Source: Arthrobacter sp. PGP41
Lineage (GTDB): Bacteria; Actinomycetota; Actinomycetes; Actinomycetales; Micrococcaceae
Length of the DNA stretch: 64,000 nucleotides
NCBI RefSeq assembly: GCF_002953935.1
Contig: NZ_CP026514.1
Span: 4,092,001 to 4,156,000, forward strand
Direction: 5' to 3'
The translations under genes and the position numbers were made by a program. Positions within the stretch are counted from its first letter, which is position 1; each line of letters begins with the position of its first letter. Shown here piece after piece: positions 1 through 64,000 of this stretch. The notes under the pieces were generated by a model that did no database searches, was not told where the DNA came from, and was given only the letters and a program-made list of their open reading frames with translations.

Positions 1-380
1 ACCAGCTTTTCGGCGTCTGCGAGCTGCCAGACCAGGCGGCCGTCCCAGTGCCCCGGCGGCTTGCCCTGCCCGAAGTCCAGGAACTCCTGGATTTGCCGCC
101 TGAGTCCGCGGTTGCCTTTGCTGCCGGGGCCGGCTTTGCCCAGGTAAAGGACAGCGGCAGTGTCCACCCATTCTGCGGCCAGGGCCGCTTCGGGGAGTGA
201 CGGGTCCCTTTTCTTGAAGACGCCGGCGGTGCTTTTCCTGAGGAAGCGGGGTTGGAACCCTTCCGGAGCCAGCACTGCGAAGAGCCCGGTTCCCTGGGGG
301 ATCCGCATGGCATCGAGCGCGCCGATTGGCCGGAAGCCGGCGAAGCCCTCCGCTTTCAGGCCCTTTTTGGTGAACTCCAT
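1..380 (-). CDS. Conserved protein with GIY-YIG-like segment (3' end outside window)
   Basis: The reading frame is open from an ATG at 378-380 down to the window edge, so about 126 residues of the N-terminus are present and the C-terminus is missing. The segment VLYLGKAGPGSKGNRGLR followed by a conserved GRLVWQLADA stretch resembles the beta-strand and glycine-rich part of GIY-YIG-type proteins of actinobacteria. A catalytic role cannot be judged because the rest of the domain lies outside the window. Third positions are GC-rich, which supports this strand over the overlapping plus-strand frames. It is divergent from the DUF222/HNH gene. Function unknown; the family assignment is tentative. 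Confidence 0.6.
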   Translation of the reverse strand, partial: MEFTKKGLKAEGFAGFRPIGALDAMRIPQGTGLFAVLAPEGFQPRFLRKSTAGVFKKRDPSLPEAALAAEWVDTAAVLYLGKAGPGSKGNRGLRRQIQEFLDFGQGKPPGHWDGRLVWQLADAEKL

Positions 381-497
381 ACCTTCATTCAACAGCACCG
401 CCTGTGCCTGTACGGCTTGCAGGCGAAGGTGCCTTGTTTATCCACATAGCGTTGAGGGGTGGGTGCCGTGCCGGGCCTGGGCTGGAAGGCTTAGGTT

Positions 498-2120
498 ATG
501 GAAGCGGTGGTGACGGGCCTGGAGGCGAAAGCAGGGCTGGATGCGGGTGGGGGGCTGGTGCCGGGTGGCCTTCCGGGGCCTTGTGTTGCCGACGTCCTGC
601 GCGCGTTGGCTGCCGTCCGTCCCGCCGTTGACGGCCTAGGCATGATCGACCAGCTCCGCGGGTTTGAGGACCTGAAGTCGTTGGCTGCCGCGAAGCAGGC
701 CGAAATCGCCGCGGCTTTCGACCTCACCCGGCGCCGGGAACAGGCAGCGGCCGGTGTCCCCGCCGCTGAACAGGGTGCCGGGGTAGGGGCGGAAATAGCG
801 TTGGCGCGGCGGGAGTCCCCGGCCCGCGGGGCCAGGCTCCTGGGCCTGGCCAAAGCCCTGGCCACCGAGATGCCCCGCACCCTGGCAGCTTTAAGGTCCG
901 GGCAGCTGAACGAATGGCGGGCCACCCTCATCGTGAAGGAAACCGCCTGCCTGTCCGCCGCAGACCGGTGCGCCGTGGACGAGGAACTCGCCGCCGACAC
1001 CGGCGCCCTGGCCGGCGCCGGGGACCGGACCATCACTACCGCCGTCCGCGCCGCCGCGTACCGGCGCGACCCGCACACGGTGGCTAAACGCGCGTCCCGC
1101 GCCGTCACGGAACGCTGTGTCAGCCTGCGGCCGGCGCCGGACACCATGACCTACCTGACCGCGCTCCTCCCGGTAACCCAGGGCATCGCCGCCTATGCGG
1201 CCCTGACCCGCCACGCGGACACAGTGAAGTCCGCCGGGGCGAAGTCCGCCGGGGATAACCGGTCCCGCGGCGCGATCATGGCCGATGCCCTCGTCCAACG
1301 CATCACCGGCACCCCGGGAGGGATCACCGGCATCGAAATCCAGCTCATCATGACCGACCGCACCCTCCTCCAAGGCGACAGCGAACCCGCCCGCCTCACC
1401 GGCTACGGCACCGTCCCCGCCCACTGGGCCCGGAAAGCAGTCCAAGGCGAATTAGGGTCACTTGTTACGGATTCAGCAGGAGCTGCAGGCTCAGCAAGGG
1501 CGGGCGCCGGAGCCGACCGCGACCCGGGCTCACCAAGGGCGGCGGGCACTGATACCGACCACGATGCCGGAGTCACGATCTGGCTGCGCCGGCTCTACAC
1601 GGCCCCCGGCACCGGGGACCTCCTGGCCATGGATTCCAAAGCCCGGCTCTTCCCGCCCGGGCTCCGCCGCTTCCTCCAGATCCGCGACGATACCTGTCGC
1701 ACCCCCTACTGCGACGCCCCGATCCGCCACCACGACCACATCCTCCCCAGGCACCAGTCCGGCCCCACCACCAGCACCAACGGCCAAGGCCTTTGCGAAG
1801 CCTGCAACCACACCAAAGAAACACCTGGCTGGACCGCCAAACCAGTAAGCAGACCAGGGCAGCGTCACTCAGTGGAACTCCAAACCCCCACCGGCCACAC
1901 GTACCACTCCACCTCGCCGCCGCTGCCGGGAACAGCACCGGCTAATACACCCCCTCCTGACACAGCACTGGCCGACACCGCATCAGTTGGCATGCAAGTA
2001 GGCGCGAGGCCGGCGTCCTGGCCGGCACTTGACGGGCTGCCGTGGCGCCATCGCCGAAAACACCGGCAACGGGCCAAAGCAGCCAAGCGCGCCCATCGTT
2101 GGCAATCCCTGACGGCGTGA
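498..2120 (+). CDS. DUF222 / HNH endonuclease domain protein (13E12-type)
   Basis: This 540-residue protein has the two-part build of the actinobacterial 13E12/DUF222 family: a long alpha-helical, alanine-rich N-terminal region (roughly 30-300) and a C-terminal HNH nuclease module at about 395-445. The HNH part shows a Cys pair (CRTPYC), the HHDHILPRH core and a second Cys pair in CEACNH, which would bind a structural zinc and place a metal-dependent nuclease site. The region around 320-370 is low-complexity and probably a linker. Members are multicopy in Micrococcaceae genomes and are often linked with mobile regions, but their role is not established. The start at 498 has a weak ribosome site; a slightly downstream start is possible. 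Confidence 0.88.
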
Positions 2121-2269
2121 GGAAGAGGCACCTGCGGGCCACGGAAGGTACATAGCGACGTTGCGTCTGCGCAAGGGAGAGAGAACTTCCCCTGCCCACC
2201 CTCCAGCGTGGAAGCGTAGAGTGGCCTAAGACGCCTGATTCTGGACGCCTTGCTGCTGAGGGAGAAATC

Positions 2270-2887
2270 GTGACGATTGATTGGGACGAGAAAAAGGCCC
2301 TGCTACAGGAACCGAACATTGCCAAGGTCACGCAGCTGTGCGATGAACTGATGGAGAAGAAGCCAGGGTCTGTCGTCCCCTATATCGACCCTGTGCATGA
2401 CGAGGATGAGTGCCGGATTGTCAGCCTGCAGGTCAGCCCCGGGAAGGGCACCGAGTCCGGCTTCGTCTCGCATTACAACGACGACGAGGCCGCCCGCCGC
2501 GCCACCCAGATCTACGAACTGGCCGAACTCGATCCCCGCTACGTGATGCCGTGGAACGCCTACCCCTGGGTCCGCGACCCGGACATGCCCTCCGCCCTGA
2601 ATGTGCAGGAGAAAACGGACGGTCTGCGCCCGTTCCGGCAGTTCTTGAAGATCAACTCACGGGTTTCGGCAATCATCGCCCACGGGACTGATGCCTCAAC
2701 CTTCCTCACCCTCTTCGAGAAGACCTACCACCAGTCCCTGAAAAACAGCGGCATCAAGATATACAAGGCCACCGCCCTGGGAGGGCGCGCCTTCGCCGTC
2801 TCGGAAGCGAAACAGGAAGAGCTCCTGGCCAAGAACGTGGACGTTTACAAGGACGCCATGCAACGCGCAGGGATCCAGCACCTCTAA
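2270..2887 (+). CDS. Uracil-DNA glycosylase-fold family protein
   Basis: The 205-residue product resembles the UDG-fold proteins often annotated as uracil-DNA glycosylase family in actinobacteria. Visible marks are VPYIDP near residue 36, a GFVSHYNDD segment at 64-72 corresponding to the GxxSxxNDD element, MPWNAYPW at 93-100 corresponding to WNxxPWY, and a late strand SAIIAHGTDA at 133-142. The HPSP-type leucine loop of classical UDGs is not evident, so catalytic activity is uncertain. ATG 2270 follows a GGGAG ribosome site. The next gene starts 13 bases after the stop, suggesting a two-gene transcript. Family membership is inferred from motifs only. Confidence 0.6.
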   Translation: MTIDWDEKKALLQEPNIAKVTQLCDELMEKKPGSVVPYIDPVHDEDECRIVSLQVSPGKGTESGFVSHYNDDEAARRATQIYELAELDPRYVMPWNAYPWVRDPDMPSALNVQEKTDGLRPFRQFLKINSRVSAIIAHGTDASTFLTLFEKTYHQSLKNSGIKIYKATALGGRAFAVSEAKQEELLAKNVDVYKDAMQRAGIQHL

Positions 2888-2900
2888 CGGCCTTCCCGCC

Positions 2901-3833
2901 GTGGACGTGATGGAGTGGCTGCTCGATTCCGATCCCGCCATCCGCTGGCAGGTCCTCCGCGACCTCACCGCTGCTTCGCCCCGGGAAGTCCTTAAGGAGC
3001 GGGAACGGGTAGCCAGCCAGGGCTGGGGTGCGCGGATGCTCGCGCTGCAGGGGGCCGACGGGCAATGGGACGGCGGCACGTACTGGCCCGCAATCGACAA
3101 CGACCCTGACGGCCAGCCCTGGACTGCAACCACCTACAGCCTGTTGCTCCTGCGCGACTTCGGCCTCAGGCCGGACAGCCAGGAAGCCCGCCAGGCGGTC
3201 ACCCTGGTCCGCGAGAACAGCCATTGGGAGGAAGGCAACCAGCCCTTTTTCGACGGCGAAGTTGAACCCTGCATCAACGGCATGGCCGTGGCGGTTGGGG
3301 CATACTTCGGAGAGAACGTGGACAAAGTGGTGGAACGGCTGGCCCGGGAGCAACTCGGTGACGGCGGCTGGAACTGCGAGGCCGAACGGGGCTCCACGCG
3401 TTCTTCATTCCACACCACCATCTGCGTCCTTGAAGGGCTCCTTGAGCATGAGCGTGCAACCGGCGGAACCTCCCTATCCCGGGAGGCGCGGCGCCGCGGA
3501 GAGGAATACCTGCTGGAACGTCGGCTGTTCAGGCGGAAATCCACTGGCGCAGTGATCAGTACCGGCTGGCTTCAGTTCTCCTACCCCACCCGGTGGTTCT
3601 TCGACGTGCTCCGCGGGCTGGACTACTTCCGCGCCACTGGCAACGGACCGGACGAGCGACTGGCAGAAGCAGTGGAAGTGGTCCGCTCCAAGCGGCAGCC
3701 GGACGGCACCTGGCTCCTGGAAAACACCCACGCCGGCAAGATCCACTTCCCGCTGGAAGCAGGCGACGGACACCCAAGCCGCTGGAACACCCTGCGGGCA
3801 CTGCGGGTCCTCAGGTGGTGCGACGGCTCGTAG
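2901..3833 (+). CDS. Squalene cyclase/prenyltransferase-repeat protein (terpenoid cyclase fold)
   Basis: A 310-residue soluble protein built from alpha-alpha barrel repeats. QW-like motifs recur: GADGQWDGG at 51-59, GDGGWNCE at 153-160 and PDGTWLLE near 267. These are typical of the squalene-hopene cyclase and prenyltransferase superfamily, but the protein is half the length of a true cyclase and shows no DxDD acid motif, so it is unlikely to cyclise squalene. The conserved TTYSLLLLRDFGL stretch matches a group of actinobacterial proteins of unknown role. GTG 2901, GTG 2907 and ATG 2910 are all possible starts and none has a good ribosome site, consistent with coupling to the upstream UDG-like gene. 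Confidence 0.75.
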   Translation: MDVMEWLLDSDPAIRWQVLRDLTAASPREVLKERERVASQGWGARMLALQGADGQWDGGTYWPAIDNDPDGQPWTATTYSLLLLRDFGLRPDSQEARQAVTLVRENSHWEEGNQPFFDGEVEPCINGMAVAVGAYFGENVDKVVERLAREQLGDGGWNCEAERGSTRSSFHTTICVLEGLLEHERATGGTSLSREARRRGEEYLLERRLFRRKSTGAVISTGWLQFSYPTRWFFDVLRGLDYFRATGNGPDERLAEAVEVVRSKRQPDGTWLLENTHAGKIHFPLEAGDGHPSRWNTLRALRVLRWCDGS

Positions 3834-3854
3834 CGGCACCGCGCACAATCCCAT

Positions 3855-5105
3855 TTAGCCTTCCAACAGCCTTCTCCGGTGCTTCAACTCCTTGACCCAT
3901 GCCCTGGTGACGAGGTCCGGGAACGGCGAGCCGCCGTCGTCGTTATTCTTCTGTCCGGCCCCGTCCAGGCCGCGGAAAGCCGTCCCGGATTCCAGGTCCG
4001 CCAAAAGCGGTCCCGACGCCTTTAAGGCCATCTCCAGCACCTGCGCAGCCGCCCGCCCGGTAAGTCCGAGCTCCGTCGCCCAGCCCAGGAAGTGGCGGCG
4101 GGAAATCCCGGTCCTTTTGCCACTTATGGCCAGCGCCAGAGTCTTATCGCCGTACACCACTGTGGAGGGGATGTCGTAGACCGGCGCAATGGTCCACTCG
4201 CCCGAAGGCTGCTGGACCATAGAGACGTTTTTGGCATGGAGGTCACCGTTGCCGCTCAGCCACGCAAACGCGCACTGGATGGCGAGGTTCCGCAGGGCGG
4301 GGAGCGGTGCCGAGCAATATTCCGCGAGCGCGTGGAAGACCTGCGAGTAGCTGACGTTGTACTTGTCCGCGGGGTAGAGCTTCAGCACCTGCGCGCCGTC
4401 TTCGACAGCCAGTCGCCGCACCTTATTTGATCCGCCGCCGGGCACGGGAACGCGGTCGAAACGCTCCACAAGCAGCCCCGGTCGGCCCGCAATATCACGC
4501 ATCAGCCGGACGCGGCCCAGGGGAATCCTCAGCTTGGCCGCGTAACGAAACATCACCAACTCGTTCTCCACCACATGCGGGAACTCCGGGGCATTGAGTT
4601 TGAGGATGAACTGGCGCCCGGCCCCGGCCACCGGCACCGAGATCATTCCCGCGGACAGCTTGTCCTGCACGCCCGCCAGCGCCACCGGATCGATCAGGTC
4701 GGGGTCTCCCAGCAGCTGGTCGAAATCCACGGGTTGCTTTGGATCAAGCCGGACCGCGTGGTCATCCGGATCCAGCTGCTCCCCGTGGCCCACGATTTGC
4801 ACGTCACCCACAGGGTTGGCACCGGCCGCGATAAGCAGGGAGAGATCGTCATCGGCGCTGGTCTTGATGGACCGCCGCAGCGCGTTAAGGCGCCGGCCCT
4901 CAGGCAGTAGCCCGGTGAAGTAGGGCGGGGCGGCACCTGCGGCGGACAGCAGCGGTTCGCTGCTGAGCGGCAGGGAAGTAGCGACGGCGGGTCCCCCGGT
5001 TTGGAGGTAGGCGGGCAGGTAGCTGAACTTGGTGCCGCCGTCGTGCCGTTCGAGGCGCGCGGCCAGCACGCCCGCCTTGTAGATGTCAGCGATGCGGTGC
5101 CTCAC
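3855..5105 (-). CDS. hipA: HipA-family serine/threonine kinase toxin
   Basis: The 416-residue protein carries the HipA N-terminal lobe (PPYFTGLLPEGRRL at 60-73 and the ANPVGDVQIV strand) and the kinase-like C lobe. GVQDKLSAG at 145-153, the ATP-binding lysine strand FILKLN around 169, the catalytic loop GNGDLHAKN at 285-293 (Asp288) and the metal-binding Asp311 in PVYDIPST are all intact, so it looks catalytically competent. HipA kinases inhibit translation by phosphorylating glutamyl-tRNA synthetase or related targets and are silenced by HipB. The GTG start overlaps the hipB stop by four bases (GTGA), so the two are translationally coupled. No frameshift is seen. Confidence 0.93.
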   Translation of the reverse strand: MRHRIADIYKAGVLAARLERHDGGTKFSYLPAYLQTGGPAVATSLPLSSEPLLSAAGAAPPYFTGLLPEGRRLNALRRSIKTSADDDLSLLIAAGANPVGDVQIVGHGEQLDPDDHAVRLDPKQPVDFDQLLGDPDLIDPVALAGVQDKLSAGMISVPVAGAGRQFILKLNAPEFPHVVENELVMFRYAAKLRIPLGRVRLMRDIAGRPGLLVERFDRVPVPGGGSNKVRRLAVEDGAQVLKLYPADKYNVSYSQVFHALAEYCSAPLPALRNLAIQCAFAWLSGNGDLHAKNVSMVQQPSGEWTIAPVYDIPSTVVYGDKTLALAISGKRTGISRRHFLGWATELGLTGRAAAQVLEMALKASGPLLADLESGTAFRGLDGAGQKNNDDGGSPFPDLVTRAWVKELKHRRRLLEG

Positions 5106-5332
5106 TCTTCGGCGCCGTTCCCGAGGGGCGGCATGGAGAGCGCGCGTGCAGCATGGGTGGTGCGCGTGGCGGTCTGCAGCTCCAGCCCAAGCGTTTCGAG
5201 GATCGCTAGAAGGGAATCCAGCTGGACGCTTGGCTTGCCCTGCTCCACGAAGCGCACGAAACGCTCGGAGACGCCTGCCATGTCGGCGAGGTCCTGCTGC
5301 GTCAGGCGGAGGAACGTGCGGCGAGCGCGCAC
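5102..5332 (-). CDS. hipB: HipB-like XRE-family antitoxin/repressor
   Basis: A small Xre helix-turn-helix protein (LTQQDLADMAGVSERFVRFVEQG is its HTH core) directly upstream of, and overlapping, hipA; by family it should bind HipA and repress the operon. The 76-residue version begins at a GTG (5332) that has no Shine-Dalgarno and cuts into helix 1 of the domain. Upstream in the same frame an AGGAGG at 5373-5378 sits seven bases before an ACG codon at 5363-5365. Starting there adds TPSFSEQLAAE, completing the normal HipB N-terminus. No ATG, GTG or TTG lies between that point and the in-frame stop at 5378-5380. The true start is therefore uncertain and may be non-canonical. Confidence 0.88.
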   Translation of the reverse strand: MRARRTFLRLTQQDLADMAGVSERFVRFVEQGKPSVQLDSLLAILETLGLELQTATRTTHAARALSMPPLGNGAEE

Positions 5333-5380
5333 CTCGGCTGCGAGTTGTTCGGAAAAGGAAGGCGTGGCTATCCCTCCTCA

Positions 5381-5411
5381 GGTACGAACGTGCCGATTGG
5401 CCATAGCCAAT
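5381..5411 (-). promoter_or_regulatory. Candidate hipBA operator (two adjacent palindromes)
   Basis: A perfect inverted repeat, ATTGGC-CATA-GCCAAT, lies at 5396-5411. An imperfect palindrome, GGTACGAACGTGCC, lies at 5381-5394. Both are just upstream of the hipB ribosome site. HipB dimers bind paired inverted repeats in their own promoter in E. coli (different sequence, same arrangement), so these are likely autoregulatory sites. Confidence 0.55.
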
Positions 5412-5491
5412 AGCCTACTCCGACCAGAAGGGACGCGTAGAAGGCATTTTCGGTACGATCATGCCGGACATCGACCACCAAGGTGGACACG

Positions 5492-5905
5492 CTAGAAGAG
5501 CGGTGCGGTGTTCTTCTCCACAAGGGCGGGGTTCCCCAGGGATTCACGCTTCTTCTTGAGGAAACCGGCCCGCTGGTACCGCTGCGCCATGATGAACCCG
5601 GCGGGCGTGCCCTGCTCGTAGGATTCAACGAAGACGGCCTCCTGCCGCCCTTCCGACGTTGTCATGAAACCGTCCCAGGCAAGGGCGACGCGATCTGGCA
5701 GCGGTTCCTGCAAAACCGACTGGCGGGCGGCCGCAACGCCTGCCTCAAGCTTGCCGTCCACAAGATAACGCTGCAGGCTCCGCTGTCCACCATGCTCCCG
5801 GATGACAAACGGGACCAGGTCCGTGCCGGACGAGACCACCGAGTCGATGGCGTGGTCCAGGGCCATAAATGCAAGGTTGACGAGTTCCTCCGAGTATTCA
5901 TCCAT
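5492..5905 (-). CDS. Conserved hypothetical protein (137 aa)
   Basis: A soluble 137-residue protein without signal peptide, membrane segment or recognisable domain. The central part (SGTDLVPFVIREHGGQRSLQRYL, then LAWDGFMTTSEGRQEAVFVESYEQG) has an alternating strand pattern suggesting a compact alpha/beta fold, and the C-terminus is basic (QRAGFLKKKRES). It reads in the same direction as hipBA and lies upstream of it, but the 126-base gap with its own operator argues for separate transcription. It is divergent from the NERD-like membrane protein gene. The GC-rich third positions support a real gene; no function can be assigned. Confidence 0.72.
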   Translation of the reverse strand: MDEYSEELVNLAFMALDHAIDSVVSSGTDLVPFVIREHGGQRSLQRYLVDGKLEAGVAAARQSVLQEPLPDRVALAWDGFMTTSEGRQEAVFVESYEQGTPAGFIMAQRYQRAGFLKKKRESLGNPALVEKNTAPLF

Positions 5906-5994
5906 AGCAGGAGGCTAACCGGGCGCGCAGAAGAAAAGAACAGGCGGATGATAAAAAGTAGGTAGATAATCAACAACTACCAGGTGGATGGCTC

Positions 5995-7026
5995 GTGGAA
6001 AACGTGGAAAACGAACTTGACCGCCGACGCATCAAAATCACGCAGTGGAAGTGGCTAAGCACCGACTTCAGCGGATATGACGGCATGCCAAACCGCTCAG
6101 TTGTGGCGAATGCCGTGGTAAAAGAATCGCGAATGTCCGGCAGGGCAAAGGCTTTCATTGCGGCATTTGTGGCATTTGTCTTCCTGCTGCCGACCCTTCT
6201 CACCAACTTAACTGGGGATAATGATCTTCCCCTGAGCATGTTGCGCTGCTTTGTAATGCTGCTGGCGGCGCTGATGGCCTTAAGCGGGAGTACGTTGTAC
6301 GTCATTCTCGGAGCGGCGGTATCAGGGCTGTTTGCTTTTGGCTCGCTGAGAGCGTTTGCCGAAGGCGCCAGCCTTGAGGGCATGATCGGATTTTTTACCC
6401 TCGCTGCCGCATTTGCCGTGGCTTGGTACAGTGCGCCGCTCTTTAGAAGGAATAAAGTTTCGGTATCCGGCAACCAGTACGTGTACGGGGACCAGCCGAG
6501 AGAGTGGGGCCGGGGTTCCAGCGATTCCACGCGCAGCAGCATCTGGGTGATGGGCCTGCTTCTCAACAAGCTCGTCAAAATTCCCGGTATTTATGTATTC
6601 CACGGGCTAAAGTCACCCGGAGCCAAGCGAATTGACGTTGAGCATGCGGTATCCCACGGAAATGCCGTGTATTTGATCGATTCATGGTTCGACTGGCCCG
6701 ACAACTACAGCTGGCACCTGAACAGGAAGGGTAAGGCGATCACTTCCAAAGGCGATGACGGCCACCGGCATACACAGATTGCTGACGCTGCAGATCGTTA
6801 CCGCGCAGCCTTGGGCCCGGACGTGAACGTTGTCCCCATCATGACGATCGTGGCTGGAACCGCCACCATCGGACCCGAAAGATGGTCGCCTCGTGGCGTT
6901 GGGCTTTTCACGGCTGAAGAGCTGTTGGGGTTCATCGGAGATGGCGCAGCGGAGAGCCTCCCCGCATGGCGTGACCGCCCCGAGGTTCGCAAACTACTCG
7001 CCTCCACGGTCGTAAGCTACGCCTGA
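5995..7026 (+). CDS. Membrane protein with C-terminal NERD-like domain
   Basis: The 343-residue protein has an N-terminal cytoplasmic part, four hydrophobic segments (about 52-70, 80-98, 101-117 and 129-148), and a soluble C-terminal half. From about 196 the pattern IPGIYVFHGLKSPGAKRIDVEHAVSHG followed by AVYLIDSWFDW matches the nuclease-related NERD domain (restriction-endonuclease fold). Asp214 and Asp229 are present, but the usual E/D-x-K is D-S-W, so the catalytic lysine seems missing and nuclease activity is doubtful. The gene is visibly richer in A+T than its neighbours, a possible sign of recent transfer. GTG 5995 is preceded by AGGTGG; a later Met at residue 31 is an alternative start. 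Confidence 0.75.
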   Translation: MENVENELDRRRIKITQWKWLSTDFSGYDGMPNRSVVANAVVKESRMSGRAKAFIAAFVAFVFLLPTLLTNLTGDNDLPLSMLRCFVMLLAALMALSGSTLYVILGAAVSGLFAFGSLRAFAEGASLEGMIGFFTLAAAFAVAWYSAPLFRRNKVSVSGNQYVYGDQPREWGRGSSDSTRSSIWVMGLLLNKLVKIPGIYVFHGLKSPGAKRIDVEHAVSHGNAVYLIDSWFDWPDNYSWHLNRKGKAITSKGDDGHRHTQIADAADRYRAALGPDVNVVPIMTIVAGTATIGPERWSPRGVGLFTAEELLGFIGDGAAESLPAWRDRPEVRKLLASTVVSYA

Positions 7027-7134
7027 GGGAGCCACCCTTCTCCCGGACGGCGCACATCTCTGCCGCATCCCGCGCACCGGGCGTGCTTGATGCTTCACAT
7101 TGACACGCGCTGTGACCCCTGCCATATTTAACAC

Positions 7135-7836
7135 GTGAACCTGTCAGACAGCCGGACAGCAGGACAGCCTGCACCCCTCGCGCGGCTCAGCGCTGCGGAA
7201 GCGGTGTTCAACGCGATCCGGCAGGACATCGAGTCCGGCCTGGTCCCGGTGGGCAGCAAGCTCAGTTCCGAGGCCAGCCTCTCGCAGCAGTACGGGGTAA
7301 GCCGTTCGGTCATCCGTGAAGCCCTGCGCTCCTGCACCGCGCTGGGCCTGACGGTCACCAAGACGGGCAAGGGGACATTCGTCGTCGCGGACAAGGTGGC
7401 TAACGACCTCACGCTCGGCCAGTACTCCGCCCGCGACCTGACCGAAGCCAGGCCGCATATCGAAGTCCCTGCCGCCGGACTGGCAGCCGAACGGCGCACC
7501 GAGGAGGAACTGGAAACGCTCCGGCACCTGGTGGATGCCATGGCCACCGAGACTGATCCGGAATCCTGGGTTGCCCTGGACTCCACCTTCCATGCAGCCA
7601 TCGCCGGCGCCAGCGGAAACAAGGTGTTCGCGAGCGTGGTGGCGGACATCCGGGGAGCCCTGGCCCACCAGTCCGAAACCCTGAACATGGTTGCGGACAG
7701 GCAGCACGCCTCGGACATGGAACACCAGCAGATCCTCGCCGCCATAGAGGCCGGCTCCCCGGAAGCGGCGCGCAAAGCCATGGCCCACCACCTCCACGCC
7801 GTAGGCAAGGCCCTCGACTCCATCCTCAACAACTAG
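7135..7836 (+). CDS. GntR-family (FadR subfamily) transcriptional regulator
   Basis: The 233-residue protein has an N-terminal winged HTH (about 20-85, including the SRSVIREALR recognition element and the TKTGKGTFV wing) and a C-terminal FCD ligand domain (about 100-225) with the His residues expected for metal/acid ligand binding (DSTFHAAIAG, MEHQQI, AMAHHLHAV). It heads an operon with asparaginase, aspartase and an amino-acid permease, each within 30 bases of the next, so it most likely senses an intermediate such as aspartate, fumarate or another dicarboxylate and controls this operon. The ligand is inferred from context. The start is GTG. Confidence 0.92.
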   Translation: MNLSDSRTAGQPAPLARLSAAEAVFNAIRQDIESGLVPVGSKLSSEASLSQQYGVSRSVIREALRSCTALGLTVTKTGKGTFVVADKVANDLTLGQYSARDLTEARPHIEVPAAGLAAERRTEEELETLRHLVDAMATETDPESWVALDSTFHAAIAGASGNKVFASVVADIRGALAHQSETLNMVADRQHASDMEHQQILAAIEAGSPEAARKAMAHHLHAVGKALDSILNN

Positions 7837-7865
7837 CCACAGCCAAGTACCCCACAAAGGAATCC

Positions 7866-8924
7866 ATGCCCTCCCCCGCGCTTTCTGCTGCCCACAACGC
7901 TGCCGCGCTGCTTCCCCAGCACGCTCCCCTGGTCACCGCCACCCGCGACGGACTGGTCGAAAGCATCCATTACGGATCGGCCGTCGCCCTCGAAGCGGAC
8001 GGCACATTCGCGGCGGCGGCGGGAGAGCCCTTGGCGCCGTTCTACCCCCGGTCCTCCCTCAAGCCGCTCCAGGCCGTCGCCATGGTCCGCGCCGGGCTCG
8101 AGCTCCCGGCGGACCTCCTGGCCTTGGCCGCGGCGAGCCACTCCGGCGGCGCGAAGCACCGCCAGGGAGCGCTGCGGATCCTCGAACAGCACTGCCTCAG
8201 CGTCAGCGATTTCGGTAACAGCCGGGACCTCCCCTACGGCGCAAGCGAGCGCGAGGAATGGCTGCGCAGCGGGGGCCGTTCCACGCAGCTCACCCAGAAC
8301 TGCTCCGGCAAGCACGCAGCCATGGCGGCCACGTGCGTTATCAACGGCTGGCCCGTCGAGGGCTACCTGGACCCGTCGCATCCGCTGCAGCGGCTCGTTG
8401 CCGCCACAATCACCGAACTCACCGGCGAAGAGCCGCTCGGCCTCAGCACCGACGGCTGCGGCACGCCACTGTTTGCCCTGACGCTGCGCGGCATGGCCCG
8501 CGCCTTCGGGCGGATTGCCCGCGCCGCCGCCGACGACGACGCCGGCTTTGGTGCACGCGGTGCCGAAGCCGCCGTCGGCCTCGCCATCCAGCAGCACCCG
8601 GACATGGTGGCCGGGGAAGGCCGCGACGTCACCGAACTGATGCGCCTGCTGCCCGGCGCAGTAGCCAAGGACGGCTTTGAAGGTGTCCAGCTGGTGGGTT
8701 TGGCGGACGGCCGCTCAGTGGCGGTGAAGATTTCCGACGGCGGCGACCGCGCCCGGATGCCGGCCACCGTCACGCTGCTGGAGGCGCTCCGCGTGGACAC
8801 TGCCCCGCTGGCTGACCTCGCAACCGCTCCCGTCCTGGGCGGCGGCCGCCAGGTGGGCCTGCTGCAGGCCACCGATTTCCTGAACCACCCTTCCCTGTCC
8901 ACACCCGTCAACGAAGCCCTGTAA
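7866..8924 (+). CDS. L-asparaginase II family protein
   Basis: The 352-residue product belongs to the asparaginase II family (Rhizobium etli AnsA type, unrelated to the E. coli enzymes). Typical marks are RDGLVESIHYGSAV near 25, FYPRSSLKPLQA near 60 with the conserved Ser/Lys pair, a Ser-Gly-Gly-rich AASHSGG near 97, QNCSGKHAAM near 145, and STDGCGTPLFAL near 195. It hydrolyses asparagine to aspartate and ammonia in the cytoplasm, feeding the aspartase encoded seven bases downstream. The frame is intact. Confidence 0.92.
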   Translation: MPSPALSAAHNAAALLPQHAPLVTATRDGLVESIHYGSAVALEADGTFAAAAGEPLAPFYPRSSLKPLQAVAMVRAGLELPADLLALAAASHSGGAKHRQGALRILEQHCLSVSDFGNSRDLPYGASEREEWLRSGGRSTQLTQNCSGKHAAMAATCVINGWPVEGYLDPSHPLQRLVAATITELTGEEPLGLSTDGCGTPLFALTLRGMARAFGRIARAAADDDAGFGARGAEAAVGLAIQQHPDMVAGEGRDVTELMRLLPGAVAKDGFEGVQLVGLADGRSVAVKISDGGDRARMPATVTLLEALRVDTAPLADLATAPVLGGGRQVGLLQATDFLNHPSLSTPVNEAL

Positions 8925-8930
8925 GGACAC

Positions 8931-10352
8931 ATGACCACCGCCGATACCACCGCCCCAGCACTGAGCCGCTCAGAACACGACCTTCTCGGCGACCGCGACA
9001 TCCCCGCCCACGCGTATTGGGGCGTCCACACGCTCCGGGCCGTGGAGAACTTCCCCATCACCGGCCAAAAGCTCTCGTCCAACATGCACCTGGTCCGCGG
9101 CCTGGCAGCGGTCAAGCTGGCCGCCGCCCGCACCAACCGCGAACTTGGCCTGCTGGATGCCGAACGCGCGGACGCCATCGAGCAGGCCTGCCAGGACGTG
9201 CTGGACGGCCAGCTGGCCGACCAGTTCGTGGTGGACGTCATCCAGGGAGGTGCCGGGACGTCGTCGAACATGAACGCCAACGAGGTCATCGCCAACCGCG
9301 CCCTCGAAATACTGGGCCACCCCAAGGGCGACTACGCCCGCCTCCACCCCAACGACCACGTCAACCTCAGCCAGTCCACCAACGACGTGTACCCCACGGC
9401 GGTCAAGCTCGGCACCATCTTCGCTGCGCGGGAACTGCTGGACGCGCTGGCGGAACTGGAGGAAGCCTGCGCCGCAAAGGCCCTGGAATTCCGCACCGTG
9501 GTGAAGATGGGCCGCACCCAGCTGCAGGACGCGGTGCCCATGACCCTGGGCCAGGAATTCGGCAGCTACGCCATCACCATCGGCGAAGACCGGCTGCGCC
9601 TGGCCGAGGCCGAACTGCTGATCCACGAGATCAACCTTGGCGCCACCGCCATCGGCACCGGCCTGAATGCCCCCGCAGGCTATGCGGAAGCTGCGTGCCG
9701 GCACCTGGCGGAAGTGACCGGCCTGCCGCTGGTGACCGCGCCGGACCTGATCGAAGCCACCCAGGACGTGGGCGCCTTTGTCCACCTGTCAGGTGTACTC
9801 AAGCGCGTGGCCGTGAAGCTGTCCAAGATCTGCAACGACCTCCGCCTGCTCTCCTCCGGCCCGCGCGCCGGATTCGGCGAGATCAACCTGCCGGCCGTCC
9901 AGTCCGGCTCCTCAATCATGCCCGGCAAGATCAACCCGGTGATCCCGGAAGTGGTCAGCCAGGTGGCCTACGAGGTGGTTGGCAATGACGTCACCATCAC
10001 CATGGCCGCCGAAGCCGGACAGCTCCAGCTCAACGCCTTCGAGCCCGTCATTGTCCACAGCCTCCACAAGAGCATCTCCCACCTGGAAGCCGCGTGCCGC
10101 ACCCTGACGACCCGCTGCATCCGGGGCATCACCGCCAACACCGAACACCTCCGCCGCACGGTGGAGCAGTCCATCGGCCTAGTCACAGCCCTCAATCCCC
10201 ACCTGGGCTACGCCACCGCCACCGCCATCGCCAAGGAAGCCCTCGCAACAGGCAAGGGTGTAGCCGAACTGGTCCTGGAACACGGCCTCCTCACGGACAC
10301 GCAGCTCCAGGAACTCCTCAGCCCCGAACGCCTCGCCAACCTCAGCAAGTAG
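8931..10352 (+). CDS. aspA: Aspartate ammonia-lyase (aspartase)
   Basis: The 473-residue length matches aspartases. The fumarase/aspartase superfamily signature GSSIMPGKINP lies at about 325-335. The substrate-binding loops GTSSNMNANE, SQSTNDVYPTA and GRTQLQDAVPM are present. It converts L-aspartate to fumarate and ammonia, linking asparagine breakdown to the TCA cycle. AAGGA precedes the ATG, and the gene lies tightly between asparaginase and permease. Fumarase C is the main alternative, but the asparaginase context and the sequence favour aspartase. Confidence 0.95.
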   Translation: MTTADTTAPALSRSEHDLLGDRDIPAHAYWGVHTLRAVENFPITGQKLSSNMHLVRGLAAVKLAAARTNRELGLLDAERADAIEQACQDVLDGQLADQFVVDVIQGGAGTSSNMNANEVIANRALEILGHPKGDYARLHPNDHVNLSQSTNDVYPTAVKLGTIFAARELLDALAELEEACAAKALEFRTVVKMGRTQLQDAVPMTLGQEFGSYAITIGEDRLRLAEAELLIHEINLGATAIGTGLNAPAGYAEAACRHLAEVTGLPLVTAPDLIEATQDVGAFVHLSGVLKRVAVKLSKICNDLRLLSSGPRAGFGEINLPAVQSGSSIMPGKINPVIPEVVSQVAYEVVGNDVTITMAAEAGQLQLNAFEPVIVHSLHKSISHLEAACRTLTTRCIRGITANTEHLRRTVEQSIGLVTALNPHLGYATATAIAKEALATGKGVAELVLEHGLLTDTQLQELLSPERLANLSK

Positions 10353-10368
10353 CCACTAAGGACACCCC

Positions 10369-11883
10369 ATGACGAATTCCCCCATCCCAGACCACATCAT
10401 CGACGGCGGGCACGCCCACGCCTCCGAAACCGCCCTGCATGCCGAGGACAAGGGTTACCACAAGAATTTGAAGCCCCGGCAGATCCAGATGATCGCGATC
10501 GGCGGTGCGATCGGCACCGGCCTGTTCCTCGGCGCGGGCGGCCGGCTCAACGCCGCGGGCCCGTCCCTGGTCATCGCCTACGCCGTCTGCGGGTTCTTCG
10601 CGTTCCTGATCCTGCGCGCCCTGGGCGAACTGGTGCTGCACCGCCCGTCCTCGGGCTCCTTTGTTTCCTACGCCCGTGAATTCTTCGGCGAGAAGGCCGC
10701 GTTCGTGTCGGGCTGGTTCTACTGGATCAACTGGGCCACCACCACCATCGTGGACATCACCGCCGCGGCCCTCTACATGAACTTCTTCGGCAACTACATC
10801 CCCTGGATGGCGGCAGTCCCCCAATGGGCCTGGGCACTGATCGCCCTCGTGGTGGTCCTTTGCCTGAACCTCGTCTCGGTGAAGGTCTTCGGCGAAATGG
10901 AATTCTGGTTCGCCCTGATCAAGGTCGCCGCCCTGGTCCTCTTCCTCATCGCCGGCACCTACTTCGTCATCTTCGGAACCCCCGTTGACGGCCAGCAGGT
11001 CGGCCTGAGCCTCCTCTCGGACAACGGCGGCGTCTTCCCCAACGGCCTGCTCCCCATGATCATCCTCATGCAGGGCGTCCTGTTCGCCTACGCCTCAATC
11101 GAACTGGTCGGCACCGCCGCCGGCGAAACCGAGAACCCCGAGAAGATCATGCCCAAGGCCATCAACTCCGTGGTCTTCCGCATCGCCGTGTTCTACGTCG
11201 GCTCCGTCATCCTCCTGGCCCTGCTGCTGCCCTACACCTCCTACGAAAAGGGCGTCAGCCCCTTCGTGACGTTCTTCGGCTCCATCGGCATCCAGGGCGT
11301 GGACGTCATCATGAACCTCGTCGTCCTCACCGCCGCCCTGTCCTCCCTCAACGCAGGCCTCTACTCCACCGGCCGCATCCTGCGCTCCATGTCCGTGAAC
11401 GGCTCCGCCCCCAAATTCGCCTCCCGCATGAACAAAGCAGGCGTCCCCTACGGCGGGATCGCCATCACCGCCGGAGTGTCCCTCCTCGGAGTCCCGCTGA
11501 ACTACCTCGTCCCGGCCCAGGCCTTCGAGATCGTCCTGAACGTCGCCTCCGTAGGCATCATCATGACCTGGGCAACGATCGTCCTCTGCCAGATCCAGCT
11601 CAAACGCTGGGCCGACAAAGGCTGGCTCGAACGCCCCTCCTTCCGCATGATCGGCGCCCCCTACACCGGCTACCTGTCCCTGCTCTTCCTGGCGGGCGTA
11701 CTGGTGATGGTCTTCATCGACTCCCCCCTCACCATGCTCGTCACCGCCATCGCCTCGGTCCTGATGGTCGTCGGCTGGTACGCCTGCCGCACCCGCATCC
11801 GCGAAATCGCCGAAACCCGCGAAGGCTACACCGGCCTCTCCCCCGTCATCGCCAACCCGCCGGCGGCCGCCTTCAAGAAGTAA
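10369..11883 (+). CDS. Amino-acid permease, APC family (asparagine/aromatic type)
   Basis: A 504-residue integral membrane protein with about 12 hydrophobic segments and the APC superfamily N-terminal signature [21 protein letters not shown]. The consensus stretches [22 protein letters not shown] and [20 protein letters not shown] are also present. It is last in the GntR-asparaginase-aspartase operon, 16 bases after aspA, so L-asparagine (AnsP-like) is the most likely substrate; specificity is inference. A strong hairpin follows the stop. Confidence 0.92.
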
Positions 11884-11901
11884 ACCACCGTCCTTAACGT
11901 C

Positions 11902-11952
11902 CGACGGCGGCACGCAGGTTCTGAAGCTCCAGAAACCTGCGTGCCGCCGTCG
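11902..11952. terminator. Bidirectional terminator hairpin between permease and ggt
   Basis: A perfect 19-bp inverted repeat (11902-11920 with 11934-11952) with a 13-base loop lies between two convergent genes. It lacks a long T-tract, but its position suits a bidirectional terminator. Confidence 0.75.
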
Positions 11953-11991
11953 CGGTTTAACGCTTGCCGCTTATAGCGGCTGGCGGACCGA

Positions 11992-13830
11992 TTACTTCGC
12001 GGGATTCACTACCATCGCCGATCCGCCGCCGCGCCTTGCCGGCTCGGCCGCGGCAACCACCAGTCCGTCATCCAGGAACTCAATGGCCGTGACGGCGCCG
12101 ATTTCTGCAGCCGAGGTTCCGGGGGTGCCCGCTGCCACAAGCTTGTGCTTGTACGTCGACGTCAGGACGGGCCCGTACGTATCGATGAATGCCTGTTCAG
12201 CCACGACATTTTCCGTGTTCCGCTGGGTGGCGCGGGGAGCAGCCAGGGCCTCGGGGATGGCCATCCCCAGGTCAATGCGGTTGATGAGCGTCTGCAGGAC
12301 GGTGGTGATGATGGTGGAGCCGCCCGGCGAGCCGAGTGCCAGGAAAGGTTCGCCCTCTTTCAGGACGATGGTGGGCGACATGGACGAGCGCGGCCGCTTG
12401 CCCGGCTGGATCCGGTTGGGATCCGATTCGCTGTACACCACCGAGAAGTCCGTAAGCTCGTTGTTGAGGATGAACCCGCGGCCCGGAACCACGATGCCGG
12501 ACCCGCCGGTCTGCTCAATGGTGAGGGTGTACTCCACCACGTTGCCCCACTTGTCTGAAACTGTGAGGTTGGTGGTGGAGATGTTCTCTGTGTCCTTCTC
12601 ATCAGCGAGCGCTGCCGGCTTCACCGGGCACACGCCGTCGTACGACGTGACGTCTCCGGCGGTCTTCAGCGGCTTGACGGCCGCCTCCAGCGGATTGATC
12701 TCGCAGGCCCGTTCCTTGCCGAACACCGGGTCCAGGAGCGCCTTCGTGGGAACGTCCACAAACGCGGGATCGCCCACGTACTTGGCGCGGTCCGCGAAGG
12801 CAAGCGCGCTGGCTTCGAGGTAGTGGTGCAGCACCTTGGGCTCGTCAGCCTTCAGGGATGGAAGATCGAACACCTCCAGGATGTTCAGCGCCTCACCCAC
12901 CGTGGTTCCACCACTGCTGGACGGGGCCATCCCATAGACGTCGTAGCCGCGGTAATTCACATGGGTGGGCTCCTGGTCCAGCGCCTCGTAGTCCTTGAGG
13001 TCCTTGGTGGTCATGACCCCCGCCGGGCCGGGCAGGGTGGAGCCGGGAACCATCGGCGGGTTCTGGACTGTCTCCGCGATCTCCTTCGCAAGTGGACCTT
13101 TATAGAAGGCCTTCATGCCCTTCTTAGCCAGGAGCTGGTAGGTGTCGGCGAGGCCGGGGTTCTTGAAGATTGTCCCCACGGCCGGTGCGTTGCCACCTGG
13201 CAGGAAGAGCTCACTAGTGGATGTAAAGGGCTGGAACCGGTCCATGTTGTCCAGCGTCTGCTGCTGGAATGTGGCATCTACAACAAAGCCCCTGCTGGCG
13301 ACCTCGATGGCCGGCTCAAGGGCCTCCTCCAGGCTGACGCTCCCCCAGCGCTCCAGTGCGCGCTCCCACGTGGCAGGCGTGCCGGGAACGCCCACCGACA
13401 TGCCGCTCGTGGCCTGCTTGCGGAACGGGTACGCCGCACCCGTGGCAGGGTCAATAAATGCATCCTGGGGCATGGCGGCCGGGGCTGTCTCGCGGCCGTC
13501 GATGGTGCTGACTTTGCCGCTGTCGGCGTCGTAGTAGACAAAGTAGCCGCCGCCGCCGATACCGGCACTGTACGGCTCCGTAACTCCCAGGGTGGCTGCT
13601 GCCGCGACGGCGGCGTCCACGGCGTTGCCGCCCTCGCGGAGGACTTCGATGGCCGCCGCCGAGGCTTCGGGGTCCACGGTGCTGACGGCACCGCCGTACC
13701 CGGTGGCGACGGGTTGTTTTTGGGTTTGCCGCTCATCAGCGGAAGCGGCGGGGCTCATGATGGCACCTGTGGTCACGCTCATGGCCAACGCTGCGGTTAC
13801 GGCAGCGAGCCGGCGTCCCAGATATGGCAT
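11992..13830 (-). CDS. ggt: Gamma-glutamyltransferase, secreted
   Basis: The 612-residue precursor begins with a basic-hydrophobic signal peptide ending near AASADE (residue 33). It shows the GGT fold: [29 protein letters not shown] near 70-95, and the autoprocessing site [12 protein letters not shown] at about 415-425, where the threonine becomes the N-terminal nucleophile of the small subunit. NNELTDFS and [14 protein letters not shown] further downstream are also conserved. The mature enzyme would hydrolyse glutathione and other gamma-glutamyl compounds outside the membrane, supplying amino acids. It is divergent from ldh. The frame is intact. Confidence 0.94.
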
Positions 13831-13994
13831 GGTTGCTCCTGAATGGGTGGGGTGAGGTGGCTCACACGCTACTCCTCGGGCATGACACTCTCAACGGTGC
13901 CGCCTACCCTGGCTGGCTCGGTAGCATGAAAGCCATTGGGCAGCAGGACCATCAGCGCCGGCCCGCCTCCGGGCCGGGGAAGACGAGGTACTCC

Positions 13995-14942
13995 ATGTCA
14001 GGATCGACGCTCGCCATTGTCGGTGCGGGGAGCGTCGGGACCTCCCTGGCGTACGCCGCCCTCATCCGCGGGTCAGCCGGCAACGTCGCCCTGTTCGACG
14101 TCAACGCTGCCAAAGCCGAAGCCGAAGTCTTGGACCTCGCCCACGGCACCCAGTTCGCTGCGGCCGCTGCGTCCGTGACCGGCGGCGGTGACATCGCGGT
14201 GACAGAGGGTGCGGACGTCGTCGTCATTACCGCCGGGGCCAAGCAGGCGCCGGGGCAGACGCGCCTGGACCTGGCCGGAACCAACGTCCGGATCCTGGAA
14301 GACCTCATGGCGCCGCTGCTCGAGCGCTCCCCGGACGCCGTCTTCGTCCTGGTCACCAATCCCTGCGACGTGCTCACGGTGGCAGCGCAGAAGATCTCCG
14401 GCCTCCCAGCGGGACGCATCCTTTCTTCAGGCACCGTCCTGGACACCTCCCGGCTGCGGTGGCTGCTGGCACGCCGTGCCGGCGTGGCCGTGGCCAGCGT
14501 CCACGCCAGCATTATTGGCGAGCACGGGGATACGGAGTTCCCGGCCTGGTCCACCGCCACCATCGGGCCCATCCCCGTCCGCGACTGGAAGGTGGACGGC
14601 GAGCGCGTCTTCACTCCCGACTACCTTGCCGAAACGGCACGCGAAGTGACGCAGGCGGCCTACAAGGTCATCGCCGGAAAGGGCGCAACCAACTACGCCA
14701 TCGGCCTCTCCGGCGCACGCATCGTGGAAGCGGTCCTACGGGACGAGAAAGCGGTGCTGCCGGTTTCCACGGTCCTGGCCGGACAGCACGGAATCTCAGG
14801 GGTGGCGCTCTCGCTGCCGAGCATTGTGGGACGCGGCGGCGTCCACACCGTCCTCGAGATGCCCATGGACGACGGCGAAGTGGTGGCCCTGCAGCACTCC
14901 GCGGATACCTTGCGCAACGCGCTGGACACCCTGGGAGTCTGA
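13995..14942 (+). CDS. ldh: L-lactate dehydrogenase
   Basis: From ATG 13995 (GAGG six bases upstream) the product is 315 residues, the normal size. The Rossmann motif [12 protein letters not shown] is at about 8-19, the NAD-site [15 protein letters not shown] lies near 77-91, and the catalytic loop GEHGDTEF at about 175-182 contains the active-site histidine. [10 protein letters not shown] is the usual substrate-side loop. It interconverts lactate and pyruvate with NAD. The frame stays open to 13824, but that extension overlaps the ggt start and has no family similarity, so the later start is chosen. Confidence 0.92.
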
Positions 14943-15093
14943 CCGGCCTGCTCTCACTCCCTGTCCTCCAGGGGACCTTCGTGTCACAGGCATTCCATTC
15001 GTCAACGCGGCCTCTTGACGGCCCAAAGGCATAGGTCTAGCCTCGGCCACATCCTGCTGTTCAACGATGACCAAGTTAAGGAGCACAGCCAGC

Positions 15094-15342
15094 ATGCCCG
15101 AGTTCATGGATGTCCACCACAATATGGTCGGAATCACCAAGGAAGCCCTCCTGGAGGCCCATAACGCCGACCTTGCCATTCAAGGCGACGAGAACGTTGA
15201 CTTCAAATCGGCTTGGGCCGATCCTGAGTCAGGCTTGGTCTACTGCCTGTCAGAGGCCCCCTCAGCGGACGCTGTGCGGCGTATCCATGAGCGGGCGGGC
15301 CACCCCGCGGACGAGGTCCATCCCGTTCCGATCAAGGTCTGA
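15094..15342 (+). CDS. DUF4242 (SCO4226-like nickel-binding) domain protein
   Basis: An 82-residue protein starting MPEFMDVHHNMVGIT, the conserved opening of DUF4242 proteins. These are small ferredoxin-like proteins, one of which (Streptomyces SCO4226) binds nickel. The His-rich start and the central WADPESGLVYCLSEAPSADAVRRIHERAGHPADEV match the family. ATG 15094 is chosen because AAGGAG lies ten bases upstream; an ATG at 15067 would add nine unsupported residues. The biological role is unknown. The gene stands alone between ldh and the GNAT-AAA+ gene. Confidence 0.82.
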   Translation: MPEFMDVHHNMVGITKEALLEAHNADLAIQGDENVDFKSAWADPESGLVYCLSEAPSADAVRRIHERAGHPADEVHPVPIKV

Positions 15343-15489
15343 CCACTGACCCGTAGACCGTAATGTAATGCAACGCTCCCGCAACCCTTCGTCGCGGGCT
15401 GATCGCTTATGCTCGGCAGAGTGCTTTACCTTGCTGCCATATGCACTTCAGCGATGCAGTTCAACGACGAACCACCCGGGAGACACGGT

Positions 15490-16815
15490 ATGACCAACTG
15501 GCGCATCAGGGATTTCCATTCGGCAGACCTCGACGGCATCCTGCACCTGTGGGAGACCCTCAAGGCGAACAACGTGGAACCCGTCTATGCCCTCTCCGAG
15601 GTGCTGGCATCCTGCGAAAAGGACCACGCCGTGGTGGCGGTTCAGGGTGAGCAGGTGGTGGGCGCCGCCGTCGGACGGGCCGCCCACGACCAGGGATGGA
15701 TTGTCTTCCTGGCAACGCTGCCCGAGTACCGCGGCCGGGGCATCGGCACTTCCCTCCTCGCCGCCGTCGAAAACCGGATGGCACCGCACGGCCTGAACAA
15801 GCTCTCGGCCCTCATGCCGGAATCCGAAACCCGGGTGGAGGCGTTCCTCAGCCGCGGCTTCGCGTTGAAGAAGAACCTGCGCTACTTCGAGCGCACCATT
15901 CCCGTCCAGCGGCAGGAGCTCGGCGCGCTGGGCCAGCTCGGCGGGCGCGTGCTGGCGCGGGACCTGTGGGAAAACGTGGCGGGCATGCGCAAGGAGAAGG
16001 AACTGCTGGAACGCCGTCTGGTCCTTCCCCTGGCCGAGGCGGACCTCGCCGATGAGTTCGGCGTAGTGCCGCCGCGCGCCGTCGTCCTCTTCGGCCCGCC
16101 GGGCACGGGCAAGACCACCTTCGCCAAAGCCATCGCCTCACGCCTGGAATGGCCCTTCGTGGAGGTCTTCCCCTCCCGGCTCGCGGCCGACCCTCAAGGA
16201 CTCGCCGGGGCACTGCGCCAAACCTTCCTCGAAATCGCGGAGCTGGAACACGCGGTGGTGTTCATCGACGAGGTGGAAGAGATCGCCGCCCAGCGCTCCG
16301 GCGAGCCGCCGTCACCCCTGCAGGGCGTCACCAACGAGCTCCTCAAGATCATCCCGGCTTTCCGCGAACAGCCCGGCCGGCTGCTGGTGTGCGCCACCAA
16401 CTTCATCCGCGCCCTGGATTCCGCCTTCCTGCGGCACGGCCGGTTCGACTATGTCATCCCCATCGGGCTGCCGGACCGGCAGGCCCGCGAAGCCATGTGG
16501 CAGCGCTTCATCCCCGCCCCCGTGGTGGACATCGTGAACGTGGAGTTGCTCGTGGACAAGACCGAGGGCTTCTCCCCCGCGGATATCGAGTATGCGGCCC
16601 GCAGCGCGTCCCAGCGTGCGCTGGAAAAATCTGTTTACGGCAAGGACAGCGACGGCGGGCTGGCTTCCGGCGGCACGGCCTCTGTCCGCGAGGCGGTGCG
16701 GAAGGGGCCCTCCACCCAGGATTACCTCGACTCCATCGCGGACACCCGGACCACCGTCAGCGCCGAAGTGCACCAGGACTTCCTGGAGGACATCGACGCT
16801 TTGGGGCGCGTGTAG
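15490..16815 (+). CDS. GNAT acetyltransferase - AAA+ ATPase fusion protein
   Basis: The 441-residue protein joins two domains. Residues 1-130 are a GNAT N-acetyltransferase, with the acetyl-CoA motif LPEYRGRGIGTSLLAAVENR. Residues about 165-400 are an AAA+ ATPase with Walker A GPPGTGKTTF near 202, Walker B VVFIDEVEE near 256, sensor-1 VCATNF and an arginine-finger region RHGRFDYVIPIGLPD, as in FtsH/Cdc48-type AAA domains. The C-terminus carries the SPADIEYAARSA sensor-2 helix. Both parts look complete and the frame is continuous. ATG 15490 is preferred; an upstream frame from 15409 lacks family support. LtrA follows within nine bases. A protein-modifying or remodelling role is guesswork. Confidence 0.85.
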   Translation: MTNWRIRDFHSADLDGILHLWETLKANNVEPVYALSEVLASCEKDHAVVAVQGEQVVGAAVGRAAHDQGWIVFLATLPEYRGRGIGTSLLAAVENRMAPHGLNKLSALMPESETRVEAFLSRGFALKKNLRYFERTIPVQRQELGALGQLGGRVLARDLWENVAGMRKEKELLERRLVLPLAEADLADEFGVVPPRAVVLFGPPGTGKTTFAKAIASRLEWPFVEVFPSRLAADPQGLAGALRQTFLEIAELEHAVVFIDEVEEIAAQRSGEPPSPLQGVTNELLKIIPAFREQPGRLLVCATNFIRALDSAFLRHGRFDYVIPIGLPDRQAREAMWQRFIPAPVVDIVNVELLVDKTEGFSPADIEYAARSASQRALEKSVYGKDSDGGLASGGTASVREAVRKGPSTQDYLDSIADTRTTVSAEVHQDFLEDIDALGRV

Positions 16816-16824
16816 CTTTTATTT

Positions 16825-18084
16825 ATGTCCTCCAACCCCTTCCGCCATGCCATGGCGCGCATGGGCGGCCGTGACCCGCATGAGAAGCACCGCGCCGCTA
16901 CCCCGCTTGAGCTCTTCTTCGACCTGACGTTTGTGATCGCGTTCGGTGTGGCGGGCAGCCAGTTTGCCCACGAAATAGCGGCAGCCCACGTTGTCCCCGG
17001 CCTGCTGGGGTTCTCCTTCGCAATGTTCGCCGTGATCTGGGCGTGGATCAACTTCACTTGGTTCGCCAGCGCCTACGACACCGATGACTGGATCTTCCGG
17101 GTGGTCACCATGGTCCAGATCGTGGGTGTCCTGATCCTCGCCATGGGCATTGAGCCCATGTTCCATTCGCTGGTGGAGGGCGACCACGTGGACAACGCCG
17201 TGATGGTGGGCGGCTACGTGATCATGCGGCTGGCCCTGGTTTCGCAGTGGCTCCGGGCCGCACGCCAGGATCCTGCCCGCCGTGAGACGTGCCTGCGGTA
17301 CGCCAGGTACCTGGCCCTGGTGCAGCTCGGGTGGATCGCAGTGCTTTTCATCGAGGCGGACGTTTTGACCACGTTGCTCATGATCGTCCCGCTGGTTGCG
17401 CTGGAAATGGCCGCGCCCTTCGCGGCCGAGCGCAGGACCAGGACCCCTTGGCACGCACACCACATTGCCGAACGGTACGGGCTGCTGGCCATCATTGCCT
17501 TGGGCGAATGCCTGATCGGCGCCATTGAAACCCTTCGGGCCATCGTGGCAAACCACGGCTGGAGTGTTGATGCGGCGCTGGTGGGCTTCGGCGGCACGGC
17601 CCTGGCATTTGCCATGTGGTGGATCTACTTCATGCTGCCGGCCGGACGCGCCCTGCACCTGCGCCGGCACCGGTCGTTCCTCTTCGGCTACGGCCACATC
17701 CCCATTTTCGCCGCCATCGCAGCCACCGGCGCCGGCCTCCACGTGGCCGCCTACTATATCGACCACGAGGCCCGGATCAGCGCCGCCGCGGCCGTGGCCA
17801 GCATCGCCATTCCGGTGGCACTGTTCAAGGGCTCCATAACATGGCTGTACAGCGTCATGGTGGGCGCAGACCGCACCGTTATCACCGTGGCCGGCGGCGT
17901 GCTGGCAGCAATGGCTGCTGCCGTCGGCCTGGCCGCGGCGGGCGCGTCAGTCCCCGCCTGCCTCTTCGTGATTGTGCTGGCGCTCGGCGCCTCTATTGTG
18001 ATCGATGAACGCCGGGGCTCAGAACGGCTGCACCTCGCCCTTCAGAAGCTGGAAGCAGGAACTACCGCTCCCCGGAGGACATAG
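16825..18084 (+). CDS. ltrA: Low temperature requirement protein A (LtrA) family membrane protein
   Basis: The 419-residue integral membrane protein opens with the LtrA hallmark ATPLELFFDLTFVIAFGVAGSQFAHE and has about eleven hydrophobic segments. The family is named after a Listeria gene needed for growth in the cold, but its biochemical function is unknown. It starts ten bases after the GNAT-AAA+ gene and is probably co-transcribed with it. Its last 23 bases overlap the convergent HD-domain gene. The frame is intact. Confidence 0.9.
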   Translation: MSSNPFRHAMARMGGRDPHEKHRAATPLELFFDLTFVIAFGVAGSQFAHEIAAAHVVPGLLGFSFAMFAVIWAWINFTWFASAYDTDDWIFRVVTMVQIVGVLILAMGIEPMFHSLVEGDHVDNAVMVGGYVIMRLALVSQWLRAARQDPARRETCLRYARYLALVQLGWIAVLFIEADVLTTLLMIVPLVALEMAAPFAAERRTRTPWHAHHIAERYGLLAIIALGECLIGAIETLRAIVANHGWSVDAALVGFGGTALAFAMWWIYFMLPAGRALHLRRHRSFLFGYGHIPIFAAIAATGAGLHVAAYYIDHEARISAAAAVASIAIPVALFKGSITWLYSVMVGADRTVITVAGGVLAAMAAAVGLAAAGASVPACLFVIVLALGASIVIDERRGSERLHLALQKLEAGTTAPRRT

Positions 18085-18739
18085 CGCCAGGAGCCTCCCC
18101 TTCGTCCGCGTCCGCCTGCCGGGCAGCCCCGGCGGCGGCAGCCGGCTCCTCATAGGACAGGTTCTCGTAGTCCGTGGTGTCTTCCTCATCCAACTGGTCA
18201 TCGAATTCCGCCAGCAGCCACGGATTCACCCGGGCCAGGATCTTCCGCACCTCGTCAACCTCGACGGCGGCATAGAGTACAGGGCGGGCGTCACGGTATT
18301 TGGTGACCGGCGGCTTGTCCGGCCACTTCTCGGCCAGCGCCTGGACGCGCTCAGGCAGCGAGTTGTGCGCGTTATCCGCAATCTTGACCAAGGCGGCGTC
18401 ATGGTCCTCGGCGATCTCGCGGATAACGGCCTGGTAGTCGTCCGGGGTGCTGTGCAGGCGGTTGGTGACCCGTTCAATGATCTGCACGGCCCGCTCGGAG
18501 ACGCCCATGTCCAGGAGGGCCTGCCGGGTCATTGGGGTGTCCTCGGCAATGTCGTGGAGATAGCCTGCAATGCGGATGTCGTCGTCAAAGTCAGCTAGGG
18601 CGTCTCCCACCGCGAGTACATGGTCCTTGTAGGGCCGCTTCAGTTTGTCCTTCTGGCGGTTGTGCGCCACCTCGGCCAGCACCTTGGCTGTCTCCGGCGT
18701 GAAACTGCTGGCGGGCGGTTGTTCCGTGGGTTCTGGCAT
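18062..18739 (-). CDS. HD-domain phosphohydrolase (small SpoT/MESH1-like)
   Basis: The 225-residue protein has an HD metal-hydrolase domain at about 18-165: an early histidine (AHNRQ), YKDHVLAV, the GYLHDIAEDT core with the HD pair at 62-63 and an Asp four residues later, and KIADNAHNSL, which resembles the KlADrlHN motif of ppGpp hydrolases. This suggests a nucleotide phosphohydrolase, possibly (p)ppGpp-like, without a synthetase domain. The C-terminal 50 residues are acidic and low-complexity. It is convergent with ltrA and follows gluQ on the same strand. Substrate unproven. Confidence 0.82.
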   Translation of the reverse strand: MPEPTEQPPASSFTPETAKVLAEVAHNRQKDKLKRPYKDHVLAVGDALADFDDDIRIAGYLHDIAEDTPMTRQALLDMGVSERAVQIIERVTNRLHSTPDDYQAVIREIAEDHDAALVKIADNAHNSLPERVQALAEKWPDKPPVTKYRDARPVLYAAVEVDEVRKILARVNPWLLAEFDDQLDEEDTTDYENLSYEEPAAAAGAARQADADEGEAPGAMSSGER

Positions 18740-18748
18740 GACTCCAGC

Positions 18749-19630
18749 CTACGGGCCGGACCACACCCAAGGCTCCCTTGGCAGGGCATCCGGATCAAAC
18801 GATGCAAGCGCCCTGGGCAGCGGACCCGGAGGCAGGCCAAGGGACTCGAGCAGCCGGTCCCGCACTGCGGCCGCATCCACTCCCAGCGCTGACAGGTCGG
18901 CAAGCGTAACCGCACCGTCGCGCTTTGCCAGCCTGGCGCCGTCGTTATTCACCACCAGCGGCACATGGGCATATTCCGGAGAAGGAATATCCAGCAGCGA
19001 GGCCAGGTACGCCTGGCGGGGGGTGGAGGGCAGGAGGTCGTCGCCGCGGACCACTTGGTCGATGCCCTGCTCGGCATCGTCAACCACCACGGCAAGGTTG
19101 TAGGCGGTCACTCCGTCATTGCGGCGCAGCACGAAGTCATCCACGATTCCGGTGAATTCCCCGTGCAGCCCATCGTGTACGCGGTACTCCGCAACATCGG
19201 CGCGGAGCCGGATGGCCGCAGGACGGATGGAGCGCTTGAATTCCCGCTCTGCCGGGCCGAGGTTCCGGCACGTCCCCGGGTACGCACCCTGGGGCGCGTG
19301 CGGAGCGGACGGGGCCTCCTGGATTTCCCTGCGGGTGCAGAAGCACTCGTAGGTGAGGCCGGCATCCTGCAGCCTGGAGATCGCCGCGGCGTAAAGGGGC
19401 CCGCGGTCCGTCTGGTGGACGATGCCGCCGTCCCACGTCACGCCGACGGCGGTGAGGTCGCGCAGCTGCACCGCCTCCGCACCCGCCCGCGCCCGGTCCA
19501 GGTCCTCCACCCGGAGGAGGAACTTCCGGCCGGTGGAGCGGGCAAACAGCCACGCAAGGACGGCCGTCCGGAGGTTCCCTACATGCAGCTCGCCGGATGG
19601 GCTGGGGGCAAAGCGGCCGGCTGGGGTCAT
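18749..19630 (-). CDS. gluQ: Glutamyl-Q tRNA(Asp) synthetase
   Basis: The 293-residue length and lack of an anticodon-binding domain separate it from GluRS. The class I HIGH motif appears as SGELHVGN near residue 12 and the KMSKS equivalent as RLAKRDG near 232. A zinc site of the type CxC...Y...C (CFC, then GAYPGTC) is seen near 98-120. It activates glutamate and attaches it to queuosine in the anticodon of tRNA-Asp. It sits nine bases upstream of the HD gene on the same strand. Confidence 0.93.
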   Translation of the reverse strand: MTPAGRFAPSPSGELHVGNLRTAVLAWLFARSTGRKFLLRVEDLDRARAGAEAVQLRDLTAVGVTWDGGIVHQTDRGPLYAAAISRLQDAGLTYECFCTRREIQEAPSAPHAPQGAYPGTCRNLGPAEREFKRSIRPAAIRLRADVAEYRVHDGLHGEFTGIVDDFVLRRNDGVTAYNLAVVVDDAEQGIDQVVRGDDLLPSTPRQAYLASLLDIPSPEYAHVPLVVNNDGARLAKRDGAVTLADLSALGVDAAAVRDRLLESLGLPPGPLPRALASFDPDALPREPWVWSGP

Positions 19631-19670
19631 GGCTCAACACTATGCGGGAGGCTGGGTGGCGGGGACAACA

Positions 19671-19731
19671 CAAGAGCCCCTCAGCTACCGATGACTTCGG
19701 GAATCCGACGCCGGTAGCTCAGGGGCTCTTG
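19671..19731. terminator. Long inverted repeat, probable terminator
   Basis: Arms 19671-19690 and 19712-19731 are 20 bases with a single mismatch and enclose a 21-base loop. It lies in the roughly 330-base gap between the gluQ start and the Lrp gene. No gene end points toward it in an obvious way, so it may be a terminator for an unseen short transcript or a structured RNA element. Confidence 0.45.
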
Positions 19732-19864
19732 CCGTGTTTGCAGAGTGACCATGGTGTGAACAAGAGTCAATCAAGGGCAGCCTCCTTGCGGGAAACGATG
19801 TTCCGCCGTCCGGGTGGTGTGCCGGGAAGCGGTAGCCTGCGAGCATCAGCGGTAGCTTCTGCCT

Positions 19865-19883
19865 TGTTGCCATCATTTCAACA
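19865..19883. promoter_or_regulatory. Candidate Lrp/AsnC operator TGTTG-N9-CAACA
   Basis: An inverted repeat TGTTG...CAACA with nine-base spacing lies directly upstream of the Lrp-family gene, and a second GTTG-GGG-CAAC follows at about 19895. The same TGTTG-N9-CAACA layout recurs upstream of the aminotransferase gene at 50967. Likely an autoregulatory site. Confidence 0.5.
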
Positions 19884-19919
19884 GAGAGCCTACAGTTGGG
19901 GCAACCAGCAGGACTTTGA

Positions 19920-20429
19920 TTGATCAGTTTGACCGGTCCTCAAGGCTCCGATCGACAGGAAGTGGTCAGATTGCAGGAATTGGACCCCACCGACAAGCGG
20001 ATCCTGAACGCGCTTGACGAAGATCCGCGCGTTCCCATCATGGTGCTCGCCCAGCGGCTTGGGCTGGCCCGCGGAACGGTGCAGTCGCGGCTGGAGCGAA
20101 TGACGGCGTCGGGGGCCCTGCGACCCAACAGCAGCAGGGTGGTTCCCGGAGCGCTGGGGCGCGGGGTGGCGGCGGCAGTCAGCGCCGAACTGGACCAGAG
20201 CCACCTCAACGAGGCCATTGCCGCCCTCCGGGAAATCCCGGAAGTCCTGGAGTGCCACGCACCCGCCGGCGACACCGACCTCCTCATCCGCGTGGTGGCC
20301 ACCAGCCCGGACGACCTCTACCGCGTGTCCGAGGAAATCAGGCTCTGCCCCGGTATTGTGCGCACCTCCACCAGCATGTTCCTTCGCGAGGTCATCCCCT
20401 ACCGCACCACCGGGCTGCTCAGGGAGTAG
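19920..20429 (+). CDS. Lrp/AsnC-family transcriptional regulator
   Basis: The protein has an N-terminal HTH (LDPTDKRILNALDEDPRVPIMVLAQRLGLARGTVQSRLERM) and a C-terminal RAM/AsnC ligand domain ending in REVIPYRTTGLL. This family senses amino acids and forms octamers. The frame opens at TTG 19920, but GTG 19962 or TTG 19971 would give a more usual N-terminus (VRLQELDPTD), so the true start is uncertain. It is not next to a clear target; the shared inverted repeat upstream of the aminotransferase at 51 kb is a possible regulon link. Confidence 0.88.
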   Translation: MISLTGPQGSDRQEVVRLQELDPTDKRILNALDEDPRVPIMVLAQRLGLARGTVQSRLERMTASGALRPNSSRVVPGALGRGVAAAVSAELDQSHLNEAIAALREIPEVLECHAPAGDTDLLIRVVATSPDDLYRVSEEIRLCPGIVRTSTSMFLREVIPYRTTGLLRE

Positions 20430-20444
20430 CAGCAGTCCGGCGCG

Positions 20445-20900
20445 CTACACCGGGGGTCCTGCATTGGACTTCAGGTTCTTCATCACCAGGGTGGAGGTCA
20501 GGCGCTCGACGCCGGGCAGGGACGTAAGCTCGGCGTCGTAGAAGCGCTGGTACGCGGGCAGGTCCTCGGCAATGACTTTGAGCAGGTAATCAGGCGAGCC
20601 GAAGAGGCGCTGGGCCTCCACGATGTTGGCGTTTTCCGCCACGCGGTTCTCGAAAATCGCCATGGTGGCCTGGTCCACCTGGCGCAGCGTGACAAAAACG
20701 ATCGCTTCAAACCCCAGCCCCACGGCGGCAGGATCGATGTCCGCTTTGTAGCCCCGGATGACGCCCGATTTTTCCAGGTCCCGGAGCCGCCGGTGGCATG
20801 GCGCCACAGTCAAGCCCACCTTGGTGGCGAGCGCGGTGGCCGTCATCCTGCCGTCCTCTTTGAGGTAACGCAAGATATTCCTGTCAACATGGTCAATCAC
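20445..20900 (-). CDS. Lrp/AsnC-family transcriptional regulator (paired with LysE exporter)
   Basis: The 151-residue protein is a complete small Lrp: HTH at about 5-50 (DRNILRYLKEDGRMTATALATKVGLTVAPCHRRLRDLE) and AsnC ligand domain at 65-145 with VTLRQVDQATMAIFENRV and PDYLLKVIAEDLPAYQRFYD. It is transcribed divergently from a LysE-type exporter across about 105 bases, the classic arrangement in which Lrp activates amino-acid export. The start is GTG at 20900. Confidence 0.92.
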   Translation of the reverse strand: MIDHVDRNILRYLKEDGRMTATALATKVGLTVAPCHRRLRDLEKSGVIRGYKADIDPAAVGLGFEAIVFVTLRQVDQATMAIFENRVAENANIVEAQRLFGSPDYLLKVIAEDLPAYQRFYDAELTSLPGVERLTSTLVMKNLKSNAGPPV

Positions 20901-21005
20901 GCAAGAATCTTACATTCTGTGGGCTTCTGCGGGCGAAAAAGGACAGCACTTCCGGAGCCGAAGTATCTAGGGTTTCTTCTGTCGGACCTCGTGGCAGGAG
21001 AAAGA

Positions 21006-21653
21006 ATGAACCCGGAGCTGTTTTTGGCCTTTGTGCTGGTGGCGGCCGCCTTGGCCTGCACGCCCGGGGTGGACTGGGCGTACTCCATCGCGGCGGGGCT
21101 CCGGCAACGCAGCTTTGTCCCCGCGGTGGCAGGGTTGTGCGGCGGATACGTCCTCCACACGATCCTGCTGGTGGCGGGATTGGCCGCCGTCCTGACGGGA
21201 GCACCCGGGGTGCTGGGCTGGATAACCCTGGCCGGCGCCGGCTACCTGATGTGGCTGGGCATCAGCACGCTGCGCTCCTGGCGCGGGGCGAGTTTCACGG
21301 CCAGGCCGGGCAGCGACGGCCAGACGCGGCTCCGCACCTTCCTGCAGGGTATGGGCACCAGCGGCATCAACCCCAAGGGCCTGCTTTTCTATGTGGCGCT
21401 CGTCCCCCAGTTCGTGAGCGCAGAGGCGCCGCTGCCCGTACCGGTGCAGTCCGGCCTGCTGGGCATGACCTTCGTGCTGCTCGCGGGACTCGTGTACACC
21501 GCCGTCGCGTTGCTGTCCCGCACCCTGCTGCAAAGCCGGCCGGGCGCCGCCCGCGCAGTGACGCTCGCCAGCGGGGTGATCATGGTGGCACTGGGCGTGG
21601 TGCTGCTCGGGGAACAGCTGCTGCCGGTGCTCGCCGGCGTAGCCGCCGGCTAG
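21006..21653 (+). CDS. LysE/RhtB-family amino-acid exporter
   Basis: From ATG 21006, with GGCAGGAG upstream, the product is 215 residues with five to six hydrophobic segments. The family motif LACTPGVDWAYSIAAGLRQRS follows the first segment, and GTSGINPKGLLFYVALVPQF matches the conserved NPK region. It should export amino acids or related metabolites. The divergent Lrp gene is the probable regulator. An upstream extension of the frame to 20793 overlaps the regulator and is rejected. Confidence 0.92.
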   Translation: MNPELFLAFVLVAAALACTPGVDWAYSIAAGLRQRSFVPAVAGLCGGYVLHTILLVAGLAAVLTGAPGVLGWITLAGAGYLMWLGISTLRSWRGASFTARPGSDGQTRLRTFLQGMGTSGINPKGLLFYVALVPQFVSAEAPLPVPVQSGLLGMTFVLLAGLVYTAVALLSRTLLQSRPGAARAVTLASGVIMVALGVVLLGEQLLPVLAGVAAG

Positions 21654-21659
21654 GCCGAG

Positions 21660-22637
21660 CTAATCGTCGCTGAGCCTTTTCCAGTCCTGTTCCCAGATCC
21701 GGCGCATCTCTTCGTCCTTGCGGATGGGCACGGGGGCGGCGATCTCATTCTGCGGCACCGGGTCCTCGCGGCGCCGCCCCCAGTCGCGCGGGTTGAGCGA
21801 GCGCCTGCTGGAATCCAGCACGAGCAGCGCGCGGTCTGTCAGGGCGTCGTTGCGCAGCACCATGTGGGTCTTGCGCCGGCGAAGCACCTCGGCGATCGCC
21901 TGGTGGGCGGCCTCCAGCCTGCCCTCCCTGCGCAGGGCGCGGGCCCGGACCAGCAGCAACGCCGCCGAGAGGTCGTCCGCGTTCAGGAGGCCTTCGGTCC
22001 AGTCGATCACCGTACGGCTGCGGCCCAGGCTCAGCGCCAGCGAGCAGCGCGCCAGGGCCATGGGGAGCGACGGCGGCAGTCCGGCCAGCGCGTCCAGCGC
22101 GGCTTCGGTGCGGCCCGTCTCGCGCAGTGAATGGGCGAGTGCCAGGAACACCGACTCCTCGCTGAAGAGGACCGGCACCTCCACGCGTTCGGCGAGTTCG
22201 ATCCGGGTGACAATCCGCGTCAGGTACGTGGACGAGTAGCGGTTGGCGTCGTCGTCGTTCCTGGTGGTCAGCCCGCGCTGCAGCAGTTCCGACGCCCGGA
22301 GATAGCCGCCGTGCTTGTAGACGAGGAGGCCGGACATCAGGTAGCAGAGCCCGGCCCAGCCAGGATAGGCACGCCCCAGGGTGATCAGCCGTTCCGGCTC
22401 CCGGCTGGTGAAAATGGCCTCGTGGACTGCCTTGGCGGGCTTGGGCAGCATCCGCTTAAGCCGGGGGATCTCCCCGTCCACGGAGAGCAGGGCCGGGTGG
22501 CGTCCACCCAGCACACCGCTGAGGATGTCGCCCACTCCCCCGGCAAGGTCATGGACCGGCGTGCGCAGCTGCGGCTGCCCGAAGGGGGTGAGGTCCCGGC
22601 TGTCCCAGTAGATCGGTGCAGTATCCCCGGCGGTCAT
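21660..22637 (-). CDS. Hypothetical helical repeat (TPR-like) protein
   Basis: The 325-residue protein has no signal peptide or membrane segment. From about 90 to 270 it shows repeated helical pairs with TPR-like spacing (YKHGGYLRASELLQRGL, LAHSLRETGRTEAALDALAGL, RARALRREGRLEAAHQAIAEVL). The C-terminus is charged (EEMRRIWEQDWKRLSDD). Such proteins usually act as scaffolds, but no partner is evident. GGAAAG precedes the ATG. It is convergent with the LysE gene. Function unknown. Confidence 0.75.
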   Translation of the reverse strand: MTAGDTAPIYWDSRDLTPFGQPQLRTPVHDLAGGVGDILSGVLGGRHPALLSVDGEIPRLKRMLPKPAKAVHEAIFTSREPERLITLGRAYPGWAGLCYLMSGLLVYKHGGYLRASELLQRGLTTRNDDDANRYSSTYLTRIVTRIELAERVEVPVLFSEESVFLALAHSLRETGRTEAALDALAGLPPSLPMALARCSLALSLGRSRTVIDWTEGLLNADDLSAALLLVRARALRREGRLEAAHQAIAEVLRRRKTHMVLRNDALTDRALLVLDSSRRSLNPRDWGRRREDPVPQNEIAAPVPIRKDEEMRRIWEQDWKRLSDD

Positions 22638-22682
22638 CTTTCCATGCTAACCGGAGGTTCCCTGTGCGGCGGCCGCCGGTGC

Positions 22683-23057
22683 CTAGGCCCGTTCCATGAA
22701 CCATTCAGTGAAGGAAGCAGCGCGGCCGGCTCCGTCGAACCGGATGATCCAGAGGTTGTCGTAGCTGGGGCGGTCGCCCGAATAGACGGTGACGCCCTGC
22801 ACGAAGGCGGTGTTGCCGTCGGCGCCCAGCAGCTCCCAGCTGAACGTCCAGTCGCCCTGTTCGTCCCGGGCGGCGAGCCAGCCTTCCACAATGCCGTCCC
22901 GGCCGAGCCACGGGTCCGGATCGCCCGGCCGCGTTTCATACCGCGCATCTTCCGTGAAAAGTGCACGGATGTCCTCGGGCCGGTTGCTGGTCCAGGCGGC
23001 CTGGTACTTGTCCATCCAGCCCTGCACGTGCCCGCGCGCTGATGTTGGTTCAGTCAT
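22683..23057 (-). CDS. SnoaL-like / NTF2-fold protein
   Basis: The 124-residue protein fits the SnoaL-like cone fold: an N-terminal helix with WMDKYQAAWTSNRPEDIRALFTEDARYETRP, then GRDGIVEGWLAARD and strands ending DNLWIIRFDGAGRAASFTEWFME. Members include polyketide cyclases, isomerases and many proteins of unknown role. It reads in the same direction as its two flanking genes, but nothing suggests a substrate. Confidence 0.82.
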   Translation of the reverse strand: MTEPTSARGHVQGWMDKYQAAWTSNRPEDIRALFTEDARYETRPGDPDPWLGRDGIVEGWLAARDEQGDWTFSWELLGADGNTAFVQGVTVYSGDRPSYDNLWIIRFDGAGRAASFTEWFMERA

Positions 23058-23096
23058 GGTGCCGTTCTACGCCCTGCGGTTCCGGCCCGCAAGCAC

Positions 23097-23600
23097 TCAG
23101 CCGCTGGCGGCAGCGATCCACACGCCGACCACCCAGGTGCTGCCCGCCAGGCAGGCCAGGCCGAACTCGGCGAGCATGCCCAGTCCCGTGGCCTTCAGGG
23201 CGGCCCAGCTGGAGGTTGTTGCGGAGCCGATGTTCCGGGTGCGAAGGAATTCGCTGAGCAGGAGTCCGGCGGCGAAGCCCACGAAGAGTCCCACCACGGG
23301 GATGATGAACATTCCCGCCACGCCGGCCACCAGCGCGGCCACGATGCTTCGGCTGGGGATGGCGTGCTCCTTCAGTTTCCTGCCGGTAAGGACAGCACTG
23401 GCAGCCATGCCCGCCACCACGAACATCATGGCAATCGCGAACACCACCCAGCCCGCGGTGCCGGCGCCGCCCCAGATTGCCCACGCCAGCAGGCTTGCGC
23501 CAATCAGGATGCTGCCTGGAAGCACCGGGACGACCGTCCCCGCCACGCCTACGAGGATCGCCAGGCCGCACAGGATGGTCACGACAGTTTCGGAGGTCAT
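23097..23600 (-). CDS. DUF456 family membrane protein
   Basis: A 167-residue membrane protein with the DUF456 pattern: GLAILVGVAGTVVPVLPGSILIG in the first segment and a glycine-rich, channel-like MFIIPVVGLFVGFAAGLLLSEFL segment near 110-135. About four to five membrane segments are predicted. The family is conserved in bacteria with unknown function. The product ends just before the SnoaL-like gene. Confidence 0.85.
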   Translation of the reverse strand: MTSETVVTILCGLAILVGVAGTVVPVLPGSILIGASLLAWAIWGGAGTAGWVVFAIAMMFVVAGMAASAVLTGRKLKEHAIPSRSIVAALVAGVAGMFIIPVVGLFVGFAAGLLLSEFLRTRNIGSATTSSWAALKATGLGMLAEFGLACLAGSTWVVGVWIAAASG

Positions 23601-23635
23601 GGACTCCAGTCTATGGTTGGCGCCCTGTTAACCCC

Positions 23636-23675
23636 CGACGGCGGTGCCTCCCGCGCAGGGGAGGCACCGCCGTCG
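23636..23675 (-). terminator. Terminator hairpin after malic enzyme gene
   Basis: A perfect 17-bp stem (23636-23652 with 23659-23675) and a six-base loop lie 39 bases past the malic enzyme stop, before the DUF456 gene. Strong stem; no T-run. Confidence 0.75.
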
Positions 23676-23714
23676 TACATTCCACTAAGGGTAGGTCCGC
23701 CAGGGAAAGGCTGC

Positions 23715-24914
23715 TTACTCCGCTTCCACTGCAGCAGCGACGGCGGCCGTGACCGCCGGGGCAACGCGCGGGTCCAGCGGGCTGGGGACGATGTAGTCGG
23801 CCGACAGGTCCTCCGCCGCGAGCTCGGCGATGGCGTACGCCGCGGCCAGCTTCATGGCGGGGGTGATGCGCCGGGCGCCGGCATCCAGGGCGCCACGGAA
23901 GATGCCCGGGAAGGCCAGGACGTTGTTGATCTGGTTGGGAAAGTCGCTGCGGCCGGTGGCCACAACGGCGGCGTACTTGGCTGCCACCTCGGGCAGGACC
24001 TCGGGGTCCGGGTTGGAGAGCGCGAAGACGATGGCGTCCTGGTTCATGAGCTTCAGGTGTTCCTCGTCCAGCTTGGAGGAGGAGACGCCGATGAAGACGT
24101 CCGCGCCGGCGAGGGCCTCGGCCGGGCCGCCTTCCACCCCGCGGGGGTTGCTGCGGGCCGCGATGTCAGCCTTCTTGCTGGCTGTGTCCGCCGCGAGGTC
24201 CGCGCGGCCGCTGTTGATGACGCCCCGGGAATCCAGCAGGACGACGTCGGTGATGCCGGCAGCGAGCAGGATTTCGGCGACGGCGATGCCGGCTGCCCCT
24301 GCGCCGGAGACCACAACCTGCAGGCCCTCCAGGGCGCGGCCGGTGACCTTGGCGGCATTGGTGAGGGCTGCAAGGGCAACGACGGCGGTGCCGTGCTGGT
24401 CGTCATGCATGACCGGGCAGTCCAGGGCCTCGATGAGCTTTTCCTCAAGCTCGAAGCAGCGGGGTGCGGAGACGTCCTCGAGGTTCACCGCACCGAAACT
24501 GGGGCGCAGGCGCACGAGGGTCTCCACGATTTCATCCACATCGGTGGTGTTGAGCACCAGCGGGATGGAGTCCAGGTCGCCGAACGTCTTGAACAGGGCG
24601 GACTTGCCCTCCATGACGGGCAGGGAAGCGCTGGCTCCGATGTTGCCCAGGCCAAGGACGGCGGTGCCGTCACTGACCACCACCACCAGGCGCTGGGCCC
24701 AGGTGAGGGTGCGGGCGAGTTCGGGCCTGGCGTGGATGGCGCGGCTGACCTCAGCCACTCCCGGAGTGTAGGCGATGGAAAGATCGCGTTTGCTGGACAG
24801 CGGAACGGTGCTCGCAATGGAGAGCTTGCCGCCCTGGTGGGCGTCGAAGATCTCGGCTTCGCTCAGCGCGGTGGCTGCGGAATTGTCAGTGGCTGCAAGT
24901 GCGTCAATGGACAC
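23715..24914 (-). CDS. NAD(P)-dependent malic enzyme
   Basis: From GTG 24914, with AGGAG eight bases upstream, the protein has 399 residues, normal for short bacterial malic enzymes. The catalytic region shows AYTPGVAEV near 50, the Lys/Asp site around VMHDDQHGTAVVALAAL near 165-180, and a Rossmann fold VVSGAGAAGIAVAEILL near 205. It decarboxylates malate to pyruvate. An upstream extension to 24947 adds eleven unsupported residues. It is preceded by a 284-base gap that probably holds its promoter, though no site there is convincing. Confidence 0.94.
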   Translation of the reverse strand: MSIDALAATDNSAATALSEAEIFDAHQGGKLSIASTVPLSSKRDLSIAYTPGVAEVSRAIHARPELARTLTWAQRLVVVVSDGTAVLGLGNIGASASLPVMEGKSALFKTFGDLDSIPLVLNTTDVDEIVETLVRLRPSFGAVNLEDVSAPRCFELEEKLIEALDCPVMHDDQHGTAVVALAALTNAAKVTGRALEGLQVVVSGAGAAGIAVAEILLAAGITDVVLLDSRGVINSGRADLAADTASKKADIAARSNPRGVEGGPAEALAGADVFIGVSSSKLDEEHLKLMNQDAIVFALSNPDPEVLPEVAAKYAAVVATGRSDFPNQINNVLAFPGIFRGALDAGARRITPAMKLAAAYAIAELAAEDLSADYIVPSPLDPRVAPAVTAAVAAAVEAE

Positions 24915-25198
24915 GTCGTTGTCTCCTGGTGCTGGCCGTGGGCGCACGGCACGTGGGGCTCAAGTCCGGGATGGCTCGAGGCAGTGGCGATGGTGCGGCA
25001 GGAAACCCAAGGGGTGGCGGGTCCGTAGGAGCTTGGGGGATGGTCCCTGCTGCTCCGTTTGAACCATGGTAGGCGGCACAAGGGGGCCGCCATTTCGATT
25101 TGACGCGGCCCAAACCGTGCCACAACGTTTTAGCAAGGCATCTTGTGATGTACGCCACGCCAATATGGCTGATTTAATGGCGGATTGGTCTAGACCTG

Positions 25199-25813
25199 TT
25201 ACGCGCTCTGGTGGAGTGTGTAGCGTGGCTCGCCGGTTCCGGAAAGGCGTGTGCAGGCTTTCTTGAGGTCTTCCTCAGCCTCGAAGAGGGACAGCCGCCG
25301 GTTTCTCACGGACTGGACCAGACCAGTGACTGTCAGCAGCAGCACCCGGGCCGCCGTGGCATCACCGCACGCCGCGGTCAGTGCTTTCTCCCCTAAGGCA
25401 TCGATCTCACGGAGGAGCCCGGTGGTGTCCCGGTCCGGGAGGTAGACGCCGCGGGTCAGGCACTGCTCCACTGCCGGCTGCATGACACGCATGTGGAAGA
25501 TCTCCATCACCAGCCCGGCGAGCGCCCGGCCGCGGAAACGGGCCGCAGTGGTGCGGGCCGGCCCTTGGAGTTCCTCCAGCTGGTGGCGGTACAGGGCGAG
25601 CATCAGGTGGGTGGGGGAAGGGAAATAGCGGTAAAGCGTGCCGAGCGGGACATCGGCCTTGGCTGCCACCTCAGGAAGGTCAACCGAGTCCAGGCCCTTG
25701 CGCGCGAAGCCTCCTGCAGCTTCCAGGATCTTGGCGTAGCGGAACCGCTGGCGGGGCGCGGAGGGCCTGGGGGCCATGGGCGGATGGTCTGGAAGAATCT
25801 CGGGCATCAGCAT
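25199..25813 (-). CDS. TetR-family regulator (KstR-like)
   Basis: The 204-residue protein has an N-terminal TetR HTH at about 22-68 (RYAKILEAAGGFARKGLDSVDLPEVAAKADVPLGTLYRYFPS), closest in style to the KstR group that often controls lipid or steroid catabolism. The C-terminal half is an all-helical ligand domain. It lies 123 bases downstream of the MFS transporter gene on the same strand, so it may be cotranscribed and regulate it. The ligand is unknown. Confidence 0.88.
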   Translation of the reverse strand: MLMPEILPDHPPMAPRPSAPRQRFRYAKILEAAGGFARKGLDSVDLPEVAAKADVPLGTLYRYFPSPTHLMLALYRHQLEELQGPARTTAARFRGRALAGLVMEIFHMRVMQPAVEQCLTRGVYLPDRDTTGLLREIDALGEKALTAACGDATAARVLLLTVTGLVQSVRNRRLSLFEAEEDLKKACTRLSGTGEPRYTLHQSA

Positions 25814-25936
25814 TCCGGGGTTGTGTTCCTATGGTGCGGTCCTCCCCATGCCGGACCGCCTGCAATCCGGTTCAACTATACGGCACACCACTGTGGCCTA
25901 ATTAGTCAGGTGCCTTACTTCCGGCCCTTCTGAACG

Positions 25937-27226
25937 TCAGCGGACGCTCTTGATTTTCACCACAAAAACCGCCCCGAGCAGGCCGATGACGGCAGCGGTG
26001 ACGAACAGGGAGCGATAACCGCCCCCGTACGCCACAGCCATAAACGCCAGGAACGGGGCCACCACCTGGGGCAGGGAATTGGCCACGTTGATGATGCCCA
26101 TGTCCTTTCCCCGGTCCACGGCAAAGGGGAGGACCTGGGTCAGCAGTGCGAAGTCCACCGCCAGGTACGCCCCGAAGCCAATGCCCAGGACTGCCGCGCC
26201 GGCCAGGGCTCCGGGCCACACCGGGAAGAAAGCCATGATGGCGCCCGCCATGGCGATGGTGATGGAAGAACCGATGACGAAGGGCTTGCGCCGGCCCACC
26301 CTGTCACTCCAGGGGCCGGCCACCACCGCGGTGACCATCACCATCACCGCATAGATGCCGGTGAGGACCAGCACTCCCGCCGCCGGGTCCTCGTGCCTGA
26401 TGATGTCGCGAAGGAAGAAGAGCAGGTAGACAATGGTCAGCTGGTTGCCCACGTTCACCAGGAAGCGTGTCAGCCAGGCCCAGGCGAAGTCCGGGTAGGC
26501 CCGGGGGCTGACCCAGAAGCCTCGGACGAATTCTCCCGGCCGGAACGCCGGGAGCTTGCCTTTGGGCAGCGCAGGATCGTTCCGGTGGAAGAGGTAGGGC
26601 AGCACCGACACGAGAAGGGCTGCAGCGCAGAGCCAATAGCCCACCATGAAGTTTCCGGACACCGCGGCGCCGAACACGGCGCCGGCAAGGATCCCCAGGG
26701 TCTGGCCCATGGCGGCCAGGCCGCCGACTCCGCCGCGCTGCTTGACCGGCACCCGGTCCGGGACGGCCGCCGTGATGGCAGCGTACGCGGCGTTGGCACC
26801 GAGCTGGACGAGGCACCAGAAGAGCACCATGAGCGCCACGGTGGCTGCCCCGGACATCGCAAGGAGGGCGGCGGCTGCCAGCACGGCACCGGCCAACACC
26901 CACGGGGCACGGCGGCCATAGCGGGAGGTGGTGCGGTCGGAGAGGGCACCGAAAAGCGGATTTGCCACCAGCGAGACCGCAGCGCCGCACGCCGTCACGA
27001 GGGAAAGGATCGCTTCCTTGGCGGGTGCGTCGATGCTGATCGCCTGCTGTCCAATGAAGACATTGATAGGCCCAAAGAAGGCGGCGTTAATGCCCACGTT
27101 CACAAGCACCAGCCCGGTGACCCACCGCGCGGTGACCTTTCGCGTCGGCTCGGCGAGCGCCGCCGTCGGCTCCTCGGGTCCCGCGGCACCGCGTCCAAGT
27201 GGCGCGGGAGTGTTGGACAGGCTCAT
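25937..27226 (-). CDS. Major facilitator superfamily transporter
   Basis: The 429-residue protein has 12 predicted membrane segments and MFS motif A (GALSDRTTSRYGRRAPW near 90). A second motif-A-like loop GPWSDRVGRRKPFVIG follows near 305. The topology and loops resemble the sugar/cation (GPH-like) and SLC45-like transporters, so a sugar or glycoside is a reasonable but unproven substrate. It is divergent from rraA and followed by a TetR gene. Confidence 0.88.
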   Translation of the reverse strand: MSLSNTPAPLGRGAAGPEEPTAALAEPTRKVTARWVTGLVLVNVGINAAFFGPINVFIGQQAISIDAPAKEAILSLVTACGAAVSLVANPLFGALSDRTTSRYGRRAPWVLAGAVLAAAALLAMSGAATVALMVLFWCLVQLGANAAYAAITAAVPDRVPVKQRGGVGGLAAMGQTLGILAGAVFGAAVSGNFMVGYWLCAAALLVSVLPYLFHRNDPALPKGKLPAFRPGEFVRGFWVSPRAYPDFAWAWLTRFLVNVGNQLTIVYLLFFLRDIIRHEDPAAGVLVLTGIYAVMVMVTAVVAGPWSDRVGRRKPFVIGSSITIAMAGAIMAFFPVWPGALAGAAVLGIGFGAYLAVDFALLTQVLPFAVDRGKDMGIINVANSLPQVVAPFLAFMAVAYGGGYRSLFVTAAVIGLLGAVFVVKIKSVR

Positions 27227-27349
27227 GATGTGTTTCCCCCCGGACGGCTGGTTGGCGACGGAGTCAGACTATCGTGGGCGTAACTGTGCGGCGGTGCCGT
27301 ACGCCGGAACGGCGCCACCAGCGTCACCGAGGATCAAGGAGAGAACCAC

Positions 27350-27847
27350 ATGAACGCAGCGCCCACGCCCGCGGAGGGCACCGCTGTCAATACCGCAGAC
27401 CTCTACGACGAACGCGGCGATGAACTGGCATCGATATCGTTGCAGTTCCAGTCCCTGGGCGGCCGCTCGCACTTCAGCGGCCGGGCGCGGACCATCCGCT
27501 GCTTCCAGGACAACGCTCTGGTGAAATCAACCTTGGCCGCGCCGGGTAACGGCAGCGTGCTGGTGGTGGATGGCGGCGGCTCGCTGGCCACGGCCCTGAT
27601 GGGGGACATGATCGCCGAAAGCGCCGTGGCAAACGGCTGGGCCGGCGTCGTCATTAACGGCGCAATCCGGGACCGGGAAGCCATCGCCCAACTGGATCTC
27701 GGCGTGAAGGCCTTGGGCAGCAACCCGCGCAAGAGCGCCAAGGACGGCGCCGGCGAAGTTGATGTGGATGTGGAGATCGGCGACGTGACCATCCGAACGG
27801 GAGCCATGATCTGGTGCGACCCTGACGGCATCCTGGTGGAACGGTAG
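27350..27847 (+). CDS. rraA: RraA-family protein (regulator of RNase E activity / HMG aldolase fold)
   Basis: The 165-residue length and motifs (TADLYDERGDEL near the start, GDMIAESAVANGWAGVVINGAIRD near 80-102) match RraA. RraA proteins bind RNase E in E. coli; relatives in other bacteria act as 4-hydroxy-4-methyl-2-oxoglutarate/oxaloacetate lyases. The G-x-x-A-x-x-x-G-x-x-G-x-x-x-x-G loop and the Arg-Asp pair of the aldolase-type site are present, so either role is possible. AAGGAGA precedes the ATG. Confidence 0.9.
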   Translation: MNAAPTPAEGTAVNTADLYDERGDELASISLQFQSLGGRSHFSGRARTIRCFQDNALVKSTLAAPGNGSVLVVDGGGSLATALMGDMIAESAVANGWAGVVINGAIRDREAIAQLDLGVKALGSNPRKSAKDGAGEVDVDVEIGDVTIRTGAMIWCDPDGILVER

Positions 27848-28183
27848 CTTCCGCGGCATCGGGGCCGAAATTTTTTGGCTGCCGGGTCTTCCCCATCCTG
27901 GGCACGGCCATCCTCACCGCTGCCGCCAGTGTCAGGGACTCTCCCTCGGCGTGGACACCGGGCCGTGGTCTCCCGGCGTGATCGCGGACCTGATGCGGAC
28001 CGCCATGGCGAGCCCGGACCCCGCCGTCGTCGTCTTCTGTGTTGGAGGGCGACAGTCCGAAAGTGGAACCGCGGGCGGTGACGTGCCACACTGTGTAGCG
28101 CGTGTGCGCCGGCCGTCCCGGCCGGTACCGCAGCCGACGACGTCCGCACCGCATCCACCAAACCCCCAGACCAAGGGAGAACC
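27848..28183. other. 336-base gap without a supported gene
   Basis: This region lies between rraA and the sugar porter. A T-run (TTTTTT near 27875) follows rraA without a clear hairpin. Around 27930-28040 one plus-strand frame keeps GC-rich third positions and reads GVDTGPWSPGVIADLMRTAMASPDP, but it has no start and breaks down, so it may be a gene remnant. The promoter of the downstream porter should lie in the last 100 bases. Confidence 0.4.
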
Positions 28184-29623
28184 ATGCCCACTGCACAGGA
28201 GCAGACAACCGCCCGGATACCGCAGCGGGTGATCTGGCTGGCGCTCGCGGGGGCGGTGGGCGGATTCCTGTTCGGCTTCGATTCGTCGGTGGTCAACGGC
28301 GCGGTAGATGCCATGAAGGACGAGTTCGCACTGTCCGAGGCCGTGACCGGCTTCGCGGTGGCCATCGCGCTGCTGGGATGCGCTGCCGGCGCGTTCCTTG
28401 CGGGCAAGGTGGCGGACCACTACGGGCGCATTCCCGCCATGAAGCTTGGTGCTCTGCTCTTCCTGGTCAGCGCGCTGGGCACCGGCTTTGCCTTCGGCGT
28501 CTGGGACCTGATCTTCTGGCGCCTGGTGGGCGGGCTCGGAATCGGCCTGGCTTCGGTGATCGCCCCCGCCTACATCTCGGAGATCTCGCCGCGGCACGTA
28601 AGGGGCCGGCTGGCCTCGCTGCAGCAGCTGGCCATCACCACGGGTATCTTCGCAGCCCTGCTGTCCGATGCGCTCCTGGCCACCAGCGCCGGCGGCGCCG
28701 ACCAGCCCTACTGGCTGGGGATCGAGGCCTGGCGCTGGATGTTCCTGGCCGCAGCCCTGCCCGCCGTGGTGTACGGCTGGGTGGCGTTCACTCTTCCCGA
28801 GTCGCCGCGCTTCCTGGTGTTCCTGGGCAAGGAGGATGAAGCGCGTGCGGTCTTTGACTCGATTGCTCCGGCAGAGGACACTGACCGGCACATCCGCGAG
28901 ATCCAGGACGCCATCGAGGAGGACAAGCTGGCGGGCCAGAAGGGCTCCCTGCGCGGCCGGACCTTTGGCCTGCAGGCAGTGGTATGGGTGGGCATCGTCC
29001 TATCCGTTTTGCAGCAGTTCGTGGGCATCAACGTGATTTTCTACTACTCCACCACCCTGTGGAAGGCGGTGGGCTTCCAGGAGAAGGACTCCCTGGCCAT
29101 CTCGGTGGCCACGTCCGTCACCAACATCCTGGTCACCCTGGTGGCCATTGCCCTGGTGGACCGCATCGGCCGCCGGCCCATCCTGCTGGCAGGCTCCGTG
29201 GGCATGGCCGTGTCGCTGGGCGCCATGGCCCTTGCCTTCTCCACCGCCGTGGGCTCTGGTTCGGAGATTTCCCTGCCCGGTGTGTGGGGTCCGGTGGCCC
29301 TGGTGGCTGCGAATGTTTTTGTGGTGAGCTTCGGCGCGTCCTGGGGACCGCTGGTGTGGGTGCTCCTGGGCGAAATATTCCCCTCCCGGATCCGTGCCCG
29401 CGCCCTTGGCCTGGCTGCGGCCGCGCAGTGGGTGGCGAACTTCGTGATCACGCTGAGCTTCCCGGTAATGGCCGCCGGCTCGCTGCCGCTGACCTATGCC
29501 ATGTACGCGCTGTTCGCCGCGGCGTCGTTCTTCTTTGTCATGTTCAAGGTGCCTGAGACCAACGGCATGTCCCTGGAGCAGGCGGAGACCCTGTTCGTGG
29601 CCAAGGGCTCCACCCGCGCCTAA
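28184..29623 (+). CDS. Sugar porter family MFS transporter
   Basis: The 479-residue protein has 12 membrane segments and the sugar-porter signatures: GFDSSVVNGA in the first segment, GKVADHYGRIPAMK, FWRLVGGLGIGLASVIAPAYISEI, PESPRFLV at the end of the N half, QQFVGINVIFYYS and DRIGRRPILL in the C half. It is a proton symporter for a hexose, pentose or polyol. The mannitol genes begin some 430 bases away on the opposite strand, but they encode a PTS and do not need it. AGGGAG precedes the ATG. Confidence 0.93.
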   Translation: MPTAQEQTTARIPQRVIWLALAGAVGGFLFGFDSSVVNGAVDAMKDEFALSEAVTGFAVAIALLGCAAGAFLAGKVADHYGRIPAMKLGALLFLVSALGTGFAFGVWDLIFWRLVGGLGIGLASVIAPAYISEISPRHVRGRLASLQQLAITTGIFAALLSDALLATSAGGADQPYWLGIEAWRWMFLAAALPAVVYGWVAFTLPESPRFLVFLGKEDEARAVFDSIAPAEDTDRHIREIQDAIEEDKLAGQKGSLRGRTFGLQAVVWVGIVLSVLQQFVGINVIFYYSTTLWKAVGFQEKDSLAISVATSVTNILVTLVAIALVDRIGRRPILLAGSVGMAVSLGAMALAFSTAVGSGSEISLPGVWGPVALVAANVFVVSFGASWGPLVWVLLGEIFPSRIRARALGLAAAAQWVANFVITLSFPVMAAGSLPLTYAMYALFAAASFFFVMFKVPETNGMSLEQAETLFVAKGSTRA

Positions 29624-29637
29624 AGCGGCCCTCTCCC

Positions 29638-29706
29638 CGACGCTCTCTCACTTAATGTCGCCCACCCACCGACGCTCTCTCAGTTAATGTCGCCCACCGA
29701 CCGACG
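29638..29706. repeat. 32-bp-period tandem repeat array, locus A
   Basis: Two 32-base units start at 29638 and 29670, with a partial third at 29702. Each contains the 19-base core ACGCTCTCTCACTTAATGT (one base differs in the second copy) followed by a GC-rich 13-base spacer (CGCCCACC type). The same core occurs inverted at locus B near 40.9 kb, also with a 32-base period. It begins 15 bases after the sugar-porter stop. Confidence 0.9.
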
Positions 29707-29930
29707 TCAGAGCGGTGGGTGGTCAGCTGCATCAGCGTGCAGCCGCGGCGCCGGGATTCATCGATGGCCCACCGCACCATCAGGTTCCCGAGCCCTTTGC
29801 CACGGAGGCTCGCGGCCACCCGCACGCCCTCGATCTGCGAGCGCCAGCCGTCCTGCCGCGACATACGCGGGAGGAAACGGGGCAGGCACCTGGGTTGCGC
29901 ATCACCGGACCAGCATTCCACCGCCAGAGA
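29703..29930 (-). pseudogene. GNAT acetyltransferase remnant
   Basis: The minus strand encodes the middle of a GNAT domain: GWRSQIEGVRVAASLRGKGLG then NLMVRWAIDESRRRGCTLMQLTTHRSD, which includes the acetyl-CoA-binding loop. The N-terminal part is scrambled (the usual LTFLPGMSRQ appears as CLPRFLPRMSRQ with no coherent frame upstream). The C-terminal part stops exactly at the edge of repeat array A. It is a decayed fragment, not a functional enzyme. Confidence 0.75.
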
Positions 29931-29940
29931 CATCACAGCG

Positions 29941-29976
29941 CACGACGCCGGCACTCGGGTGGGTGCCGGCGTCGTG
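29941..29976 (-). terminator. Hairpin downstream of mtlD
   Basis: A perfect 14-bp stem (29941-29954 with 29963-29976) and an eight-base loop lie about 80 bases beyond the mtlD stop. It probably ends the mannitol operon transcript; there is no strong T-run. Confidence 0.6.
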
Positions 29977-29978
29977 AT

Positions 29979-30054
29979 TGCAGGAGGGTTGCGGGAAAAC
30001 CCGCATTATCTGCGAGAGGGTTGGGGAAAAGGCCGCAGGAAGTGCGAGAGGGTT
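29979..30054. repeat. 32-bp-period degenerate repeat array, locus C
   Basis: TGCGAGAGGGTT occurs at 30011-30022 and 30043-30054, exactly 32 bases apart, and a diverged unit starting TGCAGGAGGGTT begins 32 bases earlier at 29979. The element AAGTGCGAGAGGGTT resembles the AAGTGAGAGAGCGTT of locus B, so this looks like a diverged member of the same repeat family. The last copy overlaps the mtlD stop codon. Confidence 0.65.
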
Positions 30055-31217
30055 CAGGCCGGGGCCTTGGCCGCCTCTGCCTGCCGCTCTTCCACCAGGG
30101 TTGCCACGGCGTTGAACAGTGGATGGTCCGGTTCCAGGCCGGTAATGCGGGCGGTAGCGTCCGCCGGGCTGGAGGAGGCCAGGATGCCGGCCAGTTCCGT
30201 GGCCTCGGCGTCGGCGGGATCGTTGAACCGCAGCGCTGCGGCGATGGCGCCCAGGAGCGCCTCCGGCACAATGCCGCGTTCCGCGAGTTCGGCGGCGGGA
30301 CCGATGAACCGTTCGTGCCGGCTTAGCTTCCGCAGCGGGGCACGGCCCACCCGGTGGACGGTGTCCGGCAGGTAGGGGTTGGAGAACCGGACCAGGATTT
30401 TCTGGACGTAGGCTTCCTGCTCGTCGTTGCTGAAACCGTGCTTGCTCACCAGGAGCTGCTTGGTTTCCTCCAGCACCGCCCGGACATCCTCGGCCACGTC
30501 CTGGTCGGCCATGGCCTCGGAGATCTTCGCCAGGCCCGCCTCGAACCCGAAGTAGGCGGCCGACGCGTGGCCGGTATTGACAGTGAACAGCTTCCGCTCG
30601 ATGTACGGCGAGAGGTCATCCACAAAGGTGGCCCCAGGGATGACCGGTGCGGAATCACCGAAGGCAGTGCGGTCGATGACCCATTCGTAAAAGGTCTCCA
30701 CCGTGACGTCCAGGCCCTGCCCTGGTTCCTGGTTGGGCACAATCCGGTCCACCGCGGTGTTCGCAAACACGGCTTTCCCGTCCAGCGCCCCGGCGGCTGC
30801 CCCCGGCTGGGAGGCAACCTCCTTGGCGAGGATGTCCGTGGCGTTGATAGCGTTCTCGCACGCCATCACCTCCAGCGGCGGAAGACCGGGGCCCCTTGCC
30901 ACGATGCCCCGGGCAATGACGGGCGCCACGAACTTCAGGATGTGCGGGCCCACCGCGGTGGTGACGATATCCGCCGTCGCGATTTCCGCGACGAGCTCCG
31001 CTTCCTGCGTGGTGGAGTTCAGCGCCCGGAAATTGGTGACTGTCCGCACGGCAGGGTTCTCCCCCACCTCGTGGACCGCGTAGCTGTCCGCTGCAGCGAG
31101 CTGGCTGATGAGGTCCTCGGCAACGTCCGCGAACACCACCTCATAGCCGGCGTCGTGCAGGAGCAGCCCGACAAAACCGCGGCCGATGTTTCCGGCCCCG
31201 AAATGTACAGCCTTCAC
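30054..31217 (-). CDS. mtlD: Mannitol-1-phosphate 5-dehydrogenase
   Basis: The 387-residue protein begins with the dinucleotide-binding motif [16 protein letters not shown] and has the long-chain polyol dehydrogenase motif with a catalytic lysine ([22 protein letters not shown] near 205-226). It oxidises mannitol-1-phosphate, delivered by the PTS encoded just upstream, to fructose-6-phosphate. The GTG start shares one base with the mtlA stop, so translation is coupled. The 3' end runs into repeat array C. Confidence 0.95.
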
Positions 31218-33208
31218 TATGCGTTGACCTTTCCGAAGAGCTCCAGGACTTCCTCCACCGAGGTGGCCGCCTCAAGCCGGGCAACCTGTTCCTTGTTGGT
31301 GAAGACCTTCGCGATGGCGGACAGGATGTGCAGGTGTTCGTTGTTGACTCCTGCGACGCCCACGACGAACTTGACCTGCTTGCCGTTCCAGTCGATCCCC
31401 TCCGGGTACCGGATCACGGAAACCGCGGACTTGCGGATGTGGTCCTTGGCGGCGTTGGTGCCATGCGGGATGGCCAGGAAGCTGCCCATGTAGGTGGACA
31501 CGGACTGCTCCCGCTCGTGCATGGCCGCGATGTAGCCCTCGTCCACCGCACCGCGGTCCAGCAGGAGCCGGCCGGCTTCGTCGATCGCGGCGTCGCGCGT
31601 GGTGGCCGATCCGTTAAGCACAACGCTCTCGCGGGCCAGGATCTCGTGCGTGCCGGCACCGGGGGCGGCATCCACCGGAGCCTCGGCTGCTTGGGCACTG
31701 CTTGCCTGCCCGCCCTCGGTGTTGCTCTTCCGCACCAGTTCCACGATCTCGTCGTAGCGGGGGCTGCTCATGAAGTTGTCCACCGAGTAGTGGACGGCAC
31801 TGGACGTGGCCGGCTTGGCCCGTTCCGTCAGGTCCTGGTGGGTGATCACCACGTCGTAGTCGTCGCGAAGGTTGGCGATGGCCGCGTTGGTGACCTTGAC
31901 GTCCGGGAACCCGGCCGCCTTGATCTTGTTCCGCAGCACCGAGGCGCCCATGGCACTCGAGCCCATGCCGGCGTCGCACGCGAACACGATGTTGCGCACC
32001 GGCCCGGCCAGGACGGCCACGCCGCCCGCGCCGGCAGCCGCGCCGGCACCGGCCAGGCTGGAGGCAACGGAGCTCTTCTTGCCCTTCATCTGCTCCATCT
32101 TTGCGGTGGCGTCATTGAGGTCCACTTCGTCGCTGTGCTTGGTGGTCTTCATGATGATGGAGGCCACCAGGAAGGAGGCCGTCGTGGCCAGCAGGACCGC
32201 GAGGATCACCCCGAGATAGCTGTCGCGGGAGGTCTGGGCGAGCACCGCAAAAATGGAACCGGGGGCGGCTGGCGCCACCAGCCCCGAACCTGTGATGGCA
32301 AGGGTGGCCACACCGGTCATGCCGCCGGCGATCGCAGCAAGGATCAGCAGCGGCCGCATCAGCACATACGGGAAGTAGATCTCGTGGATGCCGCCGAGGA
32401 AGTGGATGATCGCGGCACCGGGAGCCGAAGCTTTGGCGGCTCCCCGGCCGAAGAACATGTAGGCGAGCAGGATGCCCAGGCCGGGGCCGGGGTTGGCTTC
32501 AAGCAGGAACAGGATGGACTTGCCCTGCTCCAGTGACTGCTGGACGCCCAGCGGAGTGAGCACGCCATGGTTGATGGCGTTGTTGAGGAACAGCACCTTG
32601 GCCGGCTCGATGAAGATGCTGGTCAGGGGCAGCAGGCCGTTGTCCACCAGGAACTGGACCACGTTGCCGGCACCCGCGCTGAACGCAGAAACCACCGGAG
32701 CGATGGCATAGAAGCCAAGCATGGCCAGCAGGGCGCCCCAGATGCCCGCGGAGAAGTTGTTGACCAGCATCTCGAAGCCGGGGCGGATCTTGCCCTCCCA
32801 GAGGGAGTCGATCTTCTTCATGGTCCAGCCGCCCAGCGGGCCCATGATCATGGCACCGATGAACATCGGGATGCCGGCACCCACAATCACGCCCATTGTG
32901 CCGATGGCGCCCACCACGCCGCCGCGGACGTCATAGACCATCCGGCCGCCGGTATAGGCAATCAGGAGGGGCAGCAGGTAGGTGATCATCGGCCCGACGA
33001 GGCCAACGTTCGGCTTTCCGTCCGTCTCCCCGAAGCCACCCAGTTGGGGAACAGGCACCCAGCCCTTCTGGATGAAGAGTGCCGTGATGATGCCCCAGGC
33101 GATGAAGGCGCCGATGTTGGGCATGATCATGCCGGACAGGAACGTCCCGAACTTTTGGACGTGCACGCGCGCGCTGGTGCGGGGTTTTGCAACTGTCTCT
33201 GTTGCCAT
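31217..33208 (-). CDS. mtlA: Mannitol-specific PTS permease, EIICBA
   Basis: The 663-residue protein holds all three PTS parts in one chain. The IIC membrane domain covers about 1-345 with [14 protein letters not shown]. The IIB domain is near 400-495, with phosphocysteine loop [15 protein letters not shown]. The IIA domain is near 515-660, with phospho-histidine motif LAIPHGTN at about 580. It imports and phosphorylates mannitol. It is the first enzyme gene of a TetR-mtlA-mtlD unit and depends on EI encoded divergently at 34.1 kb. No domain is truncated. Confidence 0.95.
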
Positions 33209-33256
33209 GTGATTTCCTAACCGTCATTCCTGCTGCTCCGCAGGATGGTCCGATGT

Positions 33257-33979
33257 TTAAGAGCTTGTGGAGATGCGGTGGAGCCATTCGAGGAAAAGCT
33301 TGAGCTCCGAGCTTGAAAGCTGGTCAGAGTGCGATGCCTGAAGTGCGGCGTTCAGGGCGATCGCTGCCACTACTACCGAGGATCTCCCGGCATCTCCCGG
33401 GGCCGGGCCGCTGGCGGGCTCGGCTGACACCGCAAAGATCATGGCGTCCCGGGTCATGGTGGACAGTTCGAGGTTCCGCTCGGAGGCGGGCTCCGCAATC
33501 AGCATCAGCGTCACGCCCACGTTGGCCGCCAGGATGGACCTGGCCGCTTCCCTGGGCTGGACGTTCAGCTGGCCCGCCGCCGCTGCCTTGTTCAGCATCT
33601 CCTCCATGAGCGCCTCGGCGTCTGCGACGATCGCCGGGCGGCTTTCCGGGCGGATGTTGCCGAACATCACCAGGTACAGTTCCGGTTGATTCAGCCCGAA
33701 CTGCACATGGTTGTCCCACATTCTCCGAATATCCTCGAGCGGCTGTCCGGAGGGGGCGAAATCCCTCTCGCCCGCTACGTAGTCTTCAAACCCTGCGGCG
33801 ACGACGGCGTCAAACAGACCTTCCTTGTCACCGAAGTGGTGGTACAGCGTGGGAGCTGTGACCCCCGCCAGCTGCGTGATCTGGCGGGTGGAGACGGGAG
33901 CGCCCGCCGAGTTCGCCAGCAGCTCCGCGGCAGCACGGAGCAGTCGCATTTTGGGGGGAAGCTGGCCATCCAAACTCAT
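33257..33979 (-). CDS. TetR-family regulator of the mannitol PTS module
   Basis: The 240-residue protein has a TetR HTH at about 10-55 (LLRAAAELLANSAGAPVSTRQITQLAGVTAPTLYHHFGDKEGLFDAVV) and a helical ligand domain. It lies 48 bases upstream of mtlA on the same strand and diverges from ptsI. The shared intergenic region holds a perfect palindrome at 33998-34012, so it probably represses itself, mtlAD and ptsI. The inducer is unknown. Confidence 0.88.
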   Translation of the reverse strand: MSLDGQLPPKMRLLRAAAELLANSAGAPVSTRQITQLAGVTAPTLYHHFGDKEGLFDAVVAAGFEDYVAGERDFAPSGQPLEDIRRMWDNHVQFGLNQPELYLVMFGNIRPESRPAIVADAEALMEEMLNKAAAAGQLNVQPREAARSILAANVGVTLMLIAEPASERNLELSTMTRDAMIFAVSAEPASGPAPGDAGRSSVVVAAIALNAALQASHSDQLSSSELKLFLEWLHRISTSS

Positions 33980-33997
33980 AACCGCTACCCTAGCACC

Positions 33998-34012
33998 TAT
34001 AGCATTGCTATA
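33998..34012. promoter_or_regulatory. Perfect 15-bp palindrome, candidate TetR operator
   Basis: TATAGCATTGCTATA is a perfect palindrome around a central T, placed 19 bases upstream of the tetR start in the divergent tetR/ptsI promoter region. Its size and position fit a TetR-dimer operator. Confidence 0.65.
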
Positions 34013-34138
34013 TGAACTGAATCACATACAATTTTTTTCAGGCACGTTTCCCGCCTCCGGACGTAGCAGTCCGGGCGGACCGGCATGGCGCCGGCGGTAT
34101 CGGCGGGCCTGGCAACCGGCAGAGAATGAGGACCTTCA

Positions 34139-35824
34139 GTGCAGAACTTCCCAGGAGTAGGCGTCAGCCCAGGCCGCGTCATCGGCACCATCCGGCAGAT
34201 GCCCAAACCCATCAGCGAACCTCCCGCCAGCGAGCAGCTGGCGGCGGGGACCACCGCGGAGGAAGCAACCGCAGCCCTGAAGGCGGCCTCCCAGGCCGTG
34301 CACGATGAACTGAAGGACCGCGCCGCCCACGCCATCGGTGATGGAAAGGCCGTCCTGGAGGCAACTGCGCTGATGGCCAAGGACACCATGCTCATCAAGG
34401 GTGCCGCCAAGCTGGTGGCCCGCGGCACGTCCGCCGAGCGCGCCATCTGGGAGTCCGGCTCCTCGGTCTCCGAAATGCTCCACAACCTGGGCGGCTACAT
34501 GGCGGAACGCGCCACTGACGTCCTTGATGTCCGTGCCCGGATTGTCGCTGAGCTGCGTGGAGTGCCCGCACCCGGCATCCCGGCATCCAGCACACCGTTC
34601 GTCCTGGTGGCCGAGGACCTGGCGCCGGCGGACACCGCTACCCTGGACCCCAACAAGGTCCTCGCGCTCGTCACCGCCGGCGGCGGCCCGCAGTCCCACA
34701 CGGCCATCATCGCCCGGTCCCTCGGCCTCCCCGCCGTTGTTGCCGCCGTGGGCGTGGATGAGCTCCCCGACGGCACCGAAGTCTACGTGGACGGCGCCGC
34801 CGGCAACATCACCTCCGAACCTGACGAATCCCTGCGCGCGGCAGCGGAAGCGTGGGCAGCCACGGCTTCCCTGCTGGCCGAGTTCAACGGCACGGGCGCG
34901 ACGGCGGACGGCCACCTGGTGCCGCTGCTCGCCAACGTGGGCGGCGGCAAGGATGCCGAGGCGGCAGCCAAGCTGGGCGCCCAGGGCGTAGGCCTCTTCC
35001 GCACCGAGTTCTGCTTCCTGGAACGTGACACCGAACCCAGCGTTGAAGAGCAGGCCGCGGCCTACAAGAGCGTTTTTGACGCTTTCCCGGGAAAGAAAGT
35101 GGTCCTGCGCACGCTTGACGCCGGGGCCGACAAGCCGCTCCCGTTCCTGACCGACTCCACCGAGCCGAATCCTGCCCTGGGTGTCCGCGGCTACCGCACG
35201 GACTTCACCACCCCCGGCGTCCTGGACCGGCAGCTGGAGGCAATCGCCCTGGCGGAGAAGCAGTCCCAAGCGGACGTCTGGGTCATGGCCCCCATGATTT
35301 CGACGGCGGAAGAGGCTGCCCGGTTTGCCTCCATGTGCGCGGACGCCGGCATCAAGACCCCCGGCGTGATGGTGGAGGTCCCGTCCGCCGCCCTGACCGC
35401 CGAAGCCATCCTTCGGGAAGTTGCCTTCGCCAGCCTCGGCACCAATGACCTCACCCAGTACGCCATGGCCGCAGACCGCCAGCTCGGCCCGCTCGCCAAC
35501 CTCAACACGCCCTGGCAGCCGGCCGTCCTGCGCCTCGTTGGCCTGACAGTCGAAGGGTCCCGCGCGGAAGGAAACAACAAACCCGTGGGCGTGTGCGGTG
35601 AGGCGGCGGCCGACCCTGCCCTCGCCGTCGTCCTTACCGGCCTGGGCGTAAGCACCCTGTCCATGACGGCCCGCTCGCTTGCTGCCGTGGCGGCGGTGCT
35701 GAAAACCGTCACACTCGAGGAAGCCCAGCAGCTGGCGAAACTTGCCTTGTCCGCTCCAAGCGCCACGGAAGCGCGGGCATGGGTCCGGGAGAAGCTGCCG
35801 GTCCTGGAAGAACTCGGCCTCTAG
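34139..35824 (+). CDS. ptsI: PTS enzyme I (phosphoenolpyruvate-protein phosphotransferase)
   Basis: The 561-residue length matches EI. The N-terminal HPr-binding helical part is followed by the phospho-histidine motif GGGPQSHTAIIARSLGLPAVV near 180-200 and the PEP-binding TIM barrel with LRTLDAGADKPL, TNDLTQYAMAADR and the catalytic cysteine in VGVCGEAAADP. It takes phosphate from PEP for HPr. No HPr gene is present in this cluster. The start is GTG at 34139. Confidence 0.95.
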   Translation: MQNFPGVGVSPGRVIGTIRQMPKPISEPPASEQLAAGTTAEEATAALKAASQAVHDELKDRAAHAIGDGKAVLEATALMAKDTMLIKGAAKLVARGTSAERAIWESGSSVSEMLHNLGGYMAERATDVLDVRARIVAELRGVPAPGIPASSTPFVLVAEDLAPADTATLDPNKVLALVTAGGGPQSHTAIIARSLGLPAVVAAVGVDELPDGTEVYVDGAAGNITSEPDESLRAAAEAWAATASLLAEFNGTGATADGHLVPLLANVGGGKDAEAAAKLGAQGVGLFRTEFCFLERDTEPSVEEQAAAYKSVFDAFPGKKVVLRTLDAGADKPLPFLTDSTEPNPALGVRGYRTDFTTPGVLDRQLEAIALAEKQSQADVWVMAPMISTAEEAARFASMCADAGIKTPGVMVEVPSAALTAEAILREVAFASLGTNDLTQYAMAADRQLGPLANLNTPWQPAVLRLVGLTVEGSRAEGNNKPVGVCGEAAADPALAVVLTGLGVSTLSMTARSLAAVAAVLKTVTLEEAQQLAKLALSAPSATEARAWVREKLPVLEELGL

Positions 35825-35848
35825 GGACACCGTCCGGCCCGTGCCGCC

Positions 35849-36631
35849 CTATGCGGTCACGCCGAAACCATCCAGTGCACGAACCCAGCCACTGATGGCC
35901 CGGGCCGCCCTTCCAGGGGCAGTGTGCTGCAGAACGTGGCCCTGGCCCGGGATTTCAGCCACTGTGCCCTGCTGCGCAATGGCCGCGAGGCGTTCGCACC
36001 AGGGGCGGCGCGCAATGGGATCCTTGGCGCCGCGAAGGACCAGGCAGGGTTGGCTGATGCCGGCCAGCCTTTCCTCCATGGGGTATGCCATCATGACCGG
36101 CAGTTCGGTGAGGTACCAGCGCGGCCCGGCCCTGAAGTAGTCGCTGAACACGACGGCGTTCGATGTCAGGCTCTCCCTTAACAGTGCGTCGCGGGTGAGG
36201 GCCAGCGCCTGCCTGGTGACAGTCTTCCTGGGGGAATCCACCACCGGCCCCATCAGGACGGCACCGGCCACCCGGCCGGGTTTCCGGAGCGCCAGTTCCA
36301 CCGCGAACTGCGCGCCCATGGAATGCCCCACAACCACATAGCTGGAAACGCCGGAGTCGGCCAGGACAGCGCCCACGAACTCCGCAAAATCATCGATCTG
36401 GAGCTGGCGGGGCGGCCTTGACGCCTTGCCGAAGCCCGGGAGGTCGAATGTATAGACATCCGCTTCCCTGGCCAGCTCGAGATGCAGCCGGGCCAGGTAC
36501 CGGTGGGAAACTCCGATGCCGTGCAGCAGGACGTAGGCAGGCCGGTTAGGGGCTCCCGCGGGAAGGACTGAGGCGTAAAGCCTGCCCCGAAGCCCGCCCG
36601 CTTCCACATCCCGGCCGCCGCTAAGTTCCAT
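35849..36631 (-). CDS. Alpha/beta hydrolase
   Basis: From ATG 36631 the product is 260 residues. The oxyanion strand VLLHGIGVSH is near 39, the nucleophile elbow VVGHSMGAQFAVELAL near 105 (Ser in GHSMG), and a late IPGQGHVLQHTAP carries the catalytic histidine; LVLRGAKDPI marks the acid strand. It is a cytosolic esterase/lipase-type hydrolase of unknown substrate. The frame is open upstream to 37096, but that extension overlaps the HTH gene and is rejected. It is convergent with ptsI. Confidence 0.88.
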   Translation of the reverse strand: MELSGGRDVEAGGLRGRLYASVLPAGAPNRPAYVLLHGIGVSHRYLARLHLELAREADVYTFDLPGFGKASRPPRQLQIDDFAEFVGAVLADSGVSSYVVVGHSMGAQFAVELALRKPGRVAGAVLMGPVVDSPRKTVTRQALALTRDALLRESLTSNAVVFSDYFRAGPRWYLTELPVMMAYPMEERLAGISQPCLVLRGAKDPIARRPWCERLAAIAQQGTVAEIPGQGHVLQHTAPGRAARAISGWVRALDGFGVTA

Positions 36632-36679
36632 TTGCCGAGCATACCGCCCGGGCGGGGTGGCCGCCGGTAGGCTGGGTGC

Positions 36680-37087
36680 ATGGCACTGATAGCTCCGCGG
36701 ATCACTGGCGCCCTCCCGTCGGAGGATGCTGAGAAGCTGGGCCGGGCGCTTGCGGGCAGCGACGACATCACCGTCTTCGTGGATGGCACGGTCCATCGGC
36801 TGCCGCCACTGGCGAGGGACGCCGTCGTCGATCTCCTGCACCGCTTCAGCCGCGGCGAAGCGGTGACCGTCAGCAGCGTGGAGGACATGCTCACCACGTC
36901 CAAGGCAGCCGAGCTGGCGGGCATTTCCCACACGTACCTGCGCAACATGACGGACCGCGGGGAGATCCCGGTGGAGTACCGCGGCACCCACCGGCGGATT
37001 CCGCGGGCCGCCATAACGGCCTGGTTGGAGAAGCAGAAGAAGGCCGAACAACCTGACGAAGCGAAGGAACCAGGGAACAGCGCCTAG
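36680..37087 (+). CDS. Excisionase/MerR-type HTH protein (orphan antitoxin-like)
   Basis: The 135-residue protein has a strand-rich N-terminus (ITVFVDGTVHRLPPLARDAVVDLLHRFSRGEAVTV) and a C-terminal excisionase-type winged HTH (LTTSKAAELAGISHTYLRNMTDRGEIPVEYRGTHRRIPRAAITAWLEK). This layout matches antitoxins that usually precede a PIN-domain toxin gene. Here only 12 bases separate its stop from the convergent PucR gene, so no toxin follows and it appears to be an orphan. It may still act as a repressor. Confidence 0.78.
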   Translation: MALIAPRITGALPSEDAEKLGRALAGSDDITVFVDGTVHRLPPLARDAVVDLLHRFSRGEAVTVSSVEDMLTTSKAAELAGISHTYLRNMTDRGEIPVEYRGTHRRIPRAAITAWLEKQKKAEQPDEAKEPGNSA

Positions 37088-37099
37088 GTTCTGCACGCC

Positions 37100-38320
37100 T
37101 CAGATGCGTGGCCGGCCCGCCCAGCGGCGCATCTTTAGCGCGGCATGGAGCTCCAGGCGGGGCATCCCTTTGAGCGGATCAACGCCGAGCAGCTGGCGAA
37201 TCCGGCCCAGCCTGTTGTAGATGCTGCTGCGATGCAGGTGGAGCTTGGTGGCCACGTCCTGGACCGAGCCGTCGTTGTCGTACAGGAGTTCCAGGACCGG
37301 AAGCAGCTCCCCGTTGCGGTCGTGGTCCTCAAGCATGCGGAAGTAGACCGAAGCCGAGTCAGCCCAGGCACTCGCGCCTCCGCCAGCGGACGCGAGCAGC
37401 TGGTAGACGCCCGTGGCCCTGCAGTCCACGAGTTCCCCGAGCTGCGGATCCACGGCGGCAGCCTGGGCCGCCAGCTTGGATTGGCGGTACGCCGCGGCGA
37501 GCCCGCGCGGCCGGCCAAAGCCCTCGCTGATGCCCAAAATGATGCGCTGCACCGGACGGCCGGAACGCTTGGCAAGCTCCAGCTGGTAGTGGACCAGCAC
37601 CTGGGCGTGGTTGGCCCGGCCGGACAATTCGCGGAACAGCACAACGGAATGGGTGTCCGTGCCGGCGCTGAACAGGGCGGAGTCGACGCCGATGGTCGCC
37701 TGGAGCGCGGCAGAGCGGTGGATGAGGGTGGAGGCGATGGGGTCGGATCCGCCGGCCCAGCCATCGGCGTCGAGCACTGTCACCACCTGCCAGGGACCGC
37801 GGCCCTGGATTTCCTTCCAGCCTGCAATGGCGGCCACGGCGTTGGGCTCGCCGGAGCAGGCGGCCAGGAACTCCCGTTCACGCCCCCGCCGGAATTCGGA
37901 CTCGGCCGTGTTCGAATCGAGCAGGAGCCCTGACAACGTTTCAAGCTCGTGGTTGACGGCCGGCAACTGGGTGAGGATCGCGGTCGGATTCTCATCGGCG
38001 GAGTCCTGCTGCACCCACAGGTACCCCACCCGGAAGCCGCGCACCATCAGCGGAACGCACACCCGGCCCAGCATGCCCAGGTCCTGGTTGGCCGGCACCA
38101 CCACCGGACGGACGGCGGTGGCAATGCCGTGCGAGAGCTGCCAGGCGCTGACGTCGGCCGGCACTTTCTTGCTCAGCAGGAAGTTCACCCGCACCCGGTC
38201 CGCGTGGGACTGGTTGGAGCTGTAGGCCAGCAGCACCCCGTCCAGATCCTCCAGTGACAGGCCACGGCCCAACTTCTGCGCCACCTGTTCAACCAGCTGT
38301 TCCACACCCTGCTGCTGCAT
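37100..38320 (-). CDS. PucR/CdaR-family transcriptional regulator
   Basis: The 406-residue protein ends in the PucR C-terminal HTH ([38 protein letters not shown] near 350-386) and has a central GGDEF-like degenerate domain and an N-terminal sensor part typical of the CdaR/PucR group. It is divergent from alanine dehydrogenase, and regulators of this type commonly activate ald in Micrococcaceae and mycobacteria, so alanine or nitrogen sensing is likely. The inference rests on neighbourhood. Confidence 0.9.
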
Positions 38321-38405
38321 GGGCCAACATTACTGCCTGGGCGGCTTCCGGGACGAACGGACACGAGGCGACACCTGCCGCCCTGCGGCTCGACAAATGT
38401 CCAGC

Positions 38406-38441
38406 ACGAACCGGCAAAAACCCCGGAATGACGCGGTTCGT
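38406..38441. promoter_or_regulatory. Inverted repeat in pucR-ald promoter region
   Basis: ACGAACCG (38406-38413) and CGGTTCGT (38434-38441) are perfect inverted copies 20 bases apart, in the 233-base divergent region. The spacing, about three helical turns between centres, could suit a dimeric regulator such as PucR binding on one DNA face. Confidence 0.45.
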
Positions 38442-38553
38442 TTTCGGGCCGCCGCTCGCTTTCATGTCAGCTGGCTCACAACCGGATTTATCGTTGATAC
38501 ACGAAATCCTTCCGCACTTTCCGGCGTACCAAGCCGAGAACCTGGAGCCCACG

Positions 38554-39672
38554 ATGATCATCGGCGTCCCTAAAGAAATCAAGAACAACGAGTTCCGGGT
38601 GGCCATCACCGCCGCCGGTGTCCACGAGTTCCGCAGCAACGGCCACACCGTCCTGGTGGAGCGCGGCGCGGGGCTGGGCTCCGGCATCACCGACGAGGAA
38701 TACTCCATCGCCGGCGCCGAAATCGTCAATGAAGCCGACGACGTGTGGGCCCGCGCCGACATGGTCATGAAGGTCAAGGAGCCCATCAAGGCCGAGTACC
38801 ACCGCTTCCGCAAGGGCCTGATCCTTTTCACCTACCTCCACCTGGCCGCCGAGCCCGAACTCACCCGCGAGCTCATCAACTCCGGCGTCACCGCCATCGC
38901 CTACGAAACCGTCCAGGAAGGCCGCACCCTTCCGTTGCTCGCCCCCATGTCAGAGGTTGCGGGCCGGCTTTCCGTGCAGGTGGGCGCCGCGTCCCTGATG
39001 GCACCCGCCGGCGGAAAGGGCGTGCTGCTCGGCGGCGTTCCCGGCGTCCGGCCCGCCAAGGTAGTTGTCCTGGGCGCGGGCGTTGCCGGCACGAACGCCG
39101 CAGCCATGGCACTGGGCCTGGGCGCCGACGTCACCATCATGGACATCAACATCAACCGGCTGCGCGAACTGGACGCCCAGTACCAGGGCCGGCTCAAGAC
39201 CGTGGCATCCAACAAGTACGAGATCGAGAAGTCCGTGGTGGACGCCGACCTGGTGATCGGCTCCGTCCTGATCCCCGGCGCCAAAGCCCCCAAGCTCGTC
39301 ACCAATGACCTCGTGGCCCGCATGAAGCCCGGCTCAGTCCTGGTGGACATCGCCGTGGACCAGGGCGGCTGCTTCGAGGACACACACCCCACCACGCACC
39401 AGGAACCCACCTACAAGGTGCACAACACCATCTTCTACTGCGTAGCCAACATGCCCGGCGCCGTACCCAACACCTCCACCTACGCGCTGACCAACGTCAC
39501 CCTGCGCTACGCGGTGTCCCTCGCCAACCTGGGCGTCAAGGCAGCCTTCGACCGCGACCCCGCCCTGGCCGCAGGCCTGAACATCGCCGCCGGCCACGTG
39601 GCACACCACTCCGTGTCCGAGGCACACAACCTGCCGCTCGTCGCCGACTGGCACGAACTGGTTTCGGCTTAA
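38554..39672 (+). CDS. ald: Alanine dehydrogenase
   Basis: From ATG 38554 (GGAG upstream) the product has 372 residues, the usual length. It starts [17 protein letters not shown] and contains the pyruvate/alanine site [10 protein letters not shown], and the Rossmann motif [21 protein letters not shown] near 170-190. It reversibly deaminates L-alanine to pyruvate with NAD. The frame is open upstream to 38254 but overlaps pucR, and the extension is unlike the family. A large palindrome follows the stop. Confidence 0.95.
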
Positions 39673-39678
39673 GTAGTC

Positions 39679-39740
39679 CATCGATTGCTCCGTACGCGTC
39701 GTTTTGAACCCCCTGAACGACACTTACGGAGCAATCGATG
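39679..39740. terminator. Long cruciform/bidirectional terminator between ald and oxidoreductase
   Basis: A perfect 16-base inverted repeat (39679-39694 with 39725-39740) extends inward through a two-mismatch step into GTCGTT/AACGAC, giving about 24-base arms around a 12-base loop TTGAACCCCCTG. It sits between two convergent genes and abuts the oxidoreductase stop. It may serve as a terminator or be a dispersed palindromic repeat. Confidence 0.65.
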
Positions 39741-39741
39741 C

Positions 39742-40806
39742 TTAATGCGCGAGCTTTCGTGCTTCTTCTATTAGTTTGAGTGCCTCGACGGCCTCTTCCG
39801 GCTTGACCGGGAGGGGCTTGGGGGACGTCGCTCCGCCGTCGAGGATTTTGTCCGCGAGGATACGGTAGAACTCGGGGTAGGCGCCGCGTTCGGTGGGCAG
39901 GGCGTCGAGGTGGCCATCGCGGCCCAGCAGTCCTGCCCATTCCGGCGCCTCCTCCCCGTATTCGGCGTCCAACGGGCTGCCTCCCGCTGCGATGTACGGC
40001 TCCTGCGGGTCCACGCCTTTCTTCGTGAATCCGCCAACGGAACCCAGCACCCGGAACCGCGGTCCCTGCTGGGCGCACATCATGTTCATGGTCAGGTGGC
40101 TCAAAACACCGGATTCGTGCCGAAGTACCAGGAACACGTCGTCGTCCGCCCTCTCGTCCGACCTGCGTGCCTTCAACTCTGCGTGGACCACGGAGGCCGG
40201 GCCAAAGAGCTGGAGCGCCTGGTCGATCAGGTGGCTGCCCAGATCGAACAGCGTACCGCCGCCCTCCGCCGCGGTGGCGCGCGCCTTCCAGGCCTTCGCG
40301 ATGGCCGGGGACCACCGCTCGAAGCGGGACTCGAACCGCGTGACCTTGCCCAGCGCGTCAGCGGACAGGAGTTTTTGCACCGTCAGGAAGTCGCCGTCCC
40401 ACCGCCGGTTCTGGAATACCGTCAGGAGCCGCCCCAGCTCCTCGGCCAGCGTGGTCAACTCCTGGCCTTGTCCACTCGTCACGGCGAACGGCTTGTCCAC
40501 CACTACATCCACGCCTGCCTCCAGGGCCGCCTTGGCCAAGGGATAGTGGGTAGCCGGCGGTGTTCCCAGGACCACGAGGTCCACCTCATCCGCGCGGGCA
40601 AGGACCGCCTGGCCATCCGGTACTGTCCGCACCCCCGGATACCGGGCGGTGGCCGCGGCGTCCCTGCCGGGGTTGGAGGTGGCGATGAGATCCAGCGAAT
40701 AGCGGGGGTCCGCCGCTATCAGGGGGGCGTGGAACACGCTTCCGGAAAGCCCGAACCCCACGACGGCGGTACGGATGGTGCGCTGTGAAGCTTGGTCCCC
40801 GGTCAT
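39742..40806 (-). CDS. Gfo/Idh/MocA-family oxidoreductase
   Basis: The 354-residue protein begins with a Rossmann motif (AVVGFGLSGSVFHAPLIAADPR) and has the conserved EKP-type lysine as DKPFAVTSGQG near 98-108, followed by VFQNRRWDGDFLTVQKLL. These resemble the actinobacterial YdgJ-like group of sugar/inositol NAD(P)-dependent dehydrogenases. Substrate unknown. It is convergent with ald. Confidence 0.92.
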   Translation of the reverse strand: MTGDQASQRTIRTAVVGFGLSGSVFHAPLIAADPRYSLDLIATSNPGRDAAATARYPGVRTVPDGQAVLARADEVDLVVLGTPPATHYPLAKAALEAGVDVVVDKPFAVTSGQGQELTTLAEELGRLLTVFQNRRWDGDFLTVQKLLSADALGKVTRFESRFERWSPAIAKAWKARATAAEGGGTLFDLGSHLIDQALQLFGPASVVHAELKARRSDERADDDVFLVLRHESGVLSHLTMNMMCAQQGPRFRVLGSVGGFTKKGVDPQEPYIAAGGSPLDAEYGEEAPEWAGLLGRDGHLDALPTERGAYPEFYRILADKILDGGATSPKPLPVKPEEAVEALKLIEEARKLAH

Positions 40807-40855
40807 GGTCCTACGCTACTCCCGCCAGGCTTGGTTGCGCGGCGCCGAAATGGGG

Positions 40856-40940
40856 GCGTTAGGTGAGAGAGCGTTCCAAGGAAACCCACGTTAAGTGAGA
40901 GAGCGTTCCAAGGAAACCCACGTTAAGTGAGAGAGCGTTG
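40856..40940. repeat. 32-bp-period tandem repeat array, locus B
   Basis: Two full 32-base units (40857-40888 and 40889-40920) and a partial third carry the core ACGTTAAGTGAGAGAGCGT (40888-40906 and 40920-40938; first copy 40856-40874 with two differences), separated by TCCAAGGAAACCC. The core is the reverse complement of the locus A core. Array B lies between the oxidoreductase start and the end of the peptide ABC operon. Confidence 0.9.
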
Positions 40941-40957
40941 AGGGGCCGGGCAGACGG

Positions 40958-40998
40958 CGAAGGCCGGCACCCATGTCCCCAGGGAGTGCCGGCCTTCG
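40958..40998 (-). terminator. Terminator hairpin after peptide ABC operon
   Basis: A perfect 13-bp stem (40958-40970 with 40986-40998) with a 15-base loop lies 18 bases past the substrate-binding protein stop. It probably ends the operon transcript. Confidence 0.7.
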
Positions 40999-41015
40999 CT
41001 ATAGAGCGGGCAGCG

Positions 41016-42734
41016 CTACTTCTTTTCCCAGCCGAGGGTGGTCCAGTCCGGAACCTGCGAAAGGCTCTGGAACAGGGACGGGCCGTAGTTGGCCAGGCCG
41101 GTGCGGACGAAGGAGATCTGCGGGCCGTTCATGACCACGCCCATGGAGTAGTACTTCGCCATGTGCTCCTTCTCCACGTCCATGGCCGCCTTGTTGCGCT
41201 TGGCGTTGTCCTCGATGGACGCCAGGTCCGCGATCTTCTTGTCCAGCTCGGCGTCGCCCAGCTGGTTTTCGTTGGTCTTGGAGTCGTAGTACTGCTTGAC
41301 GGCGGACGTGGCGTCCGCGCCAACCGTGTAACCGGAAACGCTCATGTCGAACTCACGGGCACCCAGGACCTTGCCGAAGTCGGCAGAAGCGCGCTGGTCG
41401 ATGCCAACATCCATGCCGCCGGCCTGGAGCTGCTTCTGCAGTGTCTGGGTGAAGGCGAGGGTGGTGGGGTCGTCACCGAAGTTGCTGATCTTGAAGGCGG
41501 CGGGCTTGCCGTCCTTCTCCATGATGCCGTTGGCGTTCGCCTTGTAGCCGGCGTCGGTCAGGACCTTCTTGGCGGCATCCGGACCGGTTTCCTTCACGGG
41601 GTAGTTGTCCTGGTAGTACTCGGAGAAAGGCAGCAGCATCATGGAGCCGGAGCTGGGCTCTTCCCAGTTCAGGCCGTTGAAGCGGACCTTGCGGAGGGCT
41701 TCGCGGTCGACGGCGGCGAAGATCGCCTTGCGGACAGCCACATCGGTGATGCGCTGGGCGTTGAGGTTCATGCCGCCGGCAAACAGGCGCTGCCCGCGGC
41801 GGACCTCGGAGTCCTTGGTGCCGTCAAGCTGCTTGTAGAGCGAGATGGTGTTGGCGGACATGGCGTCGATCTCGCCGTTCTTGAAGGCAGCGATCTGGGC
41901 ACTGGTCTCAAGCTGGCGGAACACCACGTTCTCCAGGACCGGCTTGTTGCCCCACCACTTCTCGTTGGGAACCAGGGTGACGGTCTTGGCTGCGGTGTCG
42001 TACTGGTCCAGCTTGAACGGGCCGGCCATCCACTCCGGGTGCAGTTCGCCGTTGAAGCCCTCGTTGAAGACTTCGGGGCTGTTCACGGCGGGATGGATCA
42101 GGCCGAAGAACAGGTCCTCCAGCGGGTACACCGGCTGGCTGGTCTTGACGATGATTTCCTTGTCGCTGCTGCCGGCCTCGACGGACTCAACAAACTCGTA
42201 CGATCCCGAGGAGACGATGTCGTAGCCGGCATCCGGGCTCTTGAGGATGTTCCAGGTGTTCTGGAAGGCCTTGATGTCGATGGGGGTGCCGTCGTTGTAG
42301 GTGGCCTTCTCGTTCACCTTGATGGTGATGGTTTGCTTGCCGTCCTTGACTTCGTTCTTGACGTCCTCGCAGAAGTCCTTGTTGGGGGTCGCCTTGCCCT
42401 CGAAGTCGACTTTCCAGCAGCCGCCGATGCCGCCGCTGTTCACGGCCACCGGGTTCATCGGAATCTGCAGCGCGGAGTTGTCCGCACTGTTGCCGTTGTT
42501 GGAGAATCCGTTGAAATCCGGGCCGATGTTGCCCAGCGGAAGCGTGACCTTGCCGCCCTGTTCAAGATCGGCTGCCGGCTTCTCATTGATGCTGATGAGC
42601 TTGGAGAGGTCGCTGCCTGCCTCCTGGCCCTTGGCCGTTTCCGGCCCGGTGGACCCGCCACCGCCGCCGCAGGCCGTCAGCGCCAGAGCTGCGGCAATGG
42701 CCGCCGCTCCGCCGATCCTGTTCAGATTCCTCAT
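41016..42734 (-). CDS. Oligopeptide ABC transporter substrate-binding lipoprotein
   Basis: The 572-residue precursor has a lipoprotein signal with lipobox ALTAC (Cys near residue 22) followed by a glycine-rich tether. The rest matches family 5 extracellular solute-binding proteins (NEKATYNDGTPIDIKAFQNTWN near 165-185). It would bind peptides at the outer face of the membrane and feed the permeases encoded upstream in the same operon, where it is the last gene. AAGGGA precedes the ATG. Confidence 0.93.
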   Translation of the reverse strand: MRNLNRIGGAAAIAAALALTACGGGGGSTGPETAKGQEAGSDLSKLISINEKPAADLEQGGKVTLPLGNIGPDFNGFSNNGNSADNSALQIPMNPVAVNSGGIGGCWKVDFEGKATPNKDFCEDVKNEVKDGKQTITIKVNEKATYNDGTPIDIKAFQNTWNILKSPDAGYDIVSSGSYEFVESVEAGSSDKEIIVKTSQPVYPLEDLFFGLIHPAVNSPEVFNEGFNGELHPEWMAGPFKLDQYDTAAKTVTLVPNEKWWGNKPVLENVVFRQLETSAQIAAFKNGEIDAMSANTISLYKQLDGTKDSEVRRGQRLFAGGMNLNAQRITDVAVRKAIFAAVDREALRKVRFNGLNWEEPSSGSMMLLPFSEYYQDNYPVKETGPDAAKKVLTDAGYKANANGIMEKDGKPAAFKISNFGDDPTTLAFTQTLQKQLQAGGMDVGIDQRASADFGKVLGAREFDMSVSGYTVGADATSAVKQYYDSKTNENQLGDAELDKKIADLASIEDNAKRNKAAMDVEKEHMAKYYSMGVVMNGPQISFVRTGLANYGPSLFQSLSQVPDWTTLGWEKK

Positions 42735-42788
42735 GGTGTTCCCTTCGTTGTTGCGAGTGGTGGTGCTGGTGATGGGTCGGTAAAAAAC

Positions 42789-45026
42789 CTAGGGTGCGTG
42801 GTGGTCCGCCGCGTCATGGACCACCAGCATGTCCTCGTCCAGCTCCCCGTCGGGAAAGAAGCAGGCGAAGCGTTGGTCCAGTGCAGGCAGCGGGTGCGCC
42901 GCCAGGGCCTGGGCCGCCGGCGACGGCGGTACGGGCTCCAGAGGTGGTTCAAGAGTCAGGCACTTTTCCTGCTTCGCCGCCGGCAGCGCTGCGAAAACGG
43001 GGCAGCGGGTGGCGAAGTTGCAGCCTTTGGGGGCGTCCAGCGGCGAGGGCAGGTCCCCCCGGAGGATGATGCGTTCCCGCGTGCGTTCCAGCTGCGGGTC
43101 CGGGACCGGAATAGCCGAGAGCAGGGCTCGGGTGTAGGGGTGGCGGGGATTGTCGAACACACGGTCCACCTCGCCGATCTCCACGATCTTTCCCAGGTAC
43201 ATCACGGCCACCCGGCTGGAAATGTGCCGGACCACGGAGAGGTCGTGGGCCACCAGAAGGTAGCTGAGGCCCAGTTCAGCGCGGAGCTTGTCGAGGAGGT
43301 TGATGACGCCGGCCTGGACGGAGACATCAAGGGCGGAGACGGGCTCGTCCAGGACAACGAGCTTCGGGTTCACGGCCAGGGCGCGGGCTATGCCGATCCG
43401 CTGGCGCTGGCCGCCGGAGAACTGGTTGGGAAAGCGGTTAACATGGTCCGGCTGCAGGCCCACCAGCTTCATGAGCTCCATGATGCGCTTCTTGATGGCC
43501 TGCCGGTCCATACCCGCGTTCTGGAGCGGCTCGGCGAGCACTTCGTAGACCGTGAAGCGCGGATCCAGTGCACCGGTGGGGTCCTGGAACACCATCTGGA
43601 GTTCACGGCGCATGGCGCTCTTGGCCCGGGCATCCGCGGCCTGCTTGTTGCTGATGCCGCCAATCACCACCTCGCCGTCCTGGTCCTTGTGGAATTCCAT
43701 GATTTCCAGCAGCGTGGTGGTCTTGCCCGAGCCGGACTCCCCCACGATGGAGAAGCACTCCCCTTCGCGGATATCGAAGCTCAGACCGTCCACTGCCTTG
43801 ATGGTGCCGATCCGTCTCTTGAGCAGCGCGCCCCGGGTCAGCGGGAAGTGTTTGCGCACATCCTTGAGCTGCAGGACCGTTGAGCGCTCCTCCCGCGGGA
43901 TGGCGTCGAAACGTGAGACGGGCACGGGCGGGGCGGCGAAGACATCGCGGACATCAACGTCACCGCCAAGGGACTCCGATTTGATGCAGGCAGCGCTGTG
44001 GTACGCGCTGCCCGGTACCGGGAGGAGCGCCGGCTCGCCATCGAGGCAGGCGTCCGCGGCGAGCGGGCAGCGGGGCGCGAACGAGCAGCCGGTGGGTGTG
44101 TGGACCAGGTTGGGCGGCATGCCCTCAATGGGGACCAGCGACGCCTTTTCCGCGACATCAACGCGTGGGACGGCGCCGAGCAGGCCCATGGTGTACGGCA
44201 TCCGCGGGTTGTAGTAGAGGTCATCCACTGCCCCCGTCTCCACCGGCTTGCCGGCATACATCACCATGATGTCATCGGCCATGCCGGCCACCACGCCGAG
44301 GTCGTGCGTGATCATCACGACGGCGGCACCTGTTTCCTCCTGCGCGGTATGCAGGACCTCCAGCACCTGGGCCTGGATGGTCACGTCCAGGGCCGTCGTC
44401 GGCTCATCCGCGATGAGCACCCGAGGGTTGTTGGCGATGGCGATGGCGATCATCACCCGCTGGCGCATGCCGCCGGAGAACTCGTGCGGGAAGGCCCTGA
44501 GCCGCTCCTTGGGGCTGGGGATGCCCACCATGGCAAGAAGTTCGACGGCGCGGGCCTCCTTCGCCTGCTTGCTCATGGCGGGGTTGTGGATGGTCAGCGC
44601 CTCGATGATCTGCGTGCCCACCGTGTAGACCGGCGTCAGGGAAGACAGCGGATCCTGGAAGACCATGGCCAGCTCATTGCCGCGGTACCCGCACATGGCT
44701 TTGTCGCTAAGGCCCAGCAGCTCCTTGCCCTTGAGCCGGACGGAGCCGGTGACCTCCGCCGTTGTGGGGAGGAGGCCCATGATGGCAAGGGATGTGACCG
44801 ACTTGCCGGAGCCGGACTCACCCACGATGCCCAGCGTCCTTCCGGGCATCAGGTCGAAGTCCACTCCCCGGACGGCATGCACTACACCGTTTTCAGTGTT
44901 GAAGCGGACGTTCAGGTCCCGGACGGACAGGATTGCGTCCGTGGGTGCGTGCAGGCCCGCGACGTGCAGCCGCTCTACAGCTGACTGGGGCTGTCCAACC
45001 GGCCCGGCGGCAGTTTCGCTGCTCAT
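42789..45026 (-). CDS. Peptide ABC transporter, fused double ATPase (DppD-DppF)
   Basis: The 745-residue protein contains two complete ABC ATPase domains of the dipeptide/oligopeptide type. The first (about 30-300) has Walker A GESGSGKSV, signature EFSGGMRQRV and Walker B VLIADEPTTALD; the second (about 390-650) has GESGSGKTT, QFSGGQRQRI and LVVLDEPVSALD. Each is followed by an oligopeptide C-terminal Cys-containing extension (CSFAPRCPLAADAC and CNFATRCPVFAAL), where an iron-sulfur cluster may bind. It replaces two separate subunits. ATG 45026 overlaps the upstream permease stop by four bases. Confidence 0.94.
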   Translation of the reverse strand: MSSETAAGPVGQPQSAVERLHVAGLHAPTDAILSVRDLNVRFNTENGVVHAVRGVDFDLMPGRTLGIVGESGSGKSVTSLAIMGLLPTTAEVTGSVRLKGKELLGLSDKAMCGYRGNELAMVFQDPLSSLTPVYTVGTQIIEALTIHNPAMSKQAKEARAVELLAMVGIPSPKERLRAFPHEFSGGMRQRVMIAIAIANNPRVLIADEPTTALDVTIQAQVLEVLHTAQEETGAAVVMITHDLGVVAGMADDIMVMYAGKPVETGAVDDLYYNPRMPYTMGLLGAVPRVDVAEKASLVPIEGMPPNLVHTPTGCSFAPRCPLAADACLDGEPALLPVPGSAYHSAACIKSESLGGDVDVRDVFAAPPVPVSRFDAIPREERSTVLQLKDVRKHFPLTRGALLKRRIGTIKAVDGLSFDIREGECFSIVGESGSGKTTTLLEIMEFHKDQDGEVVIGGISNKQAADARAKSAMRRELQMVFQDPTGALDPRFTVYEVLAEPLQNAGMDRQAIKKRIMELMKLVGLQPDHVNRFPNQFSGGQRQRIGIARALAVNPKLVVLDEPVSALDVSVQAGVINLLDKLRAELGLSYLLVAHDLSVVRHISSRVAVMYLGKIVEIGEVDRVFDNPRHPYTRALLSAIPVPDPQLERTRERIILRGDLPSPLDAPKGCNFATRCPVFAALPAAKQEKCLTLEPPLEPVPPSPAAQALAAHPLPALDQRFACFFPDGELDEDMLVVHDAADHHAP

Positions 45027-46012
45027 GAGGCATTCCCCTTTACGCGGGTTTTCGGGGCGGTGCGTTTCCTGGCGCTGCCGGATGAACTTGAGCTGGGGTC
45101 GAAGGCATCCCGCAGGCCGTCGTTCATCATTGCCAGGGACCCGGTAAGGAGGAACATGACGGTCAACGGCACCCAAAACATCCAGGGGAAGGTCTGCACC
45201 TGGGACGTGGCGCCGCCGATCAGCACGCCGAGGCTCACATCCGGAACTTTGATGCCGATGCCGATGAAGGAGAAGGCAACTTCCGCGAGGATGGCACCGG
45301 TAACGCCGCGGGTGATGTCCAGGACCAGCAGCGACCCGATGTTGGGGACCAGGTGCCGCCACACGATCCTGCGTGCCGGGACGCCCATGTACTGGGCTGC
45401 CTTGACGAAGTCGCGCTGCATCAGTGACATGGACATGGACCGGATCAGCCTTGCCGTGCCCATCCAGCTGAAGACGAGCAGCACGATGATGAGCAGCAGC
45501 CACGACGGCAGGTCCCGCCTGAGCCCCTCACCTCCGCCGCTGGTGGCCACCGCCACTACCAGGAGGGCCGGCATCATGATGAGCGCTTCCAGGATGAAGA
45601 GCATCACCTTGTCCACCTTGCCGCCGAAGTAGGCCATGGTGCACCCGTAGACGGCGGCGACGAGCACCGAAACAAGCCCCACAATCAGGCCGATCAGGAT
45701 GGAAATCCGCGTGCCCTCCACGGTCATCGCGTAGAGGTCGATGCCCGCCTGTGAGGTGCCCAGGTAGTGCTCGGCCGACGGCGGCATGCCGATGTTGAAG
45801 GGGTCGATCGTTTCCTTGTCCCAGGGGGTGAAGTATCCGCCCACGAAGGAAAAGAGGGTCAGGGCAAGGAAGATGGCAAGGCCCGCCACAGCCGTCTTGT
45901 TCCGCATGAACCGGCGGAAGATGATGGTGTTCTTGCCAATGACGACGTCGGCGTTCTCCAGGTGCGCGTCCTGGGCGACTGCGGCCGGATCAACCGCATT
46001 GAGGTTGGTCAC
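45023..46012 (-). CDS. Peptide ABC transporter permease (DppC-type)
   Basis: From GTG 46012 the product is 329 residues with six hydrophobic segments. It has the N-terminal OppC-type cytoplasmic lead-in (IIFRRFMRNKTAVAGLAIFLAL) and the EAA loop AAQYMGVPARRIVWRHLVPN near 220. It forms the membrane pore with the DppB-type subunit encoded two bases upstream. The C-terminus is serine- and basic-rich. Confidence 0.93.
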   Translation of the reverse strand: MTNLNAVDPAAVAQDAHLENADVVIGKNTIIFRRFMRNKTAVAGLAIFLALTLFSFVGGYFTPWDKETIDPFNIGMPPSAEHYLGTSQAGIDLYAMTVEGTRISILIGLIVGLVSVLVAAVYGCTMAYFGGKVDKVMLFILEALIMMPALLVVAVATSGGGEGLRRDLPSWLLLIIVLLVFSWMGTARLIRSMSMSLMQRDFVKAAQYMGVPARRIVWRHLVPNIGSLLVLDITRGVTGAILAEVAFSFIGIGIKVPDVSLGVLIGGATSQVQTFPWMFWVPLTVMFLLTGSLAMMNDGLRDAFDPSSSSSGSARKRTAPKTRVKGNAS

Positions 46013-46014
46013 GG

Positions 46015-46998
46015 CTACTGCACCCGCACTCTCGGGTCGACAAGGGTGGTGGCGAAATCCGCCAGTATGGCTCCGAGGGCGAAAATGACCGAACCGTACG
46101 CCAGGGTGGCGGTGGCGGCATTCACGTCCTGGAGCGAGATGGCGTCGATGCTCCACGAACCCACGCCTGGCCACGCGAAGATCTTTTCAGCGAAGAAGCC
46201 GCCTGCAAAGATGGCCGGGATTGTGAAGGCAATGCTTTGGGCCACCGGAATGAAGGAGACCCGCAGTGCATGCCGTGAGATCGCCTGGTTGCGGGTAAGC
46301 CCCTTGGCGCGGGCTGTCCGGACGAAGTCCGCGTTGACGTTGTCCAGGAGGTATTGGCGCTGGGCGATCTGGTAGGACCCCCAGCCCACCAACGTGATGG
46401 CCACCGTGGGAACCGCGTAGTGCGCCAGCATGTCGACGAACTGGGTCCAGCCAGGCTCTATGCCAGGGGTGGAGATGCCGGTGACGAAGAAGATGCGCTC
46501 GCCCACGGTTTCGTTGATATTGATGGCGCCCAGCTGCACCAGGAAGTAGGCAATCGGGGCGGGAACGATGTAGGCAAGGTAGCTGTACGACGTGATGGCC
46601 CGGTCCTGGAACTTGTACTGGCGCGCGGCCGAGTAGACTCCCAGGGCCACGCCGATCACCAGGGTGAGGATGATGGAGGCCAGGAAGAGTCGCGTGGAGA
46701 TCCAGACACGGTCCCCGAACTCGGCGTTGATGAAGGCGCCGTTGGGGCTCCGGCCCCAGTCCCAGCGGGTCACGATCGCGGTGAGCCATTCGACGTACCG
46801 TTCCCACGGGCTGAGATCGGGATCGAGGCCCTTCAGCCGCATGGAGTTTGCCACCTGCTCCGGGGTTGGGCGGGGAATCCGTTCCTGTTCAAGCAGCGCG
46901 GGCTTCAGGGAGCTGACCGCCAGGAAATATCCGGCCGAGGTGGTCAGGAAGATCATGAAGATGTACGTGATGCCGCGCTTGGCGAGGTACCTGAACAT
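46015..46998 (-). CDS. Peptide ABC transporter permease (DppB-type)
   Basis: The 327-residue membrane protein has the DppB/OppB architecture: an N-terminal membrane segment (RYLAKRGITYIFMIFLTTSAGYFLA), a periplasm-side domain with the RLKGLDPDLSPWERYVEWL helices, and five further segments with EAA loop FVRTARAKGLTRNQAISRHALR near 225-246. It pairs with the DppC-type subunit. A tiny gene ends seven bases before its ATG. Confidence 0.93.
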   Translation of the reverse strand: MFRYLAKRGITYIFMIFLTTSAGYFLAVSSLKPALLEQERIPRPTPEQVANSMRLKGLDPDLSPWERYVEWLTAIVTRWDWGRSPNGAFINAEFGDRVWISTRLFLASIILTLVIGVALGVYSAARQYKFQDRAITSYSYLAYIVPAPIAYFLVQLGAININETVGERIFFVTGISTPGIEPGWTQFVDMLAHYAVPTVAITLVGWGSYQIAQRQYLLDNVNADFVRTARAKGLTRNQAISRHALRVSFIPVAQSIAFTIPAIFAGGFFAEKIFAWPGVGSWSIDAISLQDVNAATATLAYGSVIFALGAILADFATTLVDPRVRVQ

Positions 46999-47004
46999 GG
47001 GGCG

Positions 47005-47187
47005 TTATTTCCGTTTCGCCGCCACGGGCCGGGGGAAGGAGCACAGCGGTATCCACTGGCGCGCCGGGGTGTTGGGCCTGTCAACAATCACGTGCTGGAT
47101 CCTTCCGTCATCCCCGGCTAAGCGGGGGTTGTGCCGCTTCACCAGGTCCTCCGCCAGCGGGTAGCTGGCCTCCCGCAGCCTTGGCAG
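47005..47187 (-). CDS. Small conserved-looking protein leading the peptide ABC operon; start uncertain
   Basis: A minus-strand frame with strongly GC-rich third positions ends at TAA 47005-47007, six bases before the DppB-type ATG. It reads LPRLREASYPLAEDLVKRHNPR, then LAGDDGRIQHVIVDRPNTPA and a tail SFPRPVAAKRK. No ATG, GTG or TTG opens it fully: the choices are CTG 47187 (60 residues, AGGA upstream), an internal GTG 47142 (45 residues), or GTG 47219 in another frame (VTRDIVHQDVA) joined by a frameshift near 47190. The last option would make it a broken gene. It is soluble and basic; function unknown. Confidence 0.5.
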   Translation of the reverse strand: MPRLREASYPLAEDLVKRHNPRLAGDDGRIQHVIVDRPNTPARQWIPLCSFPRPVAAKRK

Positions 47188-47250
47188 GCCACGTCCTGAT
47201 GGACTATGTCGCGGGTCACATTCCAGAGGAAACTACCACAGGCCCCGAGC

Positions 47251-47287
47251 GAAAATGCGGGCGGACGCCCGGAAAGCTACCCGCCCG
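47251..47287 (-). terminator. Terminator after TetR gene
   Basis: A 7-bp GC stem (47258-47264 with 47281-47287) is followed on the minus strand by ATTTTC. It lies about 70 bases past the TetR stop. Confidence 0.5.
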
Positions 47288-47355
47288 TATCAGATCGTTA
47301 TGAATAAGTTTGTGAAGTTCGCGTGACTGGACGGCCGGCCCGGAACTGGCGTAAT

Positions 47356-47964
47356 CTACGCGCCGCGGACCACCCGTGTGACAAGCTCCCGCCATGAGGC
47401 CGCCAACCGTTCGGGGGCTACGCCGTGGACTTTCACCAAGGTCAGCAGCCGCTCCGGGTCAAGGGTGGCGCTAAGGGATCCCGCCATCAGCCAGGGGTCG
47501 GGTTGGAATCCCTCTTCCTGGAGCAGCACCTCGATATGGCGGTGCCAGAGCGCCGCGGGAGGCGCTTCGAAGCGGCCCCGCGCTGCATTCTCCGCCGCGA
47601 GCACGAGCTCGCCGAACTCCATCACGTAGGCGATTCTTGCGGCACCGAACGCGATGAGCCGCTCCAGCCCGGGAGCGCCGGGCCCCAGTGGCGGCGGCCC
47701 AAAAAGGAAACGCGCCTGGAAGGCGGCCTCCGATTCACTCAGGAGGGTCAGCATCAGCCCGGCCCGGCTGCCGAACCGGCGGAAGACGGTGCCTTTGCCC
47801 ACGCCGGCGTGCTCAGCGAGCCGGTCCATGGTCAGGCCCTGGGCGCCGCATTCCTCAATAAGCTCCTGCGCAGCCTTCAGCAGTCGCTCCCTGTTCCGCG
47901 CAGCATCGCTGCGTTCGGGGGAGGGTTCCGGGGTCAGCCCGGGCCGCAGTGGGATGAAGCTCAC
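47356..47964 (-). CDS. TetR-family regulator (flavin-reductase divergon)
   Basis: From GTG 47964 the product has 202 residues with an HTH at about 23-68 (ERLLKAAQELIEECGAQGLTMDRLAEHAGVGKGTVFRRFGS). A TetR C-terminal helical domain follows. It is divergent from an NADPH-dependent FMN reductase gene, and a 22-base near-palindrome at 47992-48013 is the probable operator for both. The frame stays open upstream through the reductase gene, but that is an overlap artefact. Confidence 0.88.
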   Translation of the reverse strand: MSFIPLRPGLTPEPSPERSDAARNRERLLKAAQELIEECGAQGLTMDRLAEHAGVGKGTVFRRFGSRAGLMLTLLSESEAAFQARFLFGPPPLGPGAPGLERLIAFGAARIAYVMEFGELVLAAENAARGRFEAPPAALWHRHIEVLLQEEGFQPDPWLMAGSLSATLDPERLLTLVKVHGVAPERLAASWRELVTRVVRGA

Positions 47965-47991
47965 ACCAGCTATTCTAAGGCCCGGGAATAA

Positions 47992-48013
47992 TAAGCGGAC
48001 CGCAGTCCGTTTA
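47992..48013. promoter_or_regulatory. Candidate TetR operator (near-palindrome)
   Basis: TAAGCGGAC-CGCA-GTCCGTTTA is an inverted repeat with one mismatch per nine-base arm, lying between the divergent TetR and reductase genes, 28 bases from the regulator start. Its size and symmetry fit TetR binding. Confidence 0.65.
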
Positions 48014-48087
48014 GTCTGGTGAAGGCAGTAACTGCCCCAGCTTTCAAACGGCAGCGGCCCTCCCGCGGCCCCGATCCAGGAGTTCCA

Positions 48088-48645
48088 ATGACCAAGAGCA
48101 CCGTCCTTACCCTCGTCGGCAGCCTCCGCGCCGGCTCCACCAACCAGAAACTGGCCGAGGCAATCCAGCTGAACGCACCGGAGCAGGTGGACGTGGTGAT
48201 CCACGAGAGCCTGGGCAACATCCCGTTCTACAACGAGGACATCGATGTGGAGGGCCAGGTGCCCGAGGCAGCCGCCGCGCTCCGCGCCGCCGCCAATGGG
48301 GCGGACACGCTGCTGCTCGTCACTCCGGAGCACAACGGAACGGTGCCGGCCGCACTGAAGAACGCCATCGACTGGCTGTCCCGCCCCTTCGGTGCCGGCG
48401 CCCTCGCCGGCAAGCCCACCGCCGTCGTCGGAACTGCCTTTGGCCAGTACGGCGGGGTCTGGGCACAGGACGAGGCCCGCAAGGCTGCTGGCATCGCCGG
48501 CGCCCAGATCCTGGAGGACGTCAAGCTCGCCGTGCCCGGCTCCATGGTGCGCTTCGCTGAGCTCCACCCGAAGGACGACGCAGAGGTGGTGGAGCAGATC
48601 AAGGGTGTGTTCGACGCCCTCGCGGCCGCCCGGCCCGCAGCTTAA
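48088..48645 (+). CDS. NADPH-dependent FMN reductase (azoreductase/quinone reductase family)
   Basis: From ATG 48088 (AGGAG five bases upstream) the 185-residue protein has the flavodoxin-like fold. LVGSLRAGSTNQKLA near 8-22 binds the FMN phosphate, TPEHNGTVPAALKNAIDWLSRP near 79-100 is the family hallmark, and GTAFGQYGGVWAQDEAR follows. It reduces FMN, quinones or azo dyes with NADPH. It is divergent from a TetR gene, a common arrangement for redox-stress enzymes. Confidence 0.93.
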   Translation: MTKSTVLTLVGSLRAGSTNQKLAEAIQLNAPEQVDVVIHESLGNIPFYNEDIDVEGQVPEAAAALRAAANGADTLLLVTPEHNGTVPAALKNAIDWLSRPFGAGALAGKPTAVVGTAFGQYGGVWAQDEARKAAGIAGAQILEDVKLAVPGSMVRFAELHPKDDAEVVEQIKGVFDALAAARPAA

Positions 48646-48661
48646 CCGCCTGCCTTCCGCG

Positions 48662-48699
48662 GTGCCCGGTGCAGAGATCTGCGCCGGGCACTTCTGTTT
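48662..48699 (+). terminator. Rho-independent terminator after FMN reductase
   Basis: A 14-bp stem (48662-48675 with 48678-48691, one G-T pair) with a tight loop is followed by TTCTGTTT. Confidence 0.8.
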
Positions 48700-48756
48700 A
48701 ACCCGGCGGCCGCGCCCGCTCTGGCCGCACCATCCGATCGTTGCTAGCGTGACGGC

Positions 48757-50001
48757 ATGAGCCCGTCGAAGACCCCGGCCGAGACCCTCACAATCGCCGG
48801 GACAGAGGTCCGCATCTCAAGCCCCGACAAGATGGTGTTCCCGGAACCGGGGCTGACGAAGCTGGACCTGGTGCAGTATTACCTTTCCGTCGCGGAGGGC
48901 GCACTGCGCGGTGCAGGCGGGCGGCCGATGGTCCTCAAGCGTTTCCCCAAGGGCATCGGCGCCGAGCCGTTCTTCCAGAAGCGCGTGCCGGAGAACCACC
49001 CGGACTTCATTGACACGGCAACACTGCACTACGCATCCGGGACATCGGCCGAAGAGGCGGTCATCCGTGACGCCGCAGGCCTGGCCTGGGTGGTTAATCT
49101 CGGGTGCTTGGACCTCAACCCCCACCCTGTGCGCGCGGAGGACCTGGAGCACCCCGATGAGCTCCGCGTGGACCTCGATCCGATGCCGGGCGTGGACTGG
49201 TCTCAGATCGTCGACGTCGCCTATGTGGCGAGGGAGGTGCTCGATGACGTGGGCCTGGCGGGGTGGCCAAAGACCAGCGGATCGCGCGGGCTCCACATCC
49301 TGGTGCGCATCGCGCCGCAGTGGTCCTACCGTGACGTGCGGCTCGCCGCCGAGACCCTCGCCCGCGAGGTGGAAAGCCGCGCCCCGGGCCTGGCCACCGC
49401 GCGATGGTGGAAGGAGGAGCGCGGGGAGAGCGTGTTTGTGGACTTCAACCAGAACGCCAAAGACCGCACGGTGGCATCGGCCTACTCGGTCCGGCCCCTC
49501 CCCGATGCCCGGGTCTCCACGCCGCTGGCGTGGAATGAAGTCCGCTCCGCCCGGCCCGAAGAGTTCACGGTCCTTACAGTGCCCGGGCGCTTCGCTGCTA
49601 TGGGCGACCCCCACGCGGGGATCGACGACGCCGTGGGGAACCTGGATGCACTCCTGGCTCTTGCTGCCGAGCTGGGAACCGCCGAGAAGGCGCCACGGGC
49701 CGGGGACGGCTCCGGCCGCCGGCAGTCCGTGATGCCGCTCATCGAAGTGGCCCGGACCAGGACCAAACCCGAGGCGCAGGCTGCCCTTGAGGAGTGGAAA
49801 TCCCGGCATGCCGGCCTTGTCCAGGCCCTCCATCCCGCAGACGTCATGGTGGACGGGATGCGCGGATCGAGTTCGCTCTGGTACCGGGTGCGGGTGAACC
49901 TGCAGCATGTCCCGGAGGCGGAGCGCCCGGCTCAGGAGGACCTCATCGCGGACTACGATCCATGGGCTGGCAGGGAATGGCCGGGCCAGCCGGCGTCCTG
50001 A
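48757..50001 (+). CDS. Stand-alone LigD polymerase/primase domain protein
   Basis: The 414-residue protein matches the archaeo-eukaryotic primase-type polymerase domain of LigD. FFQKRVPENHPDF at 72-84, the metal-binding RVDLDP at 137-142, the TSGSRGLH loop at 173-180 and FVDFNQNAKDRTVASAYSVRP near 228-248 are present. In non-homologous end joining this domain fills gaps with ribonucleotides. No ligase or nuclease domain is fused and no Ku gene is nearby. A C-terminal extension (about 310-414) ends YDPWAGREWPGQ. Activity looks intact. Confidence 0.9.
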   Translation: MSPSKTPAETLTIAGTEVRISSPDKMVFPEPGLTKLDLVQYYLSVAEGALRGAGGRPMVLKRFPKGIGAEPFFQKRVPENHPDFIDTATLHYASGTSAEEAVIRDAAGLAWVVNLGCLDLNPHPVRAEDLEHPDELRVDLDPMPGVDWSQIVDVAYVAREVLDDVGLAGWPKTSGSRGLHILVRIAPQWSYRDVRLAAETLAREVESRAPGLATARWWKEERGESVFVDFNQNAKDRTVASAYSVRPLPDARVSTPLAWNEVRSARPEEFTVLTVPGRFAAMGDPHAGIDDAVGNLDALLALAAELGTAEKAPRAGDGSGRRQSVMPLIEVARTRTKPEAQAALEEWKSRHAGLVQALHPADVMVDGMRGSSSLWYRVRVNLQHVPEAERPAQEDLIADYDPWAGREWPGQPAS

Positions 50002-50128
50002 CTGCGGTGCCGCCAGCCGCAAGGCCGTGACCAACTCTTATCCCAACCGGTACCTTCCCGGCATTCCCGTCCCAAAACCCCGGCCGTAACGTTAATCCAC
50101 CGGACCGGACAAGGAGTGCGGTGGAGGC

Positions 50129-50917
50129 ATGCCAGCAAGGTGGAATGCAGGAGAACGCAGGGCACGGCTGCGGGCAGCAGCAGCGGCCAGCCTCACGCTT
50201 CCGTTGTGGCTCGGCGCCTGTGCACTCCAGGACCCCCAGGAGTCGACCCGGGCGTCTTCCGTCCCGCAGGCACTCAACAGGAGCGCGCCGGCAGCAGCCC
50301 CGCAGTCCCTCACCCCCGCACCGCGGCCCCAGGATTCCGCGCCGTTGGAAGTACCGCCCACCCCCGCCGCACCCACGGACGAAACCGCATCCGGCCTCGC
50401 TGCCGGGCCGGGCGCGCCGAGTGCATCCCCCGCGGCAACCGGCAGTACCCCCGGGGACCGGCCAGCGGAAGCTTCGCTCCCCGCCGGCCCCGCAAAGGGC
50501 GAATCCAAGGCCGGCACGGTCACCGTTTACTACGTGCTCCTGGACGACGGCGGCAGGAACGGAGTGCGTTTCGGCTGCAATGACAGCCTGGTGGGCATAG
50601 CCCGCACCAGCCCTGCCGAAGAGGCGCTTCCTGCTGCCATCGGCGCGCTGCTGGACCCACCCGGCGACGTGCTGTCCAAGCATGAACCGGAGGCCTACAA
50701 CGCCCTGTCCGGGTCGCGGCTGAAGTTCCTTTCGGGCAGCTTCGACGGCACCACTGTCACGGTGTATCTCGCCGGGGTCCTTCGGCCCGGGGGAACGTGC
50801 GATGTGCCCCGCATGGAAGCTCAGCTCACGCAAACTGCCGTGGCGGCCGCCGGCGCCGTCAGGGCAGAGATCTACGTGAACGGACGGACCCTGGCGGATG
50901 CCCTGGAGCTCGACTAG
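50129..50917 (+). CDS. GerMN-domain lipoprotein
   Basis: The 262-residue precursor has a lipoprotein signal ending LGAC (Cys31), then a 95-residue Pro/Ala-rich linker, then a GerMN domain at about 130-260 (TVTVYYVLLDDGG, GSRLKFLSGSFDGTTVTVYLAG, TCDVPRMEAQL). GerMN domains occur in spore-germination GerM and in LpqB-type actinobacterial lipoproteins. It is likely anchored to the outer face of the membrane. Function unknown. Confidence 0.85.
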   Translation: MPARWNAGERRARLRAAAAASLTLPLWLGACALQDPQESTRASSVPQALNRSAPAAAPQSLTPAPRPQDSAPLEVPPTPAAPTDETASGLAAGPGAPSASPAATGSTPGDRPAEASLPAGPAKGESKAGTVTVYYVLLDDGGRNGVRFGCNDSLVGIARTSPAEEALPAAIGALLDPPGDVLSKHEPEAYNALSGSRLKFLSGSFDGTTVTVYLAGVLRPGGTCDVPRMEAQLTQTAVAAAGAVRAEIYVNGRTLADALELD

Positions 50918-50966
50918 GGCGCTTTGCGCCTAGGGCGACTCCCGGCGTGACTCACAGATATACAAT

Positions 50967-50985
50967 TGTTGCTTTTTAGGCAACA
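50967..50985 (+). promoter_or_regulatory. Candidate Lrp/AsnC operator TGTTG-N9-CAACA
   Basis: TGTTGC...GCAACA is a six-base inverted repeat 21 bases upstream of the aminotransferase start, overlapping its likely promoter. It matches the layout found upstream of the Lrp gene at 19.9 kb. Confidence 0.5.
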
Positions 50986-51005
50986 GTTCGCGCTATCCTG
51001 ATGGT

Positions 51006-52298
51006 GTGAGCCACGAAACACTTGACGCCGCAGCAGGGACGCTGCCGGCCGAAGCCATTGATGCCATCGAGCGGGCGGCTACCTCCGCCCACCGCCATGA
51101 AGAACTGTTTTCAGAGCGGGCCGCGAATATCCGGCAGTCAGCCGTGAGGGATGTCTTTGACATCTCCATGCGTCCGGGCCTTGTCTCGCTCGCCGGCGGA
51201 AGTCCCTACCTGCAGTCCCTGCCGCTGGACCGGCTGGCCGCAACAGCCGCCAAAATCATCGCGGACGACGGGCTAACGGCACTGCAGTACAGCAGCGGGC
51301 AAGGGTCCGATGAGCTCCGCGCCCAGGTCTGCGAGGTGATGGCGGCCGAAGGCATCCTGGATGCCCTGCCGCAGAACGTGGTGATCACCGCCGGTTCGCA
51401 GTCCGCGCAGGATGTGGCCACCAAAGTCTTCTGCAATCCGGGCGACGTGGTTCTCGTGGAGGATCCCACCTACGTGGGTGCACTCAACACATTCGAGGCG
51501 TACCAGGTGCAGGTTGAAACCGTGGGGATGGACCAGTCCGGCCTGGTGCCGGAACTGCTGGAGGCGCGTATTGCCGCGCTCCAAACGGCCGGAAAAAACA
51601 TCAAGTTCCTGTACACCATCCCCAGCTTCAACAACCCCTCGGGGATAACGCTCGCAAAGGAGCGGCGCCAGCAGGTGGTGGACATATGCCGCAACGCGAA
51701 TATCCTGGTGATCGAGGACAACCCCTACGGCCTGCTCCGCTTCAGCGGTGAGCCACTGAAGCCGCTCCGCGCAGAAAACCCGGACGACGTCATCTACATG
51801 GGTTCCTTCTCCAAGATTTTCGCCCCCGGACTGCGGATCGGCTGGGCCTTGGTTCCCGAACACCTGCAGCGCCGGTACTACCTGGCGGCCGAAGCCGTGA
51901 CGCTGTGTCCGCCGGCCTTCAACCAGATGCTGGTCTCAGCGTACCTCCGCGAGTACGACTGGAGGGGCCAGATCCAGACCTACCGCGAGCTGTACGCCGA
52001 ACGCTGCACCGCCATGCTCGCCGCCCTGGCCCGGGACATGCCGGCTGGAACCACCTGGACCAGCCCCGAGGGCGGCTTCTTCGTGTGGGTGACCCTCCCG
52101 GAGGGAGTGGACACTTATCCCCTGCTGCACAAGGCGATCGACGCCGGAGTGGTGTTCATCCCGGGGGCCGCCTTCACGCCGTCGGACGAACCGTCCAACA
52201 AGCTGCGCCTGGCCTTCAGCGCCGTGCCCCCGGAAGCCATCGCCGAAGGCGTGCGCCGCCTGGCGCCGGTGCTGCGGGAAGCCATCGCCGCGCTGTAG
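51006..52298 (+). CDS. PLP-dependent aminotransferase, class I/II (2-aminoadipate/LysN-like)
   Basis: The 430-residue protein is a fold-type I aminotransferase. LVSLAGGSPYLQSLP opens the domain, ITAGSQSAQDVATKVF binds the cofactor phosphate, YTIPSFNNPSGITL has the conserved Asn, and SFSKIFAPGLRIGW near 267-280 contains the PLP lysine. It is like the aminotransferase half of MocR proteins or 2-aminoadipate aminotransferase, without an HTH. Substrates are probably branched-chain, aromatic or 2-oxoadipate. The start is GTG. Confidence 0.9.
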   Translation: MSHETLDAAAGTLPAEAIDAIERAATSAHRHEELFSERAANIRQSAVRDVFDISMRPGLVSLAGGSPYLQSLPLDRLAATAAKIIADDGLTALQYSSGQGSDELRAQVCEVMAAEGILDALPQNVVITAGSQSAQDVATKVFCNPGDVVLVEDPTYVGALNTFEAYQVQVETVGMDQSGLVPELLEARIAALQTAGKNIKFLYTIPSFNNPSGITLAKERRQQVVDICRNANILVIEDNPYGLLRFSGEPLKPLRAENPDDVIYMGSFSKIFAPGLRIGWALVPEHLQRRYYLAAEAVTLCPPAFNQMLVSAYLREYDWRGQIQTYRELYAERCTAMLAALARDMPAGTTWTSPEGGFFVWVTLPEGVDTYPLLHKAIDAGVVFIPGAAFTPSDEPSNKLRLAFSAVPPEAIAEGVRRLAPVLREAIAAL

Positions 52299-52342
52299 CC
52301 TTGGCCTGACCAGCGCCATTGAAACCAAGCAAAGGAGCACAC

Positions 52343-52771
52343 ATGAGCGGAATCATCGTTGTAGGGGTGGACGGCAGCGGGACGGCAAAGAAGGCAGCCG
52401 AAGCGGCGCGGGACCTCGCCGCGGCCCTCGGAGCCTCCCTCCATGTGGTGTCCGCCTTCGACAGCGACAAGACCGAGGTGTTCGGCAGCGGCAGTGACCG
52501 GTGGATCGTGTCCGACGCCGATGCCGCCGAGCACGTGGCACGGACAGTTGCAGAATCGCTGGGCAGGGACATCAAGGTGACGTACTCCGCCGCCCGCGGC
52601 AGGCCGGCCGACGCCCTCATCAAGGAGGCCCTGCGGATGGAAGCCCGGATCATCGTGGTGGGAAACCGCAGGATGCACGGTATTGGCCGCGTGCTTGGCA
52701 GCGTAGCCAACAGCGTTGCCCACAACGCCCCCTGCGACGTATACATCGCCAACACGTACGACGCCGACTAG
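52343..52771 (+). CDS. Universal stress protein (UspA family)
   Basis: From ATG 52343 (AAGGAG upstream) the single-domain protein has 142 residues. It starts IIVVGVDGSGTAKKA, and ends with the ATP-binding loop VVGNRRMHGIGRVLGSVANSVAHNAPCDVYI, the G-2x-G-9x-G(S/T) motif of ATP-binding Usp. These proteins support survival under starvation or oxidative stress. A terminator follows. Confidence 0.92.
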   Translation: MSGIIVVGVDGSGTAKKAAEAARDLAAALGASLHVVSAFDSDKTEVFGSGSDRWIVSDADAAEHVARTVAESLGRDIKVTYSAARGRPADALIKEALRMEARIIVVGNRRMHGIGRVLGSVANSVAHNAPCDVYIANTYDAD

Positions 52772-52781
52772 CAAGGCTCCG

Positions 52782-52820
52782 CGGACACCATGCGGGAGCC
52801 ACGCCCCTGCATGGTGTCCG
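52782..52820 (+). terminator. Terminator after universal stress protein gene
   Basis: A perfect 12-bp stem (52782-52793 with 52809-52820) with a 15-base loop is followed by TTCTC. Confidence 0.7.
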
Positions 52821-52922
52821 TTCTCACGCCCGAAAGCGCCCTTCCGGCGCTGCCCCGACGATAAAATTGGATAAGCCCCCAACGGTGCGGACACCCACTA
52901 CCACCACCATCAAGGGGCCCCG

Positions 52923-53258
52923 ATGATTACCCTCCAGCGCCGCCATCTCGCAGGCCACGACATCCTCCTGGCCCGCCACGGCAACCACATCTGCTCCATG
53001 CGGGTTGACCGCAGCAATGACCGGGTAGTTGCCTTGCTGGACGACGGCAGCGTGGACAGCGCGCCGAACCTCATCGCTCCCGGCCTGAGGCATCCCGAGA
53101 CCGTGGGCAGCGTATTGCGGGAGGACTGGAAGCTCCTTACGGCCTGGGCCGGCATGGCAGCGGCCATGGCTTTACTCATGACGGGTGCAGCAGTGGTTCT
53201 TGGTACCACGGCAGACCCTGCCGCTTTCGAAATATTCGCCGCGTACACCTCCTACTAA
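52923..53258 (+). CDS. Small hypothetical protein with one C-terminal membrane segment
   Basis: The 111-residue protein has a soluble strand-rich N-terminus (DILLARHGNHICSMRVDRSNDRVVALLDDG) and a single hydrophobic segment at about 76-97 (WAGMAAAMALLMTGAAVVLG). It is probably a small tail-anchored membrane protein. No family is recognised. It is convergent with the PAP2 gene. Confidence 0.65.
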   Translation: MITLQRRHLAGHDILLARHGNHICSMRVDRSNDRVVALLDDGSVDSAPNLIAPGLRHPETVGSVLREDWKLLTAWAGMAAAMALLMTGAAVVLGTTADPAAFEIFAAYTSY

Positions 53259-53290
53259 GGAGCGAACCCACCTCCTGCCGGGTTGCTTGG

Positions 53291-53911
53291 CTAAGGCACC
53301 ATCCAGCCCTTGAGGGCCCACCAGATCCCGCCCATCACCACGCCGCCAAAGAGCGAGCCGGCTATTACCTGTGCACGGGAATGCGCGCGCAGCACCACAC
53401 GGGACCAGCCCACGGCGGGCACCAGGAGCAGTAGCGGAAGCCACGCCGGCCCAAGCATGAGCACGGCGATCACGGCTGAAGAGGACATCGCCGCCGCGTG
53501 CCCGCTGATCTTCCAGAACGGGCTAACGGCCGCCAGCACCACCACCCCCGCCACCACGGCAAGGACCATTGCCACCACGCTTTGCGGCGCCCCCGCGGCG
53601 TCCAGCACCAGGAGCCCGGCCAGGATGCAGGCCAGCGCCATCAGCAGCACAGGCGCACGCTGCCGGCGGTCGCTGACGTGGTGGTCCGTCACCTTCCCCA
53701 TCCGTACAAGCAGGAGCAGCAGGAACAGCGGGAGCACACAGACAAACAGGGCGGCCAGCGCTCCGTAGCCAATGGTTCCGGGGAACCCCGGCTGCGTCAT
53801 GGGGCTGATCAGCAACTGGATGCCCACCACCACGGGTGGCTGGAACACCTCCGTCAGCCATCTCGCGACCCGGTTTTTCAGCCGGATGGCGCGGCTGCTG
53901 TTGGCGGCCAC
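53291..53911 (-). CDS. PAP2-family membrane phosphatase
   Basis: The 206-residue membrane protein has about five to six hydrophobic segments. The C-terminal phosphatase motifs are KISGHAAAMSS near 131-141 and GWSRVVLRAHSRAQVIAGSLFG near 168-189, containing the catalytic His residues of the SGH and SRxxxxxHxxxD patterns; the usual final Asp is Gln here, which may lower activity. The substrate may be a lipid or isoprenoid phosphate. It lies nine bases downstream of the E2 gene and may be cotranscribed. Confidence 0.82.
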   Translation of the reverse strand: MAANSSRAIRLKNRVARWLTEVFQPPVVVGIQLLISPMTQPGFPGTIGYGALAALFVCVLPLFLLLLLVRMGKVTDHHVSDRRQRAPVLLMALACILAGLLVLDAAGAPQSVVAMVLAVVAGVVVLAAVSPFWKISGHAAAMSSSAVIAVLMLGPAWLPLLLLVPAVGWSRVVLRAHSRAQVIAGSLFGGVVMGGIWWALKGWMVP

Positions 53912-53920
53912 AGTGCTGTC

Positions 53921-55405
53921 CTAGTCCAGGAGGAGCGCCGGTTCCTCCAGGATGGCGGCGACGTCGGCCATAAAGCGGGCGGAGAGATCGCCGTCAACCA
54001 CGCGGTGGTCGAATGATCCGCCAAGCGTCGTGATCCAGCGCGGGATCACTTCCCCGTCCAGGACCCAGGGCTTCTGCTTGATGGTTCCGAAGGCAACGAT
54101 GGCAACCTCGCCCGGATTGATGATGGGAGTGCCGGTATCAATCCCGAGGGCACCGATGTTGGTGATGGTGAGCGTGCCGCCCTGCATCTCGGCGGGCTGG
54201 GTTTTGCCGGCCCTGGCGGTGACGGCCAGGTTGTTGAGCGCAAGCGCCAGTTCCTTCAGGGACAGGTCCTGGGCGTTCTTGATGTTCGGCACCATTAGCC
54301 CGCGGGGTGTGGCCGCCGCAATGCCCAGGTTCATGTAGTGCTTTACCTGGATCTCGGCGCCGCCGGCTCCGTCCGCGTTGTCCACCCACGTGGCATTGAC
54401 GCTGGGGTTCCGCGCTGCCGCCCAGATCACGGCCTTGGCAAGGATAAGCAGCGGCGAGACTTTGATGCCCTCAAAATCCCGGGACGCCTTGAGCCGCTTG
54501 ACGAATTCCATGGTGCGGCTGGCATCAACGTCGACGAAAATACTGACGTGCGGCGCCGCAAACGCGGAATCCACCATGGCCTTCGCCGTGGCTTTCCGGA
54601 CGCCCTTGACGGGAATCCGTTCGATCCTCTGGTCCTGCGGCTTGCCGGCCTTCCCCCAGAACCCGTCCGCCTTGTCCAGTTCCGCGTCCCGCTGGGCCTG
54701 GTAGCTGACCAGGTCCTCCCGCGTGACCTCGCCGCGTGATCCGGTTGCCACCACGTCCGCCAGGTCAATGCCCAGGTCCCGGGCGATCTTGCGGACCGGA
54801 GGCTTCGCCAGCACGCGGTTGACGAGGCCTGTGATGGTGCCTCCCAGGGTGGGGCGGTTGTCGGCGGCGGCGTCCTGGCTGGTGCCGGGCGCCGCCGCAT
54901 CCTGGATTTCCGCCGTCGAATGCGGCTGCACAGGCTCAACCTCGGGGGCGTTCGCCGTAAAGGCGGCAGCCGGCGACGCCTTCCGCGGCCTGCGCTTCAC
55001 GGCGTCGGCCTTGGGCCCCGAACCCACCAGTGGACCGCCGGCCAGGGCACTGTCCTGCGTGCCGGCGTCGGACGCTGCCCCGTCCCCGGCAGGAAGCTTG
55101 CCGTACAGCGGCTGCACGGGCATCTCCGGGGCGCGGGTATCCGCGGGGGTCGGGTCCCCGGCAACATCATCGCTGACGCTGATGATGGCGGTGCCGACGT
55201 CGATGGTCACGCCTTCAGGGACCAGCAGTTCAGTGACGGTTCCCGCAAAAGGGGAGGGCAATTCCACGAGGGACTTGGCCGTTTCGATTTCGCAGAGGAC
55301 GTCGTTGATGGCGACGGCGTCGCCCGGCTTGACCTTCCAGGAGACGATTTCGGCCTCGGTGAGTCCCTCGCCGACGTCGGGCAGGTTGAACTTGTTGAGA
55401 GTCAT
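53921..55405 (-). CDS. bkdC: Branched-chain 2-oxoacid dehydrogenase E2 (dihydrolipoyl acyltransferase)
   Basis: The 494-residue protein has a lipoyl domain at about 1-78 with the lipoylated lysine 44 in [15 protein letters not shown] peripheral-subunit-binding domain follows near 192-228 ([32 protein letters not shown]). The acyltransferase core covers about 260-490, with the catalytic [10 protein letters not shown] near 463. It transfers acyl groups from E1 to CoA. It is third in the E1a-E1b-E2 operon. A pyruvate rather than branched-chain substrate cannot be excluded. Confidence 0.93.
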
Positions 55406-55426
55406 GGTGTCCTCGGTTGGAAAGCC

Positions 55427-56407
55427 TCAGTAGGAGAGGGCGCGGTCCAGCGCCTCCAGGATGCGGTCAATGTCCGGAAGGTAGTCTTCCTCCACCTTGG
55501 CAACCGGATAGGGCATGTGGAATCCGCCGACGCGGATCACAGGGGCCTCCAGTGAATGGAAGGCACGCTCGCTGATCCTGGCCGCGATCTCACCGCCGAT
55601 GCCGCCGAACGTGGGTGCCTCATGTGCCACGATCAGCCGTCCGGTCTTCTGCACCGAGGCCGTGACGGTATCGAAGTCCAGCGGCGAGATGGACCGGAGG
55701 TCGATTACCTCCACGCTGTGGCCGTCCTCCTCCGCTGCGTTGGCGGCGGCAAGGGCAACCGGGACCAGCGGGCCGTACGCAACCACAGTTGCGTCCGTGC
55801 CGCTGCGGAGGACGTGGGCCTTGAAGGGATCGCCCGCCCGGCCCGGCGCCTGCACGTCCACCTCGCCCTTGAGCCAGTACCGGCGCTTGGGCTCGAAAAT
55901 GATGACGGGATCCTGGCACTCCACGGCCTGCTGGACCATCCAGTACGCGTCATGCGCATTGGACGGCGTGATGATGCGCAGGCCTGCAGTGTGCGCGAAC
56001 AGTGCCTCCGGGGACTCCGAGTGGTGCTCAACCGAACCGATTCCGCCGCCGTACGGGATGCGGATGACCACCGGGACCGTGAGGTTGCCGTTGCTGCGGG
56101 CGTGCATCTTGGCCAGCTGGGTGGTGATCTGGTTGAAACCGGGGAAGACGAACCCGTCGAACTGGATCTCGCAGACGGGGCTGTACCCGCGCAGGGCCAG
56201 GCCGATGGCGGTGCCGATGATCCCGGATTCGGCCAGTGGGGTATCCACCACGCGGTCCGGGCCGAACTCGCCGATCAGTCCGTCGGTCACCCTGTAGACC
56301 CCGCCCAGGGGCCCGATGTCTTCACCCATCAGCAGTGATTTGGGGTTTTGCGTGAGGGTTGCGCGGAGGCCTTCGTTGATGGCCTTGGCAATAGTCATGG
56401 TGGTCAT
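55427..56407 (-). CDS. bkdB: Branched-chain 2-oxoacid dehydrogenase E1 component, beta subunit
   Basis: The 326-residue protein matches E1 beta: MGEDIGPLGGVYRVTDGL near 27-44, DTPLAESGIIGTAIGLALRG, YGGGIGSVEHHSESPEALFAHTAGL near 120-145 with the conserved His pair, and the C-terminal VAHEAPTFGGIGGEIAARI. It forms the alpha2beta2 thiamine-diphosphate decarboxylase with the upstream alpha subunit. Its ATG shares one base with the alpha stop (TGATG). Confidence 0.94.
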   Translation of the reverse strand: MTTMTIAKAINEGLRATLTQNPKSLLMGEDIGPLGGVYRVTDGLIGEFGPDRVVDTPLAESGIIGTAIGLALRGYSPVCEIQFDGFVFPGFNQITTQLAKMHARSNGNLTVPVVIRIPYGGGIGSVEHHSESPEALFAHTAGLRIITPSNAHDAYWMVQQAVECQDPVIIFEPKRRYWLKGEVDVQAPGRAGDPFKAHVLRSGTDATVVAYGPLVPVALAAANAAEEDGHSVEVIDLRSISPLDFDTVTASVQKTGRLIVAHEAPTFGGIGGEIAARISERAFHSLEAPVIRVGGFHMPYPVAKVEEDYLPDIDRILEALDRALSY

Positions 56408-57648
56408 CAGAGGCCTGCCTTTGCTGCTGCCTGCGCCGTTTCTTCGCCAGGCTCACCGGCCGCGAACCCCGCGCTGTATTCCTCAAACCATGCAAGCTCC
56501 TCCGCCACCAGGGGGTGGGCTTCGGCGTAGGTATTGGCGAAGGCAGAGCGGATGTCAGGTGTCTCGAGGTCGTGGGTGGTGCGCCGGACGTAGGCGGCAA
56601 GCTCATCGCCGTCGGCCTTTACCTTCGCGAAGAAGGCGTCGTCGGCCAGGCCTTCCGAGCGGAGGTATTTCTCCACGCGCGCCAGGGGGTCCTTGGCCCG
56701 CCAGGCGTCTTCTTCCGACGACTGGCGGTACTTGGTGGGGTCATCGGCGGTGGTGTGCGCGCCCACCCGGTAGGTGAAGGCCTCGATCAGGACCGGGCCT
56801 TTGCCTTGGCGCGCGTGCTCCAAAGCCCATTCCGTGACGGCATGGACGGCTATCACGTCGTTGCCGTCCACGCGGATGCCCGGGAAGCCGTACCCCTTGG
56901 CGCGGTTGGACAGGGGGACACGGGTCTGGACGTTGGTGGGCACCGAAATGGCCCAGTGGTTGTTCTGGCAGAAGAACACCACCGGGGCGTTGTACGAGGA
57001 AGCGAAAACCATGGACTCGTGGACGTCGCCCTCGGAGCTGGCGCCGTCGCCGAAGTAGGCGATCACGGCAGCGTCCTCCCCTGCACCGGTGGCTCCCGTT
57101 GCTGCTGCCAGCTTCTGGTCGCGCTGGATCCCCATGGCGTAGCCCACGGCGTGGAGCGTCTGGGCTGCGAGGACCAGTGTGTAGAGGTGGAAGTTGGTGT
57201 CTTTCGGGTTCCAGCCGCCGTTTGACACTCCGCGGAACTGCCGGAGGAGCTCGGCCAGGTCCACGTTGCGGGTCAGGGCCACGCCGTGTTCGCGGTAGGT
57301 GGGGAAGATGTAGTCCTGCGGCTGGCTGGCCCTGCCGGAGCCGATCTGCGCAGCTTCCTGGCCGGTCAGCGGGACCCAGAGGGCCAGCTGCCCCTGGCGC
57401 TGCAGTGCCGTTGCCTCGACGTCAAACCGGCGGATTGCCGCCATGTCCGCATAGAGGCCGCGCAGGACTTCAGGGGTGATCTTCTGCGCGTACTCGGTGA
57501 AGACGGGGTCCAAACCAAGCTTTCCGTCCGGGCCCAGTAGCTGGACCATCTGCGCCGGGGGCTCGCCCATGACGGCCTCGGCATCAGCCTCGCGCTGGTC
57601 GTCTACCGCTGTTTCGTCGAACTCGGTGGAAGGCAGATGTGTGCCCAT
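56407..57648 (-). CDS. bkdA: Branched-chain 2-oxoacid dehydrogenase E1 component, alpha subunit
   Basis: From ATG 57648 (GAGGAG eight bases upstream) the product has 413 residues. The thiamine-diphosphate motif GDGASSEGDVHESMVFASSYNAPVVFFCQNNHWAIS lies near 192-228. YRVGAHTTADDPTKYR near 295-310 is the phosphorylation-loop region conserved in E1 alpha. It decarboxylates 2-oxo acids derived from valine, leucine and isoleucine. It heads the operon and is preceded by a 42-base palindrome. Confidence 0.94.
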   Translation of the reverse strand: MGTHLPSTEFDETAVDDQREADAEAVMGEPPAQMVQLLGPDGKLGLDPVFTEYAQKITPEVLRGLYADMAAIRRFDVEATALQRQGQLALWVPLTGQEAAQIGSGRASQPQDYIFPTYREHGVALTRNVDLAELLRQFRGVSNGGWNPKDTNFHLYTLVLAAQTLHAVGYAMGIQRDQKLAAATGATGAGEDAAVIAYFGDGASSEGDVHESMVFASSYNAPVVFFCQNNHWAISVPTNVQTRVPLSNRAKGYGFPGIRVDGNDVIAVHAVTEWALEHARQGKGPVLIEAFTYRVGAHTTADDPTKYRQSSEEDAWRAKDPLARVEKYLRSEGLADDAFFAKVKADGDELAAYVRRTTHDLETPDIRSAFANTYAEAHPLVAEELAWFEEYSAGFAAGEPGEETAQAAAKAGL

Positions 57649-57695
57649 ACCGTCTCCTCGCTTGCCGCATGCGGATGCAGTGCAATGTCGCTGGG

Positions 57696-57737
57696 ATATA
57701 TGCCTCAAAAGGAATAGATTCCATTTGAGGCATATAT
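57696..57737 (-). promoter_or_regulatory. 42-bp near-perfect palindrome upstream of bkd operon
   Basis: Arms 57696-57715 and 57718-57737 are 20 bases long, with one mismatch, around a two-base AG centre. Half-site: TTTGAGGCATATAT. It lies 48 bases upstream of bkdA in an AT-rich promoter region, so it is probably a regulator operator. It is also downstream of the upstream aminotransferase gene, but it lacks a terminator-type T-run. Confidence 0.65.
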
Positions 57738-57797
57738 ATTGCTGTACTGATCCTAACTTTATCTTCAGTAGGTAGCCGCAGAGCTACTTGTTAAGCG

Positions 57798-58916
57798 CTA
57801 GGAACCCTGTGGCGCGTTTGTATAGTTCGCACACAGCTGGAGGAACCGGGAGTTCGCCTCGGCCTCACCGATGCTCACCCTGACACCTTCGCCCGGGAAT
57901 GCGCGGACGGACAGCGCCTTTGCCCCGGCCGCCTCGGCGAACTCGGCGCTGTGGGCGCCCAGTTTCAGCCAGACAAAGTTCCCCTGGGCATCGGGAACGG
58001 CCCACCCCAAGCTTCGGAGTCCTGCAGTGACCCGCTCCCGCTCATCAACCAGGCTTTGTACCCTTTCTACAACCTGGGGGAAGTTCTGCAGCGAAACAAT
58101 TGCGGCCTTTTCAGCGATCTGCGACACGGCGAAGGGGGTTGCGGCCACCCTGAGGTGCTGCGTCAGCGCGGGGCTGGACACGCTGTAGCCTACCCGTAGC
58201 CCGGCCAGCCCGTGCGCCTTGGAGAAGGTCCGGAGCACCACCACGTTGGGGTACCTGCGGTACATGTCGATTCCATCCACCGCTTCGTCGTCCCGCACGA
58301 ACTCCTGGTAGGCCTCGTCAATTACTACCACCACGTGAGGTGGGACGAGCCGGATGAATTCCTCGGTTTCCGCTGCGCGAAGGGCTGGGCCGGTTGGATT
58401 ATTGGGTGTGCAGAGGAGGACCATTTTGGTCCGGGGCGTCACGGCGGCGGCCATCGCGGGGAGGTCGTGCCGGCCGTCGGCGGTGACGGGGATGCGCACG
58501 CCTTCAGCGCCGGAGAGGCCCACACTGATGGGGTACGCCTCAAAGGACCGCCAGGCGTAGATCACTTCATCCGGCGTGCCGTCGTCGTTCCGTCCCACGA
58601 AAGTGGCCAGGAGCTGGTTCAGGGCGCCAAGGCTGCCCGCACCCGTGACGATGTCGTCCGAAGGGACGCCCAGGAACGCGGACAGCTCGCCGCGGAGCCT
58701 GCTGCTGAGCGGGTCCGGATAACGGTTGAAGTCGGCCTGGTGCGCAATGGCATCCAGGACTGCGGGAAGCGGGGGCAGCGGATTCTCGTTCGAGGACAGC
58801 TTGTAGCTGGCCAGCCCGTCAACGGCCGCGGGGGGCTTTCCGGCGGCGTAGCGGGGTAGCCGGGCCACCACCGGACGGGGCTGGACACCGCCCGTCACTG
58901 TCTCAGATGACGTCAT
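57798..58916 (-). CDS. Histidinol-phosphate/aromatic aminotransferase (HisC-like)
   Basis: From ATG 58916 the product has 372 residues. It shows the HisC-type opening LSSNENPLPPLPAVLDAI near 40-57, TGAGSLGALNQLL, CTPNNPTGPAL near 165 and FSKAHGLAGLRVGY near 232-246 with the PLP lysine. Actinobacterial proteins of this kind act as HisC2/aromatic (phenylpyruvate) aminotransferases. With no other his genes here and the bkd operon next, a role with aromatic or branched-chain amino acids is plausible. A longer open frame to 60470 is only antisense overlap. Confidence 0.9.
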   Translation of the reverse strand: MTSSETVTGGVQPRPVVARLPRYAAGKPPAAVDGLASYKLSSNENPLPPLPAVLDAIAHQADFNRYPDPLSSRLRGELSAFLGVPSDDIVTGAGSLGALNQLLATFVGRNDDGTPDEVIYAWRSFEAYPISVGLSGAEGVRIPVTADGRHDLPAMAAAVTPRTKMVLLCTPNNPTGPALRAAETEEFIRLVPPHVVVVIDEAYQEFVRDDEAVDGIDMYRRYPNVVVLRTFSKAHGLAGLRVGYSVSSPALTQHLRVAATPFAVSQIAEKAAIVSLQNFPQVVERVQSLVDERERVTAGLRSLGWAVPDAQGNFVWLKLGAHSAEFAEAAGAKALSVRAFPGEGVRVSIGEAEANSRFLQLCANYTNAPQGS

Positions 58917-59042
58917 GCAGACCAGCCTACTTCGCGGCACCCACCTGCGGGCACTGCTGGGTTCACCGTCCCTTAACCACTGCGTCACCCGCCACTGATG
59001 GGCTGGGGATCCCACGAGGACCAAGCAGAAAGACAACCTCAA

Positions 59043-59921
59043 ATGAAGCGAAAGCTTGCCGCAACGCTCTCCGCGGCCGCCCTGGCCGTCGCCGGCGTAC
59101 TCAGTGCCGGCGCACCTGCCATTGCCGCCGAGGAGGAGGAGGTGAAAACGACCGGGCTGAGCGATCTCCGGGTCATGTCCTACAACATCCACCATGGTGC
59201 CAGCGGCGATGACGTGCTCGACCTGGATCGGATTGCCAGGGAGATCGAATCCACTGGAGCGCAGATCGTCGGCCTCCAGGAAGTGGACAGGCACTGGTCC
59301 GCGCGCAGCAATTACCAGGACCAGGCGGCGTGGCTGGCGGAGCGTCTCGACATGCACTATGCATACGCAGCGAACCTGGACCTCGATCCGGAGCCGGGAC
59401 GTACTGACCGGCGGCAGTACGGTACGGCTGTCCTCAGCAAATACCCCATTCTCAGTTCGCAGAACCACCTGCTGACCAACATCCAGTATGCAGAGAAGCC
59501 GACAGAGCAAAGGGGCCTGCTGGAAACAGTCATCAATGTGGAGGGCAACCACATCGGTTTTTACAACACGCACCTGGACCACCGCCGCAGCGAGCAGCGC
59601 CAACTGCAGGTCAAGGAAATCCTGGGTATCACCTCCGAATCCGACCGGCCCTCGTTGCTCGTGGGTGACCTGAACGCCGTTCCGGCCTCCACCGAGATGC
59701 AGCAGCTCATGACACGCTTCACGGACGTTTTTGCTGCGCTCGGCCAGGACCAGGCCTACACGATGCCCGTGGAGAATCCTGACCGTAGGATCGACTACAT
59801 CCTCGGCCACGGTGATATCCGGCCCCGTTCCGCAGAGGTCATCAGCAGCGCCGCATCCGACCATCTGCCAATCGTCGCCGACGTTTCGGTGGCACGGAAG
59901 CCGAACGGCCTGGTGCGCTAA
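59043..59921 (+). CDS. Secreted endonuclease/exonuclease/phosphatase-family protein
   Basis: From ATG 59043 the 292-residue precursor has a signal peptide (KRKLAATLSAAALAVAGVLSAGAPAIAAEEE, cleavage near 29). The EEP fold follows: MSYNIHHG near 45, LQEVDRHWSARS (Glu metal ligand), GFYNTHLDHRR near 185, LLVGDLNAVPASTEM near 214 (Asp/Asn pair) and ISSAASDHLPIVAD near 275 (catalytic His). All key residues are intact. It would cut nucleic acids, phospholipids or inositol phosphates outside the cell. Confidence 0.9.
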   Translation: MKRKLAATLSAAALAVAGVLSAGAPAIAAEEEEVKTTGLSDLRVMSYNIHHGASGDDVLDLDRIAREIESTGAQIVGLQEVDRHWSARSNYQDQAAWLAERLDMHYAYAANLDLDPEPGRTDRRQYGTAVLSKYPILSSQNHLLTNIQYAEKPTEQRGLLETVINVEGNHIGFYNTHLDHRRSEQRQLQVKEILGITSESDRPSLLVGDLNAVPASTEMQQLMTRFTDVFAALGQDQAYTMPVENPDRRIDYILGHGDIRPRSAEVISSAASDHLPIVADVSVARKPNGLVR

Positions 59922-59947
59922 AAAGGACCACTCGGCATGGGCCACCA

Positions 59948-59991
59948 CGAAAGCCCGGTTGTGTGGACATCCGCACCACCGGGCGTTTTCG
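59948..59991 (+). terminator. Terminator after secreted EEP protein gene
   Basis: GCCCGGTTGTG (59953-59963) pairs imperfectly with CACCACCGGGC (59974-59984), continuing into CGAAA/TTTTCG, then GTTTG. Confidence 0.65.
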
Positions 59992-60036
59992 TTTGTGGGT
60001 GCCGCGCCCACGCTGGCGCTGTGACAGCATAGGACC

Positions 60037-60462
60037 ATGCGTTCATTCATTGGCCGGGTCCTCATCAACGCATTGGCATTGTGGATTGCCAGCTGGGTTC
60101 TTCCCGGCCTGGATATCACCACATCTGCTACAACGGACGCAGTAGCCAAGACCGGCGTGGCAGAGGGAACGGACGTGGCGGGAACCATCCTGGCGTACCT
60201 GTTCATCGGCCTGATCTTCGGATTAGTCAATGCGTTCATCCGCCCCTTAGTGAGCTTCCTGTCCCTCCCAATCACCATCCTGACGCTGGGCCTCTTCACC
60301 ATCGTCATCAGCGCCGCGATGCTGTATGTGACGTCGTGGATCAGCAGCTTCACGCCGGTCCACTTCACCATTGATTCGTTTTTCTGGACGGCAGTGCTCG
60401 CGGCCATCATCATCACCCTGATCTCGCTGGTGGCCGGCCGGCTTGTGGGCGTCCGCCGGTAA
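60037..60462 (+). CDS. Phage holin family / YvlD-type small membrane protein
   Basis: The 141-residue protein has four hydrophobic segments with the YvlD/Phage_holin_4_2 pattern (LINALALWIASWVLPGLDI, YLFIGLIFGLVNAFIRPLVSFLSLPITILTLGLF, then a C-terminal pair). This is a chromosomal membrane family despite the holin name; there is no phage context here. It probably acts in envelope stress or is structural. It is convergent with the hydrolase gene. Confidence 0.85.
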   Translation: MRSFIGRVLINALALWIASWVLPGLDITTSATTDAVAKTGVAEGTDVAGTILAYLFIGLIFGLVNAFIRPLVSFLSLPITILTLGLFTIVISAAMLYVTSWISSFTPVHFTIDSFFWTAVLAAIIITLISLVAGRLVGVRR

Positions 60463-60494
60463 GCGGGCACTTCGCTGTCCGGCCTCGCCCGGGC

Positions 60495-61841
60495 CTAGCG
60501 TCCTGCATAACCACGTCCCGGTTTGTGCCAATCAGCGGAGGCCGCGGCAGGTGCGGGGGCCCTTGTCCTCGACAGGGAAAACCGCGTGGCCGTAGCGGTG
60601 CCTCCCGTCCCGAGTATGGCGCCCAGCGCCGCGGTGGACTCCACCAGCGAAGGGTCGCGGCTTTGTGCCACGAGCCGGGCACCGTTTTGGTAGCTGCTTA
60701 GCTGATGGCCCGGACCTATGCCTGCATCCTCCCCCGTCTGAACGTACAAGTCATTGGTCATGGTGACCGTGACCCGGTTTCTGGCGTCCGGGTTTGGTGC
60801 GCCGTCGGCCCCGGGGACCCAGTCCGTCCGGTGCTCAAGGTGGAGGCTGCTGACGTCCGGCTTTGATGCAATGTGGGCGACGGGCGATCCCGCGGTCAGG
60901 ACGTACCTGAGGTCGTATTCCTCCAGGAAGGCGCCGCTTGCTGCCAGGTTCATCGCGTGGATGCCCCCTTGGCTGTAACCGACGCCCACTATAGGGTCAC
61001 CCTTCCTGGCGCCGGCTGCTTCAAGGGCTTCCCGAACAGCCTTGTTGACACTTTCCGAGCTGTCTCCCACGCCTTCGACTATGCCGTCCAGGTCAAAGGG
61101 ATTTGCGCCCCCCGCAGCGTCACGCAGCTGGGTCCCCGGGATCACCACCACATAGGCTCTACGCCCGCCGCCATCAACTTCGATGACCTCGATATAGCCG
61201 GCTCCGCGTTCATCAATTACCCGGACACGTTCCAGCAGGCCTGACGGAGAAGGGTCCAGGACAATCGGAATACTTTCCTCCCTGGTGACTGCCAACGGGC
61301 GAGGCTTTAGTGCTGGAATCACGACATCCGCCAGCGCCTTGAGGAAGGGGGAGACAAAGGCGGCATTGCCGATGACGTTCTCGGTGGCGCTTCGGCTGAG
61401 AAACCCTGTCCGCCAGAAGTCCGCGTGGCGTTGCAGCTCTCCTTCGACGTTTGGAACTCCAAGACCGCGGGCAGCGCCTGCCAGCCGCTCCGCCATTTCG
61501 TAGTCGTGCTTGCAGGCCCGGACCTGGCTGCTGATGCTCTGCAGTTCGGTCCGGACCACCTGGACGCTCCGCCCAGCCCCACCCACCGCATTCAGGGCCA
61601 TGGTTCCCGTCCACCGGGGCAGATCCTGGAATGGAGCGAGGTCCTCCCAGACGCGGCGGACCTCAACCTCGATCCCGGCAAGCCTGCCTGCCAGGTCATC
61701 CAGTTTTTCGGCGCCGCCCGTAAGCTCCTCGAGCTGGAAGCTGATACCGCCCACGCCTCCCCGGATCGCCAGGGTGCCATGGTCCGCTGGGCCGGAGACC
61801 CGGATGGGCCCGCCGCTGCCCGAAGGCGTGGCCTCGGCCAT
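60495..61841 (-). CDS. Large protein with helical N-terminus and C-terminal alpha/beta hydrolase domain
   Basis: The 448-residue protein has an N-terminal helical region (about 35-150, including VRRVWEDLAPFQDLPRWTG and SISSQVRACKHDYEMAERLAG) of the kind found in ESX/WXG100-associated proteins. A hydrolase domain covers about 210-400: VVVIPGTQL near 232, the nucleophile elbow GVGYSQGG with Ser290, TAGSPVAH, Asp340 in HRTDWVPG and a histidine near 378 (GPGHQLSSYQNG). No signal peptide is present. The small upstream WXG100-like gene overlaps by one base. It may be a lipase or esterase linked to a type VII-like export route, which is inference. Confidence 0.75.
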   Translation of the reverse strand: MAEATPSGSGGPIRVSGPADHGTLAIRGGVGGISFQLEELTGGAEKLDDLAGRLAGIEVEVRRVWEDLAPFQDLPRWTGTMALNAVGGAGRSVQVVRTELQSISSQVRACKHDYEMAERLAGAARGLGVPNVEGELQRHADFWRTGFLSRSATENVIGNAAFVSPFLKALADVVIPALKPRPLAVTREESIPIVLDPSPSGLLERVRVIDERGAGYIEVIEVDGGGRRAYVVVIPGTQLRDAAGGANPFDLDGIVEGVGDSSESVNKAVREALEAAGARKGDPIVGVGYSQGGIHAMNLAASGAFLEEYDLRYVLTAGSPVAHIASKPDVSSLHLEHRTDWVPGADGAPNPDARNRVTVTMTNDLYVQTGEDAGIGPGHQLSSYQNGARLVAQSRDPSLVESTAALGAILGTGGTATATRFSLSRTRAPAPAAASADWHKPGRGYAGR

Positions 61842-62143
61842 CAGGGCCTGCCGCTGTAGGAGCAGGCCGCCGCCAAGGTCTCCTGGCTGTGCCTGGCCAC
61901 AGCTGCCTTTGCCTCAGTCAAGGATTCAAGGGAACGGCGAAGGGCGACAGCCTGCAATGACACGGAATCCCGGTATGCTCGGCCGGCCGGCGACTCCCAT
62001 TGCAGCAACTGGATGTCCCTGAATCCGGCCAGGACTTCCTCTGCCCGGACCAGGCAGACCGCCAAGCGATCGGCCAACTGGTCCACCTGGGAAACACGGA
62101 TCATGCCGGCCTGCAGGTCAGCGCCCGCCAAGTCTCTGCCCAT
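61841..62143 (-). CDS. WXG100-like small helical protein
   Basis: The 100-residue protein is all helical, with a central turn QWESPAGRAYR at 48-58, matching the W-x-[S/G] hairpin of WXG100/ESAT-6-like proteins (WES in place of WxG). There is no signal peptide. Its stop shares a base with the downstream hydrolase start (TGATG), so the two are translationally coupled. The pair resembles a secreted effector with its partner, but no EccC-type ATPase or other secretion gene lies in the window. GGAAGG precedes the ATG. Confidence 0.72.
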   Translation of the reverse strand: MGRDLAGADLQAGMIRVSQVDQLADRLAVCLVRAEEVLAGFRDIQLLQWESPAGRAYRDSVSLQAVALRRSLESLTEAKAAVARHSQETLAAACSYSGRP

Positions 62144-62329
62144 TGCCCTTCCACCACACCTTTGCCTGTTGCATCCGAAAACTCCCCGGCCCTATCCGGG
62201 AACTGCCTTTCCACTCCGGACGCTACGGAGCGGCCGCTCCGGACTGAAGAGCCGTCGCCGGCTATGTGGACAAGTAACGCGGACAGCGGCCGCTTAAGGG
62301 GGTGCCGGACTTCATGAAAGAATCAGCAC

Positions 62330-63772
62330 ATGCCTGAAACTGCCGCCACAGCTGACACCCGTACGCCCTCAGGACGCCTGGCACTCGCCGCGTCCCCGGA
62401 AAAAATTGCGCTCGGCCCGCTGGATGGCCGCTACCAGTCGGCTGTCGCACCCTTGGTGGACTACCTTTCGGAGGCGGCCCTCAACCGGGACCGGGTGGCG
62501 GTGGAAGTTGAATGGCTCATCCACCTGACCAGCAACAACGTCCTTCCCGGCGCCGGCCCGCTCGCCCCGGAGCAGGAGGATCAGCTGCGTGCGATCGTCA
62601 CGGAATTCGACGCCTCCTCCGTGGCCGAGCTTGCTGACATCGAGGCCGTCACGGTCCACGACGTCAAGGCCGTGGAGTACTACATCGGCCGGCGCCTGCC
62701 CGCCATCGGGATCGAAAACCTGACGGCCATGGTCCACTTCGGCTGCACCTCCGAGGACATCAACAACCTGTCCTACGCCCTGGGCATCAAGGGCGCTGTG
62801 GAGGACGTGTGGCTGCCCGCGGCACAGGCCCTGGTGGCACAGATCAGCACGATGGCCGAGGACAACCGCGCCGTCCCCATGCTGTCCCGCACCCACGGCC
62901 AGCCCGCCACGCCCACAACCCTGGGCAAGGAACTCGCCGTCATCGCGCACCGCCTGAACCGCCAGCTGGACCGCATTGCCCGGACCGAATACCTGGGCAA
63001 GATCAACGGTGCCACCGGCACCTACGCCGCCCACGTCGCTTCCGTCCCGGGCGCCGACTGGCAGCAGGTCTCCAAATCCTTCGTCGAGGGCCTGGGCCTT
63101 ACCTGGAACCCGCTGACCACCCAGATCGAAAGCCACGACTGGCAGGCCGAGCTCTACGCCGACGTCGCCCGCTTCAACCGGATCCTGCACAACGTCTGCA
63201 CGGACATTTGGAGCTACATTTCCATCGGCTACTTCGCGCAGATCCCGGTGGCCGGCGCCACGGGCTCTTCCACGATGCCGCACAAGGTGAACCCGATCCG
63301 CTTCGAGAACGCGGAAGCCAACCTGGAGATCTCCAATGGCCTCCTGGACACCCTGGGCGCCACGCTGGTCACCTCCCGCTGGCAGCGGGACCTCACCGAC
63401 TCCTCCAGCCAGCGCAACATCGGCGTGGCGTTCGGCCACTCCCTGCTGGCCATCTCCAACGTGGCCAAGGGCCTGGAGCGCCTGGACGTTGCGGAAGACG
63501 TTCTGGCGGGCGACCTGGACACCAACTGGGAAGTGCTGGGGGAAGCCATCCAGATGGTGATGCGTGCTGAGGCGATTGCCGGCGTCGAAGGCATGGAGAA
63601 CCCCTACGAGCGGCTCAAGGACCTCACCCGGGGCCAGCGGGTGGACGCGGCCCGCATGCAGGAATTCGTGCAAAGCCTTGGCCTGTCACCGGAGGCCGAG
63701 GCCAGGCTGCTCGCCCTGACCCCCGGAAAGTACACCGGCATCGCCGACCAGCTGGTGGACCACCTCAAGTAA
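62330..63772 (+). CDS. purB: Adenylosuccinate lyase
   Basis: The 480-residue length and the superfamily signature GSSTMPHKVNPIRFENAEANL near 312-332 identify the E. coli-type PurB. LGPLDGRYQSAVAPLVDYLSEAALNRDRV opens the protein, HFGCTSEDINNL near 134 and SRTHGQPATPTTLGKE near 185 carry catalytic residues. It acts twice in purine synthesis, on SAICAR and on adenylosuccinate. It is preceded by two copies of the decamer AGCGGCCGCT. Confidence 0.96.
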   Translation: MPETAATADTRTPSGRLALAASPEKIALGPLDGRYQSAVAPLVDYLSEAALNRDRVAVEVEWLIHLTSNNVLPGAGPLAPEQEDQLRAIVTEFDASSVAELADIEAVTVHDVKAVEYYIGRRLPAIGIENLTAMVHFGCTSEDINNLSYALGIKGAVEDVWLPAAQALVAQISTMAEDNRAVPMLSRTHGQPATPTTLGKELAVIAHRLNRQLDRIARTEYLGKINGATGTYAAHVASVPGADWQQVSKSFVEGLGLTWNPLTTQIESHDWQAELYADVARFNRILHNVCTDIWSYISIGYFAQIPVAGATGSSTMPHKVNPIRFENAEANLEISNGLLDTLGATLVTSRWQRDLTDSSSQRNIGVAFGHSLLAISNVAKGLERLDVAEDVLAGDLDTNWEVLGEAIQMVMRAEAIAGVEGMENPYERLKDLTRGQRVDAARMQEFVQSLGLSPEAEARLLALTPGKYTGIADQLVDHLK

Positions 63773-63784
63773 AAGTACGACGAC

Positions 63785-63817
63785 GGCGCCGGGCTCCCAA
63801 GGCCCGGCGCCTTTCTT
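63785..63817 (+). terminator. Rho-independent terminator after purB
   Basis: A perfect 10-bp GC stem (63785-63794 with 63802-63811), seven-base loop, then TTTCTT. Confidence 0.88.
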
Positions 63818-63876
63818 GCGGGTCATCCGGGCTTTCGGGCGTCGTTCAGGGGATAGGGGAGTGCGAAACTGAAAGC

Positions 63877-64000
63877 ATGAAACTGCTGCTCATCCGCCAC
63901 GGACAGACTCCCGGTAACGTGCTTGGCCAACTCGATACGGCGCATCCTGGCCCCGGCCTCACGGAACTCGGCGAACGGCAGGCCGAGGCCATGGCCCGCT
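63877..64000 (+). CDS. Histidine phosphatase family protein (3' end outside window)
   Basis: The first 41 residues are present. They start MKLLLIRHGQTPGN, the RHG motif of the phosphoglycerate mutase/histidine phosphatase superfamily with the catalytic His8, followed by GLTELGERQAEAMA, which is typical. The rest lies outside the window, so the exact substrate cannot be judged. Confidence 0.88.
   Translation, partial: MKLLLIRHGQTPGNVLGQLDTAHPGPGLTELGERQAEAMAR

Follow-up and report, generated by a model that had tools for sequence, protein, structure and literature searches.

Arrays of a 32-bp repeat unit in Arthrobacter sp. PGP41 form half-arms of a palindromic element, dispersed through the genome and coupled to an AbiEi-Vsr-like gene

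Introduction

What kind of DNA repeats a 19-bp core at a fixed period in separate intergenic gaps, and in opposite orientation? This question is raised by the window analysed here, a stretch of 64,000 nucleotides from Arthrobacter sp. PGP41 (contig NZ_CP026514.1, positions 4,092,001 to 4,156,000). A sequence-only reading had described two such loci, A and B, and had proposed a replicating or recombining element, or a regularly spaced protein-binding array, rather than a simple duplication.

Repeat arrays in the window

Five copies of the 19-bp core are present in the window at three or fewer mismatches, two on the plus strand and three on the minus strand (Table 1), against 0 of 100 shuffles. 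The opposite orientation of the loci, the exact 32-base spacing within each and the difference in filler sequence between them are as first described. The core is common to both loci, although its copies are not all exact: the copy at 29672 carries one mismatch and the third copy of locus B, at 40856, carries two. The two inter-core fillers of locus B are identical to each other.

The left arm of locus A starts 16 bp past the stop of a plus strand gene ending at 29623. A third array, absent from the sequence-only reading and carrying the core variant ACCCTCTCGCA, is the opposite arm of this locus and adjoins the 3' end of a minus strand gene (30054–31217). At the same locus in genome G078 the right arm is kept, the left arm is absent and the inter-arm sequence is different and longer. 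Locus B is a half-element, located downstream of one minus strand gene (41016–42734) and upstream of another (39742–40806).

Table 1. Repeat arrays and neighbouring features, in window coordinates
Feature	Position	Strand	Description
Locus A, left arm	29640..29703	+	Two 32-bp units, cores 29640-29658 and 29672-29690
Locus A, inter-arm stretch	29704..29993		Resembles a broken acetyltransferase (GNAT) gene, by reading the translation
Locus A, right arm	29994..30054	-	Two units, cores 30003-30021 and 30035-30053
Palindrome, 62 bp	39679..39740		Other repeat type, outside the 32-bp array family
Locus B	40847..40939	-	Three cores, 40856-40874, 40888-40906 and 40920-40938
Terminator-like hairpin at locus B	40957..40999		Ordinary, GC-rich, retained next to the half-element

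Element architecture and genome-wide occurrence

A complete element is composed of n units of 19-bp core plus 13-bp filler, a central hairpin and then the inverted units, and the arrays of loci A and B are half-arms of this dispersed palindromic element. The genome contains not two loci but about 37. A search for the core throughout the genome returned 87 copies at three or fewer mismatches (reversed control, 1). Of 74 spacings on the same strand, 68 measure 32 bases, three 31 and three 33. Neither outcome named beforehand as refuting the repeat family, a core confined to the two loci or a different spacing elsewhere, was observed. Across genomes the copy number runs from tens to low hundreds, in a count whose reversed-pattern control runs too high, since that pattern itself matches family members, and the period is 32 in 196 of 208 scorable arms. 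Cores start with ACGCTCTC or dialect variants and are common to loci, whereas fillers are not and are conserved in length rather than in sequence. Within one arm the fillers agree, so that the unique spacers of a CRISPR array are absent. Most PGP41 units have G (43%) or A (45%) at filler position 13, and about half of the units therefore read GACGC/GCGTC.

Outer arms match their own partners at 0.850 versus 0.829 when shuffled, above all 2000 shuffles; positions 12, 13 and 16 account for this excess, with relatedness uncontrolled, and at position 3 none of six deviations is matched. Selection for pairing along a whole-element hairpin was rejected, as the own-arm excess is slight and pairing is clear only at the centre and at filler positions 10–13. 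A small hairpin within each filler gave a weak signal (z of about 3 among many tests) and is not claimed.

The elements remain at the same junctions across species. Both PGP41 and G078 are occupied at 27 of 29 comparable junctions (29 of 38 clusters are comparable), so movement looks slow or absent in a comparison that under-samples empty sites because the G078 stretches were picked around their own hits. No target-site duplication, empty site or transposition event was demonstrated. Unit number also grows by plain 32-bp tandem duplication, and the initial contrast with a simple duplication stands in part: the arrays are element arms, yet such duplication enlarges them as well.

The exact two-unit pattern of the PGP41 dialect occurs in 0 viral contigs and, among 72,556 plasmid records, in a single Arthrobacter replicon; a phage or plasmid origin was rejected. 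An Rfam scan of eight loci gave four matches, all to microRNA families and far below gathering scores; these are taken as chance hairpin similarity, and a known RNA family was rejected.

Dialects and coupling to a flanked gene

The core sequence varies by species, and the dialect matches that of the arrays flanking a gene, here termed the driver, for an AbiEi-like plus Vsr-like (DUF559) protein. Arrays lie on both flanks of 25 of 30 driver orthologs (19 by a stricter rule), with one flank lacking a clear array in five, although these cross-genome counts are not independent because the species are related. The flanking arms face inwards as inverted copies, and the gene so bounded is found at several different junctions. 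Three dialects read off driver flanks were subsequently found genome-wide. Genome G355 holds 23 copies of a dialect carried by neither of its two examined drivers, and in G006 no driver matches a dialect present in 13 copies. The 'low-copy' status assigned to many genomes proved wrong, some of them carrying another dialect. Gene conversion is an unlikely source of dialects because fillers are not common to loci.

Among 20 distant driver homologs, none has this array type on both flanks; other paired palindromes flank 14 of the 20, versus 0 of 57 ordinary genes. The 62-bp palindrome of the window is of the type that flanks a distant homolog at genome position 545664, and is a member of the wider system, not of the array family. 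That the driver gene is coupled to the repeat is close to certain. The match between the core dialect and that of the driver flanks suggests that the element is of a previously unrecognised, genome-spreading kind that has been recruited to gene ends.

The driver protein

The driver is about 319 amino acids long and joins an AbiEi-like N-terminal part, which has a DNA-binding antitoxin fold, to a nuclease fold of the Vsr-like (DUF559) type; one or two close orthologs are present per genome examined. The C-terminal part exhibits the Vsr/PD-(D/E)XK fold; E207, D239 and D265 are invariant among 100 sequences and H256 nearly so. The residue next to the DG..H nuclease motif, usually acidic, is an invariant Q in the aligned subfamily (alignment A2). 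The driver of PGP41 contains an in-frame stop. No match was returned for the driver query against Pfam and NCBIfam at 1e-3, or by Foldseek alone against the PDB at E ≤ 0.001. The family is large, actinobacterial and mostly annotated as hypothetical or DUF559, and a DnaA-box-like sequence is found upstream of driver genes. The protein is likely to read the 19-bp core, and the chances that its nuclease drives the spread or upkeep of the elements are about even.

Placement at gene 3' ends

In Arthrobacter-type soil bacteria the element is found at the ends of numerous genes. Complete elements occupy 47 convergent, 50 tandem and 0 divergent gaps among 97 scorable gaps, and location is extragenic, with 2 of 111 elements called inside a gene. 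The filler T-tract and the core orientation follow gene direction, the T-tract lying in the sense of the transcribed strand. Terminator-type features are the central hairpin, the strand rule for the T-tract and the lack of complete elements in divergent gaps; exceptions are divergent-looking clusters in PGP41 (3 of 37 classed) and G266 (1 of 8) and the units of G045, which have no T-over-A bias (28:36).

At the locus B junction, the complete element and an ordinary terminator hairpin are largely mutually exclusive (27:6 versus 4:33), with an ordinary hairpin beside a complete element in 6 of 33, under an automated rule that errs in both directions when checked by eye. The rule scored L075, L079 and L254 as half or none, yet they resemble elements that are interrupted or of another dialect; in L234 an ordinary hairpin was overlooked, and the 'ordinary' hairpin of L267 sits within the element. 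The placement, the T-tract rule and the terminator exclusion point to a role of the complete element in transcription 3'-end formation (termination), which we consider somewhat probable.

Proposed mechanism and alternatives

The reading that we favour, with some reserve, is that the arrays belong to a non-autonomous palindromic repeat element in a two-part system with the AbiEi-Vsr driver gene. One part would be the driver gene delimited by inward-facing repeat arms, and the other the tens of dispersed elements of the same genome in the same core dialect. From these arrangements we infer binding, cutting, mobility and termination as follows. The AbiEi-like part would recognise 19-bp cores set about three helical turns apart, and the nuclease part would nick or cut the element, probably when it forms an extruded or single-stranded hairpin. 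Copies of it could in this way enter gene 3' ends, or the element could persist there, while tandem slippage would alter the unit number by 32-bp steps. Once in place, a complete element may act as a 3'-end signal through its YC-rich core, non-template-strand T-tract and central hairpin, and may take over from an ordinary terminator.

Many of the same observations would suit a 3'-end control network without mobility, in which an AbiEi-like regulator or termination factor binds the cores, selection maintains the elements and the nuclease fold either lacks activity or works in repair. Occupancy of the same junctions across species, replacement of ordinary terminators at locus B, a T-tract oriented by transcription, cores rather than fillers common to loci and the invariant Q of the nuclease motif all speak for it. 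We nevertheless consider it unlikely, as it leaves unexplained both a driver gene bounded by inverted arms at several junctions and the other palindromes in the same position around distant homologs.

It is improbable that the arrays are a passive REP-like repeat, produced by slippage, template switching or past mobilisation by a lost enzyme, with the nuclease gene as a mere cargo tolerant of insertion into palindromes. Flanking arrays accompany 25 of 30 orthologs, in the genome's own dialect where tested, other palindromes flank 14 of 20 homologs, and the three genome-wide dialect tests also weigh against such a repeat, although 32-bp tandem expansion is plain slippage and other genes lie between arms (by translation reading, the remnant of an acetyltransferase-like gene at locus A and, at L308 and L280, genes resembling an aldolase and an acetyltransferase, respectively). 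A site array for a chromosome-organising DNA-binding protein, with transcription irrelevant, would fit the period of about three helical turns and fillers conserved in length, not sequence, but is very improbable given that T-tract and core orientation track gene direction and that no complete element of 97 lies in a divergent gap. A DNA-uptake-sequence-like (DUS) signal for natural transformation is scarcely credible: DUS likewise have dialects and inverted pairs near terminators, resembling in this the species-specific cores and the inverted arms at gene ends seen here, but they number in the thousands, whereas array copies number only tens to low hundreds with 2 of 111 within genes, and DUS have neither arrays of a fixed 32-bp period nor a nuclease gene flanked by them.

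The two-part system with the AbiEi-Vsr driver may also be one case of a broader class, proposed tentatively and at slightly below an even chance, of bacterial mobile repeat systems whose palindromes are recognised and spread by an AbiEi-Vsr nuclease instead of a transposase. Several subfamilies per genome would each have their own palindromes, and elements would have been domesticated as replacement terminators in the genus; driver activity may be tied to replication, because of the DnaA-box-like sequence upstream. If true, an unrelated enzyme class would join the drivers of dispersed palindromic repeats, for which the literature available in part names only Y1 transposases, and a large, mostly hypothetical actinobacterial family would gain a function. 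The system would further offer a natural experiment on the joint change of DNA-recognition specificity and genomic sites, because genomes have their own dialects, and an apparent case of terminator replacement by selfish-looking DNA at a defined gene end. The first guess of a replicating or recombining element or a binding array pointed the right way, since the fixed period, species-specific cores and coupled gene all fit it; it missed the palindrome, the 3'-end preference, the T-tract and the nuclease-like gene.

Comparison with known systems

Among the matches listed in the open-access literature, none describes the 32-bp repeat or its gene coupling. The driver differs from the AbiE toxin-antitoxin antitoxin AbiEi in its fusion to a nuclease fold, and from Vsr-like homing endonucleases (I-Bth0305I, 3r3p) in its AbiEi-like N-terminal part and flanking palindromic arrays. 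A table row of RepRanger gives palindrome counts for Arthrobacter livingstonensis, as numbers only in the available part (PMC12306157), and these may include the present array family.

BIMEs are described, in the text available, as composite clusters of regularly spaced repeats, for which protein binding and Rho-dependent termination have been suggested as functions (PMC2817692). The arrays resemble them in such regular, composite clustering; BIME units alternate in orientation, whereas units here are direct within an arm, inverted only across the central hairpin and separated by a fixed 13-bp filler. CGTC-tagged REPs are, in the accessible portion of PMC3733652, small palindromic repeats without a dedicated transposase, reported from five phyla, Actinobacteria not among them. 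In about half of the present units a preceding G makes the opposite strand read GCGTC, but neither fixed-period direct arrays nor a tie to a nuclease gene is described for these REPs in that portion.

A RAYT-driven REP was rejected because no Y1 transposase (PF01797) was found in 24 genomes, the control search being positive in 5 of 14 named genomes. The same source defines REPs by a GTAG tag at one end (PMC3733652, available part), which is absent here; the direct 32-bp unit with a non-palindromic core and the AbiEi and Vsr folds of the associated protein differ likewise. The likeness to REPIN/RAYT lies in the many extragenic inverted-repeat elements per genome and in a genome-specific repeat matched to a gene that is itself bounded by inverted copies, and gene-repeat co-evolution is argued for RAYT-REPIN in the available parts of PMC2817692 and PMC3116915. 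By this analogy, the system would work like REPIN-RAYT with an unrelated enzyme.

Element architecture

The sequence-only reading had described a 19-bp core repeated at loci A and B with a spacing of 32 bp; all five copies were recovered (5 matches against 0 in 100 shuffles) and the period is 32. An extra minus-strand array forms the other arm of locus A. Across the single 4.27 Mb contig of Arthrobacter sp. PGP41 (G000), the core is matched 87 times at three or fewer mismatches (reversed control 1) and a looser pattern 101 times (control 10), and a weight-matrix scan of the fetched G000 loci identified 152 units against approximately 8 in shuffles. By our own count these group into approximately 37 clusters, with two weak singles set aside. 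The elements are clumped on the chromosome at 0.14–0.61, 1.57–1.75, 2.18 and 2.94–4.23 Mb, and only weak single matches lie within 0.61–1.57 Mb.

Positions of the repeat arrays and other palindromes in the window
Feature	Position	Strand	Description
Locus A	29638–29706		32-bp-period array
Opposite arm of locus A	~29994–30054	minus	Extra array
Locus B	40856–40940		32-bp-period array
Homolog-flank palindrome	39679–39740		62 bp, CATCGATTGCTCCGTA...
AT-rich palindrome	57696–57737		Near-perfect, ATATATGCCTCAAAAGG...TTTGAGGCATATAT
GC-rich hairpin	11902–11952		Ends CGACGGCGG...CCGCCGTCG
GC-rich hairpin	23636–23675		Ends CGACGGCGG...CCGCCGTCG

A complete element is composed of repeated units (19-bp core and 13-bp filler), a central hairpin and the same units inverted. 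The plus-core and minus-core starts of the hairpin are usually 18 bp apart, the distance from arm core to central core is exactly 32 bp in 196 of 208 scorable arms (110 named-genome elements), and same-strand neighbours in G000 are spaced by 32 in 68 of 74 cases. Core agreement in G000 is 0.80; filler agreement in the same comparison is 0.61 within an arm and 0.375 between loci, against 0.383 predicted by positional composition. Filler positions 4–7 are A/T-rich, and positions 10–13 beside the centre pair at 0.60–0.78 versus 0.33–0.45. Paired changes were read in the central palindromes (CTATC/GATAG, ACCC/GGGT and others). In 89 elements with two good arms, the outer arms match their own partner at 0.850 versus 0.829 for shuffled partners, an excess found mostly at positions 12, 13 and 16, with no matched deviations at position 3 (0/6).

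Some elements carry genes between their two arms, which by reading are the driver, the gene coupled to this family (L275, L293), an acetyltransferase-like gene (L280) and an aldolase-like gene (L308); in stretch L213 of genome G078, approximately 1 kb between the arms reads as a membrane protein plus a MerR-type regulator. Insertion hot spots may lie at palindrome centres. An arm is broken in L075 (G071) and L293 (G298) by a short inverted repeat around GAACTGCTCCCCG(G/A)AAGTTGGACTG, which looks like an insertion-sequence end. Ends similar to those of the GC-rich window hairpins recur beside elements in other species, and these hairpins are perhaps another repeat family.

Placement and occupancy

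Placement was scored in 111 named stretches, located by their central palindrome and with genes called by our own codon-usage caller; all belong to Arthrobacter, Pseudarthrobacter, Paenarthrobacter or a Micrococcaceae MAG. The elements occupy 47 convergent gaps, 50 tandem gaps and no divergent gap; two more fall within a gene, and 12 sit at the edge of their stretch. Counting every gap of 100 bp or longer in those stretches, those with elements among them, gives 68 convergent, 146 tandem and 125 divergent. Counter to a strict rule, our caller's labels place 3 of 37 classed G000 clusters and 1 of 8 in G266 in apparent divergent gaps. One-orientation arrays in G000 tandem gaps carry CTCTCTCAC on the transcript strand in 4/4 cases.

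The composition of filler positions 4–7 tends to follow the direction of transcription. On the transcript strand of 40 tandem-gap elements, T:A is 141:26 on the entry side and 118:58 on the exit side (58:14 and 32:23 in G000 alone), and convergent elements are balanced at 155:161. The locus B junction gives T125:A5 in 32 units from many species, and units of other dialects (core versions typical of one species or genome), read on their own strand, are richer in T than in A in five of the six genomes (39:6, 25:6, 24:10, 23:4, 25:1), the exception being G045 (28:36). Plain duplication would not account for a filler composition that follows transcription.

In the survey of locus B, every one of the 121 same-genus genomes searched contained a match to the query, and the 72 extracted loci include two without a comparable gap. 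An automated rule, which mislabels a few loci in both directions, finds the ordinary GC-rich terminator hairpin absent from 27 of 33 complete elements and kept in 33 of 37 half or absent elements (odds ratio 37, p ~1e-9, an overstated value as the species are related). In the window, locus B is a half-element that retains the ordinary hairpin. Between G000 and G078, 29 junctions could be compared, and by our own count 27 of them are occupied in both genomes; 9 of 38 clusters were not comparable. The G078 stretches were picked around G078's own matches, so that empty sites are under-sampled. Unit number differs in 32-bp steps at several junctions, and the arrays show concerted internal changes.

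Core dialects

The cores vary between species and are mostly alike inside one species. The G000 core is CTCTCTCACTTAATGC; among the matches listed, G020 and G073 carry ACTTCCTGC, G195 and G266 carry ACATCCCG, and G045 and G102 have CTCCC types. Another genus of the family has CTCGCTCACTCCACGTCG and CTCGCTCACATACGGGG. The 32-bp period was built into two of the dialect search patterns (same-genus and other-genus lists), and around the drivers it was seen without being in the search pattern.

Dialects were also read off driver flanks and then searched genome-wide, with counts that include the copies at the driver. As predicted beforehand, ACSCCCGCTCAC is present in G001 (19), G011 (47), G017 (48) and G117 (39); a further 22 copies occur in G009 and 13 in G006, with 0–3 in the remaining 17 of 23 genomes. 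AACGCGGTATCAC has 18 copies in G392 and 0–1 in 13 other genomes, and ACGCTCCTGCAC has 47 in G243, 23 in G355 and 0–4 in 12 others. The unusual dialect of G121 is common to its driver and its locus B. The 23 copies in G355 match neither of the two G355 drivers examined, and the 13 in G006 find no account in the drivers examined.

The coupled gene and its product

The driver (~319 aa) is flanked by arms in three dialect-distinct genomes. Among 30 orthologs of at least 61% identity, including four second copies, both flanks carry arrays of period 32 (a threshold of 14 of 19 or more at lag 32, inside 330 bp) in 25, including three of the second copies, and in 19 under a stricter rule; the exceptions are L320 and L325, with right arms 1.1 kb away, and L323, L337 and L348. 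None of 20 distant homologs (31–59% identical) has such arrays on both flanks under either rule; 14 of the 20 are instead bordered on each side by long palindromes of their own, versus 0 of 57 window genes. One such palindrome type, present in the window, also borders a driver homolog at G000:545664, and several other-species locus-B stretches contain its end sequence. Flank clustering places drivers at several different junctions. The G000 copy is broken by a stop, the G078 copy reads through, and the 64-kb window holds no copy.

Upstream of the aligned start, the 9-mer TTATCCACA, which we take to be DnaA box-like, lies at 47–78 bp in 30/30 drivers and at 46–88 bp in 17/20 homologs (L316–L365 together), against a background of one in the 64-kb window and nine in 858 kb. 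This suggests replication-linked expression.

Of 7997 scored candidates, 801 are homologs at E<=1e-20, and the 120 matches listed are annotated, where named, as hypothetical, DUF559, endonuclease-domain or AbiEi-type. With the query protein alone, none of the Pfam or NCBIfam models reached 1e-3; at E<=1, DUF559 and MTES_1575 were hit by 27/27 aligned members and AbiEi_4 by 8/27, and PADLOC AbiEi models hit the N-terminal region. The structure model of the Arthrobacter sp. U41 protein (P0007; 100 sequences, pLDDT 86.4) matches AbiEi antitoxin at residues 52–199 and both I-Bth0305I and Vsr at residues 202–307, with the I-Bth0305I nuclease as the best Foldseek PDB match (E 0.011).

Relationship to known systems

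Because the cores follow a genome-wide dialect and the fillers do not, a sequence-specific factor would be a better cause of the shared cores than copying of whole units. The obvious candidate for this putative factor is the AbiEi-Vsr protein, whose gene is bounded by the same kind of arm. CGTC-tagged REPs, to which the repeat may or may not be related, are described as having no enzyme (PMC3733652). The family is not filed under REPIN-RAYT because a Y1 transposase was not found in the 24 genomes searched; the logic of the two systems is similar (PMC2817692, PMC3116915 and PMC3733652).
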